Of a DNA stretch of 64,000 nt, positions 1-64,000 are shown piece by piece; within the stretch, counting starts at the first letter, position 1; the number at the start of each line of letters is the position of its first letter. The position numbers were made by a program, and so were the translations under genes. The notes below the pieces were generated by a model. The model saw only the letters and a program-made list of their open reading frames with translations, was not told where the DNA came from and did no database searches. The stretch comes from Planoprotostelium fungivorum (taxonomy: Eukaryota; Evosea; Variosea; Cavosteliida; Cavosteliaceae), in assembly GCA_003024175.1 (NCBI GenBank), contig MDYQ01000007.1, positions 310,001-374,000 of the forward strand, given 5' to 3'.

Positions 1-197
1 AGATCACATCGATCATAACACGTGATAATTCCAACATCGACTATCATCACACCTGGTCTGACTTTCCTGTTGTCCTCTGAGGGGTCAACCATTGTCTTCT
101 TCTTCTTGACTTGTTTTGGCTTCGTTTTCTCTCCATTAGTTTCTTGTGAATTCTTTGAGCTCCTTCTCCTCTTCTGTGGAGTAGCCGGGGCCTCCAT
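1..197 (-). CDS. N-terminal part of an unrecognised basic protein (runs off window)
   Basis: The reverse strand opens at an ATG (195-197) and reads about 50 residues of strongly basic, low-complexity sequence, with KRRRSSK near residue 9 and KQVKKKKT near residue 28. Both look like nuclear or nucleolar localisation signals. After KVRPG the frame either continues (VMIVDVGIITCYDR) or a GTGATG donor starts an intron, so the exon end is uncertain. It is divergent from the WDR53-like gene, with only 86 bp between the two start codons, so a shared promoter is likely. No domain is visible in the part present and no function is proposed. Confidence 0.55.
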   Translation of the reverse strand, partial: MEAPATPQKRRRSSKNSQETNGEKTKPKQVKKKKTMVDPSEDNRKVRPGVMIVDVGIITCYDRCD

Positions 198-283
198 GAC
201 GGCTGATGCGGGTGATAGATGCGATGTGGAATAATAATGGGAGAAATTTGAAATCTTCGTGAATCACATCACATTCATCTCAA

Positions 284-1941
284 ATGGAGAGTGAAGGCCC
301 TGTCTTCTCTCAAACAACACTTCGTAGATGTGCCAAGCTGATCGGTCACAAAGATACAGTCTTGTGTATGGACAACACCCATCAGATCGGTAATCTATTG
401 TGCTCGGGTAGTGAGGTAAGTCCAGTCTCAAGATCTATCGTCTGAAGATGATCCCTGAAGGATGGAACTCTTCGCTTGTGGGACTTGAAGACAGTCAACC
501 GAGGCGAACCATATTCAGAATTGAGAGCCATACGATCCCTAGTTGTTCCTTCGAAAGAGGCAGTGAGCGAGATCATGTGAAATGATGGACGATGCTAAAT
601 CATCTTTAGGTGACCGGAGTGGCATTGCGTCACTTGGAAGAGAAGAAGAATAGAAAAGCTCCCGTGAAGCCAGCTGGCACTTTTGATTCACACGAAGAGT
701 ATCAAGTGTACGTCGCTGCCGAATCACAGGTCGACATCCACACATGCACATTGTCCCTCTCCATCGACCATCATCTGATCTACATCACCCCATACAATTC
801 TTCTCACCCATCTGATGAATCGATCACAGCTGTTTCGATTTTCATTGGAAGGAACTTCGATCGTGTTGAGAGACCCATACATCGTCCATCCCTACAACAC
901 AGAGGAGATCAATCAGGTATATCTTCACATCAGACGTCATGATGAAGGTGACCATCATCGATGCAGGTGTCCATCTGTCATGGATATCTCGCGGCGTGTG
1001 ACGACAGCGGACAAGTGAAGGTATTAGACATCGAGCAGGGAGAAAAAGCACCAAAACTTTACAAGACCCTCACGGGCCAACACACGAACGTGAGAGAGAA
1101 TTCGTGTGATTTCCGTTGAACTTGTCGATAGATCTGCAGCAGTGCAGTATTTCGAAGTGGAAAGAACAGTGAAGGTGAGACGTGATGATCGTGCTGTGAT
1201 CGTGATGTTGATGATGGAAAGTGATCACTTGTGGTCAAGATTGTAGAGTGGTCATCTGGGACGTATCTACTACGCGGGCCGTCGCCACATTCGATACCAA
1301 CAAATGTGACACACTTCCTTTCCATTCATTCGGTGAACGATCGCAGCGGTGAAAGTCGAAGAGAACCAGGGGAAATTTCAGATGGTTAATCCACCATTGG
1401 CTCACTGTGTGGCCGTATCACCGGAGGGTAACGCGGCGGCCGTGGCCCTGGCAGACTGTTCGATTTCAATCTATCACATTCCAACCAAGAAGCAGCTGGA
1501 AGAGCTGAAAGAATTCCACACTGCGGGAGTCTGCCAAGTGTGCGTTGTTCATCATCTCTATCGTCTACATGATGATCGACATCATCACGTGATGAACATC
1601 ATCGCATGACACGTGGTGTGATTCTAAAGATCATCAGACTATTCTATCGCTCATCATCTGATGATGCCACTTATCTCGTGAGTGGAGGAAACGATGGGAA
1701 GATCAACGTGTGGAGAGTTCCTGCTTCTCACATCCTCCACCCCAGGTATGTTCACACCATCATCGCGAGACGATGACATCTGAAACCGCTCAGACCGAAA
1801 GCCACCGTGACGGAGAACTGCATCCACATCGCATCAGTGTCTCACGGCTCGAAGATCAACTGGCTGACATTCAGCAAGAGGAGTGGCCTCCTCTGTGTGG
1901 CCGATCAGACGAACGACATCACAATATACGAACTCCCTTGA
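284..1941 (+). CDS. wdr53: WD40-repeat protein, WDR53-like
   Basis: A chain of about nine short exons, starting MESEGPVFSQTTLRRCAKLIGH. Exon 1 is 284-415 and exon 2 starts at 461 (DGTLRLWDL). WD-type strands recur: CDDSGQVKVLDIE, SGGNDGKINVWRV, and a terminal ICVADQT-like strand ending NDITIYELP before the stop at 1939. The order NPPLAHCVAVSP, then the GGNDGK blade, then a closing SKINWLTF blade parallels vertebrate WDR53, a small WD40 protein associated with CUL4-DDB1 ligases. One weakly defined intron lies near 728-833. Assignment to WDR53 is by remembered alignment of these blades; another WD40 protein of similar size is possible. It presumably acts as a beta-propeller scaffold. Confidence 0.75.
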
Positions 1942-2056
1942 TCTTCTTCTCTCTTTTCATCGAGAATCCTCTTCAATTCGTTTGTGTGAATATTTTTGCT
2001 GACGACAGTGCGCCCACGGTTTGGGAGCAAATGACGGGAATCCATTTGGAGGAGCG

Positions 2057-2583
2057 ATGTGTCAAGGTGGATTGGAGAGAAAAGAAGGAGAGGTGGATCT
2101 TCATTCGTTCCCAACGCAAGACGCAAGCATGGAAATCAGCCGCTTACTGTGCCAAGAATCTCAAGGACCTACATCGTCCATTCAGAACGGCTCGAATGGG
2201 CCAGCTTCTATATCAGAACAGAGAGAGAACATCATCCGAGAAGGTGAGATCATGCACCATCGATCCCACGTTCGTGACGCCGACACAAATCAGACGCGCC
2301 TCTATCGGTCGAGATGAAACCAGTTCGCCGCTGTTTCTCAGCGAAACAGAAAGAAGAGCTCTATCGATTATTTATTCGATCACCTTATCCAACACTCGAA
2401 GAGAGAGTGCAGGTGGCCAGACGATTCTACACTACAGAGAGGAGAGTTCAAATATGGTTTCAAAACCAGAGGTCAAGGTTAGAACCGTCATGTGTGCAAA
2501 AGGTGACCTGTCACAGGGTACAAAGAAGAGTTGAAGGATTCGAAGTGGTCTTGTCCAAGAAAGTCAGCCACCTTGAGACGTAG
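2057..2583 (+). CDS. Homeodomain protein 1, small, with C-terminal VEGF-E-V motif
   Basis: The N-terminal exon from ATG 2057 (MCQGGLERKEGEV) joins, across an intron with donor GTGAGATCATGC near 2244, to an exon encoding a homeodomain: RRCFSAKQKEELYRLFIR, then helix-3 motif VQIWFQNQRSR. A second, 39-nt in-frame intron (donor GTTAGAAC) may separate the homeodomain from the tail RVEGFEVVLSKK. WFQNxR is the DNA-contacting signature of homeodomains, so this is a probable nuclear transcription factor of about 140 residues with little besides the homeodomain. The tail strongly resembles that of the gene at 26227. It lies 115 bp downstream of the WDR53-like stop, same strand. The start is tentative because an upstream in-frame non-ATG stretch is open. 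Confidence 0.75.
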
Positions 2584-2755
2584 ACAAAATATCAATAGGT
2601 GCAGTGACATTGATCAAATGTTAACTGCTGGGAACGATGTGTAAAGTAATAAATCATGAAAAGCGAAAATATAGAGAGCGTTGTATACGGGTTCATTTGA
2701 TTGAGACGAGATTGAGGGGTTTCCTGGAAGACAGATCACATCGTAGAGACACGAA

Positions 2756-5700
2756 ATGTCTAAGGGGGAAGTGCTCTCCTTTCCAAAACAGTTTTTGGAC
2801 TTGATAGATCCTCCAGATGGAGATGGTGAAGATATGTGATTAGGACACGTGATTCACACTGACGGCAGGAACTTTTCGTGAAGATGAGAACACAATCATC
2901 TTCTTCACGTACGGATTGAATTTCATCGCTCAGAGGGAGGTATCTCACCTCTGGTGTCAACATACAGATCTGATGAGAGAGATGATATACCTATTCCAAT
3001 TCATAGATCACACACCCTCTCTATCGCCTCTGTTCCACATATTAGATCAGAAGATGACTTCCGATTTTTCACAATGCAGAGAATGGTGAATGAATGAAAC
3101 GTCGATCGTTTAACTCACACTTTCCAGCATCTACCAGTACTATCAGGGAAAGCAAAACTTTTTACATCAAGACAAGTTCACCAGCCAATCTCTGTCCACC
3201 TTCGGAGAAAAGATGGAACGGCAGGAGAGGAAGAGAATCACAAAGTCCATCAACAAGTCAGACGAGAGATATCTTCCCTTCATCCTCTTCGAACTCTTAC
3301 TGGAGAAGGATCACCTGGGCGATGAAGATCTCAGAGCTCAACTGATAGAGATCATCGAAAGGACACAGGGCGACATCGAGGTGAGACGTTCCGGTGATGG
3401 AAGGTGACATGCAATTCAGATTCTCTTACCATCACAAGACGAGAGTGCGAAGAAGTATCTTCTTCCTGGAGCTTACGATCTTTTATTCTACTCCGAGGTG
3501 AGTCGCCTTGGTAGTGATCATCCATCACACGAGCTGCATTCGAAAACATAATGTAGTAATTGATTATAACATAGGTTGCCGTTCGCTCTTTCGCCGGTGC
3601 GCTGTTGACCGCTTTACCAGTAGTAGATGATATGGACCGCTTCAACACTCTGATTCCCTTCCTGGAATCTTGCATCAAGGTAATCCTCTCGTTTCACACC
3701 ATGTGCACTCGTTCACACCAAGGAGGTACTCGGAACAAAAAACTGGGATTCTGTGAAGAGAGCAGCGACGGTGAAGTGTGAAAAGACAGAATTCTGGGCG
3801 GTAAGTCTGATATGACGCTATTAAAATGCAGTCTACACGTTCACCATATTCGAACACAAATCATCATCCATCTCACTCGATGATAAATTGATAATATGAT
3901 ATTCTATTCCATCCAAGATAAAAAGGATAAACATTTCCTCTTCTGATGGATCGCAGCAATCTCTCATCGCCATGCGTTCTCTATCGAGAGATATCATACG
4001 AAATGGATTGATCCAACACTTTCCCATCATCACGAAGATTATTTATGAGAACCTTCCCAACGAGGACACATTCTTGCAGAGTCGCTCCTACTTTTCTCTA
4101 TTCGCAGAAGCTGCAGGTGAATTTACATCCATCATCTCATCCTTAACCTTCACTCGATTCACTTCTCTTCATTCGATCGACAATTCTGTCAGCTGACGAG
4201 ATCACCGTGTTCGTAAATAGTTCACGTCTCATAGAGAGTAGGTGGTGAATTGTGGAACACCAGTGGATGCAAAGGTAAAGCGGAGGATATGGCCTCACGA
4301 TTAACCCGTCGCCCTTCTGGTGCCTTCACTGACCAAGAGACCAAATTCACAGTCCTCGTTCTTCGCACTTTCGTCGATTCCATCCGATCTATACCCCGTG
4401 AGAACGAACATCCTCTCGTTCTCCTTACCTTTCTCTCAGCGGGAGAATTCACATCGGCTCTGAATCGAGTCTTCTCTTTCCTCGTGAGAGATAAGGAGCC
4501 CATCGTGGAGGTGTACCGAGGGACTTTTCGCATCATCAAATCGCTGCTCAACGACGTCGAGCAGAGGAAAGGTCTGTTGAAAATGCAGAGACTATGGGTT
4601 CCATTCATGATACGATATTTGAAGAGAGATGTGAGATGCTTGATAACGTGAGACGAGAGACATGGATTCAATGATTTAGGTACCGGACGATGTCTTTCGT
4701 TCGGTCGTTTTCGATGCAGTGGGAACATTGAGGAGATTATCAAAGAGCACGGACGCAGATGCATGGGCAGGTCAGTCTCTCCTCCACTTACCTCTATCAT
4801 CTTCTCTTCATCTCGTCTGTGTTCATTGTCGTATCACTTCGTGTAGGTTCTCACCTAGAATAGTTCACGCGAGAGAGCACGAACAATGGCCCAAAACGTT
4901 ATTCGAAAATCTCTTTCCATCGAAGGGAAGTCAACCGATTCTGGCCGGCTGGGCTCAACAAGCCGTTTTCATCGGTCACTGCAGCGTTGGACTCTTAATC
5001 ATCGACGACAATCCCAGTAAGATCAAAAATTTTCTCAACAAGGGAAACAGCCTCCATTCCATCCTATCCACGTGAGGATTCCATCTACAACGCGCCACGG
5101 AAATCTTCTCTCTCACACGATCGTGCAGGTACTTTCAAGGTTTCGTTCAATTCATACAGTCGGTGGATCTTCCAACGATATTCAGACAATTAGACGCCGT
5201 GACCGAATGTTTCTTCTACCTTCTCGTCAACCCAGAGACACACGACGCCTTCGTCTCTCAGCTAGACCGGTACCTCCTCCCACCCTTACGTCGAATGACA
5301 CACACGACAGGTGTAGATCTTCCGTCGAATCTCTCTTGAGAGTGTTGGCCGCGAGATCTTGTCTGCCACTGCTGGAAGGTCTGTACCGCTGCCTGAAAGA
5401 TCTCATCTTGAAGCAACCTCTATCTCTCTTCCCGTTCCTCAGGCCACTCTTTGGTGCTTGTGCCGTCTACCTGCCCAGGATGAAGCAGAATCGAACGGAG
5501 AAGATATCTCAAGTCTTTTCAAACGTTCTGAAATACCTGTGGGTGTTGTGTGAGATGACCATGGCCGATCACAAGGTGAGAAGAGTGAGGGAGGGGAGAT
5601 TGAAATGTACAGCAATACGGACATCTGGAGAGAGATCACGCGAGCACGATGAATGCATTCTTCGACATGATGTTGAGTTGTTTCGACACGTTCGCCTGCG

Positions 5701-8700
5701 TATCCCACCCCACCAAATTGAGACAGAAGGTGACGTGTGACATTGACACGTCAAGTTGACACGTCTGACAGTTGGAGCGAGGCGCGAGTTCGACCTTCGC
5801 TTCCCTCTTTGAAGATTCGCAGAAAGATTTAGACGAGAGCATGACTATCGTTCCTTCCATATTAGAGAATCACCCGATGTGGTTCCATCATTACTTGGCT
5901 TGCTACACTCCTTCCACTTCCACCAAGTGGCAGGAGTGTATGGTAGAGATCATCAAACAATTCAAACTACACAACGTGCCGTTGCCTCCGATGGGTGAAT
6001 ATCCATTTCAAATCGATCGTAATGAAAATAAGATGAGAAATAAGATGAGAAATAAGATAAAAGATTAGATGAAAGATAAGAGATGAGATGAAAACGAGAA
6101 AGGTAACAATGACAGACGATCTATCGAACGAAGAGAAGCAGAGGTTGAAGCCCTGTCTCAAATTAGCGGATCAATTCGTCAGCGAGAGAGAAGATGTATC
6201 AGATGGAATGATCTACGCGGAAGAGATCGAGAGAGACAAGAACGAGAGAGCCAAGGACATCCTTCACCAAGATCTCACCCACGGTGATTCAAACCTTCTA
6301 TGATTCACATGTGTTTCTCATTCATCCATCAGAGCCAGACACCGACACAGACGTGGAAGACATGGCACAGGACAACCAAGTGAAAGAATTTCGCGCCAAA
6401 ATGAATCGTGCTCCCCGTGGCATCAAAGTGTTGGGTGAGCCTTCCGTTAGTTCTCCGCCGTAAGTAGGTGACGTCATCGCAGGAGAGACGAATCTCGTTG
6501 CCTCTGTCATCGCACAGAAGAAAGCTCTGGCCAACGAGAGGAAGGCCGCCCTACCCCCCACCCTCGACGATTTCTGGAAGGTACTTCTGGCCTGGAACTA
6601 CAACGACATCGATTCCGAGGAATTCACGAGAAAACTCGGGTTACGTAAGATTCCCGCCAAATTTAGCACGGCGGAGGAGTATCGATCGGTCTTCAAGCCA
6701 CTCTTGTTGGAAGAGTTGAGATCCATCATTCAGCAGGAGAGGGAGGCACCACAGAGCACGAGGTACCACGCTATCATGATCGAGAAGACTCACACGCTGA
6801 ATGATTTCATCATACTCGATTGCAAGTGTTCGGACACAATGACGGCACAGAGTTTGAAGTGAGTCACCTTTCGTATTCGTTTTTTCGTTCAAATGTTATT
6901 CTCTTTCATGTCTTCTCTTCTATCGATGGATTTATTTCATTTTATTCATTTCTTTTAGTCCGGACGATCTCGTCGTTCTCTGCAGAGAGAAGCCGCAGGG
7001 TCCCAAATTGGGCAGTCACATGCTCGTCCGAGTCGAACCCCTCGACAAGAAAGAAAAGGTGAATATTCCCTCCACCCCCCCTCAATCTACAACAGCACCC
7101 ACCCGACCTCGTGCGGCTCCGTTGCTACGTAACGGGACGCAAGGAGATCGTCTCCAGCATCGTTCTGAAGACAATCTGGCACTTTAAGAAGATCTGTCAG
7201 CTGACGACTTCGAATCGAGAGTGGCTGGCCCTGGCTGGTATCTCGAGGCTGTCCCTACTGCCCAATGTATTGGACCCAGCGAAACCGATCGACGACGAGG
7301 TGAAGTGAGGAGTCGATATGTTCTGACGCGTTGTAGTCTGGTAGAATTGTCGATTTGGGAATATTAGATGGAGAGGGTTTCAATTCTTCGCAGATGGAAG
7401 CCATTCACGCTGGATGCACGAAGAAAGGTGACATTTGGTTATCTACAACGTGCCGACGGGACGAATTTTCACTGAAATTCAGGTTTCGTTCTGCTTCAGG
7501 GACCACCCGGTACCGGAAAAACAAAGACCATCTGTGGTCTCATCTCTGTATTACTCTCCAACGCTCCGGAGAATCTCGTCAAATTGGGACATCCCAATTC
7601 CCAGCGTTCCCAGAACCACATCTTGGTCTGTGCCCCATCCAACGCGGCCGTAGACGAGATCGCCCTCAGGCTACTGAGAGAAGGTGTCTAAAAATAGAAC
7701 CGTCAGATACTGACACGACAAAAGGTCTCGTGGGCAAGGAGGGACGGAGATTTCATCCGAATATCATCAGGTTGGGTTCGGTCGACACGATGCACCCGGA
7801 CGTGAGATCTATATCTCTCGATCAGAAGAGAGAAGAAGCAACGAGGGACCAGGGAGGACAGATCTACAAGCAGAAGAGAGAATTTGATAACAGCCGCGAG
7901 AGTGAGTGGCATCTTTTTCACGATCAATTCTTATTATCTATTACGAAAATATAATATTATCCATAAAATAAATATAAATTTTTTTTATCGGTGGTAAAAT
8001 ATTGTTTCTGACGGTGATTGTAGAATTGAGCCAATTGAAGGCGGACGTGGCAAAATTGACTGGGGAGATCAATCTGTTGAACAATGCGGTGGATAAGATG
8101 AGAATCGAGGGGGGAAATGCAGAGGAGATCGCAGTCAAGTTGCAGAGACTGAGGGAATTGAACCAATCGAGGAGGGTCTTGAACGATAAGTTTGCACCGC
8201 TCGATGCACAACACAAGGAGGAAGCGAAGGTGTGTCGATGATCTAACGATGCTGCCGATCATCATGTGATGATCTAATGATGATGATCATGAAGACGATC
8301 ACTCATCATCATGACAGCTGTACGACAACGTCAGTCGCGAATCATTCAAGCTCATTCTCAACTCCGCCACCATCATCCTCTCTACCTTGTCCGGCGCCGG
8401 CTCCGACAAGATGTCCCTCCTCGACTTCGGCTTCGACACGGTCGTTGTAGACGAAGCGGCCCAGACCGTAGAAGTCTCCACTCTCATTCCTCTCAAGTAC
8501 GGCTGCAAGACTTGTGTTCTGGTGGGAGATCCAGCACAACTTCCCGCCACCGTTATCAGCCGCAGTGCAAAGGAATTCAGTTACGAGCAGAGTCTCTTCC
8601 AGAGGATGCAGATGGCCGGCGTCCACGTGAGGAGGTCACGTGATCGTTGTAGATTGACAGGGTTAGGTGAACGTCCTCACGACGCAGTACAGAATGCACC

Positions 8701-10691
8701 CCGAGTTACGTCTCTTCCCTTCGAGGTAGAGGATGAACGTTTCATTCGAATGTGACATTTCCAGGGAATTTTATTTGGATCGTCTCATCGATGGAAATAA
8801 CGTCAAGAATTATCCAAACCACATTCAGGCTCTACCTCCTTATTCTTTCTTCAATTTAACGTCTTCCGAATCTTCTCAGGGGAAATCGTTCATCAACAAG
8901 GAAGAAGTGAGAAATTTCACGGAGATGTCGCGGAAATTTCATCGTGACACGTTTTCAGGCCCAATTCATATCCCAATTGTTCGAGTACCTCGACAAGGAT
9001 AAGACCGGAAGATTCGACGGAAAAATAGGTGTCATCACTCCTTACAAGCAGCAAGTCCAAGAGCTAAAGCGGGCGTTCCGTCCCGACCGAGCCGAGCGGG
9101 TCTCTATTTTCCCGCCAAAATTCGAGTCTCAATTTGTGACAGGTCGAATTTGGGACGGTGGACGGCTTCCAGGGAAGAGAGAAAGACGTCGTTCTATTCA
9201 GCTGCGTGAGAGCTTCTGATTCTCAGAGAGGAATCGGTTTCTTATCGGACGTTCGCCGAATGAATGTGGCCATCACTCGACCCAAGATGGGATTGTACAT
9301 CGTCGGTAACATCAGGTGAGATGAGATTCTGGCGGGAAAAGTTTCGGCGGGAAAATCTGAGAGTGAACGATTGTAGGTCGTTGAGGGTGAACCCCTTCTG
9401 GAACGATCTGATCGAAGATGCTCTCGGTCGCGGAAGATTGTACGACGTACACGACAAATCCAAGTGAAATTTCCGTACCTGTGGAGTTGTAGATTGATTT
9501 CTCCCAGATTTTTTGAAGGGTTGAGGAGGGGTGAGATCGAAAAGTTCAAGATGACCCAATTGAGCCGTTCCCGGGAAATCGCCAGACGTGAGACCGCGAA
9601 ATCTCGCGTCGAATTCACATTCTCCAGCTTCTGTACGTTCTTCCCAGGAACGACCGACTCAGTCCACGCCTCCCAGGGCAGATCAACCTTCCCGCCTCTT
9701 CAGTCAGAAAAACAGTGCGTATATTTAATTCTATTCCATTTTATTCCATTTTATTCTCCAATTCAAATCGATCGTTCAGGTTCAATATCCAAATCGATAC
9801 AAGTAGAAGGAGGGGATGTCTCTGGCAGCGATCGAGAGAAATTCAACGGAAAACGACCGTTAGAGGACGTTACCCCTAGCCAGTTTCCCGCCAAAAGAGT
9901 CGCATTTGAAATTGAAACGCAGACGCCATCTGCGAACGAGAACAGTACGGACGAAGAACACAATTTGACTCTGTCTGCTCTCATCGATGACACAGACTAC
10001 AACGAGGACGCCGCAGATTCGCGATCTTCACTCGCAGAAGTAAGTGCGAACGAGGCCAGCGCGAACGAGTCCAGTGATCAAGTGCACAACGTGAGACGGG
10101 ATTTTATTTCATTTTAATGTTTTTCCGGCACATTATGTTTTATTTTGATTTATTCTTTGCAGTCGACGGACGAAGATGAACCGGCGACACAGGCGGTGAG
10201 ATTTCTTTTTCTGTGAAATTTCTTCTCACTGCTGATAGCCCGATTCACCGAAAACCATGGCCCGAAAGATGAAAGAACAATTGATGAGAGAAAAAGAATT
10301 GGCCAAACAACAATCCCACCAAGAACGAATGGTGATCTTTTTTCTCTTCTTCCACTTTTTCTCATTTTTTCTCACTTTTTCTCACTTTTAAACAAGGCGG
10401 AGAAAAAAGTAGCCTCGAAGACGGAAAGAATTCGCCTGAACCACGAAGAAATCTCGCGAAAACCTCCGAGCCTCAAATCAGGCTACCGCCACAGCCGAGG
10501 TGACATCCACCACACGTCTCTGAATGACACGTTCTACAGGAGGAGGTTCGGCTCTCATGCCCGTGCGGCCCATCATGAAGAAGACCACAAAGACACACGA
10601 GCAGATGGTGATGGATGCCATGAAGGCAGGGCGGCGTCTAAGAGAGTCCACCGAGAAGTTAAACAGCAAGTCCAAGCGAGGAGGGAGATAA
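2756..10691 (+). CDS. sen1: SEN1/senataxin-type superfamily 1 RNA/DNA helicase
   Basis: More than 20 exons reconstruct one protein of roughly 2,000 residues from ATG 2756 ([13 protein letters not shown]) to TAA 10689, close to yeast Sen1 in length. The first half (to about 7000) is an alpha-helical domain with no motif, like the Sen1 N-terminal domain. The helicase core follows: Walker [11 protein letters not shown] (7500-7529), motif II DEAAQ (8450-8464), QYRMHPELR (about 8685-8711), [10 protein letters not shown] and [11 protein letters not shown] (about 9158-9220), and NVAITRPK with a final IVGN. A coiled segment ([16 protein letters not shown]) lies between motifs I and II, where this family often carries a stalk. 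The C-terminal tail is acidic, then Lys/Arg-rich. Sen1 resolves R-loops and terminates RNA polymerase II transcription in the nucleus. Exon joins around 9468-9780 are uncertain. Confidence 0.85.
6024..6097. repeat. Purine-rich imperfect tandem repeat in a SEN1 intron
   Basis: Repeats of AGATGAGAAATA and close variants fill this intron, which separates exons ending NVPLPPM and starting near [11 protein letters not shown]. It is one of the longer introns of the gene. Confidence 0.7.
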
Positions 10692-10780
10692 AGAGAATCG
10701 AAGAGAAAGCTTTGTCAAGAGAAATATGATATGAATACGAATACAAGTATGGATATCATTATGTACAAGTTTAGTTGGGT

Positions 10781-11800
10781 TCACTTCTTTGTGTGTGAAT
10801 CTCTACGCCGGAGACCTTCGTTGACAATGTCCACGAGTGATTGTGTGACTCCATCTTCATCTTGCATCGTGAGCCACCGGTGACGGGATAGTTCTACGGC
10901 GCTGGCTCGCTCGTGTGGACTCCGTTTGAGGCAGGACAATATGAATTCTTGAAAGTCCACGGAGAACTCTCTGTCTATATTGTGTGTCCTCTTCATCCTG
11001 CCCAGTGTTGGTGGATCACCCTTCTTGATGATGGCCACGGCTTCGTGCTTTGGAAGATGTGCGTTCGGGAGTTTGCCTAGAGCTAGTTCGACGAGAGAGA
11101 CACCCATGGCCCAGCAATCGACTTTGTCTCCGTATGATAATGGATGATCCATGCAGGTGATTTGTTCGGGAGACATGTAGAGTAGAGTTCCGCTGGCACT
11201 GGTGGGAGATGATGTGTTGGTGTTGTGAGCCACACCAAGGTCGATGATCTTGACGGTCCCATCTCGGCACAAGATGAGGTTCTCTGGCTTGACGTCGCGA
11301 TGGATGATGCCAATGGAGTGTAAGAACATGAGCCCCGACACCACTTGCCTTGCGATCGGTCTCAACTGATCTTCACTCAGGAGAGTCGTCAGGCGACTGA
11401 GAGACATTCCATCGCAGTACTCCATCGCAATCAGTCCAGTCTTGTTATCGTTTCCAGAGGCGTAATGAAGTTTGACGATGTTCTGATGATCTCCCCTCTG
11501 ACACACGAGAAGGTGGGCGTCGATCTCTCCTCCAAATGCGGGCTGTCGTGTCTTCTGGCTTTTCAGGGCATAGAGATTTCCGTTCGATCGAACCAGATCG
11601 ACGTGACCGAAGCTCCTGATGGGCAATCAGATCGAAGCGCAAGTTGAGCGGCCAGCGCGATCTCACCCTCTTCCCAATCGTGTGACGATCGAATAGTTAC
11701 GACGATCGAAAGCACGACCGTGTTGGGTCGAATCCACAGCATCTTCTTCAACGACAGGAAGATCCACAGGAATTTCTTTAGAAGACTTCCTGACATCCAT
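10781..11800 (-). CDS. Serine/threonine protein kinase, STE-like
   Basis: Two exons give about 320 residues. Exon 1 starts at ATG 11800 (MDVRKSSKEIPVDL) and ends inside the glycine loop; splicing rebuilds LGRGSFGHV. Kinase motifs follow in order: ALKSQK (VAIK lysine), the HRDVKPENL catalytic loop, DLGV in place of the usual DFG, GTLLYMSPEQ activation segment, and DCWAMGVSLVELA. All catalytic residues are present; DLG instead of DFG occurs in some active STE/MAP2K kinases. It is probably cytosolic and STE20/MAP2K-like, with a short N-terminus and no visible docking or membrane domain. It ends 90 bp from the SEN1 stop, tail to tail. Substrate is unknown. Confidence 0.85.
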
Positions 11801-12080
11801 CAGCTCATCATCGTTGGTGTTCACATCGATCCCGTTACCTGGCGAAGAATGTCTTTACGATCTTGAATCCAGAGTCAGGCATGAGCGTTGTCGTCGTGTT
11901 GTGAGCGAGATTTCTTGTGCTCCTCTCAGTGAGAAGCTTGAGAAGCTCACCCTACTTCGGACCGCGGAACCCGATCCTTCGGGTCATTTTTACCCAAAAA
12001 CGCAAAATAAGGAAATAAAATGCTCCGAGCAAAATAAGGACGAAGACGCTACCGCTAATTACAGAGTGTACAATCTATCT

Positions 12081-14038
12081 TCAATCTTCAAAGAGTTCTC
12101 CGTAGATCTCAAAGGAGGATAGGACGAGGAAATTTCGATTCGAAGAGTTGTGGCCCGTCTGGAGGATTCTGAAATATCTGAATGCCTTCGTAACCCCCGT
12201 CAAGGGCCACTGTAACGTCTCAGACGAGATCGCCACGACGTAGAGAAGATGCAAAAGACAATCACCGAATGTGGAACAAACTTGCCAGACAGTGAATCAT
12301 CGTTGATGTGTTTCGACAGAGTCATCCAGTTGTCCTCCCTGTAGAGATGAGTTTTCGTTCGATCCGTCGTCTCACTCGTTTGATCCCTGGAATTGCCAAG
12401 TCCGCAGGATGTCATTGTTGTAATTACAGTGGACGAGCGTGTAGCAAGTTGGGATGACCTGCCTCGTTTAGATGGAGATTTGTGGTGTGTTGTCACCTGT
12501 CTACCCTGACCGAGATCGATTGTGATGTACGATGAAGGTACGTCCATGGTCCACATCTCAACGCCACTGTCCTTCTTTCTACTCTCCATCAGACATCGTG
12601 TTCATGATGATGTTCACATCCCAATGTGATGATGTCACGGGTGATGTGGATGACTCACCGGATGAGGTCTCCCGGCTCTCCCTTTTCGACCGAAGACGCT
12701 TTGACTCGGATACCTGAGTCAGATCAACCTCTCTAGACATCCATCTCGTCTCACCTTTCGTCGCCGGGTCTTGTCTGAGATCTCGACCGCAGCCCGTGGC
12801 GATCCAATGAATGATACCCTCTCCTGTGTCTCCTTTGTACTCGACTGAAACTGACACTCTCGGTCGGGGCTGCAGCCTGTACCGAGTCAACGGGCGAAAT
12901 TTCGTGGAGATTCACCTGGGAATGAAGGGTACGACTCGATTGGGGGCTTCCCAGGCGGCCAGTCGGGTCATACCTGTTCATGTCAATCTACAATGTTGTA
13001 GACGGATGAATCACAAAAACGCTCACCATCTTCAACTAATATATCTCTCGGTACAGTCACATCCTCCACGACCTACATGGAGAATCAATGATTTCGTTTC
13101 AGTTCGATTTCGATCGATACAAAATGATCGCTCACCTCTTCCAATTGAGAGTAAGTCATGAAACGATATCGCACGTGTGAGTACAACTGCGTCACTTCTT
13201 CCATCGTCGGGCTCGTTGTAGATGTAGATTCGAGTAACTTGTTCGTCTTGATGTAGATCGATATGATTCTGTACAATTCGTATTCTTCTTTGACGTTCAA
13301 TTGTTCGTGGGAGATGATGTGGAGGAAGACTCTGGGCACGATCATCAGTGAAAGATGGGAGGGATGAAACATTCACTTGTAAGGTAACAGAGTGAATTCT
13401 TGTGGGTCCACGTAACAGAATTGTTTGGCTAGGACGTTGATGCATCTGGCTTTGATGTCGGGAGCATCGTATTGTATCGCTCTCAATAGAATGCTCGTGG
13501 CATTCTTCGTTCCAATCGAAGAGACGAGAAACTGCAACGGTTGGTGGCATTTCTGATGATATCGGCCACCTGTCCCACAAGTGATTTGAGTTTGCTGATC
13601 TCGAAAGTCTCCGCCATGGTCAACAATTGAATGGCAGTGTCCTGATTGACGACATTATCTCCACCGTATACGAAATGTAGGACCAGTGGAAATAATCTCT
13701 CCCTGTCTTCGACTTGAACTTCGACTGCAGTATACATCAGGAGAGTAAGAGTGATGATCCAACGTACATACGGTCCGATTCGGATGTTGAGTGAAAAGTT
13801 TGAGGAAGTAATCGGATACATAGGATAATATGAGACGATGGACCTGTTGATTGTGAATATACGAAGAACAACACATTAGGATCACTTGATAGCGTTGACC
13901 GTCTGGAAATTGAAGAATGGCATCATAGAATGAAGAATCACGCAGAAACAGGAGGAAGTTGTTGCCTCGCTCTGTCGAATAGAAATTGTCCCCCGTGGAG
14001 AAGCTAATGTCTGTCGACTTCCCCGCTGCTACGGTCAT
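12081..14038 (-). CDS. BTB/POZ-BACK protein with C-terminal discoidin-like (F5/8 type C) domain
   Basis: Starting at ATG 14038 (MTVAAGKSTDISF), the first exons encode a BTB fold (DAILQFPDGQRYQVHR, ILSYVSDYFLKLF, LFPLVLHFVYGG). A BACK-like helical region follows (NATSILLRAIQYDAPDIKA, INVLAKQF, FLHIISHEQLNV). The last part is a discoidin-like domain: GIIHWIATGCGRD, SSYITIDLGQGRQVIP, TWQFQGSNE, and FRYFRILQTG ... LVLSSFEIYGELFED before the stop at 12081. BTB-BACK proteins usually act as CUL3 adaptors, and this BTB plus F5/8-C arrangement is known from plants and protists. Keeping the frame between BTB and BACK needs removal of 17 nt at 13553-13569. Probably cytosolic; the target is unknown. Confidence 0.8.
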
Positions 14039-14541
14039 GATGATGTTTCCGTCTCACGATGTGATGTGGGAAGCCAAGCCGGCCATTGTAGATGTGATCA
14101 TTTTTGAGACGCAATTTCACGCAAATGGAGCCCCATCGTTAGCCAACCCACCCCGACGTTGCAACCGCATGGGTCATCGTCATACCAAAACATAAACACA
14201 TCCCACCTCATAAATCACCTTTAACCACCTCCCTCTCCGTTAAATGAAGAGAAATCTCCCTCGTTTCCCCTCGCGTCCATCAGTTTGTCATCTAGTCTTT
14301 ACGTTTTCTGTACTATATATCCGGCATGGGGCCAAACGGACAGATGAGCCCTCTTTGTTCGAGCCGCTTTCGATGTAACTTCACAAATTGGACGAGATTT
14401 CTAACATTTTGACTTACGGATAATTATGTGAGTTTATCATGTCAGAATTTGGACGGGTCACGTGAGGACGAAATGAGGGAGGAGAGAGTCATTCGCAGCA
14501 ACACAAGCACACACGCACATACGAACACGAACACACGAACT
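14039..14541. other. Divergent intergenic region with TATA-like box
   Basis: This 503-bp stretch separates the start codons of the BTB gene (-) and the GPI-type protein gene (+). It holds no convincing ORF. The only element I see is a TATATAT box at 14314-14320; CACA/CGAACA repeats lie just before the downstream ATG. Confidence 0.6.
14314..14320 (+). promoter_or_regulatory. TATA-like box
   Basis: TATATAT about 220 bp upstream of the ATG at 14542. It is a plausible core promoter of the strongly C-ending-codon gene that follows. Transcription start is unknown. Confidence 0.35.
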
Positions 14542-16355
14542 ATGACTTCCAAAATCGCAACCATTCTCTTTCTACTCACGGTAGGCGCCGCAGCCACAAG
14601 CAACACGGCCATCAACCTCTTAGGTATCGACGGAGGCTACCCTAACATCCTCTACAACTTTTACGCCACGAACCCCGCAACTGTCGACAGGTGAGAGCAT
14701 CAGCGACCTCATTGCTGTTTCTCATCCTTCCCAGCTCCAACACGATCCAAGGCCTGTCCTCCGGTGAAACTCTCCTCGGTCTGTCTCAGTACCCCAACAG
14801 CACCGACGTCTACGCCGTTTCCAACTACAAGAACGTCTACCGCCTCAACGTGGCCACAGCTCAGGCCACAAAGACTTCCACTCTCAACTGTGACCTCATC
14901 CATAGCAACCCCGCTCTCTCGCTCGCCTTCGAGCCCACTTCGGCACAACTCCGCATCGTGACCCTGCTGACCGAGAAGTCTTCGAACCACTTTGTCGCTG
15001 ACGTCTTCTCTGGACAGTGCCAGACCCTTCCCGCTCTCTCATACGATGCCTCTTCCACTCTGACCAGTGAGTGCATATCTCATCGTTCATCGTAGCCGTG
15101 TACTCACCCTTTTCAGCTCCATCCCCCGCTGGATTGACGTACTACAACGGTCAGTTCTACGTCATCGACGCCATCCCCAACTCCGTCCTCTCTACCATCT
15201 CCGGTGACAAGTTGGTCTCCGTCGGTAGCCTGGGTCACCAATTCTCCGGCGTGGGAGGTTTCGCCCTCGCCGCCAGCAATGGTCGTTTCTTCGGTCTCGC
15301 CGCCCTCTACCAGCCATACGTCTCTTCCTTCTGGGCTGTCAACTTGGCTTCCGGTGCCGCTTACGAAGCCGCCGAGCTGGGCAACGTCGTCACCAACCTC
15401 ATCGGCTTCACTGTCTTGGGCAATGGAGTGGGAGATTCCATCTTCCCCACTGGAGCTCTCGGCACTGAATCCATCGCCTCGACCAGCGTCTCCGCTTCTG
15501 TCTCTGTCCCTATCGTCACCGTCCCCACTGAGACAGTTAGTCTCGTCACTTCCTCCATCGCCACGGAAACTGCTACCGCAGTGACTGAGCCCACCGCCCC
15601 TGTCGTCAGCAGCACTCTCATTGTCGTCGTTCCCACAGTAGTCGATACCGCCACTGGTACCAACAACAACGGAGGAGCTACGGGTACTGACACCAACGGT
15701 AACGGTAACGGTGGAGCTGGCAACTTCGGTACCACCTCTTTCACCTCTGCCATCAACCCCTCTGAGTCTGGTTTCAACGTGGACTCTACTGTCATCGGCA
15801 CTGTCTTCCCCGTCGGCTCTTCTCTGACTCAGAGCGTCTCTTACACTGAGACTGTCGCCGCTTTCGACTACAACGGTGCATCCAAGTGAGTCTATCTCTT
15901 CTGTACATCCACACAGCTTCTGACGTGATGACAGGTCTGCCGAAGCCACTGTCGTCGTTCCCTCTGGTAACAACGCCAACCCCATCGCCAGCATCACAGA
16001 GACCGTTCTCGTCGGACAAGGTACCAACACAGCCGTGGAAGTCGCCGGCATCTCCTGGAACAACGGCAGAACAGAGACCACAGTGATCCAAGACGGAACA
16101 GCCACTCGCGCAGGAGTCGTTGTAGTGGACGGAGCTCAGACCATCACTGTCGGTCAGCTGACCAACGTTGCTCCCGGACAGACGTTCGCTACCGCTGAGA
16201 TCACACTGGGCGATGGACAGGGAAGGACGTCTAACGCCGTCGGCTCTTTCGTTCTGGCGCCTGGCACTTTCGGCAGAGATCAGAACACGGGTGCTGCAGT
16301 CGGCCTGACTGCCTCCGCCTTCTTGGTGGCCGCAGTTGCCCTCTTCGCCCTGTAG
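14542..16355 (+). CDS. Secreted, probably GPI-anchored protein (DUF4394-like N-terminal domain)
   Basis: Four exons separated by ~45-55 nt introns near 14691, 15067 and 15889. The protein begins with a signal peptide (MTSKIATILFLLTVGAAATS). A globular domain of about 300 residues follows, with repeated beta strands such as LLGLSQYPNSTDVYAVSNY, GLTYYNGQFYVID and NGRFFGLAALYQPYV. These resemble the DUF4394 beta-propeller-like family (tentative). A Ser/Thr/Val-rich stalk and a Gly/Asn-rich linker lead to a second small domain. The C-terminus is hydrophobic without basic residues (LTASAFLVAAVALFAL), a typical GPI-attachment signal. Third-position C dominates codon use, unlike neighbouring genes, suggesting strong expression. 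Likely located at the cell surface or in the cyst/spore wall. Confidence 0.75.
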
Positions 16356-16488
16356 AAGATTCACGAAGAGTATAAAAGAAAGATCAAATGACTTCTTCGT
16401 TCCCGGTTCATTCTCGTCTTGTGGTTTCGAAGGGAGATCTCGTGAAAAACACGAAACTGTTGTCTCCCTCGCGGGCACTCAATACCAT

Positions 16489-16842
16489 TCAGTTTCCATG
16501 CACTAAGGAATACGCAGGTTGTTCTATCTTTTGCTCGAGTGTTCTCGGCTCACTCTGAATCTTCCGCTGACGTTTCTCGCTCGAAGCTGGAGAAATCTGT
16601 CGAGCTGCGAGGCTGGTTAGCTTCTTATATCGAAGAGGCTGACATACTGATTCAGCGTGCCGCTTGTGGTCCTTCGAATGGGTCCTCGAGTTAGATGTGG
16701 AAGGTATTTTCGGCACTGCGCCGGTCACAGTTGAAGGCTGAGTGAGGCAATCCACTGGTTTCCAGCCGTTCTAAAAATAAAAGGGCTCACCTTTAATATC
16801 ATTGACGTACCCATAGGTGATCTGGACAGAAAACTCGTTCAT
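16489..16842 (-). CDS. Small basic protein, unrecognised
   Basis: Two exons. The first runs from ATG 16842 (MNEFSVQITYGYVNDIK). A 36-nt intron with donor GTGAGCCC and acceptor GGAAACCAG joins in phase to KVDCLTQPSTVTGAVPK. The product is about 105 residues, rich in Ser, Arg and Lys (SSEKRQRKIQSEPRTLEQK), and looks intrinsically disordered. It is divergent from the MGQQQS gene 90 bp away and convergent with the GPI-type gene. No family is recognised; the intron phase and divergent promoter position are the main support. Confidence 0.4.
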
Positions 16843-16932
16843 TTTTCGTTAACTTTAACACCACTACGCACCTTGGCGGTCAGAGCAGTTTATACAGACC
16901 GTCCAACACGCGTAAACAGCCTCGATCATCAG

Positions 16933-17260
16933 ATGGGACAGCAGCAATCGAACACGGAGGCTGAAGATATAGAGGAAGAGCAGGTGCCACCTCAGGCAGT
17001 TATGAATGCTTGGGCAGAGGGAAGCGAGATCATGAAAGTGAGACCACCGACGACGAGGCCACCTACCAGAGCGGTCAGTCGAAGTGAGCCGAGGATGCAA
17101 ATCGCAGCCAAGAAAGAAGGTATGTCCAGAACGGAAGCTGATGTGAAAATGATCCTGACCTCCGATAGGATCGGATCTGATGATGTTCGAATATAGCGAC
17201 GACGAAGATTGTAAGCGACAATTGAGAATATTAAGAAGACAAGAGATCGACCTGCAATGA
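16933..17260 (+). CDS. Small acidic protein with myristoylation-type N-terminus
   Basis: Starts MGQQQSNTEAEDIEEEQ; Gly2 followed by small and polar residues with Ser6 is a classical N-myristoylation context. The second exon is joined across an intron beginning GTATGTCC at about 17119, giving a tail FEYSDDEDCKRQLRILRRQ and a stop at 17258. About 90 residues, with acidic N-terminal and basic C-terminal patches. No enzyme motif is visible. It could be a peripheral membrane adaptor, but that is inference from the N-terminus alone. Confidence 0.5.
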
Positions 17261-17728
17261 CAGTCGACGGTCACCGCCTATTTATTTCAGAGGATATTAG
17301 GCCCTCCTTGCATCGAAATCAACATCACGAACGTTTCAATACGCCACAAAACTGCACATAATAGATGTATATAATTTCCATCGCCTTCATCAACTCCTGA
17401 TCACCTTCCACATCATCCTCAAGATATATACATCTGAATAAATATCTTTCTATTTACAGTGGTAGCCATAGGCCTGCGGGAGCCCAACTAAGACGTGTCT
17501 TGGGTTTATCAGAGGTTCACCAGGACCTGTCACCTCATGGACTGAGGTGGTTGCAATATGTGGAGTGGTGGATAACCTGTCGAATCTGGGCCACCACCAA
17601 CAACTACCTCATCGAATATAGACAACTCTTATCGGTCTCTCAGTGATACCACTCTTCTTCACGTATCTCTAACAGATCGCGCTCTGAGATGGTGAAGGTG
17701 GTCGAAGGGTTTAACTGGATACAGTTGT
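17261..17728. other. Intergenic region with several predicted hairpins; possible structured RNA
   Basis: Between convergent genes and without an ORF. It holds an AATAAA-like poly(A) signal near 17437. At 17461-17600 three stem-loops are visible: CCCAA (17483) with TTGGG (17500), a perfect 7-bp stem CACCTCA (17531) with TGAGGTG (17543), and a perfect 7-bp stem GTGGTGG (17565) with CCACCAC (17591). The pattern could be a non-coding RNA, but no family signature (U snRNA, SRP, RNase P) was matched with confidence. Confidence 0.3.
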
Positions 17729-19517
17729 TTATTTATCCAACACGCTTTTCACCCAGCTATCCACTCGCTTCATAAAACGATTGATCTCCGGCTGGAATGT
17801 GATGGGGAGCGTGGCGAAGTCATGAGGGCAACCTGAAGGCACTACATCAGCACGCGTGCAGGTGGTCGATGACGATGCAGATGATGTCGATGATGATGAT
17901 GATGTATGGTGGTCTTTGTTACCTTCTGTGAGGTCATAGGTGATCCCATTCTGTTCTGTTGTGATTCCATCTATTCTCTCTTGAAGGTACAATTCATTTT
18001 TGGCGGGAGATTTGTACTTCCCACCGGAAGTAGCTCTACCCTCCAATGCCTTCTTCACATATACCTGTACCCTTGAGATATCTCCAAAAAATGTAAAGAC
18101 ATCCCACCTCGATCTCTGGCCTCAACACTTCACTACCTCCCGCGTTGATGAACGTCTACAACGCGTCAGAATCTATTTCCCGCCAAATTTCACCTTCTCC
18201 GGTAAGAGAGCGGCGATGCTCTTGACGTCATCGTAGAAGGGAGACAAGAGGGGAGTTTTCAAGATATCTTTCGAATGGCCGTACGACATCGCTTTTGCCC
18301 CCCATTGTCCGAAATCAGTTGGAACCAAGTCCAACTGTTTGGCAGACTCCTCGATAGACAATACACCGACCATGTCTAGCCAGGGGCTGTGATGACGTCA
18401 TTCATCGAAATTTCACGGAGATGTCGTGATATTCGTACCTGAGAAGGATGGCAGCACCGGGCTTGACGAGTTTGTGGTGATGATGTGATTCTTTGATGTA
18501 GCGTAAGAGGGCCAACACGAGATTGGCTCCCGCCGAATCTCCCACCAATATGATCTATAAATAGATCGTAAATACGACATACGATGGATGATATCTCGAC
18601 GGAGATGGATGATATCTCGACGGAGATGGATGATATCGTACTTTCTCTGCGGGGACCTTCAGGTCGTTCGTGAGGTAGACGTAAGCGGAGATTGCATCTT
18701 GCAATTGCGCGGGAAACGAATAATTTCCCGCCAATCTGTACTCGACCGACAGCATATCCAATAGGGTGGCTGGTCATATGTTATCCGTCTACAACGCGCC
18801 GGCGACTCACCTGCCACCAGCTCACGTCCCAAAGGTTCTCCATCCTGCTGCTCTCTTGCCGTAAGGGTGACGTAAGCTCCTCCGTGAAAGTACAACAAGA
18901 CACCGGGCGAGCCATCCTATTCAAATGAGATTTCCCGCCAAATTTTCCCGCCAAAATTCACGTTCAACACTGGGGTGTACTTTTCTCCCTGACCCTCCGC
19001 TCTCTTCTTGGAAGTGGGGGCAAACCAGAAGGCGGGAACTTCCTCGAAATCGGGAGCCTAAACATCGTCGACAACTGTACGTCGACAGTACAACTCACTT
19101 GTCCCTTGAGGTTGGTGTGAGCGGCGTTCCCCACTCGAAATGTGTGATCAGCGGGGGGGATCCAAACGAAAGAACTGCGGACACCTTTTCCCTTGTACGG
19201 TTGCTCGCGAGTGAGACGCCCGGGCTGAAGGCCGACGTCGCATTGGACTTGGAAGAATCCACGAACGAGCTGTTCAGAATGGGTTGGATGATATGATGAA
19301 ACGTCACCTCGATCCAAACGGCTCTACCCCAACCCCAATTGCGAGGTCTGACGAATGCTCTCTTCACGATCCAGAAGGGAAGTCTGACGAACACGAGTAC
19401 CCAGAAGCTGAAGATGATGGCAGGTATTCGGAATACCCCCGACGCCCATTTCGGGCTGAGGTACGTCTCTGATATAGGATGAGGTGGTGCAACGGGTGGA
19501 GTTCTCTGTGAGCTCAT
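17729..19517 (-). CDS. Membrane-anchored alpha/beta-hydrolase fold-3 esterase/lipase (HSL-like)
   Basis: About nine exons from ATG 19517 (MSSQRTPPVAPPHP). An N-terminal transmembrane stretch (IPAIIFSFWVLVFVRLPFWIV, near residues 25-45) precedes the catalytic domain. HGGAY is the oxyanion motif of hormone-sensitive-lipase-like esterases; GDSAG carries the nucleophile serine; the segment INAGGSEVLRPEIE should bear the acid; GCPHDF carries the probable histidine. It presumably hydrolyses short or acyl esters at an internal membrane, substrate unknown. Introns include ones with TTTGGCGGGAAA and GCGTTGTAG motifs and one with a 21-nt triplicated repeat. It is divergent from the gene at 19639 (121 bp). 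Confidence 0.8.
18586..18637. repeat. 21-nt tandem repeat inside an esterase intron
   Basis: Two full and one partial copy of a 21-nt unit beginning GGATGATATCTCGACGGAGA lie wholly inside the intron before the GDSAG exon. A recent slippage duplication is likely. Confidence 0.75.
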
Positions 19518-19638
19518 GATGCGTGGATGTGGTTCAATCCAGTAAGATGCCACATGGTTGTTCCGATTTTCCGCAGATAAATTGATTTTCTTCCGTGGAT
19601 CTACAATGATAATTTTCTGAGATCACATCACATCGCAC

Positions 19639-21776
19639 ATGATGATGATTGCAAGGCTGTCTTTCGCACCTCAACGTGGGTTGAGTGTATCGCCATTTAT
19701 ATTTCGGAGAGGAGTGACAACATCGGCATCGCCGATCAAGATCAAGAATGTCAGAGATCCTCCCAAGAAAAGAGGCTCAATCGAGGAGAGGGAAGAATCT
19801 CGATCACCTCTGTTCATGATCGACGGTCTCGATAAGTGTGAGTTTCAGTTTCACATCACAACTTCTCATCCCTCCATAGTGGTCGCCAAAGTGAAAGAAG
19901 AGGGTCCTAAGGCAACAAAATCACCCAGGACAAAGTCTCCTCGATCCCATTCCGATCACAATGACAAACCTGCATCACTGGCAAAAGACCACAGATCTCC
20001 TTCCCAAAAGACATCACCCTCCCAAAAGAAGACATCGCCTCCTTCATACAAGTCCTCACCTCCTCCATACAAGTCTTCACCTCCATCAAAGACGACTCAA
20101 GCACCGAAGACATCGTTCAACATCGACCGTCTCTTACGTCCCATCACGGTGCCAACTCCCTCAGCGGATCTCAACCGGAAGAACAACTCGTTCGTGTCCC
20201 CCAAACTGCATGACACAGACTACACGAAAGACGATGTCCCACTATTTGGAGATGATGTCCCCGATGATTACGCGGGAAAGGTTCCCAATCGAAGAGAAAG
20301 AGAGAGGGGTGGTAGAGGCAAGAGCAAAGGTGGCAGAATCGGTGGAGGTATCACACAGAAAAGACAGTGAGTCCTATTTGAACCATTTCACCTCACGAGA
20401 CAAATCCTTCACCTCTCTTATCTATGACAGGATCACGGCAGACAGCGTCAACGCTTGGCTCATGGGTTTATATCGAGAGGGAAAATTTCAACAGGTCGTC
20501 AAAGCTCTCGATGGTCTCACCTTGTTCAAGCAAAAGTCTCTCACCCACGACACCATAAGGGCTGTCATCAAGTCACTCGCCATTCAAAAGAAAGCACCGA
20601 ATGTGTTCGGGTGAGTGGCGCGTTGTAGTTTGACGTGACGCGAGACAGAGAGGTTGTATTGCCCATGATCCGGCCTTGGGAGCCCGCCAAGGTCGACATT
20701 TGAAATTTGAATTTTCGATTCTCAAAGACGACAGGTGGCCGAGGTCATGCGATCCGCCGGTATCAATATCTCCGCAGATTGCGAGGAGGTACGTTTGTTA
20801 CCGTGAACGTTCGCGTCTGTTAACGTGAACAGGATGCCGTCTTCCAGAAGATCTATGACGTCATGGAACAAGGAAAAGTATCTGAGGCCCGCACGACTCT
20901 GTGGCTGGCCGACATACTGGGTCACATGGGTGGGTCCATCATCCACCACCGACCATTTAGACCTCATCGTGACATCATCGTGTCCACATGATGTCATGTC
21001 GTGCATCGATGGGATCGCGATCGCGATGACTTGTCATCACTCGACTGATCGCCTGTCAGACATCCAGTGGAATATAGACGTTCGACGTAAAGTCTTCAGA
21101 GCTTACGTTACCTTAGAGATGAAAGACCAAGCGAGAGACATGTTCATGTCCCTCAACGAGATCACCACCAGCGACTACAACCAATACATGGTCCTGCTGG
21201 TGAGTCCGAGATATGCGCGGGAAATTCAAATTTCAAATAGTCCATCATGGGTGAGACGACGAAAACGGAGGACGTCCTGGGCAGAATGTCTTCCGCGGAC
21301 AAAGAAACCGTTACCACACTCTGCGCTCGTTACGCCGCAGCTTTACAGCTCGTGAGTTGTTTTCCCGCGCGATTCGAAATTCAAACGACCGTTACAGGAC
21401 GCCGCACTCGAAGTCCTCAAGCTGGGCATCAAGTGCGAACAAGTACCACCCCCCATCGCCTTTCAGACTATCTTAAGAGCCTGCGCCCTCTCTCAAGACT
21501 ACGAGGTTGCCACGAAGGTAAGACGTCTACGCCATCACATGATCTCATCATGATGAACAGGTGATGGACTTGTTTAGACAATTGCACCCGATGGACGAAT
21601 TGACAATGATCTTGGCCATATCTGCTTACACGGCGTGCGGTAAGAACACAGAGGCACAGAAGATATCGAGGGAGAGGAAAGTGTGGATCATGAACGTGAG
21701 TTTTCAGTGGAATTTCGCGAGCTGACGGAGGCAGCGAGGGCAGGTGGAGGACACCGAGAGATCTCTTGCAAAGTGA
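19639..21776 (+). CDS. Probable mitochondrial helical-repeat (PPR/TPR-like) protein
   Basis: Begins MMMIARLSFAPQRGLSVSPF, an Arg/Ser-rich amphipathic presequence typical of mitochondrial import. A low-complexity basic region follows with repeated KTSPS/YKSSPP units and a Gly/Arg patch (RGGRGKSKGGRIGGG). The C-terminal half consists of repeated helical pairs, e.g. SVNAWLMGLYREGKFQQVV, RKVFRAYVTLEMKDQARDMF and FQTILRACALSQDYEVATK, resembling degenerate PPR motifs. PPR proteins bind organellar RNA, and the RG-rich stretch would support RNA contact. Several ~45-nt introns; one near 20610 carries the GCGCGTTGTAG motif. The stop at 21774 assumes an exon join after VWIMN; the gene at 21866 could instead supply its C-terminus. 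Confidence 0.6.
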
Positions 21777-21865
21777 ATTTATTCTTCATCTACAACGATC
21801 CATATCATCCATCTACAACGCTATCATGATATTAGAATCATTATTTCCGTATTTGCTGAGATAAG

Positions 21866-22323
21866 ATGAGGCTGTACGAGCGCTGCGCGGGAACGGAGCC
21901 CTCCGATCTGAACCCCGTGGACATTGTCAACACGGCCATGCACATCATCTTCAATCAGCATCCAAAGTATATCGACTTGTCTGATGACCCCAACCACAAG
22001 AAAGAGGGTCTGAAGACCATTGGAATGCAGCTACCCGGCATCGATGTGAGAGACATCATCAACATCACTGGATGGACAATGTGGCTGATGACTCATACAG
22101 CACATGCACCCGAGAGCTTTACCTTACTTGGACCACGGGTTACAGATCATCGCCATAGGTAGAGGAGTCACAAGGGCAGAAGCACAGAGCCAGTGTTGTC
22201 GAAGTGTGAGTTTAAGACGATGATGATGATGTAGATGGTGACGGTGAGGAACAGGTAGGAGGGAAGGTCGTGAAGAGATGGGATACGTTCTTTGATCCAG
22301 TGGAAGAGACAGAACCTCTGTAG
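21866..22323 (+). CDS. Small unrecognised protein (or C-terminal exons of the upstream gene)
   Basis: Three exons read MRLYERCAGTEPSDLNPVD, NTAMHIIFNQHPKYIDL, GMQLPGIDHMHPRALPYL, GVTRAEAQSQCCRS and a last exon VVKRWDTFFDPVEETEPL with TAG at 22321. Introns at about 22049-22103 and 22212-22254 have GTGAG donors and CAG acceptors, supporting a real gene of about 118 residues. No domain is recognised. The 89 bp upstream contain two ATCTACAACG motifs. Because the open frame continues to the left of the ATG only briefly, either a short independent gene or a final part of the helical-repeat gene is possible. Confidence 0.45.
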
Positions 22324-22519
22324 ACATCGATAAAGAATGAACGTTTTTGTCTTCTCATCTCATCCAGACAGTTACATCATGTCTTTGATGGAGTACGATG
22401 TGGACGCAGTCACAGTCGATCGCGTCGCATGATGAAAAGATCGTCACGTGGTTCGGGGAAAAGAGCTCGAGATCTCAGATCCGAGCCACCATCACACGTC
22501 CAACATCAAATCCATCACG

Positions 22520-23667
22520 ATGAGTTTACGAAAGACATACAATATCGCCAGCTCTTCGGCAGCATCCTTTTGGAGAGGTACATCGGGGTCAAGAGTACTC
22601 AGCAGCTCCCTGCATCACAACAAGCCGAAGGAAAACATCGTCCTCTATCAGAAAGAGTCTTGTCCATGGTCAAGGTACGATGATTCGTCGCAGGAGTGAT
22701 GATGATATCATACGTAGAAAAGTGAGGGAGGCATTCAGCATGCTGGACCTTGACGCCAATATCAAACCATGCCCTATAGAAGGAACGAAATATCGACCGG
22801 AGCTGAAGCAGATGGGTGGTAAAGAACAAGTGCCATACATGATCGTGAGACGTAAAGAACGCCTTCCGTCATTAAACAAAGACAGGACCCAAACACAAAA
22901 GCCAGCATGTATGAGAGCAAGGACATCATAGACTACGTCTTCGACCACTACGGTCCAGGAAAAGATCAAGTACCCTCCTCGATTCAAGACACCTACACAT
23001 CTACAGGACTATCCAGGATGTGTAAGGCGATTCGTGTTCGTCCATCTTAATCACATCACAGCGACATTAATGAGAGCCATGCCTTGGAACGGTCTCATCC
23101 AATACAAAGGAGACACTGCCACCTCCGCAGCCACTCTCATCCCATCCAAGGTCAGATCATCGTACACAGATGACACATTACGACTCACACATGTCACAGA
23201 TCACGTCTGAACCTCACGATGTGAAACCGAAGATGCCAGAGATCAACAAACCGATCCACTTGTATTCGTTCGAGAACAGCCCGTATTGTAGGATCGTGAG
23301 GGAGGCTTTAGATGTCTTAGAGCTGCCTTACACGGTGCACAACGTGGCGCAGGGAAGTTCAAAGAGGAAGATGTTCGTGTCTCTGTCGGGGAAGATGCAG
23401 GTGCGTCTTAATTCCACATTTATTCTATTTTAATCTTTTTCATTCGCGACGAAATCATTCAGTTCATAAATTTTTCAATTGGGACTTTTTTACCCGAAAG
23501 TGTGAAGAATTGTACAATCTATTTCATAAATGATAAAATTAGATTTCACACATGAAATAAATTTCTTCTAGGTCCCTTTTCTCTTAGACGAGAACACAAA
23601 GACACAAATGTTCGAATCCCAAGACATCGTGGACTACCTCTACCGCACTTATCCCCCCCAGAAATAG
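22520..23667 (+). CDS. Tandem GST-N / glutaredoxin-like thioredoxin-fold protein
   Basis: Starts MSLRKTYNIASSSAASFWRG, a basic Ser-rich leader that could be an organellar presequence. Two copies of a thioredoxin-fold GST N-terminal domain follow. Copy 1 has ESCPWSRKVREAFSMLDLD, the cis-Pro strand EQVPYMID and SKDIIDYVFDHYG. Copy 2 has FENSPYCRIVREALDVLELP, MQVPFLLDENT and SQDIVDYLYRTYP before TAG 23665. The CPWS and SPYC motifs match the active-site position of glutaredoxins, but only one cysteine remains in each. Similar tandem proteins occur in plant plastids and in protists and probably act in glutathione-dependent redox. About five short introns. It is convergent with AMPK gamma, 16 bp between stops. 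Confidence 0.75.
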
Positions 23668-23683
23668 ATACCGTCTACAACGC

Positions 23684-25831
23684 TCATATATTTACCGTGA
23701 AATAATTGAGAATATCGGACAGTGAGATGACGCCCTCCACTCGGTTCGTGTTGTCCACGCAGACTAATCGATGGACTCTGGTTCTCACCAATTGACTCAG
23801 AATGGGTCCCAGCGTGTCCTTCTTTGAGCACGTGTAGAACGGTTCCTTCTGCTGTACGTACGGTTACGGTTGTAGATCGATGGAATGGATTCGTTTTGAG
23901 ATGGAGTGTTTGATTTGTGAAGGAATGGATTGTACGATATTCGGATGAAATATGATTTTAAATGCATTTATTCTCACCTTGTACTCCAAGACAGTTCCCA
24001 CCGACTCGTGTAGAAAATTTTCGCTGACCTGCTTGACCAACACCTCGTCAACTTTCAGAGAATTTCCCATCTACAACGCTCACGATGACGTCACTCTTCG
24101 AATAGACATCCAATATCTCTCCGTTCTCGTCTATGATAGGTACCGCCGATATTCTGCCTTCAGACAGAAGAGTGAGCACGACGTGAAGGGGTGTATCCTT
24201 CAATACAGTGACCACGTTCTTATACGTCCCTATACCGAGAGCCTCCACGCTGTACGAAAAGATGGATAATTTCGGGTCCATCTACAACGAGTCACTCCGG
24301 CCTCTCCCGGGGTCTCTCACCTTCTCGGCGATGTAAGCCAAGAGACGAAAGTGTGTGATGATGTGTAAGATGGTGTTGCTCTCGGCTCGATCAATGATAG
24401 GCAGTCGGTGGATGCGGTGCGTAAGGAGGGTCTGTGATGCCTGGTAGAGAGTTTCATTGGGGTGTGCCGAGACCAGAGCTGGACTACCACCTTCTCCCCA
24501 GATGATCTCTGCTGATGATGAGAAAAAGATTGAATATGAATTCTTTATATCATCAATTGTGAGAAAATTATTTCTTCAAACTTTGAAAGAAGATTTTCAC
24601 GTGGATTATTCGTGAAATCTTTTCGTGCATAGCGATTGAAAATGGAGAAAGATGATTGAAATCGCATCAGGAGAGAGAAAATGTAGAAAAAATAAAAGAA
24701 CGGAAGAAAAATCACCTTTCCAGGTTTCAATCTTGTGCTTCTGAAGTTCTTCAAAAATGTTCAATTGCGGCTGCTTGTGAAAGTGAAGTAGAATCTCGAT
24801 GAAATCTGTGACCGTGATGATTCCAACGATCTCCATTTTCGTTTCGTCCCACAGAGGTGCACTCCTATCATCTCATTGGACTCATCATCATGCGCATCAT
24901 CGTCACCTCATGTTGTTCTCCTCTAAAGCTCGTAACGCAGAGGTCACGGGTAGTTGCATGTCTAAGACGACCATTTTGGAGCTCTCTGGTATGACTCCGT
25001 AACAAGTGCACTCGTTCAATATCTTTGACAGCTGTTGTCTGTCCTTCATGACTTGTTCGGCCAGGTTCGTGTCCAAGAGAGAGAGTTTCATCAGTTGGAT
25101 CTCTGATCTCTCCATGCGATGTCCATCTCCTCTGCTGATGCTTCTGGAAGGTCGATTGTTTTCCTCTTCATCGGCTGTGAAAGACGGATGAGAATGAGAT
25201 ATCGTGATGATGGTTTCGAATGATGGGAGATGCAAGGTGCATGTTGTTGGATGGAGACGAACCTCTACTTTGGCGTCTGTCGCGTTCGGGTGATTTCTTC
25301 AGAGATGGAGTCGTCAAATTATTCACACGTGGAACTGTCTCGTTTTTAGTCTCCTACATGTAAGACTAATGGGTGTTTATGATTTGTTTTTTCCCCAACA
25401 AAATGAACTTTGCATTGGCTCCAAATAAAGTGGGAGATACATGTCATCAGTTACTCACTCTTTGGTTCATCATTGAGTTCGAGATCGAACAGATCTTCTT
25501 CATTTTGCCGCCCATCTGCGCTGGGATGGAAAGCTAAAATCTCTTTCGGTGCCGCCGGAAGATTCGTTGCCTTGTGAGGAACTCTGGCGGGTGAATCTTC
25601 CCTTATTTGTATGGTGACAAAAGATGAATAAGAACCCTCTTCATCTGTCTCCGGTTTCTTCACGTTCTGACCCTGTGGAATCTTCTGTGCGAGCAGATTG
25701 AAATCAGGTTCCTTCTTATCATCGGTTGCCTGAGGTGTTTCACATCGGATGTTGATCAGATCTTCATCTCGATCGAAAGAGCTGTCCGTATCCTCTTCAG
25801 AGGTCTTCCAGGAGCCAGCTACGCTCATCAT
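23684..25831 (-). CDS. snf4: AMPK/SNF1 gamma subunit (four CBS motifs)
   Basis: Starts MMSVAGSWKTSEED with an acidic, probably disordered N-terminal extension of about 150 residues. The CBS core follows: YGVIPESSKMVVLDMQLPV, SAPLWDETKMEIVGIITVTD, the AMPK-gamma hallmark HKIETWK, HRIHRLPIIDRAESNTIL, IGTYKNVVTVLKDTPLHV, ILDVYSKSDVI and VHRLVCVDNTNRVEGVISLS. These match the order in animal AMPK gamma. The subunit binds AMP/ADP/ATP and allosterically controls the kinase complex in cytosol and nucleus. Several introns; one at about 24061-24100 could be read as 13 or 40 nt, the longer being preferred. The stop TGA is at 23684-23686. Confidence 0.9.
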
Positions 25832-26226
25832 GGTCTGGTGACTCCGATGTAGTATCGTGTTGTAGACTACGCCCGAATAACTGCCAAAGAAAATAGTACA
25901 ATTGCTCTGTAGTTAGGGAACCCCACAACAGACGCAGGAGATGTAGTGTTTCTCTATTTAGCTTGCTCTCTGTTCCACTGCTGAGTCATGTGACGAGGAA
26001 GTGATGTGTACGAATTACAGCCACGTGGTGAACTGTCAGGTGATCTAGACGTCACTGAAGCATATCTCTATAAGATATCTATTCGTTGTTGCAGGGTCAC
26101 GGCGTGTCAGTTCGTGACATTTCTTGGGGTTTACTCAGACCTTGCGGAAGGTATTACGTAAGACTTCTACGCTTCACTTGTGCAGGACATCGAGAGGCAA
26201 ACACTCTCTCATAACCATCACAAGGG
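25832..26226. other. Intergenic, nothing recognised
   Basis: About 395 bp upstream of both the AMPK gamma start (-) and homeodomain gene 2 (+), so it should hold two promoters. I see no TATA box or ORF; one GCCACGTGG site lies near 26020. Confidence 0.4.
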
Positions 26227-26655
26227 ATGAATGTCAGCTCACTAGTGAATCCAAGGGACTCTGCGGAGGAGGAAGCAATTGACCGGTTGAGGATGTCTCT
26301 CTACCGCCTTACCCCGCCCAAAATCCAACCGCCAACAGGTGAAGACTGACTGATAAATGAGAATCAAAGAGCACTAATAGCAGCAGAACACAGCCGTTCA
26401 CGGAAAGCATTTTTGACGAAAGAGACGGAGGAGCTTTCTCACATCTTCCAGAGGACACCCTACCCAAATGAAGAAGAGAGACTCAAACTGTCGAAGAGGT
26501 ATCACGTCGACCACACACAAATCACGATCTGGTTTCAGAACCGAAGGTCGAGGTGATGCATGGTGACGACCTGTGTGCAAAGTGGATTGAAGGCAAGCAG
26601 GCTAAAACGAACGGTGGAAGGATTTGACGTCACCTTGTCGAAAAAGAAGAGGTAA
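26227..26655 (+). CDS. Homeodomain protein 2, small, with C-terminal VEGFDVTLSKK motif
   Basis: Three exons. Exon 1 starts MNVSSLVNPRDSAEEEAID. The second, after a 47-nt intron with donor GTGAAGAC, encodes the homeodomain: SRSRKAFLTKETEELSHIF, TPYPNEEERLKLSKRYHV, and recognition helix QITIWFQNRRS. A third exon gives RLKRTVEGFDVTLSKKKR and stops at 26653. The second intron (donor GTGATGCATGG) contains an in-frame stop, so splicing is required to reach the tail. Predicted about 125 residues, nuclear, sequence-specific DNA binding. Architecture and tail match the gene at 2057, which suggests paralogues about 24 kb apart. Confidence 0.75.
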
Positions 26656-27128
26656 TCTCACGTTCCCGCACGGGGCTCCACTCTCTTCATTAACGATCCA
26701 ATGGTGATCCACTGTTGAGGAGGGTCCTCCGCCACTGTCTCTAAACAGCGGACTCCATAAACAACTATCTTCGTTCATTGCTTGTCTGGCGGGGATCGAA
26801 TCTGTTCTCCGTACAGTAGCGGAAATTCTGAGTATAAAAGGATCTGAATGATACATATAGCAAGGATAGACCGGTCATCAGTGGGCAGGCAGATAGATTG
26901 CCGAGAAAATGACATATATAATCGTCGTGACAACATGATTTCCAATATATCGCAATTGGATTGAAGCATCGCCACTCATAGCCACTAGCTATCGGTGCGG
27001 TGGGTTGGTCATTCAGTTATGAGAAATCTCTCGGGGAATGGTTCATTAATTATATAAAATTGGTAAACATTGTGCAGCATCTACACCGAGGATGGATGGG
27101 GTGATGTGATATCAGTTGGCCAATCATC
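26656..27128. other. Intergenic, nothing recognised
   Basis: About 470 bp between homeodomain gene 2 and LEO1, same orientation. It should contain the LEO1 promoter; no clear core element or supported ORF is visible. Confidence 0.4.
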
Positions 27129-28507
27129 ATGTCAGACGAAGACGCCCCTAATAATGTAGAACATCCGTCAGACGATGAAGATCTCTTTGGAGATGCAGGA
27201 TCCGATACAGACAAGAAGAAGGCAGATGATGACGAAGACCTGTTTGGCTCGGGATCAGATGGCGAGCAGAAGGAAGATAAAGAAGAGGGAAGAGAAGGCC
27301 GGAAACGAAGGAAGTCTGAAGGAAAAAAGTCGAAGAAATCGAAAAAGGACAAGCACAGCAAGAAATCAAAGAAGGAAAAGAAGGGGAAGAAAGAGAAGAG
27401 GAGAAGACTACATAAGGGGGATCAAGATGTGAGTTACATTTTAACATGGTTGTCAGAGATCTGAAATACGTCGTAGGATTCATCGAAGGAGGAGGAAGAG
27501 GAGGAGCAGGAGAAGTCGACAAAAGATGACGATTTCCACCTCCAGATGAAACCCTCAGCCGAGGAAGAAGAAGAGGAAGTCAAAGAGGTACCTAAATCGA
27601 TCCTCATCGAACGACGACATCCACACCTTCATCATCAGAATCACCAACATCATGCCACATCCACCGTGTCTGATCATCTTCCAGAAAGAGTTCGGCCCCC
27701 CTGAAACCCTCGATTTCTATTCTCTACCTAAATTCCCGCCCGACACACAGGTGAGGCCAGATCCAATCGATGACATCCGTTCTGAATCGTAGGGCAGCAA
27801 CGTTGGGTCAGAATACCAAATTTCCTCCGAATCGAAGACAAGATGTTCGATCCTGACACGTACGAAGAGGTAAAACTCCACCTCCATCACGTTCATCTCG
27901 TCGCATCTCATCGTCTGACGATGATGAATAGGAAGGTATATTACCACCGGAAGCCGTTATCCGCTGGAGATACACTCGAGACGAGAGCGGAAACCTCAAG
28001 GTAAATTCTTAAGACCCATCATCGACATCCATCCCATCATCACCATCATCGCCATCATGATTCTTACCTTCCTAGCCCGAGAGCAATGCGAGGTTCGTAA
28101 CGTGGTCCGACGGCAGTCAACAACTTCTCATCGGCAACGAAGCTTACGACATGGAGCAGCATGACTCCCACGACTTCATCTACGTCCGTCAGAATCGTTT
28201 CATCAAATGCCACGGACAATTATCCGGCAACATCATCTTCAAGCCTTCGTCCCTCGACTCGAAATCCCACAGAAAACTCACGAACGCCATTGCTTCCCGC
28301 CAAAAGAAGGAGAGGCTCGTCAAGATCATCAACACGAAGCAGGATCCAGACAAGGCAAAGTCGGCCATCGAGAAAGAAGAAGAAGAGAAGATAAGGATGA
28401 ATCAGAAGTTAGGCAAGATGGTCATGAAGAATAGAGAGAGGGAGTTGCCGAGCGATGATGAAGAAGGCATGTCGGCCAGGTACCTCGAAGGGTCGGACGA
28501 AGATTAA
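27129..28507 (+). CDS. leo1: LEO1, subunit of the PAF1 transcription elongation complex
   Basis: Starts MSDEDAPNNVEHPSDDEDLFG, an acidic N-terminus with two DEDLFG motifs typical of LEO1, followed by a long Lys-rich tract (KKSKKSKKDKHSKKSKKEKK). The conserved domain covers IRITNIMPHPP, TLDFYSLPKFPPDTQ, IRWRYTRDESGNLK-like residues, SNARFVTWSDGSQQLLIG, HDFIYVRQNRFIKCHG and KPSSLDSKSHRKLTNAI. The acidic tail ends SARYLEGSDED. The PAF1 complex travels with RNA polymerase II and promotes histone modification and elongation in the nucleus. About five introns of 40-55 nt. Functionally adjacent to SEN1 and PRP38 in theme, not in an operon. Confidence 0.9.
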
Positions 28508-28537
28508 AATCGAAAGAATGGGATTTATTTTGTGTAT

Positions 28538-28854
28538 CTACAATCCGCCGTCGGCGAGTCTGTCCTCGGGCAGGGGGGTTGTCTCATCGTCTTCACGATG
28601 ATCGTCTCTGATGAAGGGAGTTCGCTTCACCTTCCAGCTGTTCTTCTCTTTCTTCCAAGCGTTCTGCGAGTTGTTCAGCATGACGTCTCATCGTCGTGTC
28701 ATTAAGAGGTCACCTCTGAATCGATTTTGTCTGAGTGGGTATCGATGGGAGAAGTGTAGAAGAGACCAGCTAAGGCGGTCGACACGATAGCCGTGGACAA
28801 GCCGATGGTGTAGGCTAAGAGGTGGGTGGACACGTGTTGAACTAGCTTGGTCAT
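28538..28854 (-). CDS. Small single-pass membrane protein, unrecognised
   Basis: Two exons from ATG 28854 (MTKLVQHVSTHLLAYTIG) across a 51-nt intron with donor GTGACCTC to KNSWKVKRTPFIRDDHRED and a stop at 28538. The product has about 88 residues. Residues 9-33 (THLLAYTIGLSTAIVSTALAG) are a likely membrane helix, followed by a charged tail. Size and layout recall mitochondrial inner-membrane assembly factors, but no family is identified. It is too short per exon to appear as a long ORF. It is convergent with LEO1, with 30 bp between stops. Confidence 0.6.
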
Positions 28855-30000
28855 GTCTTTGTTGTGTTTAGAGTCGGTTGTGTGTTGGTGTGTAAGTTTG
28901 GCTTTCTTCGCGTTTTGTCGGTTTCCGATTTTGGAACGTCAACTTTTCTGAGATGAGAAAAACCCTCCATCTTCCCCACTCAAAATTCAAAAGATAGAGT
29001 CATTGTCTGTCTTTATCGTCTGGAGGAAGATGTAAGACGTGAACGATGTGCTTCCGATGATGACACAGTGTGGTGATTGGAGTGCTGTGTCTACCCGATG
29101 AGGTCGGAATACTCTTACATTTGAACGATGTTCGAGTGACGGTTGTTGTCACGAAAGAAGATGAGAGAGAAGAGAGCATGTTGTGTTATCCAGTCTTTAT
29201 GAATAAATAGTGTCTTTCACTGTTCGGTTGCCATCGTCTCGAAAGGCGTGGTGGCATGATCTGTTCGTATCGTGCGGTACATGTGAGGGATTGCGTCTGT
29301 ACGACTCGTTCTTGGTGCTTGCTCTCGACCCAATGCGAAACAGTTCCGTCTTTAAGCGCTTCTGTCTCTGCTCGTTTCGGTGCTCAGCTGAGCAGTCGTC
29401 TATGCGTCCCCATTCTATAGAGTTCGTCTCATGTCTTCGTCGTATTCGTGTCTGCTTGGTATAAGACTCTCCTGATTATCTCTCCCCCCCGCATTCCCAA
29501 ATCTCTTCCCGGTTCGAGCGAAGCCTCCGAGAGATTTCACAAAGTCGGGCAGTTTTCTCTGTGATTTCGATGACTTTTCACGGAACCCAGCAACTGAACC
29601 GTGTCACGTTATAATCACCGTGTATTCTTATTCTCCTCTCCACCAGTTTTCTGTGATAGATCACGTGTAGTGACAAAATAGCACAGACAAACCCAAAGCT
29701 TCGACTTATTTTATCGCATATGATAGAAGCGGTGAGCCTTCACCTCTGAATTCGAATGTTTTGTGCGCGAAGTGTCGAGCTGCAATGCAGACATAGATGG
29801 CACCAATCTCGTTGAACATACTCGACGTCATCATTCTCAGATCTCTCAGATGACTACATCCCTGAGTCTGACTGTTTCGATACGTCTACGATATCACAAA
29901 AGAGTTGCACGTAACAGTGTCAGCGGCCCACTCCCTACACCCAAGCTCTCTATCCGATAGACACATGATGAAGGACAGATTCGCACAAAAACAACAGACT
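28855..30000. other. Long intergenic region, nothing firmly recognised
   Basis: This is the longest gene-free stretch apart from the tRNA blocks (1.15 kb). Open frames at 29210-29464 and 29763-29960 have no family, no intron pattern and cysteine-rich composition, and are not supported as genes. An AATAAA lies near 29203. Promoters for the small membrane protein (-) must be within the left end. Confidence 0.4.
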
Positions 30001-30822
30001 TTATAGATCGTTTTGGGTGAACCTTCCCTTATACTTAGCCTCACCATCCATGTGCATGAAGATGAACTGGCACATCTTCGTTCCGGGCACGAGCTCTAAT
30101 GGGTGCTGTGATGGTCACTACGACGATGCATCGCCACACAATGTTCTCACGTTCGAAGCGTTGTAGATCTCCAAGACTTGTCTGTTGTCGATACCTGGGT
30201 TCCTGCGAGATGCTTTAGACGATGTCTCATCGTGGAGGATGCCCACATGAAACCGGCTGTGATGTGAACGAAGAGACCGATTCTGGCGAAACGAGATCTA
30301 CCTTCTAATAATCCACAATACTTCCCACTCAGTGTCACTCTCTCTGTCGCATCGTGTGAGATGATGCATGATGTACGAGACGATGCATCGCCCACCTTTC
30401 GTGATGCCCAAGCAGGCTTGACCCGGAAGCAAGAGATAAGTCTCTCCCTCTTTGAGTTCCTTCTTCTCCGTGATGTCTTTGAAGTCGACATCTTCGGTCA
30501 CTCGCACAATGTTCAATCCGGGCTGAAAAGATGAATGATGGTTTGAAAAGATAGTGATGAGTCGAGATGGTGGGAGTGATGGCCCACCTTATAGTATCGA
30601 AACTCGTTGCCGAGGGTCAGGTCGATGCTGGAAGATTTCAATGGAGGATGAAGAGATGATAGGCTATGTTACCTAGCGCAGCCAACAGCGGAAGGATCAT
30701 ACGGGGTGATGGTAATGTCTCTGCGACCATTTCAGATGGCTGGTGGAGCTGACACATCGCATAGACTTGACTCACCCTGCGGAGATGGCTTCAAAGATTT
30801 TCTCTTTCGACAAGATGGACAT
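30001..30822 (-). CDS. dcd: dCTP-deaminase / dUTPase-fold enzyme
   Basis: Starts at ATG 30822, MSILSKEKIFEAISAG, followed by DITITPYDPSAVGCASIDLT, TYLLLPGQACLGITKG, EGRSRFARIGLFVHITAG, GIDNRQVLEIYNAS and PGTKMCQFIFMHMDG, ending GRFTQNDL. The trimeric dUTPase-like fold and the GRSxxAR substrate loop are those of dCTP deaminase; the E of VLEIYN sits where the catalytic Glu is expected. It converts dCTP to dUTP in the thymidylate pathway. About seven short introns. This enzyme is mainly prokaryotic, so presence in an intron-rich gene points to an old transfer followed by intron gain (inference). It could be a bifunctional or diverged dUTPase-like protein. Confidence 0.75.
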
Positions 30823-31072
30823 GCTGCGTGGCGATGAAAATTCCAAATGTTGGTTGTGTCAATTTGATGGACCACTACAACGATTTTTTACATGACGAAG
30901 ATGAATGAATACAAATCAATCCAATTTGTGATTTATCACATCATGTTCAGTCCTCGTTCGATCAGTTGAAGTATATAGACAAAGAGGTTCCTCTGAATTC
31001 AAGTCGATGAACCTTCCATAGCCGGACCTGCCTTGGACCACCCCAGAAATTTGAGCGATGACCTATCCTCCA

Positions 31073-33059
31073 TCACCCACGTCTGTCATCATCGAAATCG
31101 CCGTCTCACCTTCTCAGAGAACCAGTGGGTGTTCGTTGTGGACTGTGATGAACGTCCGGTGAGACGATATCGGCTGACGCGAAGAGTCAATCATCATCTC
31201 CTCATCCACCTCACCCGATGGCTTTCTCACCAACTTGGGCGAGTTGACGGGAGTCATCGATCGCGATGGAGGTTTCGACTTTCCCGCAGATTTGTGGTAG
31301 AGTTGCAGGACGAGAGCAGAGCGGATCTCAGCTTCGCGGTTCAGATCGTCTTTCTCTTGTAAGAGTTCGACCAGGCGAGAAGAGTAGGCTGGTGAGGTGT
31401 CAGAGATTGCGTCTAAGGTTGGGGGTCACCATTTACGACGCGAGAGAGAACGTCGTGAAGCTCCCTCAGTCGAGTCTCGTCTAACTCGGCCACGAGATCT
31501 GATGAAGATGAGATCGGATGATGTCGATGATGTTGACCACCTTTCGTGCTCGTAGCCGTGCTGAGTTGAGGAAGATAAGAATTGAAGTTGACCCACGCAA
31601 CGTTGTCGTCTCGCTTTGTCTCTCTACTGACATCCAGAATTTTGGCGGGAACGTTTTTGGCGCCAAAACTTCCGTCAGAAGAGACGAGAACGTTACGGGA
31701 CCCCAGTAAGTCCGCCTTCACCCTTTTGACGACCTGCATAACGGTCGATTTCAAAATTCAAATCGACCGCGCCATCTCACTTGCTCCTCGAGCTCATCGA
31801 ACAGACTCGGTGACATCATCATGTTTGGTGTCTGTGGGGGTGTAATCAAATCACTGCAAAGAATCATCAGCAGTTGAGACGGAGAATAATGCACACTTCT
31901 CGATGTCCGTCTTCAGTTGAGACAGTTCATCTTGCGTCTGTTTGTATAGCCGTAAATCATTAGACTTTTCTGAACGGAGTCGAATATTTTCCTCTCTCAA
32001 TCGAGAGTTGTCGATTTCAACGTCTTCCATGGTTCTCATCTGATCGCCGTGATCAGACCATGATGAAAGATGACGATCACCTCCTGACGTAGTCTCTTAT
32101 TATCGTTGAGTAATTCTATGAGTGTTACATCAAATCTCTGAAAACAGAGAAACGGAAGACTTACCCTGAATCTTCATCTCGTATAGCCCTTGGGAGCTCG
32201 CGATGTTCTTCTTGGCTCTGCTTTGAATCTTTACTCTTCAGTGATCGATCGGGTGCATGATTGCGATCACCTGATCGATGTCTTCTCTTAATATGGACAT
32301 CTCTGCTTCCATCGCACTGTTCTGTTCTAACAACGTCTTGTTCTCTTCTTCCATCTGTCTTTCATCAACATCGCATCAGCCATCACATCATGATGGATGA
32401 CTCACTCTTCTCATCTTCTTCATAATCTCTTCGCGAGTCTTCTCTCTATCGCTGCTATCGGCGTAGTTCTTGTCTAACTGCTGAATTAACACTCTGTTCT
32501 TATTTTGAATTGCCTCTAACTGCTTGATCTCTCCTTTTAACCTTTGAAACTAAGTCGATCGTCATTGTTCGTTTCTCACCTTTCTATCTCTGCAGTCAGA
32601 GTCTGCGAATTGGTGATGATGCGATCGTTCTCTTCGATCAGGTTTGTATTCTGTGCTTCTAGTTGTGACCTAATCTTCTTCAATTGATTCAATTCCTATT
32701 GCAGTGAGCAGGATGCATTGAAGTATCAAATTACGTTTCGCAAACTGTCCGCCTCTTGTGTTACGATGATCAGCTACATCGTTCAGTCGCTTGGAGGATG
32801 GTGTCACTCACTTTCTGTGAAGTTTCTTCTTTAGCAGAAATCAAGATTCTATTATTCTCCAACAGCATCTGTCCCATCTCTGTATGATGTTCATCACTGT
32901 GTAATGTGTGATGTGCTCTCTCGTGCAACACTCACTGGCAGCCAGAGCAGCTTCTTCTTCCTTCCTCTGCAACAACTCGAACGTAGCAGCCAATGTTTCC
33001 TGCACATCGGGCGCATGGGCATTGCGTTCCTCGCCGCCCGCATCCTCTGTCTCTGACAT
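31073..33059 (-). CDS. Long coiled-coil protein, unrecognised
   Basis: Many small exons from ATG 33059 (MSETEDAGGEERNAHAPD) give an almost continuous heptad-rich protein, e.g. EADSLRNELNQLKKIRSQL, EEENKTLLEQNSAMEAEM, NSRLREENIRLRSEKSND and TQDELSQLKTDIEK. Towards the C-terminus are PP/SP-rich segments (DLITPPQTPNMMMSPSLFD) and a charged region with MTPVNSPKLVRKPS, likely phosphorylation sites. The last exon join is uncertain; ends at about 31073 or 31114 are both possible. Composition fits a cytoskeletal, centrosomal or Golgi tether protein, but I cannot name it. Confidence 0.6.
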
Positions 33060-33184
33060 CGTTATCTATTGGATGTGTCTGAGCTTCAGCATGAGATGAA
33101 GCCGTTGGCTCAGACAGGTTGCAACTAAAAATGATTTAAATTCGGCACAACTCGAAGAAAGAGATTTCCACAAACATCGTCTAT

Positions 33185-33799
33185 TCAATCTAAGACCATC
33201 CCTTCGTCGTGATAGTCATCGATGTCCTCTATTCGCGGTTGTGTAGCTTCATCTTCTTTGATCTCTTCGACTCTCGACTCACTTTTCTTGTTGTTCTTCT
33301 TGTAGTGTAACTGTATATTTGAGTCGATGGTCCACTTTCTTTTGTTCATTCTTACCAGCTCTTGATCTAAAAGTTCGATGAAAGTGGCCACGTTGGCAGG
33401 AAGCAATTGCCGTTCGTTCATCATATCGATGATAGACTGTCTATCCATCCGCGTGAGAAGATGTCTCAACATCTCCCTCTGGTTCCTGATGAATGGCTCC
33501 ATCACAATCGCTTTCGTTGGGCGGAATGCGATCAATTGTTGATTGTTTGGCTCTGAAGTGGGTACACTGGGCGTCACCAATAATGGATCTCCTTCAATGA
33601 CCTCGATTCTCCTCTCCTCTCCCTCATTCTCGTTGGGTTCCGAGGGTATCATGGGCTCTTCTACGTCCAGATGTTGTCTCTTCGGTGGTTGCCACTCCTC
33701 CATAATTTCCATGTCTGGGTGCTTTCGCTTGTGTGACATCCTGGGGGAATCGGTTTGCATCATCTGTGTATCGAGAAATGGAGATGGTGAAATATCCAT
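33185..33799 (-). CDS. Unrecognised 204-residue protein with nuclear-type signals
   Basis: Single exon, MDISPSPFLDTQMMQTDSP to MVLD. KRKHPD and PPKRQH near residues 25-40 are candidate nuclear localisation signals. The centre is acidic and proline-containing; residues about 95-160 form a predicted helical region (MEPFIRNQREMLRHLLTRM, ATFIELLDQELVRMNKRKW); the tail is acidic. It is intronless in an intron-dense neighbourhood. It shares a 155-bp divergent promoter with PRP38. No function is proposed. Confidence 0.6.
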   Translation of the reverse strand: MDISPSPFLDTQMMQTDSPRMSHKRKHPDMEIMEEWQPPKRQHLDVEEPMIPSEPNENEGEERRIEVIEGDPLLVTPSVPTSEPNNQQLIAFRPTKAIVMEPFIRNQREMLRHLLTRMDRQSIIDMMNERQLLPANVATFIELLDQELVRMNKRKWTIDSNIQLHYKKNNKKSESRVEEIKEDEATQPRIEDIDDYHDEGMVLD

Positions 33800-33954
33800 G
33801 ATGTAGTTGTTGGTTGAAATGAGTTGGTATGTCCAATGGACGACCTATTTACGTTTGCCTGCGTGCGTTTGTGATGAAAGCCTTTTGATGATCTTGGAGG
33901 GAAAAATCTTCAATTCACGCCAATTTTCGCTCGAACATCATCAAACAAGGAAGC

Positions 33955-35605
33955 ATGAGTAGACTCGAGGTATGGGGCAACCAGACCACCATGAACATGG
34001 AGAACATTCTCCATACGAATATACTCAGCGCCCACTACTTCAAAGACTTATAGTGAGTGTGAGAATTCGATATGGAAGTTGATGGTCTGCAGTAATTTGA
34101 CATCGTTCCAAGAGGTCTTACACGAACTTAAGAATGAAGTAAAGAATTTGGGTGAGTAATATCTCATCCATGTCTTCCAGAGAGCAGTGTGCGGCGGTAA
34201 AGAATGGAGAAACTGAGCGGTCACTCACTTTATCGGTGGGACCCCACGATTTCAAACCTAAACGATTCATTTTGCATCCTCTAATTCAATGTGCAGAGCC
34301 ATGGGCTTGTAAGCAGCCAAGAACTCCTTCGACAGCTTTCGTCTTGTTGTATAAATTCTTCACCATGAGATTAACAGAGAAGCAAATGGTGCAGCTGATA
34401 GACGATCCCCACAACCAGTAAGCCATCATCACGATACAAATCGTATACCAACACGATGTAGGTACGTTCGAGCAGTTGGTTTCTTGTATCTGAGATACAC
34501 TTGTCCTCCTCAAGATCTATGGAGTTGGTTTGGAAACTACCTCGAAGAAGAGAGCGAGATCTACGTCCGAGGAGCCAAAGCTCTACCAACGTAATGACAA
34601 CTTTCATTTCCATCACATCACATTTCATCACATCATTCTCATCTCATTTCTCCTCACTGTCTATCAGGACCTTTGGAAGATATCTGGCCGAACTCCTCAC
34701 CGAAATCAAATACTTTGACACCGTATTCCCCCGCATTCCGGTGCCCGTCCAACGCGAGATCGAGAAGGCCATGTCACAGATACCTTCCCTCCAGAAGAAC
34801 AACAACCGTGACAACACCCGCAGGAAGAGCTCGCGCTCCATATCTCCCGTAGACAAGAAGAGGAGCGTCTCGCCCAGGAGGAATGATAGAAGGAGGAGTC
34901 CATCACCGAGAAGAAACGATAGAAGGAGAAGTCCGTCGCCGAGAAGAAATGATAGGAGGAGGAGTCCATCACCGAGAAGGAATGACAGAAGGAGAAGTCC
35001 GTCGCCGAGAAGAAATGACAGGAGGAGGAGTCCATCACCCAGAGGTGATCGTTTGTGTCATCATCACGATCGTAATGATGATCGTCGATCGCAATGATGA
35101 TCGTCGATCGCGATGACTGATGGACGTAGGAAGGAGAGACGATCGATACAGAGACGACCGAAGGCGTGGTGATAACCGCGATGGTGATCGTCACGTCATC
35201 TCCTCGCATCATCTCATCCACCCTTCAGACGACAGAAAGAGGAGGAGAAGCACCAGCCGTGACAGGAGATCTCCTTCTCCCAAGAAGATCAAGGAAGAAG
35301 AAAAGAACACCATCATTGAAAAGTGAGAGGTCACGTGACCGATTCGAGCTGACCCACTCGACAGATCTGCATCACCGGAGATATCGGCTGTACCCAGGAC
35401 CAACTTGGAGGATTTAAAGAAGATGTACGGTGGTGGTGGTTCTTCCAGCGTGAGTGACAGAGAGAAGAGGAGGGGACTGAAGAGAAGCAGGAAGCGAAGA
35501 GCTCTAGCTCTTACGAGGCAGAAACGATTCGAATCGGTGGCAGGCGTTGAGAATAAATATCTCGCAGATTTCCATCACGATCACCGACACGATCTCCTGC
35601 TCTAA
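33955..35605 (+). CDS. prp38: Pre-mRNA splicing factor PRP38 (PRP38B-type, with RS tail)
   Basis: Starts MSRLEVWGNQTTMNMENIL and contains the PRP38 domain: HTNILSAHYFKDLYNLTSF, TAFVLLYKFFTMRLTEKQM, YVRAVGFLYLRYTCPPQDLW, TFGRYLAELLTEIKYFDTVF and the hallmark FPRIPVPVQREIE. An Arg/Ser tail follows, built largely from five 11-residue repeats and then SRDRRSPSPKK. PRP38 is needed for activation of the spliceosome (B complex, release of U1/U4). About seven introns; one near 35046-35128 is rich in palindromic GATCGTCGATCG. The 3' end from YGGGGSSS could include another short intron, so the last 50 residues are less sure. Confidence 0.88.
34879..35043 (+). repeat. Five tandem 33-nt units encoding RNDRRRSPSPR
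   Basis: Coding minisatellite in the RS domain of PRP38: five units of 33 nt with only third-position and a few synonymous differences. Each encodes the same 11 residues, so the protein repeat is under selection or was recently amplified. Confidence 0.9.
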
Positions 35606-35863
35606 TCCATCATGTTCATGTCTTTGATACCCTCGGTGGTAGCTCTCGTGTCATCAAACACGTGTGGGACGGATGATTACGAACCCAGGACCCTCCGCTT
35701 GAGGTCTTTGTGGTCCGAAGGTCGCATTCTTCTGAATAGAAGTACCCGAAATTTGCTTTTGGGTCACAAACCACCGAACAGGGTCCTACTTCTCCTGCGA
35801 CTCCATCCGTTGAGTCGTACAGTACTCTGTCTATCATATCGATCGGCCTGTTTAGTGGTGGTC

Positions 35864-37738
35864 ATGAGCTCATACGGTCCAGCTGACAATGAGGGTGATT
35901 ATCTGGGATCGAGATCACTTCCACCCTCCTCTGCACTCCCGAGTTCTATATCGGCAGTCGCCCTCATCGTCATTCCATTCATCTGGTTTCTCTACCGTCG
36001 CATGCACAGATATGAAGATTCACAGAAGAAATTCTGCAAGGAACATGGTAGATTCGGGGTATCTTTCACTGTCAACAACGTAACAAAGGCCGTCCAGCTG
36101 GAGCGTCGCGCTTTTCCGATCGTCTTGAACGACAGCTCCTGCTTTAACGTCATCAACGACGAGACCCTTGCAGAACTATCTATATCGAAGGAAGAGGCAA
36201 CCTTCTGGTCGAGTAGAGATGCCAATAGGATGGTGGTTTGTGGGGATTATCACGGGTCAGGTGAGATTAGCGCAGCTGCGGTGTAATGACTCCCGCAGGT
36301 ATATCGCTTCAGTACGATAAAGTTCTCTCGTCATCGAGCTCCCAAGTCAGTGTGGAGGAGCACAAAGTCGTCGAATTCAGTCAGTGGTACTTTTCCACCA
36401 ACACGAACAAGCTGAAATTGGAGGATGACGTCGTCAACAGCATGCTATTAGTCAGGGACGGTGCGACAGCTCGGGAGTTCTTGAACCGATACGGATCACA
36501 CATCATCGTGGGCCGTCAAAGAGTCGGACGTGAGCACCCTCGAAGATGATCACTCCATCCTCCATCGTCATCACACGCGCTGACTGATCGCTAATCAGTA
36601 TATCACGTGGGTAGCTCCTCCGAAGAGATTCACTCCACTTCAAACTCCACTGCCTATCAATTCGGACTAGGTATGACATGACTCTAACTTCTTCTCACCC
36701 TCACCAGAACTGTGCCTGAAATTCGTGTCCGTATTGTTCGGTGGTAGTTTCGGTCGCACCGACACGAGAGAGACCTTACACAAAACCTCTCGCACTCAGG
36801 GCAACGGATCCAGAGAAGCATTCGAGAGGGTGTGAAGACTGTTTGCACGATTTTAAGTCTCCTTACTCTAGCAGAGAAAATTCGACCCAACCCTGTGGAA
36901 GATCGTCGACAGCGACATCTACAACATGGTACCCATCTGGAAGATCAAGTCGGAGCCATCTGCACTGCTTGACGAGTGCCGATTGCAGCTGGAGAAGTAT
37001 TGGAGAAAGGCGTTGCCCCACTCTGAACACGATAAATCGTTGATCGCGACCGTTTACCACGACAGGCTGACTGATCACATCGGAACCTCTGAAGAGACGG
37101 GAGGGGTAGAGAGATCGAGGAGGGTCAGCCTGACCGGTCGCTATCTCAAACAGATCGAGGTGACGACGTGAATCACCGCATCTGACTCACAAGGAACAGT
37201 TCATCAACGAGCAGACCGACGGATTCCTCTTGTGTGGTGATGACAACCTTCCCGTCAATATCTCTATCAAAAACGAGAAGTGAGATTGATATTATCTTTA
37301 TGATAGACGTCTCGCAGATGGAGGATGACGTAGATTAGGTATCTCCGTGTGACCTGGACCGAAGATAAAAACGAATCCATCTGTGGTTTCAAGATCAGAA
37401 AATTGGAACCTCCTCTCGAAGAATTGACCAGCAGGTGATGATCGACTCGCGGAGACGCCGTGATCTGACCATGATGAAGCTATCAATATGGATCGAGTGG
37501 TGTGGGAGCATGGGTTTCTCAGAAGAAACACTTCTGCCACGTCCTCGAGCCCGATCGGACCTTGTCATCTCGTGAGCCCGTCGGTCACGATCTCAAGCTG
37601 CTCCTCAACACGAATGCGGAGAAGAACAAGGCTGAATGGAATGGTCACGTGGGGGTTGAGAAGACTGATGTCAGCAAGGCCTTCTCCCTCGTGTGGGACA
37701 AGAAGGACCCTGCCTCCTCCGCTTCTGGTCGTCGTTGA
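35864..37738 (+). CDS. Membrane-tethered MACPF/perforin-like protein
   Basis: Starts MSSYGPADNEGDYLGSRSL. A single hydrophobic helix near residues 28-48 (SAVALIVIPFIWFLYRRM) acts as signal-anchor. The following domain contains ARRAF-like strands, KLKLEDDVVNSMLLVRDGA, the MACPF-type signature FLNRYGSHIIVG, VSVLFGGSFGRTDTRETLH, IVDSDIYNMVPIWKI and RVSLTGRYLKQIE. The C-terminal part has beta-rich sequence (YLRVTWTEDKNESICGFKI, EWNGHVGVEKTDV). MACPF proteins oligomerise into membrane pores; a membrane-tethered form in an amoeba could act on engulfed prey or own membranes (inference). About eight introns of ~40-55 nt. The family call rests mainly on the YGSH motif and surrounding pattern. Confidence 0.55.
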
Positions 37739-37898
37739 TGTGGAAGCGATTCTCAGATCCAGTTGAAGATTGGATGAGGAAGTCCTTCTTTATAAAGGAA
37801 AACACCATTATATTGTCGGATGGAAGCTTATCTTCAAACTGTGCAAGAGCAAGCTCACGATATGACACCACTGGTATAGAATTTTAATTAGCTCCCAC

Positions 37899-38310
37899 TT
37901 ATACCTCTCCAATTTTAACACCTTCGGCCCATCGAACTCCTTTGCAATTACTCATGTACTCCTTCGGAGAGGGAACCTTCCAGATCTCAAGCTTTCCTGC
38001 GATTCCCTCTCTGATGATGCAACTCCACTTTGGCGCAAGTTGAAAGTCTATCCTAGGCTTGTGCGGATAACTCTTAACCGAGTCCGTACCTATGGCCCAA
38101 ATCGTGACGTTCAACTGAAAGTTGGGTGAGACAATGCAACATGATGTGAGTTCTCACCATCCACGCCGCCAAAAGGTACTCGTCGCAGTCGAAACCGCCG
38201 GGCACTATGATTCGACGATCAAAGCAGCTGTTGCCCCCTCCGGAGTAAGTTACGTGGACCAGCACACGTGTTTCAGATTGGTTAACAAAGAAGGACTGGC
38301 AAGTGCCCAT
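37899..38310 (-). CDS. Small protein with N-myristoylation-type start, unrecognised
   Basis: Two exons joined across a 43-nt intron (donor GTGAGAACTC, acceptor CTTTCAG). It begins MGTCQSFFVNQSETRVLVHV; Gly2 with Cys4 and Ser6 suggests myristoylation and palmitoylation. It continues GGGNSCFDRRIIVPGGFDC, LNVTIWAIGTDSVKSY, FQLAPKWSCIIREGIAGKL and ends GVKIGEV. About 121 residues, beta-rich by pattern. It lies between, and opposite in strand to, the MACPF-like and lipase-GTPase genes. Confidence 0.65.
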
Positions 38311-38596
38311 GGACGAACGATGTGGTCTGTTTTTGTCAATCGTGGCACAAGTTTCGTGTCATCAAGATGCACCTCCTTTGTCCTTGGCGATTCTGCAGAA
38401 ATGCGAACATGTTGGACAAAATGTGACCCAAAACACCTTGCGATTCGTAAGTAAAAGACAGCGCATTCTTCTGAAACGCTCTGACCACTTATTCCGCTGA
38501 GTGAACAGAGTACAGCAAGAGATACAACGCAAAAGGAGCGGTGAGAGTCCGATGGTGTGAAAAAAGTGGCTCTGATGCAACTCAGCGACTTCACCA

Positions 38597-40410
38597 ATGA
38601 CGGTAACGCAGGAGCTCCTTCTCTGTATATTCTTTCTCGGCGCATTCCCTCTCGTCATCTTCCTATTGTATCGCCCTGCAAGGAAACACCAACCAGATGC
38701 AGCCCTCTTCCTGCCCTACGCTCGCCTGGCAGAGATCAGTTACAAGGATCTTAGAACACCAATCACGGGAAAAGGCTACGAATTTGAACACGTAGGTGAT
38801 CTACTCAATCGTCGCGTTCAGATCTGGAGGAAAGTCTTATTTTCAAAATCACCGGGCTCGCCCAAATACGTTGTCGTCATACGAGGTACCTCCACCATCC
38901 AAGACTTGTTCCAGGACCTACACCTCGTGGTTGGAGCGACCGGATTCCACACAAATGATCTCATACGCACGGTAGAGCAGATCGATCGGCAGCTTTCCAA
39001 TCAAGATTACGTAGCCGATCTCTCGAAGGAAAAGATCACATTCGTGGGTCACTCGCTGGGTGGCAGCATCGCGGAGAGCCTTTTGATCTGTCGTCATTTC
39101 AAGGGCATCAAGGGTTGCACGGCCATCAGTTTCGACTCCCCAGGACAACCGGACCACTTTCACAGCACGTATCAGACGGCAGAATGCGTCGAAGGCTCAT
39201 ACACTCTCAACTCTACACCCAACCTCGTCAACATGATGTTCAAGAGCCGCGCTCGATACTTTTACGTCTGTGGATCCGGTCAAGATTTCGCCATCCAGCA
39301 GGTGGTAGCCACTGTGGTCGCATGCGTGGGCCAGCCTGTTTTGAGTTTGGCTCGTACCTTCATGGGCCACAACGTTGCCGCTCACGGCATGGTCAACATC
39401 CGAGAACACGTCGAGAGGGGAGAGATTGCTCTTCACGACCAGGCCAGTTGGATCTTACTGTCTTCACAATGCCTCGGAGGGATCTCAAGGGCCGCCTCAC
39501 TGGTGTCTCCGCCGTTTCGTCACTTGTACAATCGCGTGTGGAAAGGAACCACTCTCCCTTTAGCTCCCACTATTCCAGAGGCGGCTTCAGTCGCTATCAG
39601 GACCGCAGTGGTTCCTCCTTCACCTTCTCTCGATAATGCGCCACGGACCACGTCCGATCTCCCTGAAGGGTTCGAGAACATTCAGCTCTTCCAGCAGTAT
39701 CACGTGACCGAGAGAGACTGGCAGAGACTGCAGGAATGGTGGAGGTCCACGGATGTCATCATTCCTTTCTTTGGTGCGAGTGGTTCCGGAAAATCTACGA
39801 CACTGAATCGACTCTGTCTGGAGGCCGGTGGAGTGGGTAACATACCCACCGGTGGTGGAGTGAATAATTCCACCTCCCCCGTACTCATTCCCTTCTTTGA
39901 TGACTGTGAGGTGAGACGACTGAAAAATTCCGACGGCGTACTCAAGTGTCACAGGGGAGAGTTTTTCTGTTGGATTGGCCCGGATTTGGCGCCGAACGAT
40001 TGGTGAGGAACGAGGCTTTCATTCGTGGCCTCCGTAAGACAATGGAGATGTTGTACGACAAGATCGTCTGTGCCGTGTACATTGCCTCCGAACTACCCTT
40101 GGACTGCATCACCGATGTGTACAAGATTCTGGTCAGAATGGAGTTGAAGGTGCTTCCGGTTCTGAACGCCAAGAACTGCCGTACACCGGGAGATTTGGAG
40201 GCCAGACTGAGGAATTGGAGAAGTGTCGTGAATGATATGACGGCGTACATTGCTGAGGGCAATGATGATCCAACGGGAGCTACGTGGAAGAGTTTCAGAG
40301 ATTTGTTTGGACAGCATGTGAACCTCAATCGACAGAGCAACGTAGCAGCTGCGCAGTTGAGAGGAAGGGAGAAGAAGTGGTGGTTTGCTAGGATGTGTAA
40401 CATCATATAA
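38597..40410 (+). CDS. Membrane-anchored lipase fused to a P-loop GTPase domain
   Basis: One large exon (38597 to about 39909), a 44-nt intron with donor GTGAGACG, and a last exon to TAA 40408; about 590 residues. Residues 5-25 (QELLLCIFFLGAFPLVIFLL) form an N-terminal membrane anchor. The alpha/beta-hydrolase resembles class-3 lipases: YVVVIRGTSTIQDLFQDL, the nucleophile elbow FVGHSLGGS, and SFDSPGQPDHF. After a Pro/Ser linker comes a G domain: Walker A FFGASGSGKSTTLNRLC (near 39774), and after the intron the G3-type motif FLLDWPGFGAE, then IVCAVYIASELPLD and VLPVLNAKNCRTPGD at the position of a degenerate G4. I know of no named family with this order. Activity of either half is inference from intact motifs. 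Confidence 0.75.
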
Positions 40411-40764
40411 AATTAAGGGTAGAAGTGTAAATTGTCACCTGCTGTACAGTTGGTGGGAGATGAGTGACAAGCTTTTGACTATGCATCACTAAAAAGGTCT
40501 GTACCACTCATCAATTTCACTTGTGTGAACAATCTTACACGGTTTGTAAACACAGATGTTGGAGACTTCCGTACCCAAGTTCATACGGTGTGTCAAAGAT
40601 GATCACGCACGGTGATGCTCAATGTTTGCGAGTCATCTTCGGCAGATATGAAAGTAAAAGCTCGATGTAGATGGCCACGTGGCAGTGAAGTCTGCTCACA
40701 TCATATCTCAGCACAACGATCCACTGAGGGGGGGAAGAGTGCGATGTCAGTGGAGTAAAAGATA
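40411..40764. other. Intergenic spacer before tRNA block
   Basis: No ORF. It contains the 3' end of the lipase-GTPase gene and the 3' flank of the degenerate tRNA-Ser copy, including a GCCACGTGGC palindrome at 40674-40683. Confidence 0.5.
40674..40683. repeat. GCCACGTGGC palindrome, 82 bp downstream of tRNA-Ser-like copy
   Basis: Perfect 10-bp palindrome containing CACGTG, followed on the tRNA-sense strand by ATCTACATCGAGC. The same block recurs at fixed distance from three other tRNA-Ser genes. Confidence 0.8.
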
Positions 40765-40846
40765 AGACAGCGGAGAGATTCGAACTCACGCATCCGAAGA
40801 TTACAGTCTTAACAGTCTGTAGCCATAACCACTCGTCCACGCTATC
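40765..40846 (-). pseudogene. Diverged tRNA-Ser-like gene (probable pseudogene), anticodon position reads GTT
   Basis: Aligns end to end with the tRNA-Ser(GCU) genes in this window. Acceptor stem GATAGCG/CGCTGTC and the T-loop TTCGAAT are kept. The anticodon arm differs: ACAGA-CTGTTAAG-ACTGT has one extra loop base, and GTT occupies the anticodon position. The variable arm changed on both sides (ACC/GGT to ATC/GAT), keeping pairing, but the T stem lost one pair (GTGAG/CTCTC). Mixed compensatory and damaging changes make function doubtful. Confidence 0.65.
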
Positions 40847-40933
40847 CTCGTAACTTGAGTATCACGCATCACAATGACGTCATTATGCAGATTGCGTAGA
40901 TAACACCTCGCGTTGCACGACACGTCATCACAA

Positions 40934-41020
40934 GCTCGATTAGCTCAGTTGGTTAGAGCACCGTGCTAATACACGTCCCACGACACGCGGGGGTCGCAGG
41001 TTCGATCCCTGCATTGAGCA
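40934..41020 (+). tRNA. tRNA-Ile(AAU) with 13-nt intron, copy 1
   Basis: Acceptor stem GCTCGAT/ATTGAGC, D arm TAGCTCAGTTGGTTAGAGCA (A box), T arm GCAGG-TTCGATC-CCTGC (B box). The anticodon stem CCGTG/CGCGG closes with a loop reading CTAATA then A; the extra 13 nt CACGTCCCACGAC after position 37 are a canonical-position tRNA intron. Anticodon AAT gives isoleucine. A T-run follows (CCTTTTA). Confidence 0.92.
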
Positions 41021-41188
41021 TATCCTTTTACTGTCTGTTCTCAATCTCCTTCGAAGCATTCGCTGGTTAGCTTGTGCAAGCTGTTCTACTTTGTATCTCC
41101 CCTTCTACATCAAAAGAGAGAGTTACAATCAATCACCTCTCTCTAATTCATCTTCCGCGGATATAAGAGAAAAAGCTCAATGTAGATT

Positions 41189-41198
41189 GCCACGTGGC
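41189..41198. repeat. GCCACGTGGC palindrome, 81 bp downstream of tRNA-Ser copy
   Basis: Same palindrome and following ATCTACATTGAGC on the tRNA-sense strand as at 40674, 52409 and 53161. Confidence 0.8.
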
Positions 41199-41278
41199 AT
41201 TGTAGTCTATGCATATCATTTCTTGACAATAGCTCCACAGAGGGAGGGAAGAGTGAGATGTCTGAGTAGTAAAAGGTA

Positions 41279-41359
41279 CGACAGCGGAGAGATTCGAACT
41301 CTCGCACCCGAAGGTAACAGATTAGCAGTCTGCCGCCTTAACCACTCGGCCACGCTATC
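41279..41359 (-). tRNA. tRNA-Ser(GCU)
   Basis: Acceptor GATAGCG/CGCTGTC, D arm GTGGCCGAGTGGTTAAGGC, anticodon arm GCAGA-CTGCTAA-TCTGT (anticodon GCT), long variable arm ACC-TTCG-GGT, T arm GAGAG-TTCGAAT-CTCTC. Identical in the mature region to the copies at 52249 and 53000. Convergent with tRNA-Ile copy 1. Confidence 0.93.
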
Positions 41360-41500
41360 TTCGTGTTTGACGGCTCATGTAAGGCTTGCATAATCATAGA
41401 TAGGCGAGATGATGTCGAATTCTTGCAAGACGAAACGCAATTTCCTAACTTTTATTTTGTTGGTGTGTAAATATAATCAGAGACATCTGACCATCGAAAA

Positions 41501-42329
41501 ATGAGCAAGCCGACAGTCGTAGTGTGGGGAGGTGCCGGAGCTCTGGGGCAAGAGATTGTTTCAGAATTGAAGAAGGAGAACGCTACTGTTATCAGTGTCG
41601 ATCTCAGGGCCAACAGCGCAGCCGACCAGTCAGTTGTCATCAAATCGGATGGCACCAAAGAGGATGCTCAGTCAGTTCTCGACGCTGTCCAGAAAGTCGT
41701 CATCAATGGTAATTCGGTTTCATCATCATGTTCTAATTGGATCAGGTGTCGATGCTCTGATTTGTGTCGCTGGAGGATTCGAAATGGGGTCTTTCAATAG
41801 CCCAGACATCTTCGCCCAGGTGATGTCTAAAAGCTGTGAATGCAACTGACGTGGACGCAGTTAGAAAAGATGTACGCTTTTAATGTCAGAAGTTCCTTCG
41901 CTTCGTCTTGGGTGGCTTCTCACACCCTCAACGCGAATGGTCTGCTCGTTCTCACTGGTGCATGGGGTGCATTCAACAAGCCCACACCCTTCTTATCCGC
42001 ATACGGAGCCGCAAAGGCAGCGACTCACCATCTGACGACCTCTTTAGCCGCTTCCACCAGCGATTTCAAACAAGGAGGTGTGTTCATTGCAACATCATGA
42101 TCCTCTGACAAAGACAGTGAGTGTCGTCTGTATGCTTCCAGTCATGTTGGACACCCCCATGAACAGGAGCTCTGCTGGACCCAATGACAAGTTTGATGAT
42201 TGGACACCTCTGAATCACATCGCCAGTCTCATCTCAAAGTGGACCAAGGGACAAGAGAGACCCGCAAATGGCTCTTTCGTCAAGGTCACCACACAATCGG
42301 GAGAGACAAGCACGTCTCTCGTCCAATGA
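41501..42329 (+). CDS. qdpr: Dihydropteridine reductase (quinoid, SDR family)
   Basis: Starts MSKPTVVVWGGAGALGQEIV, a Rossmann glycine motif. Then GVDALICVAGGFEMGSFNS, the helix NVRSSFASSWVASHTL, GLLVLTGAWGAFNKPTPFL, the catalytic SAYGAAKAATHHL (YxxxK) and the QDPR-type segment LPVMLDTPMNR, KFDDWTPLNHIASLI, ERPANGSFVKVTT. The order and spacing match animal dihydropteridine reductase, an NAD(P)H enzyme that regenerates tetrahydrobiopterin in the cytosol. Three or four short introns, near 41710, 41819 and 42080. It is convergent with the GST gene, 38 bp between stops. Confidence 0.88.
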
Positions 42330-42367
42330 AGATGATGATCGCGTCTATTGAGAGATATTCTTTTATT

Positions 42368-43365
42368 TTAAAAACTGGCTCTTTCGAAAAAGGGTTGAAC
42401 CGCTTGCCATAAGGTTCTTAGGTGGCCTTCTGAATCGAAAGACAAGAACCTGCGTGTGTCTTAGGCTCATGCAAATTGTCCATCGTCATCACGCACCTCT
42501 CTAAGATGGCAGGGTCGACCACTCGGAACCAAGCCAGGAAGGACCCCAGAAAGAGATCGGCGTAAGAGGCTGTCCATCATCAGAGACGATCATCTCCCTC
42601 TCTTACCTTTCTCTCCCAAGAAGAAAGGTCCTCCGCTCTTCTTTAAGAGAGGCACGAGTTTATCTCGCACAGTCTGAGACGTTGTCTTCCAAAGAGCTTC
42701 TTCATCGGTCTTGGCTAAGAGCTCTTCGAGAGTGCAGCCGAACGCCTTCGTTCTCGTTTCGTGAAAGTACTGCGCATCGCGTGGAGGGAGGAGTGCATTG
42801 GGTACCTGATGTTCTCAGCTCGAGTCTGATGGAGGTTGGACTCACACGTGGAAGCATGATGGGACGGATGATTCCCATGATGTCACGTTGAACAATGTGT
42901 TGCACCTGTTCGCCGATGTAAGAGACATGGTGCACGTTGATGGAGTTACACCTGCTCGACTGTGGGGTCAGACAATTGCAGAGAGGGTTGTGGTTTCAAC
43001 TCCTCCAGATAGGCCGCAATCCTCGCAGAGTCCATTTTGAATGATGTCTTTCCATCGTCACTGTAGGAGATGGCGGGAAGAGTGTGATGGGGCCAATTGT
43101 CATCTCCTGGGACACTGCGACGATCAGAACGGCACATTGCCAATGAAGATCACCCGAAAGAGGTCAACTTGGGTGTAATGTCTGGATAAGATATCCATTC
43201 TGTCTTATAGTCTAATCCTTTGAAGTTGAGAGCAGCTCTTGCCTTCCACGTGTTGGGTGACCTGAAGATGATGAGGTTGTGACGATCGAATTGGTAGTGG
43301 CCTCACCAACAACCCACGTCAGGGTTCTTGTTGGGTAGATCGTAGAGTGTGATTTGGTTGGACAT
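42368..43365 (-). CDS. Glutathione S-transferase family protein
   Basis: Starts at ATG 43365 (MSNQITLYDLPNKNPDVGC). The joined exons read WSPNTWKARAALNFKGLDYK, WISYPDITPKL, the GST-N strand NWPHHTLPAISYSDDG, and SARIAAYLEELKPQPSLQL. The C-terminal helical domain includes VPNALLPPRDAQYFHETRTK, GGPFFLGEKASYADLFLGS and RFLSFDSEGHLRTLWQA. SPxTWKAR resembles the active-site region of fungal and bacterial GSTs of the LigE/GstA-like group. It likely conjugates or reduces with glutathione in the cytosol. About six introns; the stop at 42368 follows ERASF. Confidence 0.78.
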
Positions 43366-44104
43366 TGTGACGTCAAATGGATAATGGCGTGTAGAAATGA
43401 GTAAGCTTCGATTACAACTCTAGGGTGGACATCACCAACGGTACATTGACAACGACGTTGTTGTCAACATGATCGATTTGAGTCTATATAACAGACACTG
43501 TCGATGCGATCATTGATCTATTGAAGGATAATTCCATCCTGTATAAATATCTACATTCCATATTTGCATGATGCCCGCGTCCCTCTCGATGTGAAGTGAC
43601 CGGCATGCTGTGTCCTGTCCTCTTGAAGACCATACGTGTCCCCCTGGTACTGCTCTTGCGGATGTCTCTCCTCGCGTACCTCGGTTTCCTCGTCGGTTCA
43701 TCTCCGTCCAAGCTCTTCATGAAGCGTTTGCGTTCGTGCGGCTACTTCCTTTGCATTCGTGTTGCTTCGTGTTGGTGTGCGTCTCGAATGGTGTCCAAGG
43801 GAGGTAAATACACGCACACTCCTTAAGAGGTCACCCCAGGGACGAGCAGGGAACTTTCAAGTAGTACCGAGTTCACTTACCTTCTCCATCGTTTAGGTGA
43901 ACTATCCACGTTAACAAGCCGTGATGCCCTGCGATAACGAAGAGCAGCTAATAATCGGTGTCCATGCAACGGTCTCCGCAGATTTTAATTTTCGCAAAGA
44001 TCTTTTTTGAGTCTTTTGGCTGAGATCATCTGTCAAAAGTTCCACCTCTACTTTCCACTCTCTTCAATAACATCTTATCTCACCACACACTCTATCTCGC
44101 GTAA
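43366..44104. other. Intergenic, nothing firmly recognised
   Basis: About 740 bp. Open frames on both strands around 43484-43826 overlap each other and have no family or splice support; they are not called. Left end should hold the GST promoter. Confidence 0.4.
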
Positions 44105-44241
44105 TCATCTCTTCATCCTAGTCCACTCGTCGTTCGAGAGGAGATAGAAGCCACGCGCTTCTTCTCTGCGTCTCAGGAGGGTGGAATCGTGCGACGAGTA
44201 ACGGTGTGTGTCAGCGAGGTCGTCTCTTAAGGTGGCCAGGT
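44105..44241 (-). CDS. Possible terminal exon of an unrecognised gene
   Basis: A 46-codon frame preceded by a good acceptor (CCCTCCTCCAG) reads DLATLRDDLADTHRYSSHD, RRREEARGFYLLSNDEWTR and ends at a stop at 44105. The composition is protein-like, but no upstream exon with a start codon could be joined confidently; a candidate upstream frame (LYNLVLLYRDELTSWFDEK, about 44350-44430) overlaps the DRS1 3' end. It may be a small gene or chance. Confidence 0.3.
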
Positions 44242-44429
44242 CTGGAGGAGGGTGGAACAAATATCAAATATGGGCTATTTTTCAAAGACAAATCGTCAAA
44301 TCTGAGATTTCAACTAAAAGATCAAATATTAAAGGGCTCTTTTTTCAAATGAAAGCAATGTGTTTTTTTCATCGAACCAGGAAGTGAGCTCGTCACGATA
44401 GAGTAGAACCAAGTTGTAAAGTGAGATCT

Positions 44430-47400
44430 TTACTTCCTCCTCTTTCCTCCCTTCTGGCGGTGTCCGTTGCTCTTCTTCTTCTCTCCGCCTCCTCCTCTAG
44501 AAAACTTCGACGTAGAGATCTCCTTCTCAAAGTTGGATGATCTCTCTCTCTGTGCCTTCGCCTTATCCTCTTTACTCCTCTTGATGTTATCTGACCCGAT
44601 GTGAGCTTCACATCATGGACACCGATGTCCATCATCACCTTTGTAGTTCTTGGCCTTCGCCAGCAACTTCTTCTTTGGAACGAAAGCATCGTCTGCTGCG
44701 AATTGTTTTCTTCTCCTCTGCTGGCGCGTCAACTTCTGGCCTTCCTTGGGTGCCAACTGCCGTACATCAGAACCGTCTGATGATCTCATCTCGACATCTC
44801 ACCAGACCGGCGATCTTCTTTCTCTTCTGAGGAGGCTCCTCCCCCGATTCCTGTCTCCTCTTCTTTCCAAATCCCTTCGCCGTACTGTCCGCCTCTAATC
44901 CATCCCATCAGATCATCATCATCACCATCATCTCAGCGACTCACCCTGCTGCTGTTTCTTCTCCCTCTCACTCAAGAACCACGTCTTCTTCGGTCTAGCC
45001 ATGATCTCTTCTTCGTGCTTGAGCATGTTTACGGCTCGGCTGGCGTCCCTCTCGGCGTGTCTCATTTCCTTCTCTTCTCTCTCCTCGGATAATACGGTCT
45101 TGATCTCCACCTCCATGTCTGCGATTCTGTCTCTCCAGAATTGGACGTCTTGGGGCGGAAGGATTCGCTGCTTGACCTGAATTCCGTTTTCAGTACGAGT
45201 CGCTCATTTCGATGTCGATGATGGTGTCGGTGATGATGATGAGATCACCACCTTATCCTTTGCTCTCTTCACGATTCTCTTGAGGAGTGCCTTATCTTTC
45301 TCTCCGGCCAGAGAAATACTTCTTCCGTCGGCTCCAGCTCTGGCCGTTCTTCCCACGCGATGGACATAGTTGACCAGAGACGAGGGCATCTCATAGTTGA
45401 TGACCGTCTTAATACCCAAAATGTCCAATCCTCTCGCAGCGAGATCGGTGGCCAACAAGAAATCCGTCTCTACAACGCTTCGGGTCAGTTCCGCGGAAGA
45501 GACCGGAATCCCGGGAACACCGGCGATCTACAACTCACTTCCGTCCCTGAAGTCTTCGAGGGCCTCCAGACGTTGATTCTGAGTCAAATTTCCGTGAAGT
45601 TCCGAAGCTTTGAGACCTGATAGACCGAAGATGATCTTCAATCGATGTGCGATGACTTTCTGTGTGACGAATATAACCGTGTGGCTCTTGATCGTCTTCG
45701 TGCAGAGAGCTGAGAGTGTCTTCAGTCCAACATCTTCTGTATCGATTTCACCCAATAGAATGGCATCTCTGTCCTTCTCCATCTTTCCCTTCACTTTGAT
45801 GAATTCTTGAGAGAGGCGATCGGCCACGGTCAATTTGACGCTGACGGCGACACGGACTGGCTCGTTGAGGGAGAGACGAATGAGTTGATCCACTTCCTCC
45901 GTCATGGTGGCAGAGTACAACTGTTGCACGGTGAATGAAAGGAAACAGAAGAGAAGGAAGAGGAGACGTGGAATAGAGTAGAAGGAATGAATCGAAGAGT
46001 GAATACGAGATGTCACCTGAGTGTGTCTCTTGATGGGGCAGAGAGAAATGATCTCGTCAATTTCGGCTTGGAATCCCATCTGCAACAATCTACGAGGTTC
46101 AGAGTTGTAGATGGAGGGAGAGGCTTACCGATCGGCCTCATCCAATACGAGGAAAGAGAGACTGTCCAGGGAGACAGATCGAGTGTTTCTGATGTGATCG
46201 ATCAATCGACCAGGAGTGGCAACGATGATGTCAGGTCTGGTCTTCAAGACGGTCTCCTGTGCTGTCATAGAGAGACCTCCTATAAAGTGTTCAGTTTCAG
46301 ACCAACTGTGATCCGCTCGATGGGGTACTCTATCGTTCGTGCGATATGTGATGATATTCCATGTTATCGTTCTTCATCTACAACGATGTAGATGGTCGAA
46401 CGCACCGACGATGATGGCAGCGGTGACCTCACAGAACTGAGCCAACTTCTCTATCACTGCGTGACACTGCACGGCCAGCTCACGAGTGGGAAGCAAGATG
46501 AGTCCCTTGATTGACGCAGCCTTTCCCTTCTTCATCTTGATGATCTGCCCTCGTCAACACTCTTTCAAATTTTACGTTTCACCTTGTCGAGCATGGGGAG
46601 AACGAAGGCGGCCGTTTTACCTGAACCAGTCACGGCAGATCCGACGAGGTCTTGACCCAACATGGCGACTGGAATTCCTTTCGCTTGGATCGGTGTTGGT
46701 TTGACGTACCCGAGCGTCTTGATGGCCTATGGTCTTTCAGATGGAATAATTCGCATGTGTGAAAGATGATGATGGAATAAGATGATGATGATGGAAGAAG
46801 ATGATGATGATAAGGAGGGAGGGTGACCTTCAAGAGGTGGTGGTTGAGATCCATCTGGTCCCATCGCATGGTGACTTCGTCATCGTCATCTGCATCATCG
46901 ACGCGGGAGAAGAATTCTCGGTTGATGTCGGCGACTTCTTCTTTGGGAGCATAATAGGCTTCGTAGTCGTATCTGCGTGACGTCAGTGGTGCTGGTGGTC
47001 GATGTGACTCACCCTGTCTGTTTCTCCTCTCCCTCTTGTCCTTCTTCTTCTTCTCCTTCTGTACACATGTGAGTGGTGGAGATTAGTTCATTCTCACCTT
47101 CTTCATTCTCTTCCTCATCATCTTCCTCATCATTTTCTTCATCATCACCATCTTCATCGTCTTCTGTGTGGCGTGAGTCGATCCATCGACATTTTTCCTT
47201 CACCATTCTCCTGATCGTCATCACCATCATCACCATCATCTTCTTGCTCCTCTTCCTCTTCCTCCTCCTCTTCTTCCTCGGGTCTTCCAATGGGCAATCT
47301 CGTTTGGAGAATACGATCGATCTTGGCATCTACCGACGCCTTCCCCTCTCAGTCACGACAGTTGAATAGAATCTCACCGATCTGTCTTGAGGAATCAGAT

Positions 47401-47949
47401 CTCTTCTGACCGAAGAGAAATCCCATGGCTGCTGCACGGGTCCATCACCGACACCTTCGAAGGAGAACGAAGTATTCATCTCTTCTTCTGTTGTCTTCTG
47501 ATGCCGGTTTCAGGAGATCATGGTGGACAGGTGACATGAGAGGATGGATCACCTGTTTGGGCTTCTTCTTGTGTTGGGACTTCTTTTCTTTTTTCTTTTC
47601 TTTTTTCACATCTTCGACTCCTGTAGGAAGTGAGTGAAAGATGGTGTAGGGTGAGATGATGGACTCACTCTGTCTCTTCTGCTTGATGTGAGTGCCGACA
47701 AAGGTGGGCATACCATCTCCGAAGACGTCCGCTTCTTCTTCTGTGGGCTCTTCACCTTCGAAATTGAATTCTTTCTCGGGCTCAGACTCGACATCTGATT
47801 CGGAGTGTTGAATCTGAGATGTGATCAGGATAATGTATTACCGTGTCATAGTATCGATTGAGTCTGAGGAAAAGCTGATCGATCTGTGGGCTATGCCAGA
47901 TGACCCTCACCTCCTCATCAGAATCGATTGTCATCATCATTTTCGACAT
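44430..47949 (-). CDS. drs1: DEAD-box RNA helicase DRS1/DDX27
   Basis: Starts [18 protein letters not shown], then acidic and Lys-rich segments (long Glu/Asp runs near 47100-47290) typical of nucleolar helicases. The core has, in order: Q motif [20 protein letters not shown], Walker [79 protein letters not shown] and [10 protein letters not shown]. The C-terminal extension includes [12 protein letters not shown] and [17 protein letters not shown] and ends in a Lys/Arg tail. This is the DRS1/DDX27 layout; the protein drives 60S ribosomal subunit assembly in the nucleolus. More than ten introns; several carry CTACAAC motifs. Confidence 0.9.
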
Positions 47950-48122
47950 CTGCAGTAAGGTGAGTGATATGGACCTAATCGTTGGCCTCTGATTTACCTT
48001 TACTTTCTATTTCAAAAGCAACTCTGTTCCTGCCCCTTTCCGATCTTTGTGCTGGAATGCTGGATGAATTTTATCCGTTGTAGATTGAACGGAATGATCA
48101 CGAACAGCATTCGTGATTGACG

Positions 48123-51100
48123 ATGAATCGGCTGGTCTCTCAAACAAACAGAGCTTGTCTGAATGCTCGCTTAGATTCCAGAATCAGATGGATACGTGAC
48201 TGCAAACAAATTCGATGTGCTTCGACTAAAACCAAGGTGGGGTTGGCAACGAAGATCATGCACGCCAATTAACCACTTGTATCAGAGCAATGATTTTAAG
48301 CCTAAACAAGGGATGGAGATCGATTTTTGTGAGTTAATCATCACCGATTATCACACGGTCAATTTTGATCGTCAACATATGTTGATTCAATACAGCCAGC
48401 GCACCTAATATTGTCGAGAAGCCTTTCTCAAGAGAGAAACGTGAGTCCCTTCTTGCCCTTATTGCACACTAATTCGAAACAGGGGAGACCACAGCGACAA
48501 ATAATCAACAGGTGCCATTCAACCCCTCATCGATACCGCATCCTCAGCCATCATGATCTCGTCTCACACTTAATCACTTGTTAACATCGCGTAGAAAAGA
48601 CAGATGAACGAGATTTTTTTGGGCTTGTTCGAAACAGGAAAAGTGAAAGAAGGTGGTAAGATCGAGGAGGCCAAAGAAGCACCCACTGAAGCGACTCCCG
48701 TGCTGAAGCCAATCGACCCCAGTGAATTGCCTCAGAAGGCGGAGATCAAGTACACTCCCATCAACCCCGAAGACGAATTTAGAGCTCACACCAAACGAGA
48801 GTGAGACGTTTTATTCTATTTTATTCTTTTGACTTCACTGAACGTCTCAGCTACGTTCCACCCATCAAGATCGACAACGTTCGAACCAATATCGGATACT
48901 CCACGATAAAGACCGATTTATTCCAGGCGACACGGTTCGATCCACCGAAGGAGGCATCTCTGCAAGACGGTTCTGAGCCTCTTAGAAGGGGCCAGGCTCA
49001 AGACCAAGAGGCACCAAAATTCATGGACAATACGTCTCAACCTTTCAACCCGAAGCAGAAGAAGAAGAAGGAAGAGAAGGTGAGATGGTTGTTATGGTGT
49101 TGGATCTGATGCAAAAGAAGGGACCGGCTGCCACTGGATTGGCCGCGGTGACTGATAACAAGTCCGTGTCTACTGCACTCACCTTTGAGACCGGAAAAGG
49201 TGAAACCGCTCATCCGTCTCGTCCTTCTCCTCTTCACGCTCTCCTCTCTCGTCCCTCTCCTCTTCTTCTCCTCTCTCGTCCCTCTCCTCTTTTATTGTTC
49301 TGAGACACAACAGGTCTGCGTGCAAACATGACACCCACCGTACCCATTCAATTGAAGAACGGAACCGTCCTATTTCCCAGAATTCTAACCTATGGTGACC
49401 AGAGATACGAAGTGACCGTACTCGATCGTGATCTTGACTCAAGTGACAAAAGGAGAGGAAGATGAAAGTGTTAGAGGCCAATCATCCCAAAGACGTTTAC
49501 ATCGAGTCCATTTGTAACTTGAGGCAGTTGGCTGAGGTGACGGTGTGGATTTGGTGGAAAACTCACGTCACGTACAGGCGGCCGGTTTACAATCCTCCGA
49601 TCTCGCTAAGACGATCATCAAGTTGGACGAGCCCATGGAAAACACTGTCGACGTGAGAATTTCCCAGAAATTTCCATGATGACACGGTACAGCCGCTCGA
49701 TTTAGATCTAATCAGCATCGTTCTATCAGAATACAACATGAGACCAGTCATCCGAGATAACGCCGCCGTGGAGGTACCCAGGTGAATGACGCGTTGTAGA
49801 TGGATGACGTCATCACACGTCATAGGGTCCAGTCCACCGATGCGAAAGATTTCGTCAATCGACCGCCCGTGGTTGCCATCATGGGTCACATCAATCACGG
49901 AAAGACTTCTCTCTTGGATTCTCTCAGGAGATCCAGGCTCACAGAGGAAGAGGTGAGTGGCGCGTTGTAGATGGAACGTTCCAGGAATATTCACACGTGC
50001 AGGCGGGTGGTATCACGCAGGGTATTGCTGGTTTCAACGTCACGCTGGAGTCCGGTGCGGTCATTACGTTTGTAGATACTCCGGGTCACGAAGGTGAACG
50101 AACGGATTGGGACGTCCCAAATTGATCTACCACAGCCTTCTCGAAGATGAGATCCCGCGGTGCGAAGATCGTCGATATCACGGTCATCGTTGTGGCCGGA
50201 GACGAAGGTGAGTCCCAAACATTCGTGCCCCCGGCCTCACCCCCCCTCAGGTGTCAAAGAACAGACCATCGAGGCCATCTCGCACGTTGTAGACAGCAAG
50301 TGCCCCGTCATCGTTGCCATCAACAAGAAGGACAAGAACAATTACGATTCGACTCGTGTAAAGAACCAACTCCTGCAGCATTCCATCATCCCTGTCGATT
50401 ACGGAGGCGACGTACATTGTGTAGAGATCTCGGCCAAGAAGAAGTGAGAACCCGTGGTCGATCTACAACGGGTCGTGACAGTTTCAGGGAGGGATTGGAA
50501 GAGTTAGAGGATGCCATCCTGCTGGTGGCTGCCGATTTAGATTTGAAGGCAAGTCCATCAGCCACCGCTGAGGGTACAGTCATCGAGGCCAGATTGGACC
50601 GTGGTAGAGGTGAAGGAGATATTTATCTAGTGAGGAGATGTGGGAATGACAGGAACAGGGCCCATGGGAACGGTATTACTGCAGCACGGACAGATCAAAG
50701 TGGGACAGAGTTTCGTGTCTGGTATCACGTATGGTAAAATCAAAGCCATGCACAACGATAAGAACAGTACCGTAGATCAGGTGAACATCAACACAAGTCA
50801 TCATCACGACACCATCATCATCAAGACGTCATCACATCACCATCCAACAATAACACACCACCCCATCCTATGATATCACATCGATCGTCATGACATCATC
50901 TGAACGACGACCAGGTCGGCCCCTCCACCCCAGTCTCCATCATGGGAGCCAAGAGTGAGTTTCATTCTATTGAAACCCCTCACCATCACCAGCCGTCATG
51001 ACACAAGGAGACGATTTCCTCGTTGTAGGCGACGAGAGGAGAGCAAAAGAGGTCGTCGGACACAGGAATTTGAGAAAGGTACAACAGGCCACACGACTTC

Positions 51101-52029
51101 AGAGGCAGAAGGACCTCGAAGAGGAAGCGAGAAAGCAGGCAGAGGATGCTGGAGAGGTGGAGTGGCGCGTTGTAGACGGATCTGACCCCACAGGAACTAC
51201 CCGTGGAGCTGCCAAAGTTGAATCTCATTCTCAAAGCGGGCAGCGGTGGTTCGCTCGAAGCTTTAGAGGACGGTCTCGCTCACATTCCACAAGACAAGGT
51301 GACTTTTATTCTATTTTAATGTTTCGCAGGCGTTCTCACACTCTACTCAGGTTCAGATTCGCATCATCAAGAAGGCAGTGGGCAACGTCAACGAGGGAGA
51401 CCTCAGGTTAGCCGAATTATCCAACGCCACACTCGTTGCATTCAATTCAACCATTTCTACATCTATGCAGCAGAACGTGAGGGAGAAGGAGCTCTCCGTA
51501 GTGACATCCAAGCTGATCTATTCCGTGTTCGAGAAGGTGAGGGCGGGAGGTTTGAAATTCGAATTGAGCGGGGTAGGTGCGTGAGAAGATGGTCGACTGT
51601 TTGGAACCAACGATCACGTACACTGTTTTGGGTGAGGCCAAGGTCCAACAAGTCTTCCAAGTTGGAAAGCGTACCGTGAGTCTTCATCATCATCATCACC
51701 TACCATCATCATCACCTACCATCATCATCACCTACCATCATCATCATCACCCCCACCTCCTCTAAATGACACGATCACAGTCGAAGAGCTCCATCGCTGG
51801 ATGTCTCATCATGAACGGAACCGTGAGCAGAAAGCTTCCCATCCGTGTGATGAGAGGAGAAGACATCGTCTACCACGGGAGAATCGATTCACTGCGGCAC
51901 CACAAGGACAGCATCGCCGAGGTGAAGCCAGGCATGGAGTGTGGTATGTCTATCCACGACTTTGGAGAGCTACAGGAGGGAGATATCATTCAAGCTTACA
52001 CCACGAGAGAAGTCCGACCGAAGCTGTGA
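48123..52029 (+). CDS. mtif2: Mitochondrial translation initiation factor IF-2
   Basis: Starts [20 protein letters not shown], an Arg-rich presequence; RCAST is a plausible processing site. A poorly conserved N-terminal region leads to the bacterial-type IF2 core: [19 protein letters not shown] (G1), [28 protein letters not shown] (G3), AINKKDKNN (G4) and EISAKKK. Domains II-IV follow, including [52 protein letters not shown] and VRMRGED-like end residues, stopping at 52027. It places initiator tRNA on the mitochondrial ribosome. More than 15 introns, some holding GCGTTGTAGATGG. G1 has N where most IF2s have D (VDHGKT), which is odd. Confidence 0.85.
49207..49290. repeat. Pyrimidine-rich imperfect repeat in mtIF2 intron
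   Basis: Repeats of CTCGTCCCTCTCCTCTTCTT within the intron after FETGK; ordinary simple sequence, likely strengthening the polypyrimidine tract. Confidence 0.65.
51683..51752. repeat. CATCATCACCTAC minisatellite in mtIF2 intron
   Basis: At least three near-identical units of CATCATCATCACCTAC in the intron after QVFQVGKRT. Simple expansion in non-coding sequence. Confidence 0.75.
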
Positions 52030-52248
52030 TAAAGATATCAATGCAATGTTCTTATGATGAGAAAGACTATCATTAGAAATGCATCGTTGTGGCTAGCTCA
52101 TATCGTCATCGGCTACACATAGGTCACGAGAGGAATGATATTGCCGTGCGATAAGCACCATACAACCGCGTTTCGTTCATATGTCCAGCATATTGATATG
52201 TCACATGGCAGTGGTAAACATAGTATGCGGTGAAAGCGCCGACACGAA
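52030..52248. other. 3' region of mtIF2 and spacer before tRNA cluster
   Basis: No ORF or RNA recognised. It is the left edge of the second tRNA block. Confidence 0.4.
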
Positions 52249-52329
52249 GATAGCGTGGCCGAGTGGTTAAGGCGGCAGACTGCTAATCTGTTACCTTCGG
52301 GTGCGAGAGTTCGAATCTCTCCGCTGTCG
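52249..52329 (+). tRNA. tRNA-Ser(GCU)
   Basis: Same cloverleaf as at 41279 (anticodon arm GCAGA-CTGCTAA-TCTGT, variable arm ACC-TTCG-GGT). A TTTT terminator follows at about 52333. The 3' flank to about 52540 is an inverted copy of 41050-41278. Confidence 0.93.
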
Positions 52330-52408
52330 TATCTTTTGCTCCTCAGACATCGTACTCTTCCCTCCCTCTCTGGAGCTATGCTAAGATATGATGTGCACAG
52401 ACTACAAT

Positions 52409-52418
52409 GCCACGTGGC
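52409..52418. repeat. GCCACGTGGC palindrome, 80 bp downstream of tRNA-Ser
   Basis: Followed by GATCTACATTGAGC, shared with the other tRNA-Ser 3' flanks. Confidence 0.8.
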
Positions 52419-52572
52419 GATCTACATTGAGCTTTCACTCTCATATCTGCAGAAGAGAGGCGATTGATTGTAACTCTCACTTTTGATGTAGAAGGGGAGA
52501 TACAAGTAGAACAGCTTACACAAGCAACCAGCGGATGAAAGAAGATTAAACCCAAGAATTAATAAAAGGTAA

Positions 52573-52659
52573 TGCTCAATGCAGGGATCGAACCTGCGAC
52601 CCCCGCGTGTCGTGGGACGTGTATTAGGCCGGTGCTCTAACCAACTGAGCTAATCGAGC
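52573..52659 (-). tRNA. tRNA-Ile(AAU) variant with altered anticodon stem, copy 2
   Basis: Matches copies 1 and 3 including the 13-nt intron, except that the 5' anticodon stem reads CCGGC instead of CCGTG, leaving two mismatches against CGCGG. A and B boxes and the acceptor stem are intact. It may be transcribed yet fold or splice poorly. Confidence 0.75.
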
Positions 52660-52749
52660 TTGTAATGACGTGGCAACTGAGAGAGAACCAAAATAGCTTG
52701 ATCAGACGTAAATGTCGAAGAGGATGTACAGCAAAGTCTCCTGTTAAAT

Positions 52750-52830
52750 TCCGTCCTAGAACTAGCTCAAACGGGTCACTCGAGCGCCGCCAGCATACGC
52801 ATGTAACCACCACAAATGTTACCCCGTCCA
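52750..52830. repeat. tRNA-Ile 5'-flank repeat, copy A
   Basis: About 80 bp (TCCGTCCTAGAACT to ACCCCGTCCA) nearly identical to 54391-54470. Both lie upstream of a minus-strand tRNA-Ile gene, so the flank was duplicated with the tRNA. Confidence 0.85.
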
Positions 52831-52999
52831 CCACCGAGAAAAGAGCAATTGCTCTCTGCGCAAGGAGGCGATGATCACCTTACACTACACGCTTTCATCA
52901 CGTGACGCCGTGCGATGAGCTCATACATCCGTCTGCGTTGTGTTAGTACAGCACAATTACAGACAACCCGCACTGCGAGATTGAGACTTACGCCTCGAG

Positions 53000-53080
53000 G
53001 ATAGCGTGGCCGAGTGGTTAAGGCGGCAGACTGCTAATCTGTTACCTTCGGGTGCGAGAGTTCGAATCTCTCCGCTGTCG
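53000..53080 (+). tRNA. tRNA-Ser(GCU)
   Basis: Third intact copy with the same mature sequence as 41279 and 52249; TTTT follows at about 53084. Confidence 0.93.
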
Positions 53081-53160
53081 TATCTTTTACTCCACTGACA
53101 TTGTACTTTTCCCGTCCTCTGTGCAGCTGTTGTTGCGAGATGATATGAACAGACTCTAAT

Positions 53161-53170
53161 GCCACGTGGC
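53161..53170. repeat. GCCACGTGGC palindrome, 81 bp downstream of tRNA-Ser
   Basis: Followed by GATCTACATTGAAC; the fourth case of this element at the same distance from a tRNA-Ser. Confidence 0.8.
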
Positions 53171-53592
53171 GATCTACATTGAACATTGCGTTATTTTACA
53201 ATCTTCAACTGCCATCGTCAAGCTGATGTTTGTTGCCTATCATGAGATCGTCGAACATTTACTCCCGACACGAAAACGGAAGTCATTCAAATCTTGTGAC
53301 TCTAGTGGCTTCTTGTTCTTTCTCACCAACCCCGGCATCCATTCTATGGTCTTTACAACCATTCAGAAATCCTGCCGGTGTAAGAAAAGCTGCCTCTGAT
53401 CAATTGGATGATTTCATTTTCATCCATGACAGCGCAACGATCACAAAAGGGTCACACGTGAGAAATCTCGTTTAGTCATCCTTCCGCTTTGGCAGGCGCG
53501 CGGGTACATAATAAACCGTCTCAGATTATGTGGTGACAACGATAATGAAATCCTCTTGTTGAATGCCCTGATCAAATCAGGGGGACAGAAAC

Positions 53593-53892
53593 ATGGACAT
53601 CACGCGTCTCATCCATCAAGACGAGCACATCATCGCACCCGCAGAGCCGTTCGAAGGGTTCTCTTGGGTTCAGCGTAGGAGACACAAGGCCGGGGATGAT
53701 ATTCCATTATGCAGGAAGAGGAGGAGACCAACACCTCCTACACAGAGGCAAATGCTGGAGGACATTTATAGAGAGACAAGGTACCCCAGCGCCGAGATGA
53801 GAAGACGGCTGGCCGCCATCCATCACACGACCAGCAGAAAGATACAGATTTGGTTTCAGAACAGAAGGATGAAGGAGAAGAACGACGCGTGA
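53593..53892 (+). CDS. Homeodomain protein 3, 99 residues, intronless
   Basis: MDITRLIHQDEHIIAPAEPF leads into a C-terminal homeodomain: RRPTPPTQRQMLEDIYRET, YPSAEMRRRLAAIHHTTSR and the recognition helix KIQIWFQNRRMKEKNDA. All core positions (W, F, N, R) are present. Unlike the other two homeodomain genes it has no intron and no VEGF-type tail. It lies between a tRNA-Ser and a tRNA-Ile of a duplicated unit, so it may have been inserted there or the tRNAs moved around it. Confidence 0.8.
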   Translation: MDITRLIHQDEHIIAPAEPFEGFSWVQRRRHKAGDDIPLCRKRRRPTPPTQRQMLEDIYRETRYPSAEMRRRLAAIHHTTSRKIQIWFQNRRMKEKNDA

Positions 53893-54128
53893 GAATGAAA
53901 TCCAGAGCCAGCTCGAGACATCTACACGTAGAGCAAGATATTCACATAAAGACAAGATGATGGCGGTGACCGACATCTTATCGGCCCCTCGTCATGCCCT
54001 TGAGGCGGAGAAAGTGTTCCTACAGTAATTCTTCTCAGCAGGCCGGCTTGACATCTACCGTTCGAAGAAAACTACTACAGCTTCCAGCGGATGAAAGAAG
54101 ATTAAACCCAAGAATTGATAAAAGGTGA

Positions 54129-54215
54129 TGCTCAATGCAGGGATCGAACCTGCGACCCCCGCGTGTCGTGGGACGTGTATTAGCACGGTGCTCTAACCAA
54201 CTGAGCTAATCGAGC
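54129..54215 (-). tRNA. tRNA-Ile(AAU) with 13-nt intron, copy 3
   Basis: Identical in structure to copy 1 (stem CCGTG/CGCGG, intron CACGTCCCACGAC). The 3' flank (CCAGCGGATGAAAGAAGATT on the plus strand) is shared with copy 2. Confidence 0.92.
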
Positions 54216-54390
54216 TTGTGATGACGTGTCAGAGATGCTCCAATGTATATGTCGAGAAATACGCATCTACTTTCAGTCTCTTCTTGTGTCATCCCCCTTG
54301 TTGGAGGTTTCCGTAAAATATGACGGAGACGACGTATTGCATAATTTTCTGTAGACACCGCCGTAGAACGTAGTACGCAAGTTTCCGACT

Positions 54391-54470
54391 TCCATCCTAG
54401 AACTGTCTCAAACGGGTCACCTGAGCGCCACAGCATACGCATGTAACCACCACAAATTCTACCCCGTCCA
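54391..54470. repeat. tRNA-Ile 5'-flank repeat, copy B
   Basis: Second copy of the 80-bp block at 52750-52830, same orientation. Confidence 0.85.
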
Positions 54471-54568
54471 CTTCATCTTTTTTTGCGGGATTTCCTTATT
54501 CCGTCAGATGGAAGCTGTGGCCGGAGCACAATCAACCGTGAGGTTACATCATACTTCTTCTGATCGAC

Positions 54569-55952
54569 ATGCGATCTGTACTCTTCACTCTCACACTTCT
54601 CTCCGCGGCGCTCGCTGATGGTATCTACATGCTTAACGTTACCGACGTGTACACGGAGTCCTCGAAGGGCGGCAACGCCTTCTGTACCATCGGAAACGTT
54701 ATCGTTCAGGTACCTCTATGGAACATCTATAGTGATGTCTGACTTGTGTAGGTCACGGCACCCAATTTAGACATTGGAGTCAGCCCACCTGCCGATCAAT
54801 ACGAGGCAACCGAGATGATCAATACTTTGGAATCCATTCGATCAAAGGAGTACATACGAGCTTATGTCAGCAGCAAGTTCAATACCGTCAGAAATTATTC
54901 CATCGCCGTCAAACTGTGTGCTCCATCATACGATCTGAACGCCGTCGAGAGGAGAAGTGAGAGAAGATGGATTTTGTCAAGGCTGAATCTCATCAGTGGT
55001 TCACATCCTCGTTCACGGTATCGGTTTTGATAAGTCCTACTGGGATTTCGAAGATCAATACAGTTACATCGACCAAGCCGGAGCCAGAGGAGAATGGACC
55101 TTCTCTTTCGACCGTCTCGCCACCGGCAATTCTTCTTACCCCGACGCAGTATCTGACGTACAATCACCCACCGAAGTGAGCGAACCCATCGATGATTTTC
55201 ATTGATTCGTATAGGTCAGCATCCTCTCCGTACTCATCAATCACCTTAGAACGGGATACTTTGGGGTCAGATTCAATCACGTGGTGGGCGTGGGACACAG
55301 TTACGGTTCTCTTCTCATCAACGGGCTCCTGAAGCAAGAAGCTTCTGCACTCGATGCGGTCGTGATGACCGGGTACACAGCGGAGACGATGTACAGCAAC
55401 ATGGGATTGGCATCGCTCGATTTGGTCCTCGCTAATTCCACATCCAGGTGAAGCTAATCGATAGACTCATCACCAACATCCTCTCAGATTTGCTGGACTG
55501 ACCAACGGATATTTCGTTCCTGAGAATACTATTGGAGTACAACAATCCTTCTACACTTGGCCAAATTTCGAGACCAGCATCTTGAACGCTTCGACACAGA
55601 ATGCCCAACCAGTTTCTCTGGGTACCTTCTTTACCATGGGCAGTTTGTTGGGAGCCACTTCTTACACTTCTCCCGTGCTGGTGACACATCCACATGAAGA
55701 GACGATCGATTGATGCGTGAACAGGTTTTGAATGGTAGAAACGACTACTTCTTCTGCGGTGGTGACTGCAAGAAGGCTGGAAAGGATGGATCGGATGCCT
55801 CAGCCGCCGTACAACTCGCCATCTTTCCCCGAAGCCGAAACTTCCGATCCGAGACATTAGAGATCACCGGTCACGGTATAGCCCTCCACAAGAATGCTGC
55901 CTATTCGAATGGCCGCATACTCGATTTCATCTACGACGCCATTCGAATGTAA
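54569..55952 (+). CDS. Secreted alpha/beta-hydrolase
   Basis: Begins with a signal peptide MRSVLFTLTLLSAALADG. After a variable N-terminal part come LLVHGIGFDKSYWDF (oxyanion region, HG), the nucleophile elbow GVGHSYGSLLING, PVLVLNGRNDYFFCGGDC (acid Asp region) and LEITGHGIALHKNA (catalytic His), ending DFIYDAIRM. This is a complete Ser-Asp-His arrangement of the secreted lipase/esterase type; the substrate is unknown, and digestion of prey lipids or esters is plausible. About five introns of 45-50 nt, e.g. one before VLNGR with donor GTGACACATC. Confidence 0.78.
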
Positions 55953-56067
55953 ACCAAGAGGAGTCTTTCACTCCAAACATATCAATACGTACCACCACGA
56001 ATAAAGCTCTCAATCTTCATCATTCCTTTTATATAACATGATCTCTATGTAAGGAAAAATAAGAATC

Positions 56068-58446
56068 TCATCCGTTGCTGAGCACCATGGCAATATTAGC
56101 CTCAGCCATTCTTCTCCTTCTTCCCTCGTAATAGATAATGGCCGCCACTACCAGCACTGCTGCAAGGACGACCAAGCCCACGGAGAGTCCCAAAATGAGT
56201 CCCAATCGGTTGTACGGGGGCGAAGAGTTTGAATCGTTCTGACTCGACGTGTCGTTCGGGGCGGTCGTTGTGATGGGAGAATCTGAAACGTCCATGACGA
56301 TGTAGCCGTTAGAGGCCAAGATGGCTTGGGTGTCGGTGCTCTTGATGGCAGTGGAGATGGAGGAAGTAGTGCGAGTGTCGCTGTTGATGATGAGACGTTG
56401 AGCGCGTTGATGACGACGTGATGATGAAATGATGAGATGATGAGATGATGATGATGAGATGTAAGAGTCTGCGATCAGATGAGACGAAGAGAAAATGTTC
56501 ACCTCTGATCTGTGGCAGGGAGGATGCTCATATCGAGAATGACCGATCCCGATCTGACGTCATTTACTCTCAACCTCTGTATAGGTATCTTCACTGCATT
56601 CGATAGCGTCTGCACGAATCTGCCACGATGAGTCTGAAACCTGCGATGCGATCTCACTTGGTAACGTTGAAGTCCGAAACTCTTCCTTGCACCCTCACGG
56701 ATATGCTCTCGATCTGTCCACTCCTCGTTGTAGATTGGATGACATCACTGGTACTGGTACTCGCCACGGAAGAGCTCGAACTGCTCGTCGACGAGACTGT
56801 CGACGAGGTAGTGGTAGATTTCTGGCTCGTTGTAGACGTAGTGATGGCTTGTACGTATCCCAACCCTCCGAAGCTGCATGCATCTGCTCCTTGTGTGCTG
56901 GCGTATTGTAGGTAATACAGATCGATGGCCTGTGATATCATCTGGGCCGGATTACAATGACTGTAATATCCTCCATTCGTGATGTTGGTGCAGAACTGAG
57001 GTCGATTGCTACACAGCCACCCCCTACCCAAATCAGTCACGTGACCGGAAAATCGCGGAGAAATCACCTGGCACCATTGATGAGATCGAGACCGACCGTC
57101 TCAACGTCTTCTGATGATGTTCGACATTTCAGCGAATTCCACATGTCGGAGCATTGTTGTACGTCCGCGATCGTTGTAGACGGTACGTAAATCACCGTCG
57201 TCCCATTCAGCTGTCCCAATCCGGAGAAATAGCAGGTGTTATTATCCGGTCCGAAATCTCTGTAGTACTGATCCATGGCCATGGAGGTACGCACGGCCTT
57301 GTTGCAGCTGCTGTAATATTGTCCGTTGAGAATGTTCTTGCAGTACTGAGGGTAGTTCTCGCAGAGATATCCCAGAGTGTCGTCCAAGTTGTAAGAGTTC
57401 AAGTGGCTCTCATTGGCTGATGTCGTGCGACAGGTGAGACCGGAATACACGGAGAGACACGATGATGAGTTGGATGTGATTGGATGGGACAGCATGTGAT
57501 CGGTTTCGTTCCTCTGATAGACTCGGATGTAATCTACTTCTAAAGAAGGTCTAGACCAGTTCTTCGCTTCCGCGAGCGTGAGGCTCTGTCCATCAGCTCC
57601 GAAAAAGTTGCCCCCGATGGCGAGGTTCAAGATGATGAAGAATGGCTGATCGAAGGGTTGGCCGACGTCTGTGTAGGGGAAACTCTGAGACGCGGGGTTG
57701 TTGTAACTGTTGAGAAGAGATGCATTCCAATGACAGACGTCGTCGATGTAAAATTGCATGGAAGTTGGAGTCCATGTGACGGAGAAGACATGAAAGTCCA
57801 ATGTAAGATTGGTGGGATAGACGAGAGCGCCTGTGCCGGTGTAGGTATTCTTCGGATAAGTTCCACCGTAATGCAAGTTCGACTCATGCTGATTGTCCCT
57901 TCCACCTCTGAACTCTAGGATGTCGATCTATGGATGCATCAGATGAGCAGACAGTGTTGACTCTGATACGTACCTCGCCAGATGCAGCCCATCCTCCGTA
58001 GACGGAATCAGCTGGCATCATCCAGAAGGCCGGCCAGAGTAGTCGTGCATCAGGTAACAGGGCTCTCATTTCGAATCGTCCGTACTTCCAAGATGAAGAA
58101 TTGGCGGTGTTGATCCTACCACTCGTGTACTGCTTGCTCTGATAGGCTCCGGGGACAGCCGTTAAGAAGAGGCTTCCATTTCTAACTGCAACATTCTCCT
58201 CTCTAGCGGTGTAACACTGATACTCATTGTTTCCTCCTCCGTCACAATTGACCTCCTGATACATGGGATCAATCGCAAAATCGCAATCGATGCATCACAA
58301 CGATCATTTGAACTCACATATTGCCAATTTGTGAGATTCAGAGAGGTTCCTTCGAATTCATCGGCCCAAACCAACTCATACTCGTCTGCCGCTGTTAGAT
58401 GCAGGAGCACCATATAGAAGAATACAAACACCACTGTCCTCATCAT
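56068..58446 (-). CDS. Transmembrane GH16 beta-glucanase with two X8 modules
   Basis: Starts at ATG 58446 with a signal peptide (MMRTVVFVFFYMVLLHLTAA). The GH16 domain follows: YELVWADEFEGTSLNLTNW, YTSGRINTANSSSWKYGRFE, FWMMPADSVYGGWAASGE then IDILEF, rebuilt across an intron as the catalytic GEIDILEF, and WTPTSMQFYIDDV. Two X8-type cysteine modules follow (LTCRTTSANES ... YCKNILNGQYYSSCN and LKCRTSSEDVE ... FCTNITNGGYYSHCN), then a Ser/Thr stalk, a small SEA-like region, one membrane helix (GLILGLSVGLVVLAAVLVVA) and a basic cytoplasmic tail. It should cleave beta-1,3-glucan at the cell surface; X8/CBM43 binds such glucan. Unlike most GH16 enzymes it is single-pass with a tail. Confidence 0.85.
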
Positions 58447-58864
58447 GGTGAGAGGGATCAGTGGGTCGGATGAAAGATGAGAGGACCCTGCCTGCGGCTG
58501 TGTCCTGTCCTGTCCTCCGTGGAATATTGTATCATCTCTGGTGAATGACAAGAGACAGGCACACCCGATGACATCAGCGATGCCAACGCTTCTCCGCAGT
58601 CCAAATCTTATCCTCTATCGAGGCAGCGTCATCACAACAGTTCCTATCATAATCTTCCTACTCTTCCTCCTTTATGGACTCAAGAGAGTTCACTGCTCCT
58701 CCGCCTCTTACGATGAATGACAGAGAAAACGACAGCGAGCTATCAAGAACATTTCACATTGAGGAAGTTGCCCACACCCAAGCCGAGGAACAACAGACAG
58801 CTCGGCCACCCTCTATATTCATCTTCCTTTCATTTAGGGGTAAAATAAATCGATGTCCACCCTT

Positions 58865-61009
58865 TTATTCTTCCTTCTGCTTCCTCCTGTGTCGGATCTC
58901 GCTGATGATGCCAGAGATGAGTTGAAAGAAGACGGGAAAGAAAGGGAGGGCGTAGATGGCTGCCTTGTGTTCTTGAGGGAAGTATAGGAGGGCCAGCATG
59001 TCTGGATCGAAGAAGGCGATCTCTGCATCGCGGGTGGCCGTTCGAGCGTGAAGGACGGCGGAGTCATAGTCGAGGTCTCTGCATTTCTCTCGGCACTGTT
59101 GTCTTCAGATGTGTGAAGGAGATCATGTGGTGTGATGATGACAATGTGACGGTGATCGAGATGATGGAGAGAGGAAAGAAGATGTCTGATGATGTTCGGA
59201 TGTGATGATGGTGATGACGATGATGATACAGATGAGACGATGAGAATATAGAAGAGGATGTAGAGTCTCACGAGTTCCAATTCTTGTAGCGAATGATCGA
59301 CGAGACTCGCAATGTTATCGTGAACCACCATGTTCTGCAAGCTCTGTACCAAGACAGACAAACTCTTGATGGTGCTGACGGTCTGGTTGTAGTGCAACCA
59401 CGTGTACCTCCTGTACAATAGATCTCTCTCGTATTGAGAGATTCCTTTGGTCATCTGATGATGATAGACGACCTCATCAGAAGATATCTCTCCCACTCCC
59501 AACAGTTGTCTCAATTGACTGACGAATATCTCCATGGCAGGTTGTAGATCGACGACGCTGCTACCATGAGGATTTCACGGCGATGAAATTTCACCTCAAG
59601 AGAACGTCACCGGAAGTTGGCGGGTTGTAGATGAAGACACCACCCCACTGGGGTGAGATGAAGGCGTTGGTCTCGCTCCATTTTCCTGGAATTTCCTCAT
59701 TCTCAGAATCGAATGATGTCATCACCTCCTTCCTCTCGAATGTAGATGGGCTGCCCTGGCTCAGTGACAAATAAGATGAGATGGATGACAGGGTCGATCG
59801 ACATCTCCATCAGATCCAAGTTCCACGTAGAAGGGTTGAGGTACATCGACAATTTGTCGTGATCTATAAATAGCCTCTTGGTCTCTCGATCGAACGAAGG
59901 CTGTTTCAGGAGAGAAGTGTAGTGGATGATCTGGGGTGGTGAGGAGACATTTTCGTGGAAAAATCGTTCTACAACGAGGAGATTCTCACCTGTGAATCGA
60001 TTTTGAAATCGGCGACGTCGTGGATCTCATTCAAGAAGGGGCGCAGGTAGGCTATCCCTCATTAGAACATCATGTTCACAAGATGATCACGGTGACAACT
60101 CACAGCGGACGGCTCCTTCTATGTCCCAATCGGGTCTCAACAGTTGCGGGTTCATGTTGAGCATGCTGAAAGAGATCTTGTATTCTACGGCAGGTCTCAT
60201 CGCGATCTGATTGTCTGATGGCCGATTCAACTATTGGTGGTTGAGTCATTTGCACATTCAAACGATTGCTCTTCTCTTGAGAAATGGGGAAAGAGAGGAG
60301 AAAAGGCGAATGGTTTCTAGATCGAGATGATGTGATGTGATGTAATGCGTTACCATGTAGTTCTGGGATGATTGTGCCATCGATCGAACGAAATCGGCTC
60401 CGATGTTCTGTGGTGATGTGCACACCCAACCGTGTCTGTATTTACCCAGGGAAAGAGTCTTATCAGAAGATCTGTCAGTCAACAGAATGTAGAGCGCGTA
60501 GACTCCATTGACGCTCTGGTTGGTTGCATTGTATCTTGACAATAACCAGTCGTCGATTTCTGAAAGGATGAGGATGTGGATCGATGTAATGGGCCACCTT
60601 TTTCAGGTACAATCAGATTAGAATCGTATATACCGTTAAATTCCACTTGTGTCTTTGTCCTCGGTTGTGTGTATCGCTCAGGTGTCTATATTATTTAGAC
60701 AAACGTTTACGATGTATGAGATCCTGCACCTCGAATGCATCCACATGTTGTTTGAATACCTCCAAAGCATTATCTACGTTTGCCTGATTTCCAACTACGT
60801 GCACACTCAATTTGAGTCTCCAATCGTCCTTTTCATGTTCAATCATGGCCCCTCACACGATTTCTCACTGGAACATGTGTGTTCGTCATAATATCGTGAG
60901 GTAGAGGTGCGCGATAGACCTGCATCGAATACCACCATACTGGAATCCCCAACGCAATAGAAATGACGAAGCTGACGATGACCTTCTGACGATCGTCGAG
61001 AGCTACCAT
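58865..61009 (-). CDS. pigs: GPI transamidase subunit PIG-S
   Basis: Starts MVALDDRQKVIVSFVISIAL with the PIG-S N-terminal membrane helix and hallmark GIPVWWYSMQVYRAPLPH. The luminal part includes YALYILLTDRSSDKTLSLG, FVTEPGQPIYIRE, the ETNAFISPQWGGV block and AMEIFVSQLRQLLGV. The C-terminus carries a second helix (ALPFFPVFFQLISGIISEI) and a basic tail RHRRKQKEE with TAA at 58865. PIG-S is part of the ER complex that attaches GPI anchors. About ten introns, some with ATC/GATG repeats. The start could be further upstream if a further exon exists near 61100-61229. Confidence 0.85.
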
Positions 61010-61930
61010 ATCTGTGGGATATGTGGTGAACGAATGGGAGGTTGGTCAGATCTCCTGACTGGTGATGTGACCAATTAAATGAGACGCACAGAATCACCAT
61101 CATCCCAAGGAAGAGCGCCACGCTCTTCACGGCAAGGACCAGACGATTAGAGAGGAGAATTCTCGGTGCTGGCGACCAACAGTTCATATGGAGGACTACG
61201 CGATCAAATAGAGATTGGGTCGTCAACATTCTTGTGGTCGTCCTTCAGAGAATCGCAGAGGACAAGTTCAATCAATACAACATCATAGAGTGAACAGGTG
61301 AGCAATCTTTGAGAGTGTACACGATGTTGAATCAACGGACGGTCACAAAATATCTAAATCTTCACCAACCTCTCCATCTCGAAGGTTATCTGCGCTCTGA
61401 TAGGGTAAGGCAGATAGAAGAGTGTGACATGCTGACCTCTATCGGCTGATTTCGTCCGAGGCCATCCTACGATCGCCAGGGCTCTTTATATCGATATCCT
61501 CCTTCGCTACAAATCACAATTCATAGTAGAGTGGCTATCTCACCATCTTCACCCTTCCACCTCCATCTCTTCTCCAACCTGATATGCATGCATTCTCAAC
61601 GACTTGTCACCTTCGTATATCCAGGTTTTACTCACATTTATTCATCACAGAAGAGAAGCTCCCCGCTGCTCCTCCTGCTTCTGGCCCCTGCGCAGCGACT
61701 CCTACTTCCGGCCTCGGGAAACGAAGAAAGCTGGCTGGGCGTTAAATCTGCTAGAAGGTACGATTTGGATGTGTGTCGTTTTGCTGTGTTATGAGTATCT
61801 ATGTCAGTTGCAGACTTGAAGACTGGAGATAACTTCTATCGTGATTCACGTTCGGTGGTGATCATTCTTATCTCAACAGAGAAGAGAGCAGGAGTCTTGT
61901 ATAGATAGAGCCACTTGTATCATACTCACA
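61010..61930. other. Intergenic between divergent PIG-S and G8 genes
   Basis: A minus-strand frame starting at 61229 (MLTTQSLFDRVVLHMNCWS, with a hydrophobic stretch VALFLGMMVILCVSF) is open for over 100 codons but overlaps the PIG-S first exon in another frame and could not be spliced to it. A plus-strand frame at 61531-61794 has no family. Neither is called. Confidence 0.35.
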
Positions 61931-64000
61931 ATGACCCGGTCGCACCTTCTACTCGTCATGATCGTCGGTGCCCTGGCCCAATGTAACACGAACACACTCT
62001 TTTACACATCATGTGGCCTCGACTGCAAATCTGCCTCTTCTGTCTCGGACATCATCATCCCAGCCACCCAACAGAGATCGATCGATGCCCCACCGAAAGA
62101 CCAGAACCTCGTGTATAGCTTTCAACTCAAGGGGATCACAGGCCGTTTGTCTACCCCAGCTATGTCTCGCATCTTTTTCGACGCCTCTGCTGTCGGCATG
62201 GGCTTCCAGTTCAGAGTCTCGTACGACTACGACGGAGACTCTCAATACGATCAGAGGTGGACATCTCCATTAATCACCCCCGACGCTCTCTTTGGACAGT
62301 ATGAGACATTCACATCTACCATTGGAGGAGCCACGAGAGACATCAACAACGGTAACATTCTCGTCGAGTTCTGGTCCACCTTTGCATCTCGTGGAACGGG
62401 CAGACTTCGCATCGGCCCCAACATGTCCAACATCGTCTTACCCTTCACCGGTGTCTCCAGTGCTTCATGCTCGAACGCCTCACCGACACCATCACCTTCC
62501 CCCCAACCAACCACCGCCGCATCGTCCACATCGGCGACGCCGACACCATCTTCTTCACCGTCATCCGACATCTGCAAGACCATGTTCGAGAGCTTACGAT
62601 GCAGAGCGACCAGCGACAACCCATCTTCCATCGATGCCGGAAGAGTCAGCGGAGCGAGAACGTGGCTGTGTGGCAACCACGCCACCTTCTGCTCGGACAT
62701 CATCAACGGAGGAAAGTTCTCCAACTGCAATTCTGTACAGCAATTGTCTCAGGCCATGAACCGATACTACGAGACATACGGCGCCAGACAAGGTGAGACA
62801 GATTCATCTCCTCTCGATATAAAAACCGCGACTGACTTATTCCAGGTGCCGCAGCTTGTGATTTTGGAGGAGTGGGTACGGTCGTATCCATCACAAATGC
62901 TCCCACCCCCACCAGCGCTACCCCCACCCCAACGTCTCAAGTCATTCAGACGACCGTCCCCGCGCCCAACCCCAACCCTGTCCCCGCTCCCGACACGGTT
63001 CCCGCGCCCAACCCTAACCCGGTGCCGATACCTCGACCACCCCCCACACAGACTCCCACCCCCACGCCGAACACGAACGCTCGCTGGTCCACCCTCTACA
63101 ACGGTCGATTGACTGACGTCACGATTCCATCCGGCCAGAGAGTTCTCCTCGACGTGAATTCCGTGGAAATCTCGGGTGTCATCACCATCCAGAAGGGTGG
63201 TGCCTTAGTCTTGGACTACAACCAGCCATCGATCACTGTGACGGCCGCGGCCATCGTGGTGCAGGGAGAATTTCACATCGGTAGTGAATCGAATCCATTC
63301 AATAGACCCGTCGGCATCGTTCTCAGTGGAACTCGCGAGATCACAGTTGATGGAGTACCTGTGGGATCTAAGGTGAGAAGAAATTTCGAGGAAGATTCTG
63401 ATGGGGTCAGGTCATCGTGGTGGGCAACGGTGGAGTTGTAGAATGGCACGGGATCAAAGGTTTGGGACGCTCTTGGACCCAATTGTCCCAGACGGCCCAA
63501 GCTGGAGCCAACAGACTACAACTGGCCGAAAATTTCGCCGAGACCTCCTCTCCCAGCTCGTGGACCGTGGGAGACGAACTCGTCGTGGCGGGAACAGATT
63601 ACGCCCCGGACCAAGCCGAGGTAGTCACCATCACGAGAGTCCTATCCGGAAATACCGTGGAGATTTCACCCTCTCTCAAGTTCTACCACCACGGTACAGT
63701 TACCATGGGAATCGACGAGAGGGCCCAAGTAGGAATCCTCAGCAGGACCATCACCATATCCTCCGGTAACGCCGGCAGAAGAGGTAAACTATCGTCTCGT
63801 TGTAGATGAATCGTACTCAATCTTTCTCTCAGGAGCTCACACTCTGTTTTTGGCTGGCTCTCTCGTTCACATCGAAGGTGTGGAGGGAGTCAATCTCGGA
63901 CAAGACCAGATCGCTCGCTATCCCTTCCATTGGCACATGGCTGGAGAAACTCAGGGACACTACATCCGCCACTCTTCCGTCCGATCCTCTATCTTCCGCT
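61931..64000 (+). CDS. Secreted X8 plus G8-domain protein (5' part; runs off window)
   Basis: Starts with a signal peptide MTRSHLLLVMIVGALAQCNT. A beta-rich domain of about 160 residues follows, with YSFQLKGITGRLSTPAMSR and RLRIGPNMSNIVLPFTG. Next is an X8 module (SLRCRATSDN, LCGNHATFCSDIINGGKF, AMNRYYETYGA, and CDFGGVGTVV after an intron near 62790), then a Pro-rich linker with repeated PAPNPNPVP. The G8 domain follows: GRLTDVTIPSGQRVLLDVN, GGALVLDYN, VQGEFHIGSESNPFNRPVG, and further SSPSSWTVGDELVVAGTDY and HTLFLAGSLVHIEGVEGVN, like the CEMIP/TMEM2 group. G8 proteins in animals act on hyaluronan or at cell surfaces; here glycan binding is inference. Three introns are visible; the 3' end is missing. 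Confidence 0.75.

What the first reader, a model, noticed from the sequence alone, without database searches (positions are those of the whole stretch)
38597..40410. Fusion of a membrane-anchored lipase with a P-loop GTPase
A single gene joins an N-terminal membrane helix, a class-3-type lipase with intact GHSLGGS elbow, and a G domain with GASGSGKST and DWPGFG motifs. Coupling nucleotide binding to lipolysis in one polypeptide would be a switchable lipase, and I cannot name a described family with this order. The lipase half is one long exon; the G domain is crossed by a 44-nt intron in phase.
Basis: partly seen in the sequence, partly recalled or inferred. Interest (0 to 1): 0.75.

Follow-up and report, generated by a model that had tools for sequence, protein, structure and literature searches.

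The report
Membrane lipase fused to nucleotide-binding domain
One eukaryotic gene joins a membrane-anchored fat-cutting enzyme to a GTPase-like nucleotide-binding domain, which might act as a built-in on/off switch, but no relative of the pair was found here and nothing has been tested at the bench.

Summary
Window 38597-40410 (+) encodes a predicted 589-residue protein in two exons: hydrophobic N-terminal anchor, class 3 lipase, proline-containing linker, P-loop domain. Lipase and P-loop lie in one uninterrupted 438-codon exon whose last in-frame ATG is at 39389, inside the lipase half, so their fusion does not depend on the 44-nt intron (39911-39954), which is needed only to reach DWPGFG. 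The lipase half narrowly passes Pfam Lipase_3; S153 is clear by motif, D230 and H263 are candidates from a weak alignment. The 'GTPase' label is only partly earned: G1 and G3 are present, but the G4 position reads NAKN, no G5 was recognised, and no G-domain model reaches its cut-off. The gene was the only match to itself in its 36.9 Mb genome. No relative of the fusion was found in viral, prokaryotic, plasmid or phage collections; eukaryotic proteomes could not be searched. Most likely mechanism: a membrane lipase gated by a nucleotide-dependent switch, working like, but not a member of, fungal lipase-NACHT/NB-ARC proteins. Both AlphaFold runs failed; fold and gating are inferred.

The parts
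38597..39910 (+). exon 1 (438 codons): anchor, lipase, linker, first part of the P-loop domain
   Evidence: open frame 38576-40006; ATG at 38597
38615..38671 (+). N-terminal hydrophobic segment (residues 7-25), followed by basic RPARKH
   Evidence: hydropathy; helix 5-28, in the only stretch of the model with pLDDT of 70 or more
38870..39490 (+). class 3 lipase domain (Lipase_3 match residues 92-159; end at about residue 298 is my estimate)
   Evidence: Pfam, alignment with own-genome lipases
39047..39067 (+). GHSLGGS nucleophile elbow, Ser153
39284..39286 (+). candidate catalytic Asp230 (GQDFAIQ)
   Evidence: faces an Asp in 1 of 7 aligned lipases, L006; inference
39383..39385 (+). candidate catalytic His263 (AAHGM)
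   Evidence: faces HSM in 2 of 7 aligned lipases (L006, L030) and HSL in L005; inference
39773..39799 (+). G1 / Walker A, GASGSGKST (residues 393-401)
39869..39880 (+). candidate G2 region STSP (residues 425-428)
   Evidence: position between G1 and G3, next to a T in the weak EngB alignment; inference
39911..39954 (+). 44-nt GT-AG intron, phase 0 (predicted)
   Evidence: frame analysis; neighbouring predicted introns of 37 and 41 nt
39955..40410 (+). exon 2 and stop: rest of the P-loop domain
39973..39990 (+). G3 / Walker B-like DWPGFG (residues 445-450)
   Evidence: faces DLPGYG of EngB 7szs (E 0.056)
40165..40176 (+). NAKN at the G4 position (residues 509-512), departs from N/TKxD
   Evidence: faces TKAD of EngB 7szs (E 0.056)

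Best explanation
A membrane-anchored class 3 lipase with its own nucleotide-dependent switch. Shown from sequence: one open exon joins anchor, lipase and P-loop, and a short predicted intron leads to the G3 motif. Inferred: the single N-terminal helix followed by basic residues puts lipase and P-loop domain on the cytosolic face; nucleotide binding and turnover in the C-terminal domain moves or dimerises the chain and opens or closes access to the Ser-Asp-His site, releasing fatty acid from membrane lipid on a signal.
For: Lipase and P-loop share an uninterrupted 438-codon exon; its in-frame ATGs are at 38597, 39233, 39236, 39362 and 39389 only, all upstream of the P-loop and within the anchor-lipase half, so the P-loop domain has no start of its own in that exon. 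Lipase_3 above cut-off. RGT faces RGT in 5 of 7 aligned lipases of the genome (L030 has RGS, L011 does not cover it), the elbow is shared by 7 of 7 (they were picked by that motif), H263 and D230 face a likely catalytic residue in some. P-loop and DxPG in canonical order. Lipase/esterase or patatin domains joined to NTPase switches are described in fungal NLRs (PMC4986451, passages).
Against: No relative of the fusion in any collection searched. G4 reads NAKN and no G5 was recognised. RsgA_GTPase and MMR_HSR1 lie below their cut-offs, and whole-genome scans with MMR_HSR1 and AIG1 at E 0.1 did not list this gene (its G domain is split by the intron). The best PDB match, E 0.056, is not significant; unrelated plasma kallikrein follows at 0.28. 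AlphaFold gave mean pLDDT 34.1 and 32.1. Codon scoring ranked antisense frames above the sense frame over both pieces of the P-loop domain (its reference was six long frames not verified as genes). No transcript evidence.
Confidence: 0.45

Rival explanations
1. The fusion is real and the lipase is active, but the P-loop domain is a scaffold: it positions or oligomerises the lipase at a membrane, as dynamin- or GIMAP-like domains do, without gating catalysis.
For: NAKN at G4 and no recognisable G5; anchor present.
Against: G1 and G3 are intact, which suggests that nucleotide binding is kept.
Confidence: 0.3
2. The gene is a recent lineage-specific chimera with no selected coupling between its halves.
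For: No second copy and no relative of the fusion found.
Against: Both halves keep core motifs in an open frame; eukaryotic relatives could not be searched, so absence says little.
Confidence: 0.15
3. Two genes or a mis-joined model: lipase and P-loop protein are separate transcripts.
For: The junction at 39911-39954 is predicted, one of 24 frame-keeping GT-AG pairs; no cDNA.
Against: Lipase and P-loop lie in one exon, without an in-frame ATG after 39389.
Confidence: 0.1

Closest known systems
Fungal NLR proteins with an N-terminal sesB-like (lipase/esterase) or patatin domain and NACHT or NB-ARC (PMC4986451, passages)
   Same: A lipid-cleaving effector N-terminal to an NTPase domain in one chain
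   Different: There the NTPase is NACHT or NB-ARC, usually with C-terminal repeats; here it is a TRAFAC-like P-loop domain with DWPGFG, no repeat family matched, plus a membrane anchor
Class 3 lipases (Pfam PF01764) and Mbeg1-like proteins (PF11187)
   Same: RGT, GHSLGG elbow, plausible Ser-Asp-His triad; both models at or just above cut-off
   Different: Among the 30 lipase loci of this genome that were fetched (of 45 matches), 2 had a P-loop motif within about 1.5 kb, both read as separate neighbouring genes
EngB/YihA and RsgA-type GTPases (TRAFAC)
   Same: G1 and DxPG G3; canonical order
   Different: NAKN at G4, G5 not recognised, scores below curated cut-offs; no G4 seen upstream of G1, unlike permuted RsgA (permutation recalled)
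DO-GTPase conflict systems of prokaryotes (PMC7159879, 12 of 49 places seen)
   Same: A TRAFAC GTPase, sometimes with TM segments, proposed as a switch for effectors
   Different: Multi-gene systems with GAP1; the passages seen mention no fused lipase (the text has one 'phospholipase' that I did not see)

Membership tests
Class 3 lipase (PF01764) | score above curated cut-off | tested here: met
   23.6 and 26.2 bits against 22; only profile positions 1-77 of 140. DUF676 (19.7 of 20.3) and PGAP1 (19.2 of 24.3) come close below theirs
Class 3 lipase (PF01764) | GxSxG elbow and RGT motif | tested here: met
   GHSLGGS 151-157; RGT facing RGT in 5 of 7 lipases
Class 3 lipase (PF01764) | Ser-Asp-His triad | tested here: inconclusive
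   S153 by motif; D230 supported by 1 of 7 and H263 by 3 of 7 aligned lipases, in a poor alignment
Class 3 lipase (PF01764) | alpha/beta hydrolase fold | tested here: inconclusive
   AlphaFold models unusable
TRAFAC GTPase | G1 GxxxxGK[ST] | tested here: met
   GASGSGKST
TRAFAC GTPase | G2 threonine | tested here: inconclusive
   T426 in STSP is a candidate only
TRAFAC GTPase | G3 DxxG | tested here: met
   DWPG
TRAFAC GTPase | G4 [NT]KxD | tested here: not met
   NAKN faces TKAD of EngB in a weak alignment, E 0.056
TRAFAC GTPase | family model above curated cut-off | tested here: not met
   RsgA_GTPase 21.6 of 30 bits, MMR_HSR1 18.5 of 21.9
NLR/STAND with lipase effector | NACHT or NB-ARC domain | tested here: not met
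   neither among the matches; nSTAND_NTPase5 at E 0.1, 12.9 of 34 bits
NLR/STAND with lipase effector | C-terminal repeats (WD40, ANK, TPR) | tested here: not met
   no repeat family among the matches

The most novel reading that the evidence does not exclude
A self-switching lipase: a single membrane-anchored chain in which a P-loop domain of unusual nucleotide specificity gates a class 3 lipase, a one-protein counterpart to NLR-lipase effectors in a unicellular-type eukaryote.
Probability: 0.25. Interest if true: 0.75.

Novelty: new variant of a known kind. Interest (0 to 1): 0.42.

Why it matters
GTPases usually control lipases from outside, as separate proteins (recalled). A built-in switch would give a simple, testable model of nucleotide-gated lipolysis at a membrane, and would extend the effector-plus-NTPase design described in fungal NLRs (PMC4986451) to another P-loop class.

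Tried and rejected
Relatives of the fusion. Own genome, residues 1-330 and the 235-residue P-loop half at E 0.01: only the gene itself; two candidates were scored in each. Viral contigs: exon 1 (6 pattern matches, 0 relatives) and P-loop half (1 match, 0 relatives). Genome contigs: exon 1 (28 matches, 0 relatives) and P-loop half (60 matches, 0 relatives). These scans find close relatives only. Phages: no match at E 0.01 in 50,697 records. Plasmids: 19 of 72,556 records, all Campylobacter; the 10 rows listed cover 16-17% of the query, in the lipase core, at E 8e-3 to 1e-2, and 8 of the 10 are annotated Mbeg1-like (9 records not listed).

A second fusion in the genome. One search gave 45 Lipase_3 matches (this gene among them) and one search gave 39 MMR_HSR1 matches (this gene not among them); several are pieces of one gene. 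Loci were fetched for 30 and 20 of them, each about 3.1-3.4 kb, and scanned for P-loop and elbow motifs; 15 and 19 matches were not read. Besides this gene's own loci, two held both motifs: L008, with a Rab-like P-loop upstream of the lipase, and L011, with a P-loop on the other strand; I read both as separate neighbouring genes (gene names recalled). An AIG1 match on C154 lies about 6.7 kb from the Lipase_3 match on that contig, on the other strand. Mbeg1-like matches only this gene (21.4 bits, 1 candidate).

Other leads. RsgA-type permutation was considered because RsgA_GTPase scored best; I set it aside since I saw no N/TKxD upstream of the P-loop and the candidate G4 follows G3. The best hit of the P-loop half among 51 own-genome loci was L042, E 0.30, which looks like an MTG1/YlqF-type GTPase (recalled from its sequence). 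PADLOC: mad8 E 1.6e-4 and mad3 E 0.02 for the P-loop half, nothing for the lipase half. NCBIfam: nothing near a cut-off. PDB by sequence: best E 0.17 full length, 0.056 P-loop half, 0.36 lipase half. AlphaFold: exon 1 and the lipase core, both unusable. The spliced protein was not handed to structure prediction, since its stated rule asks for letters the DNA gives unchanged.

Papers. Six searches on the architecture, listing 20 of 52, 7 of 7, 10 of 12, 15 of 24, 12 of 189 and 12 of 86 papers: no listed title or abstract start describes a class 3 lipase-GTPase fusion, and the terms Lipase_3, lipase domain and class 3 lipase occur in none of the papers listed. Two searches followed a recalled guess that the genome could be a protostelid amoeba and settled nothing. 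Only PMC7159879 and PMC4986451 were opened, passages only. This is not proof that the fusion is undescribed.

Full report
What is there. The window lies in a genome of 36,859,091 bases in 471 contigs. The gene runs from ATG 38597 to TAA 40408-40410. Exon 1 (38597-39910) is open for 438 codons and carries the anchor, the lipase, a proline-containing linker and the P-loop; exon 2 (39955-40407) carries DWPGFG and the rest. Read without splicing, the frame ends at a stop at 40004-40006, after GHSLGGS and GASGSGKST but without DWPGFG. The central claim, lipase plus P-loop in one polypeptide, therefore rests on a continuous frame and not on the intron. The in-frame ATGs of exon 1 are at 38597, 39233, 39236, 39362 and 39389, the last at residue 265 in the lipase half.

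The intron. A 44-nt GT-AG intron in phase 0 joins the frames. In the SDR-like gene next door, two predicted introns of 37 and 41 nt (41709-41745, 41820-41860) restore a protein that matches adh_short at E 1.2e-15, so introns of this length are plausible here. Among GT-AG pairs with donors at 39805-39989 and lengths of 29-160 nt, 24 keep the frame and all 24 retain WPGFG; a 41-nt pair at 39906-39946 is the nearest competitor.

The lipase half. Lipase_3 is met (23.6 and 26.2 bits against 22), Mbeg1-like is just over its cut-off (21.2 and 21.9 against 21.1), and DUF676, PGAP1 and general alpha/beta hydrolase models fall below theirs. Nine sequences were sought for an alignment, this one and eight lipase loci; L017 gave none, so seven were aligned. 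The elbow is shared by 7 of 7, which were picked by it; RGT by 5 of 7 (L030 has RGS, L011 does not cover it); H263 faces a His in L006, L030 and L005; D230 faces an Asp in L006 only. Outside these motifs the alignment is poor. PDB sequence searches gave nothing significant (best E 0.17 and 0.36). Besides the anchor, residues 231-249 are moderately hydrophobic (mean 1.63), within the lipase half.

The P-loop half. The best models are RsgA_GTPase (E 2.1e-4) and MMR_HSR1 (E 2.3e-3), both under their cut-offs and covering the G1-to-G3 part. The best PDB match is EngB 7szs at E 0.056, not significant in itself; G1 and G3 coincide and NAKN faces TKAD. The genome-wide MMR_HSR1 and AIG1 scans did not list this gene at E 0.1. 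The G1-G3 pattern appears in 0 of 300,000 shuffles. Codon scoring favoured the sense frame for the lipase and linker but put antisense frames above it for both pieces of the P-loop domain; its reference was six long frames that were not verified as genes. I read this as a probable P-loop domain of TRAFAC type whose guanine specificity is not supported.

Context. Searches of the genome with either half returned only the gene itself. No second lipase-P-loop fusion was seen among the 50 loci read, out of 84 matches. Searches found no relative; one search found lipase-core similarity in 19 Campylobacter plasmids. No eukaryotic collection was available, so absence of relatives says little.

Mechanism. 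I commit to a membrane-anchored lipase gated by a nucleotide-dependent switch. Shown: the joined reading frame and the motifs. Inferred: cytosolic orientation, nucleotide binding, lipase activity, coupling. The design works like fungal NLRs with sesB-like or patatin effectors (PMC4986451, passages), but the protein fails the NACHT/NB-ARC and repeat criteria and is not filed there. Two AlphaFold runs without an alignment failed (mean pLDDT 34.1 and 32.1), so the fold is untested.

Scores. The checking round moved the triad from met to inconclusive and added adverse results for the P-loop half; the odds were already set with NAKN, sub-threshold scores and failed models in view, and I leave them unchanged.

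Noticed in passing
window 40764-40847 (-) and 41279-41359 (-): A tRNA-Ser(GCT) at 41279-41359 and a degraded-looking copy at 40764-40847 (Rfam 32.0 bits, cut-off 29) sit in 82-86% direct repeats about 514 bases apart.
   Followed up: partly
window 40934-41020, 52249-52329, 52573-52659, 53000-53080, 54129-54215: Further tRNA genes, including two more tRNA-Ser(GCT) and a tRNA-Leu(TAA); those at 40934 and 54129 got no clear anticodon from ARAGORN, perhaps because of an intron.
   Followed up: no
window 36271-36546 (+): A frame with NRYGSHIIVG, reminiscent of MACPF proteins (recalled); no Pfam match at E 0.01.
   Followed up: partly
window 41501 onward (+): SDR-family gene, resembling dihydropteridine reductase (name recalled), with predicted introns of 37 and 41 nt.
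   Followed up: partly
L030 1390-3268 (-): A Lipase_3 frame next to a frame resembling bacterial hemagglutinin-type proteins (recalled): contamination or horizontal transfer.
   Followed up: no
window 39945-40412 (-) and 39623-40018 (-): Antisense open frames of 156 and 132 codons over the P-loop half; codon scoring did not disfavour antisense there.
   Followed up: no
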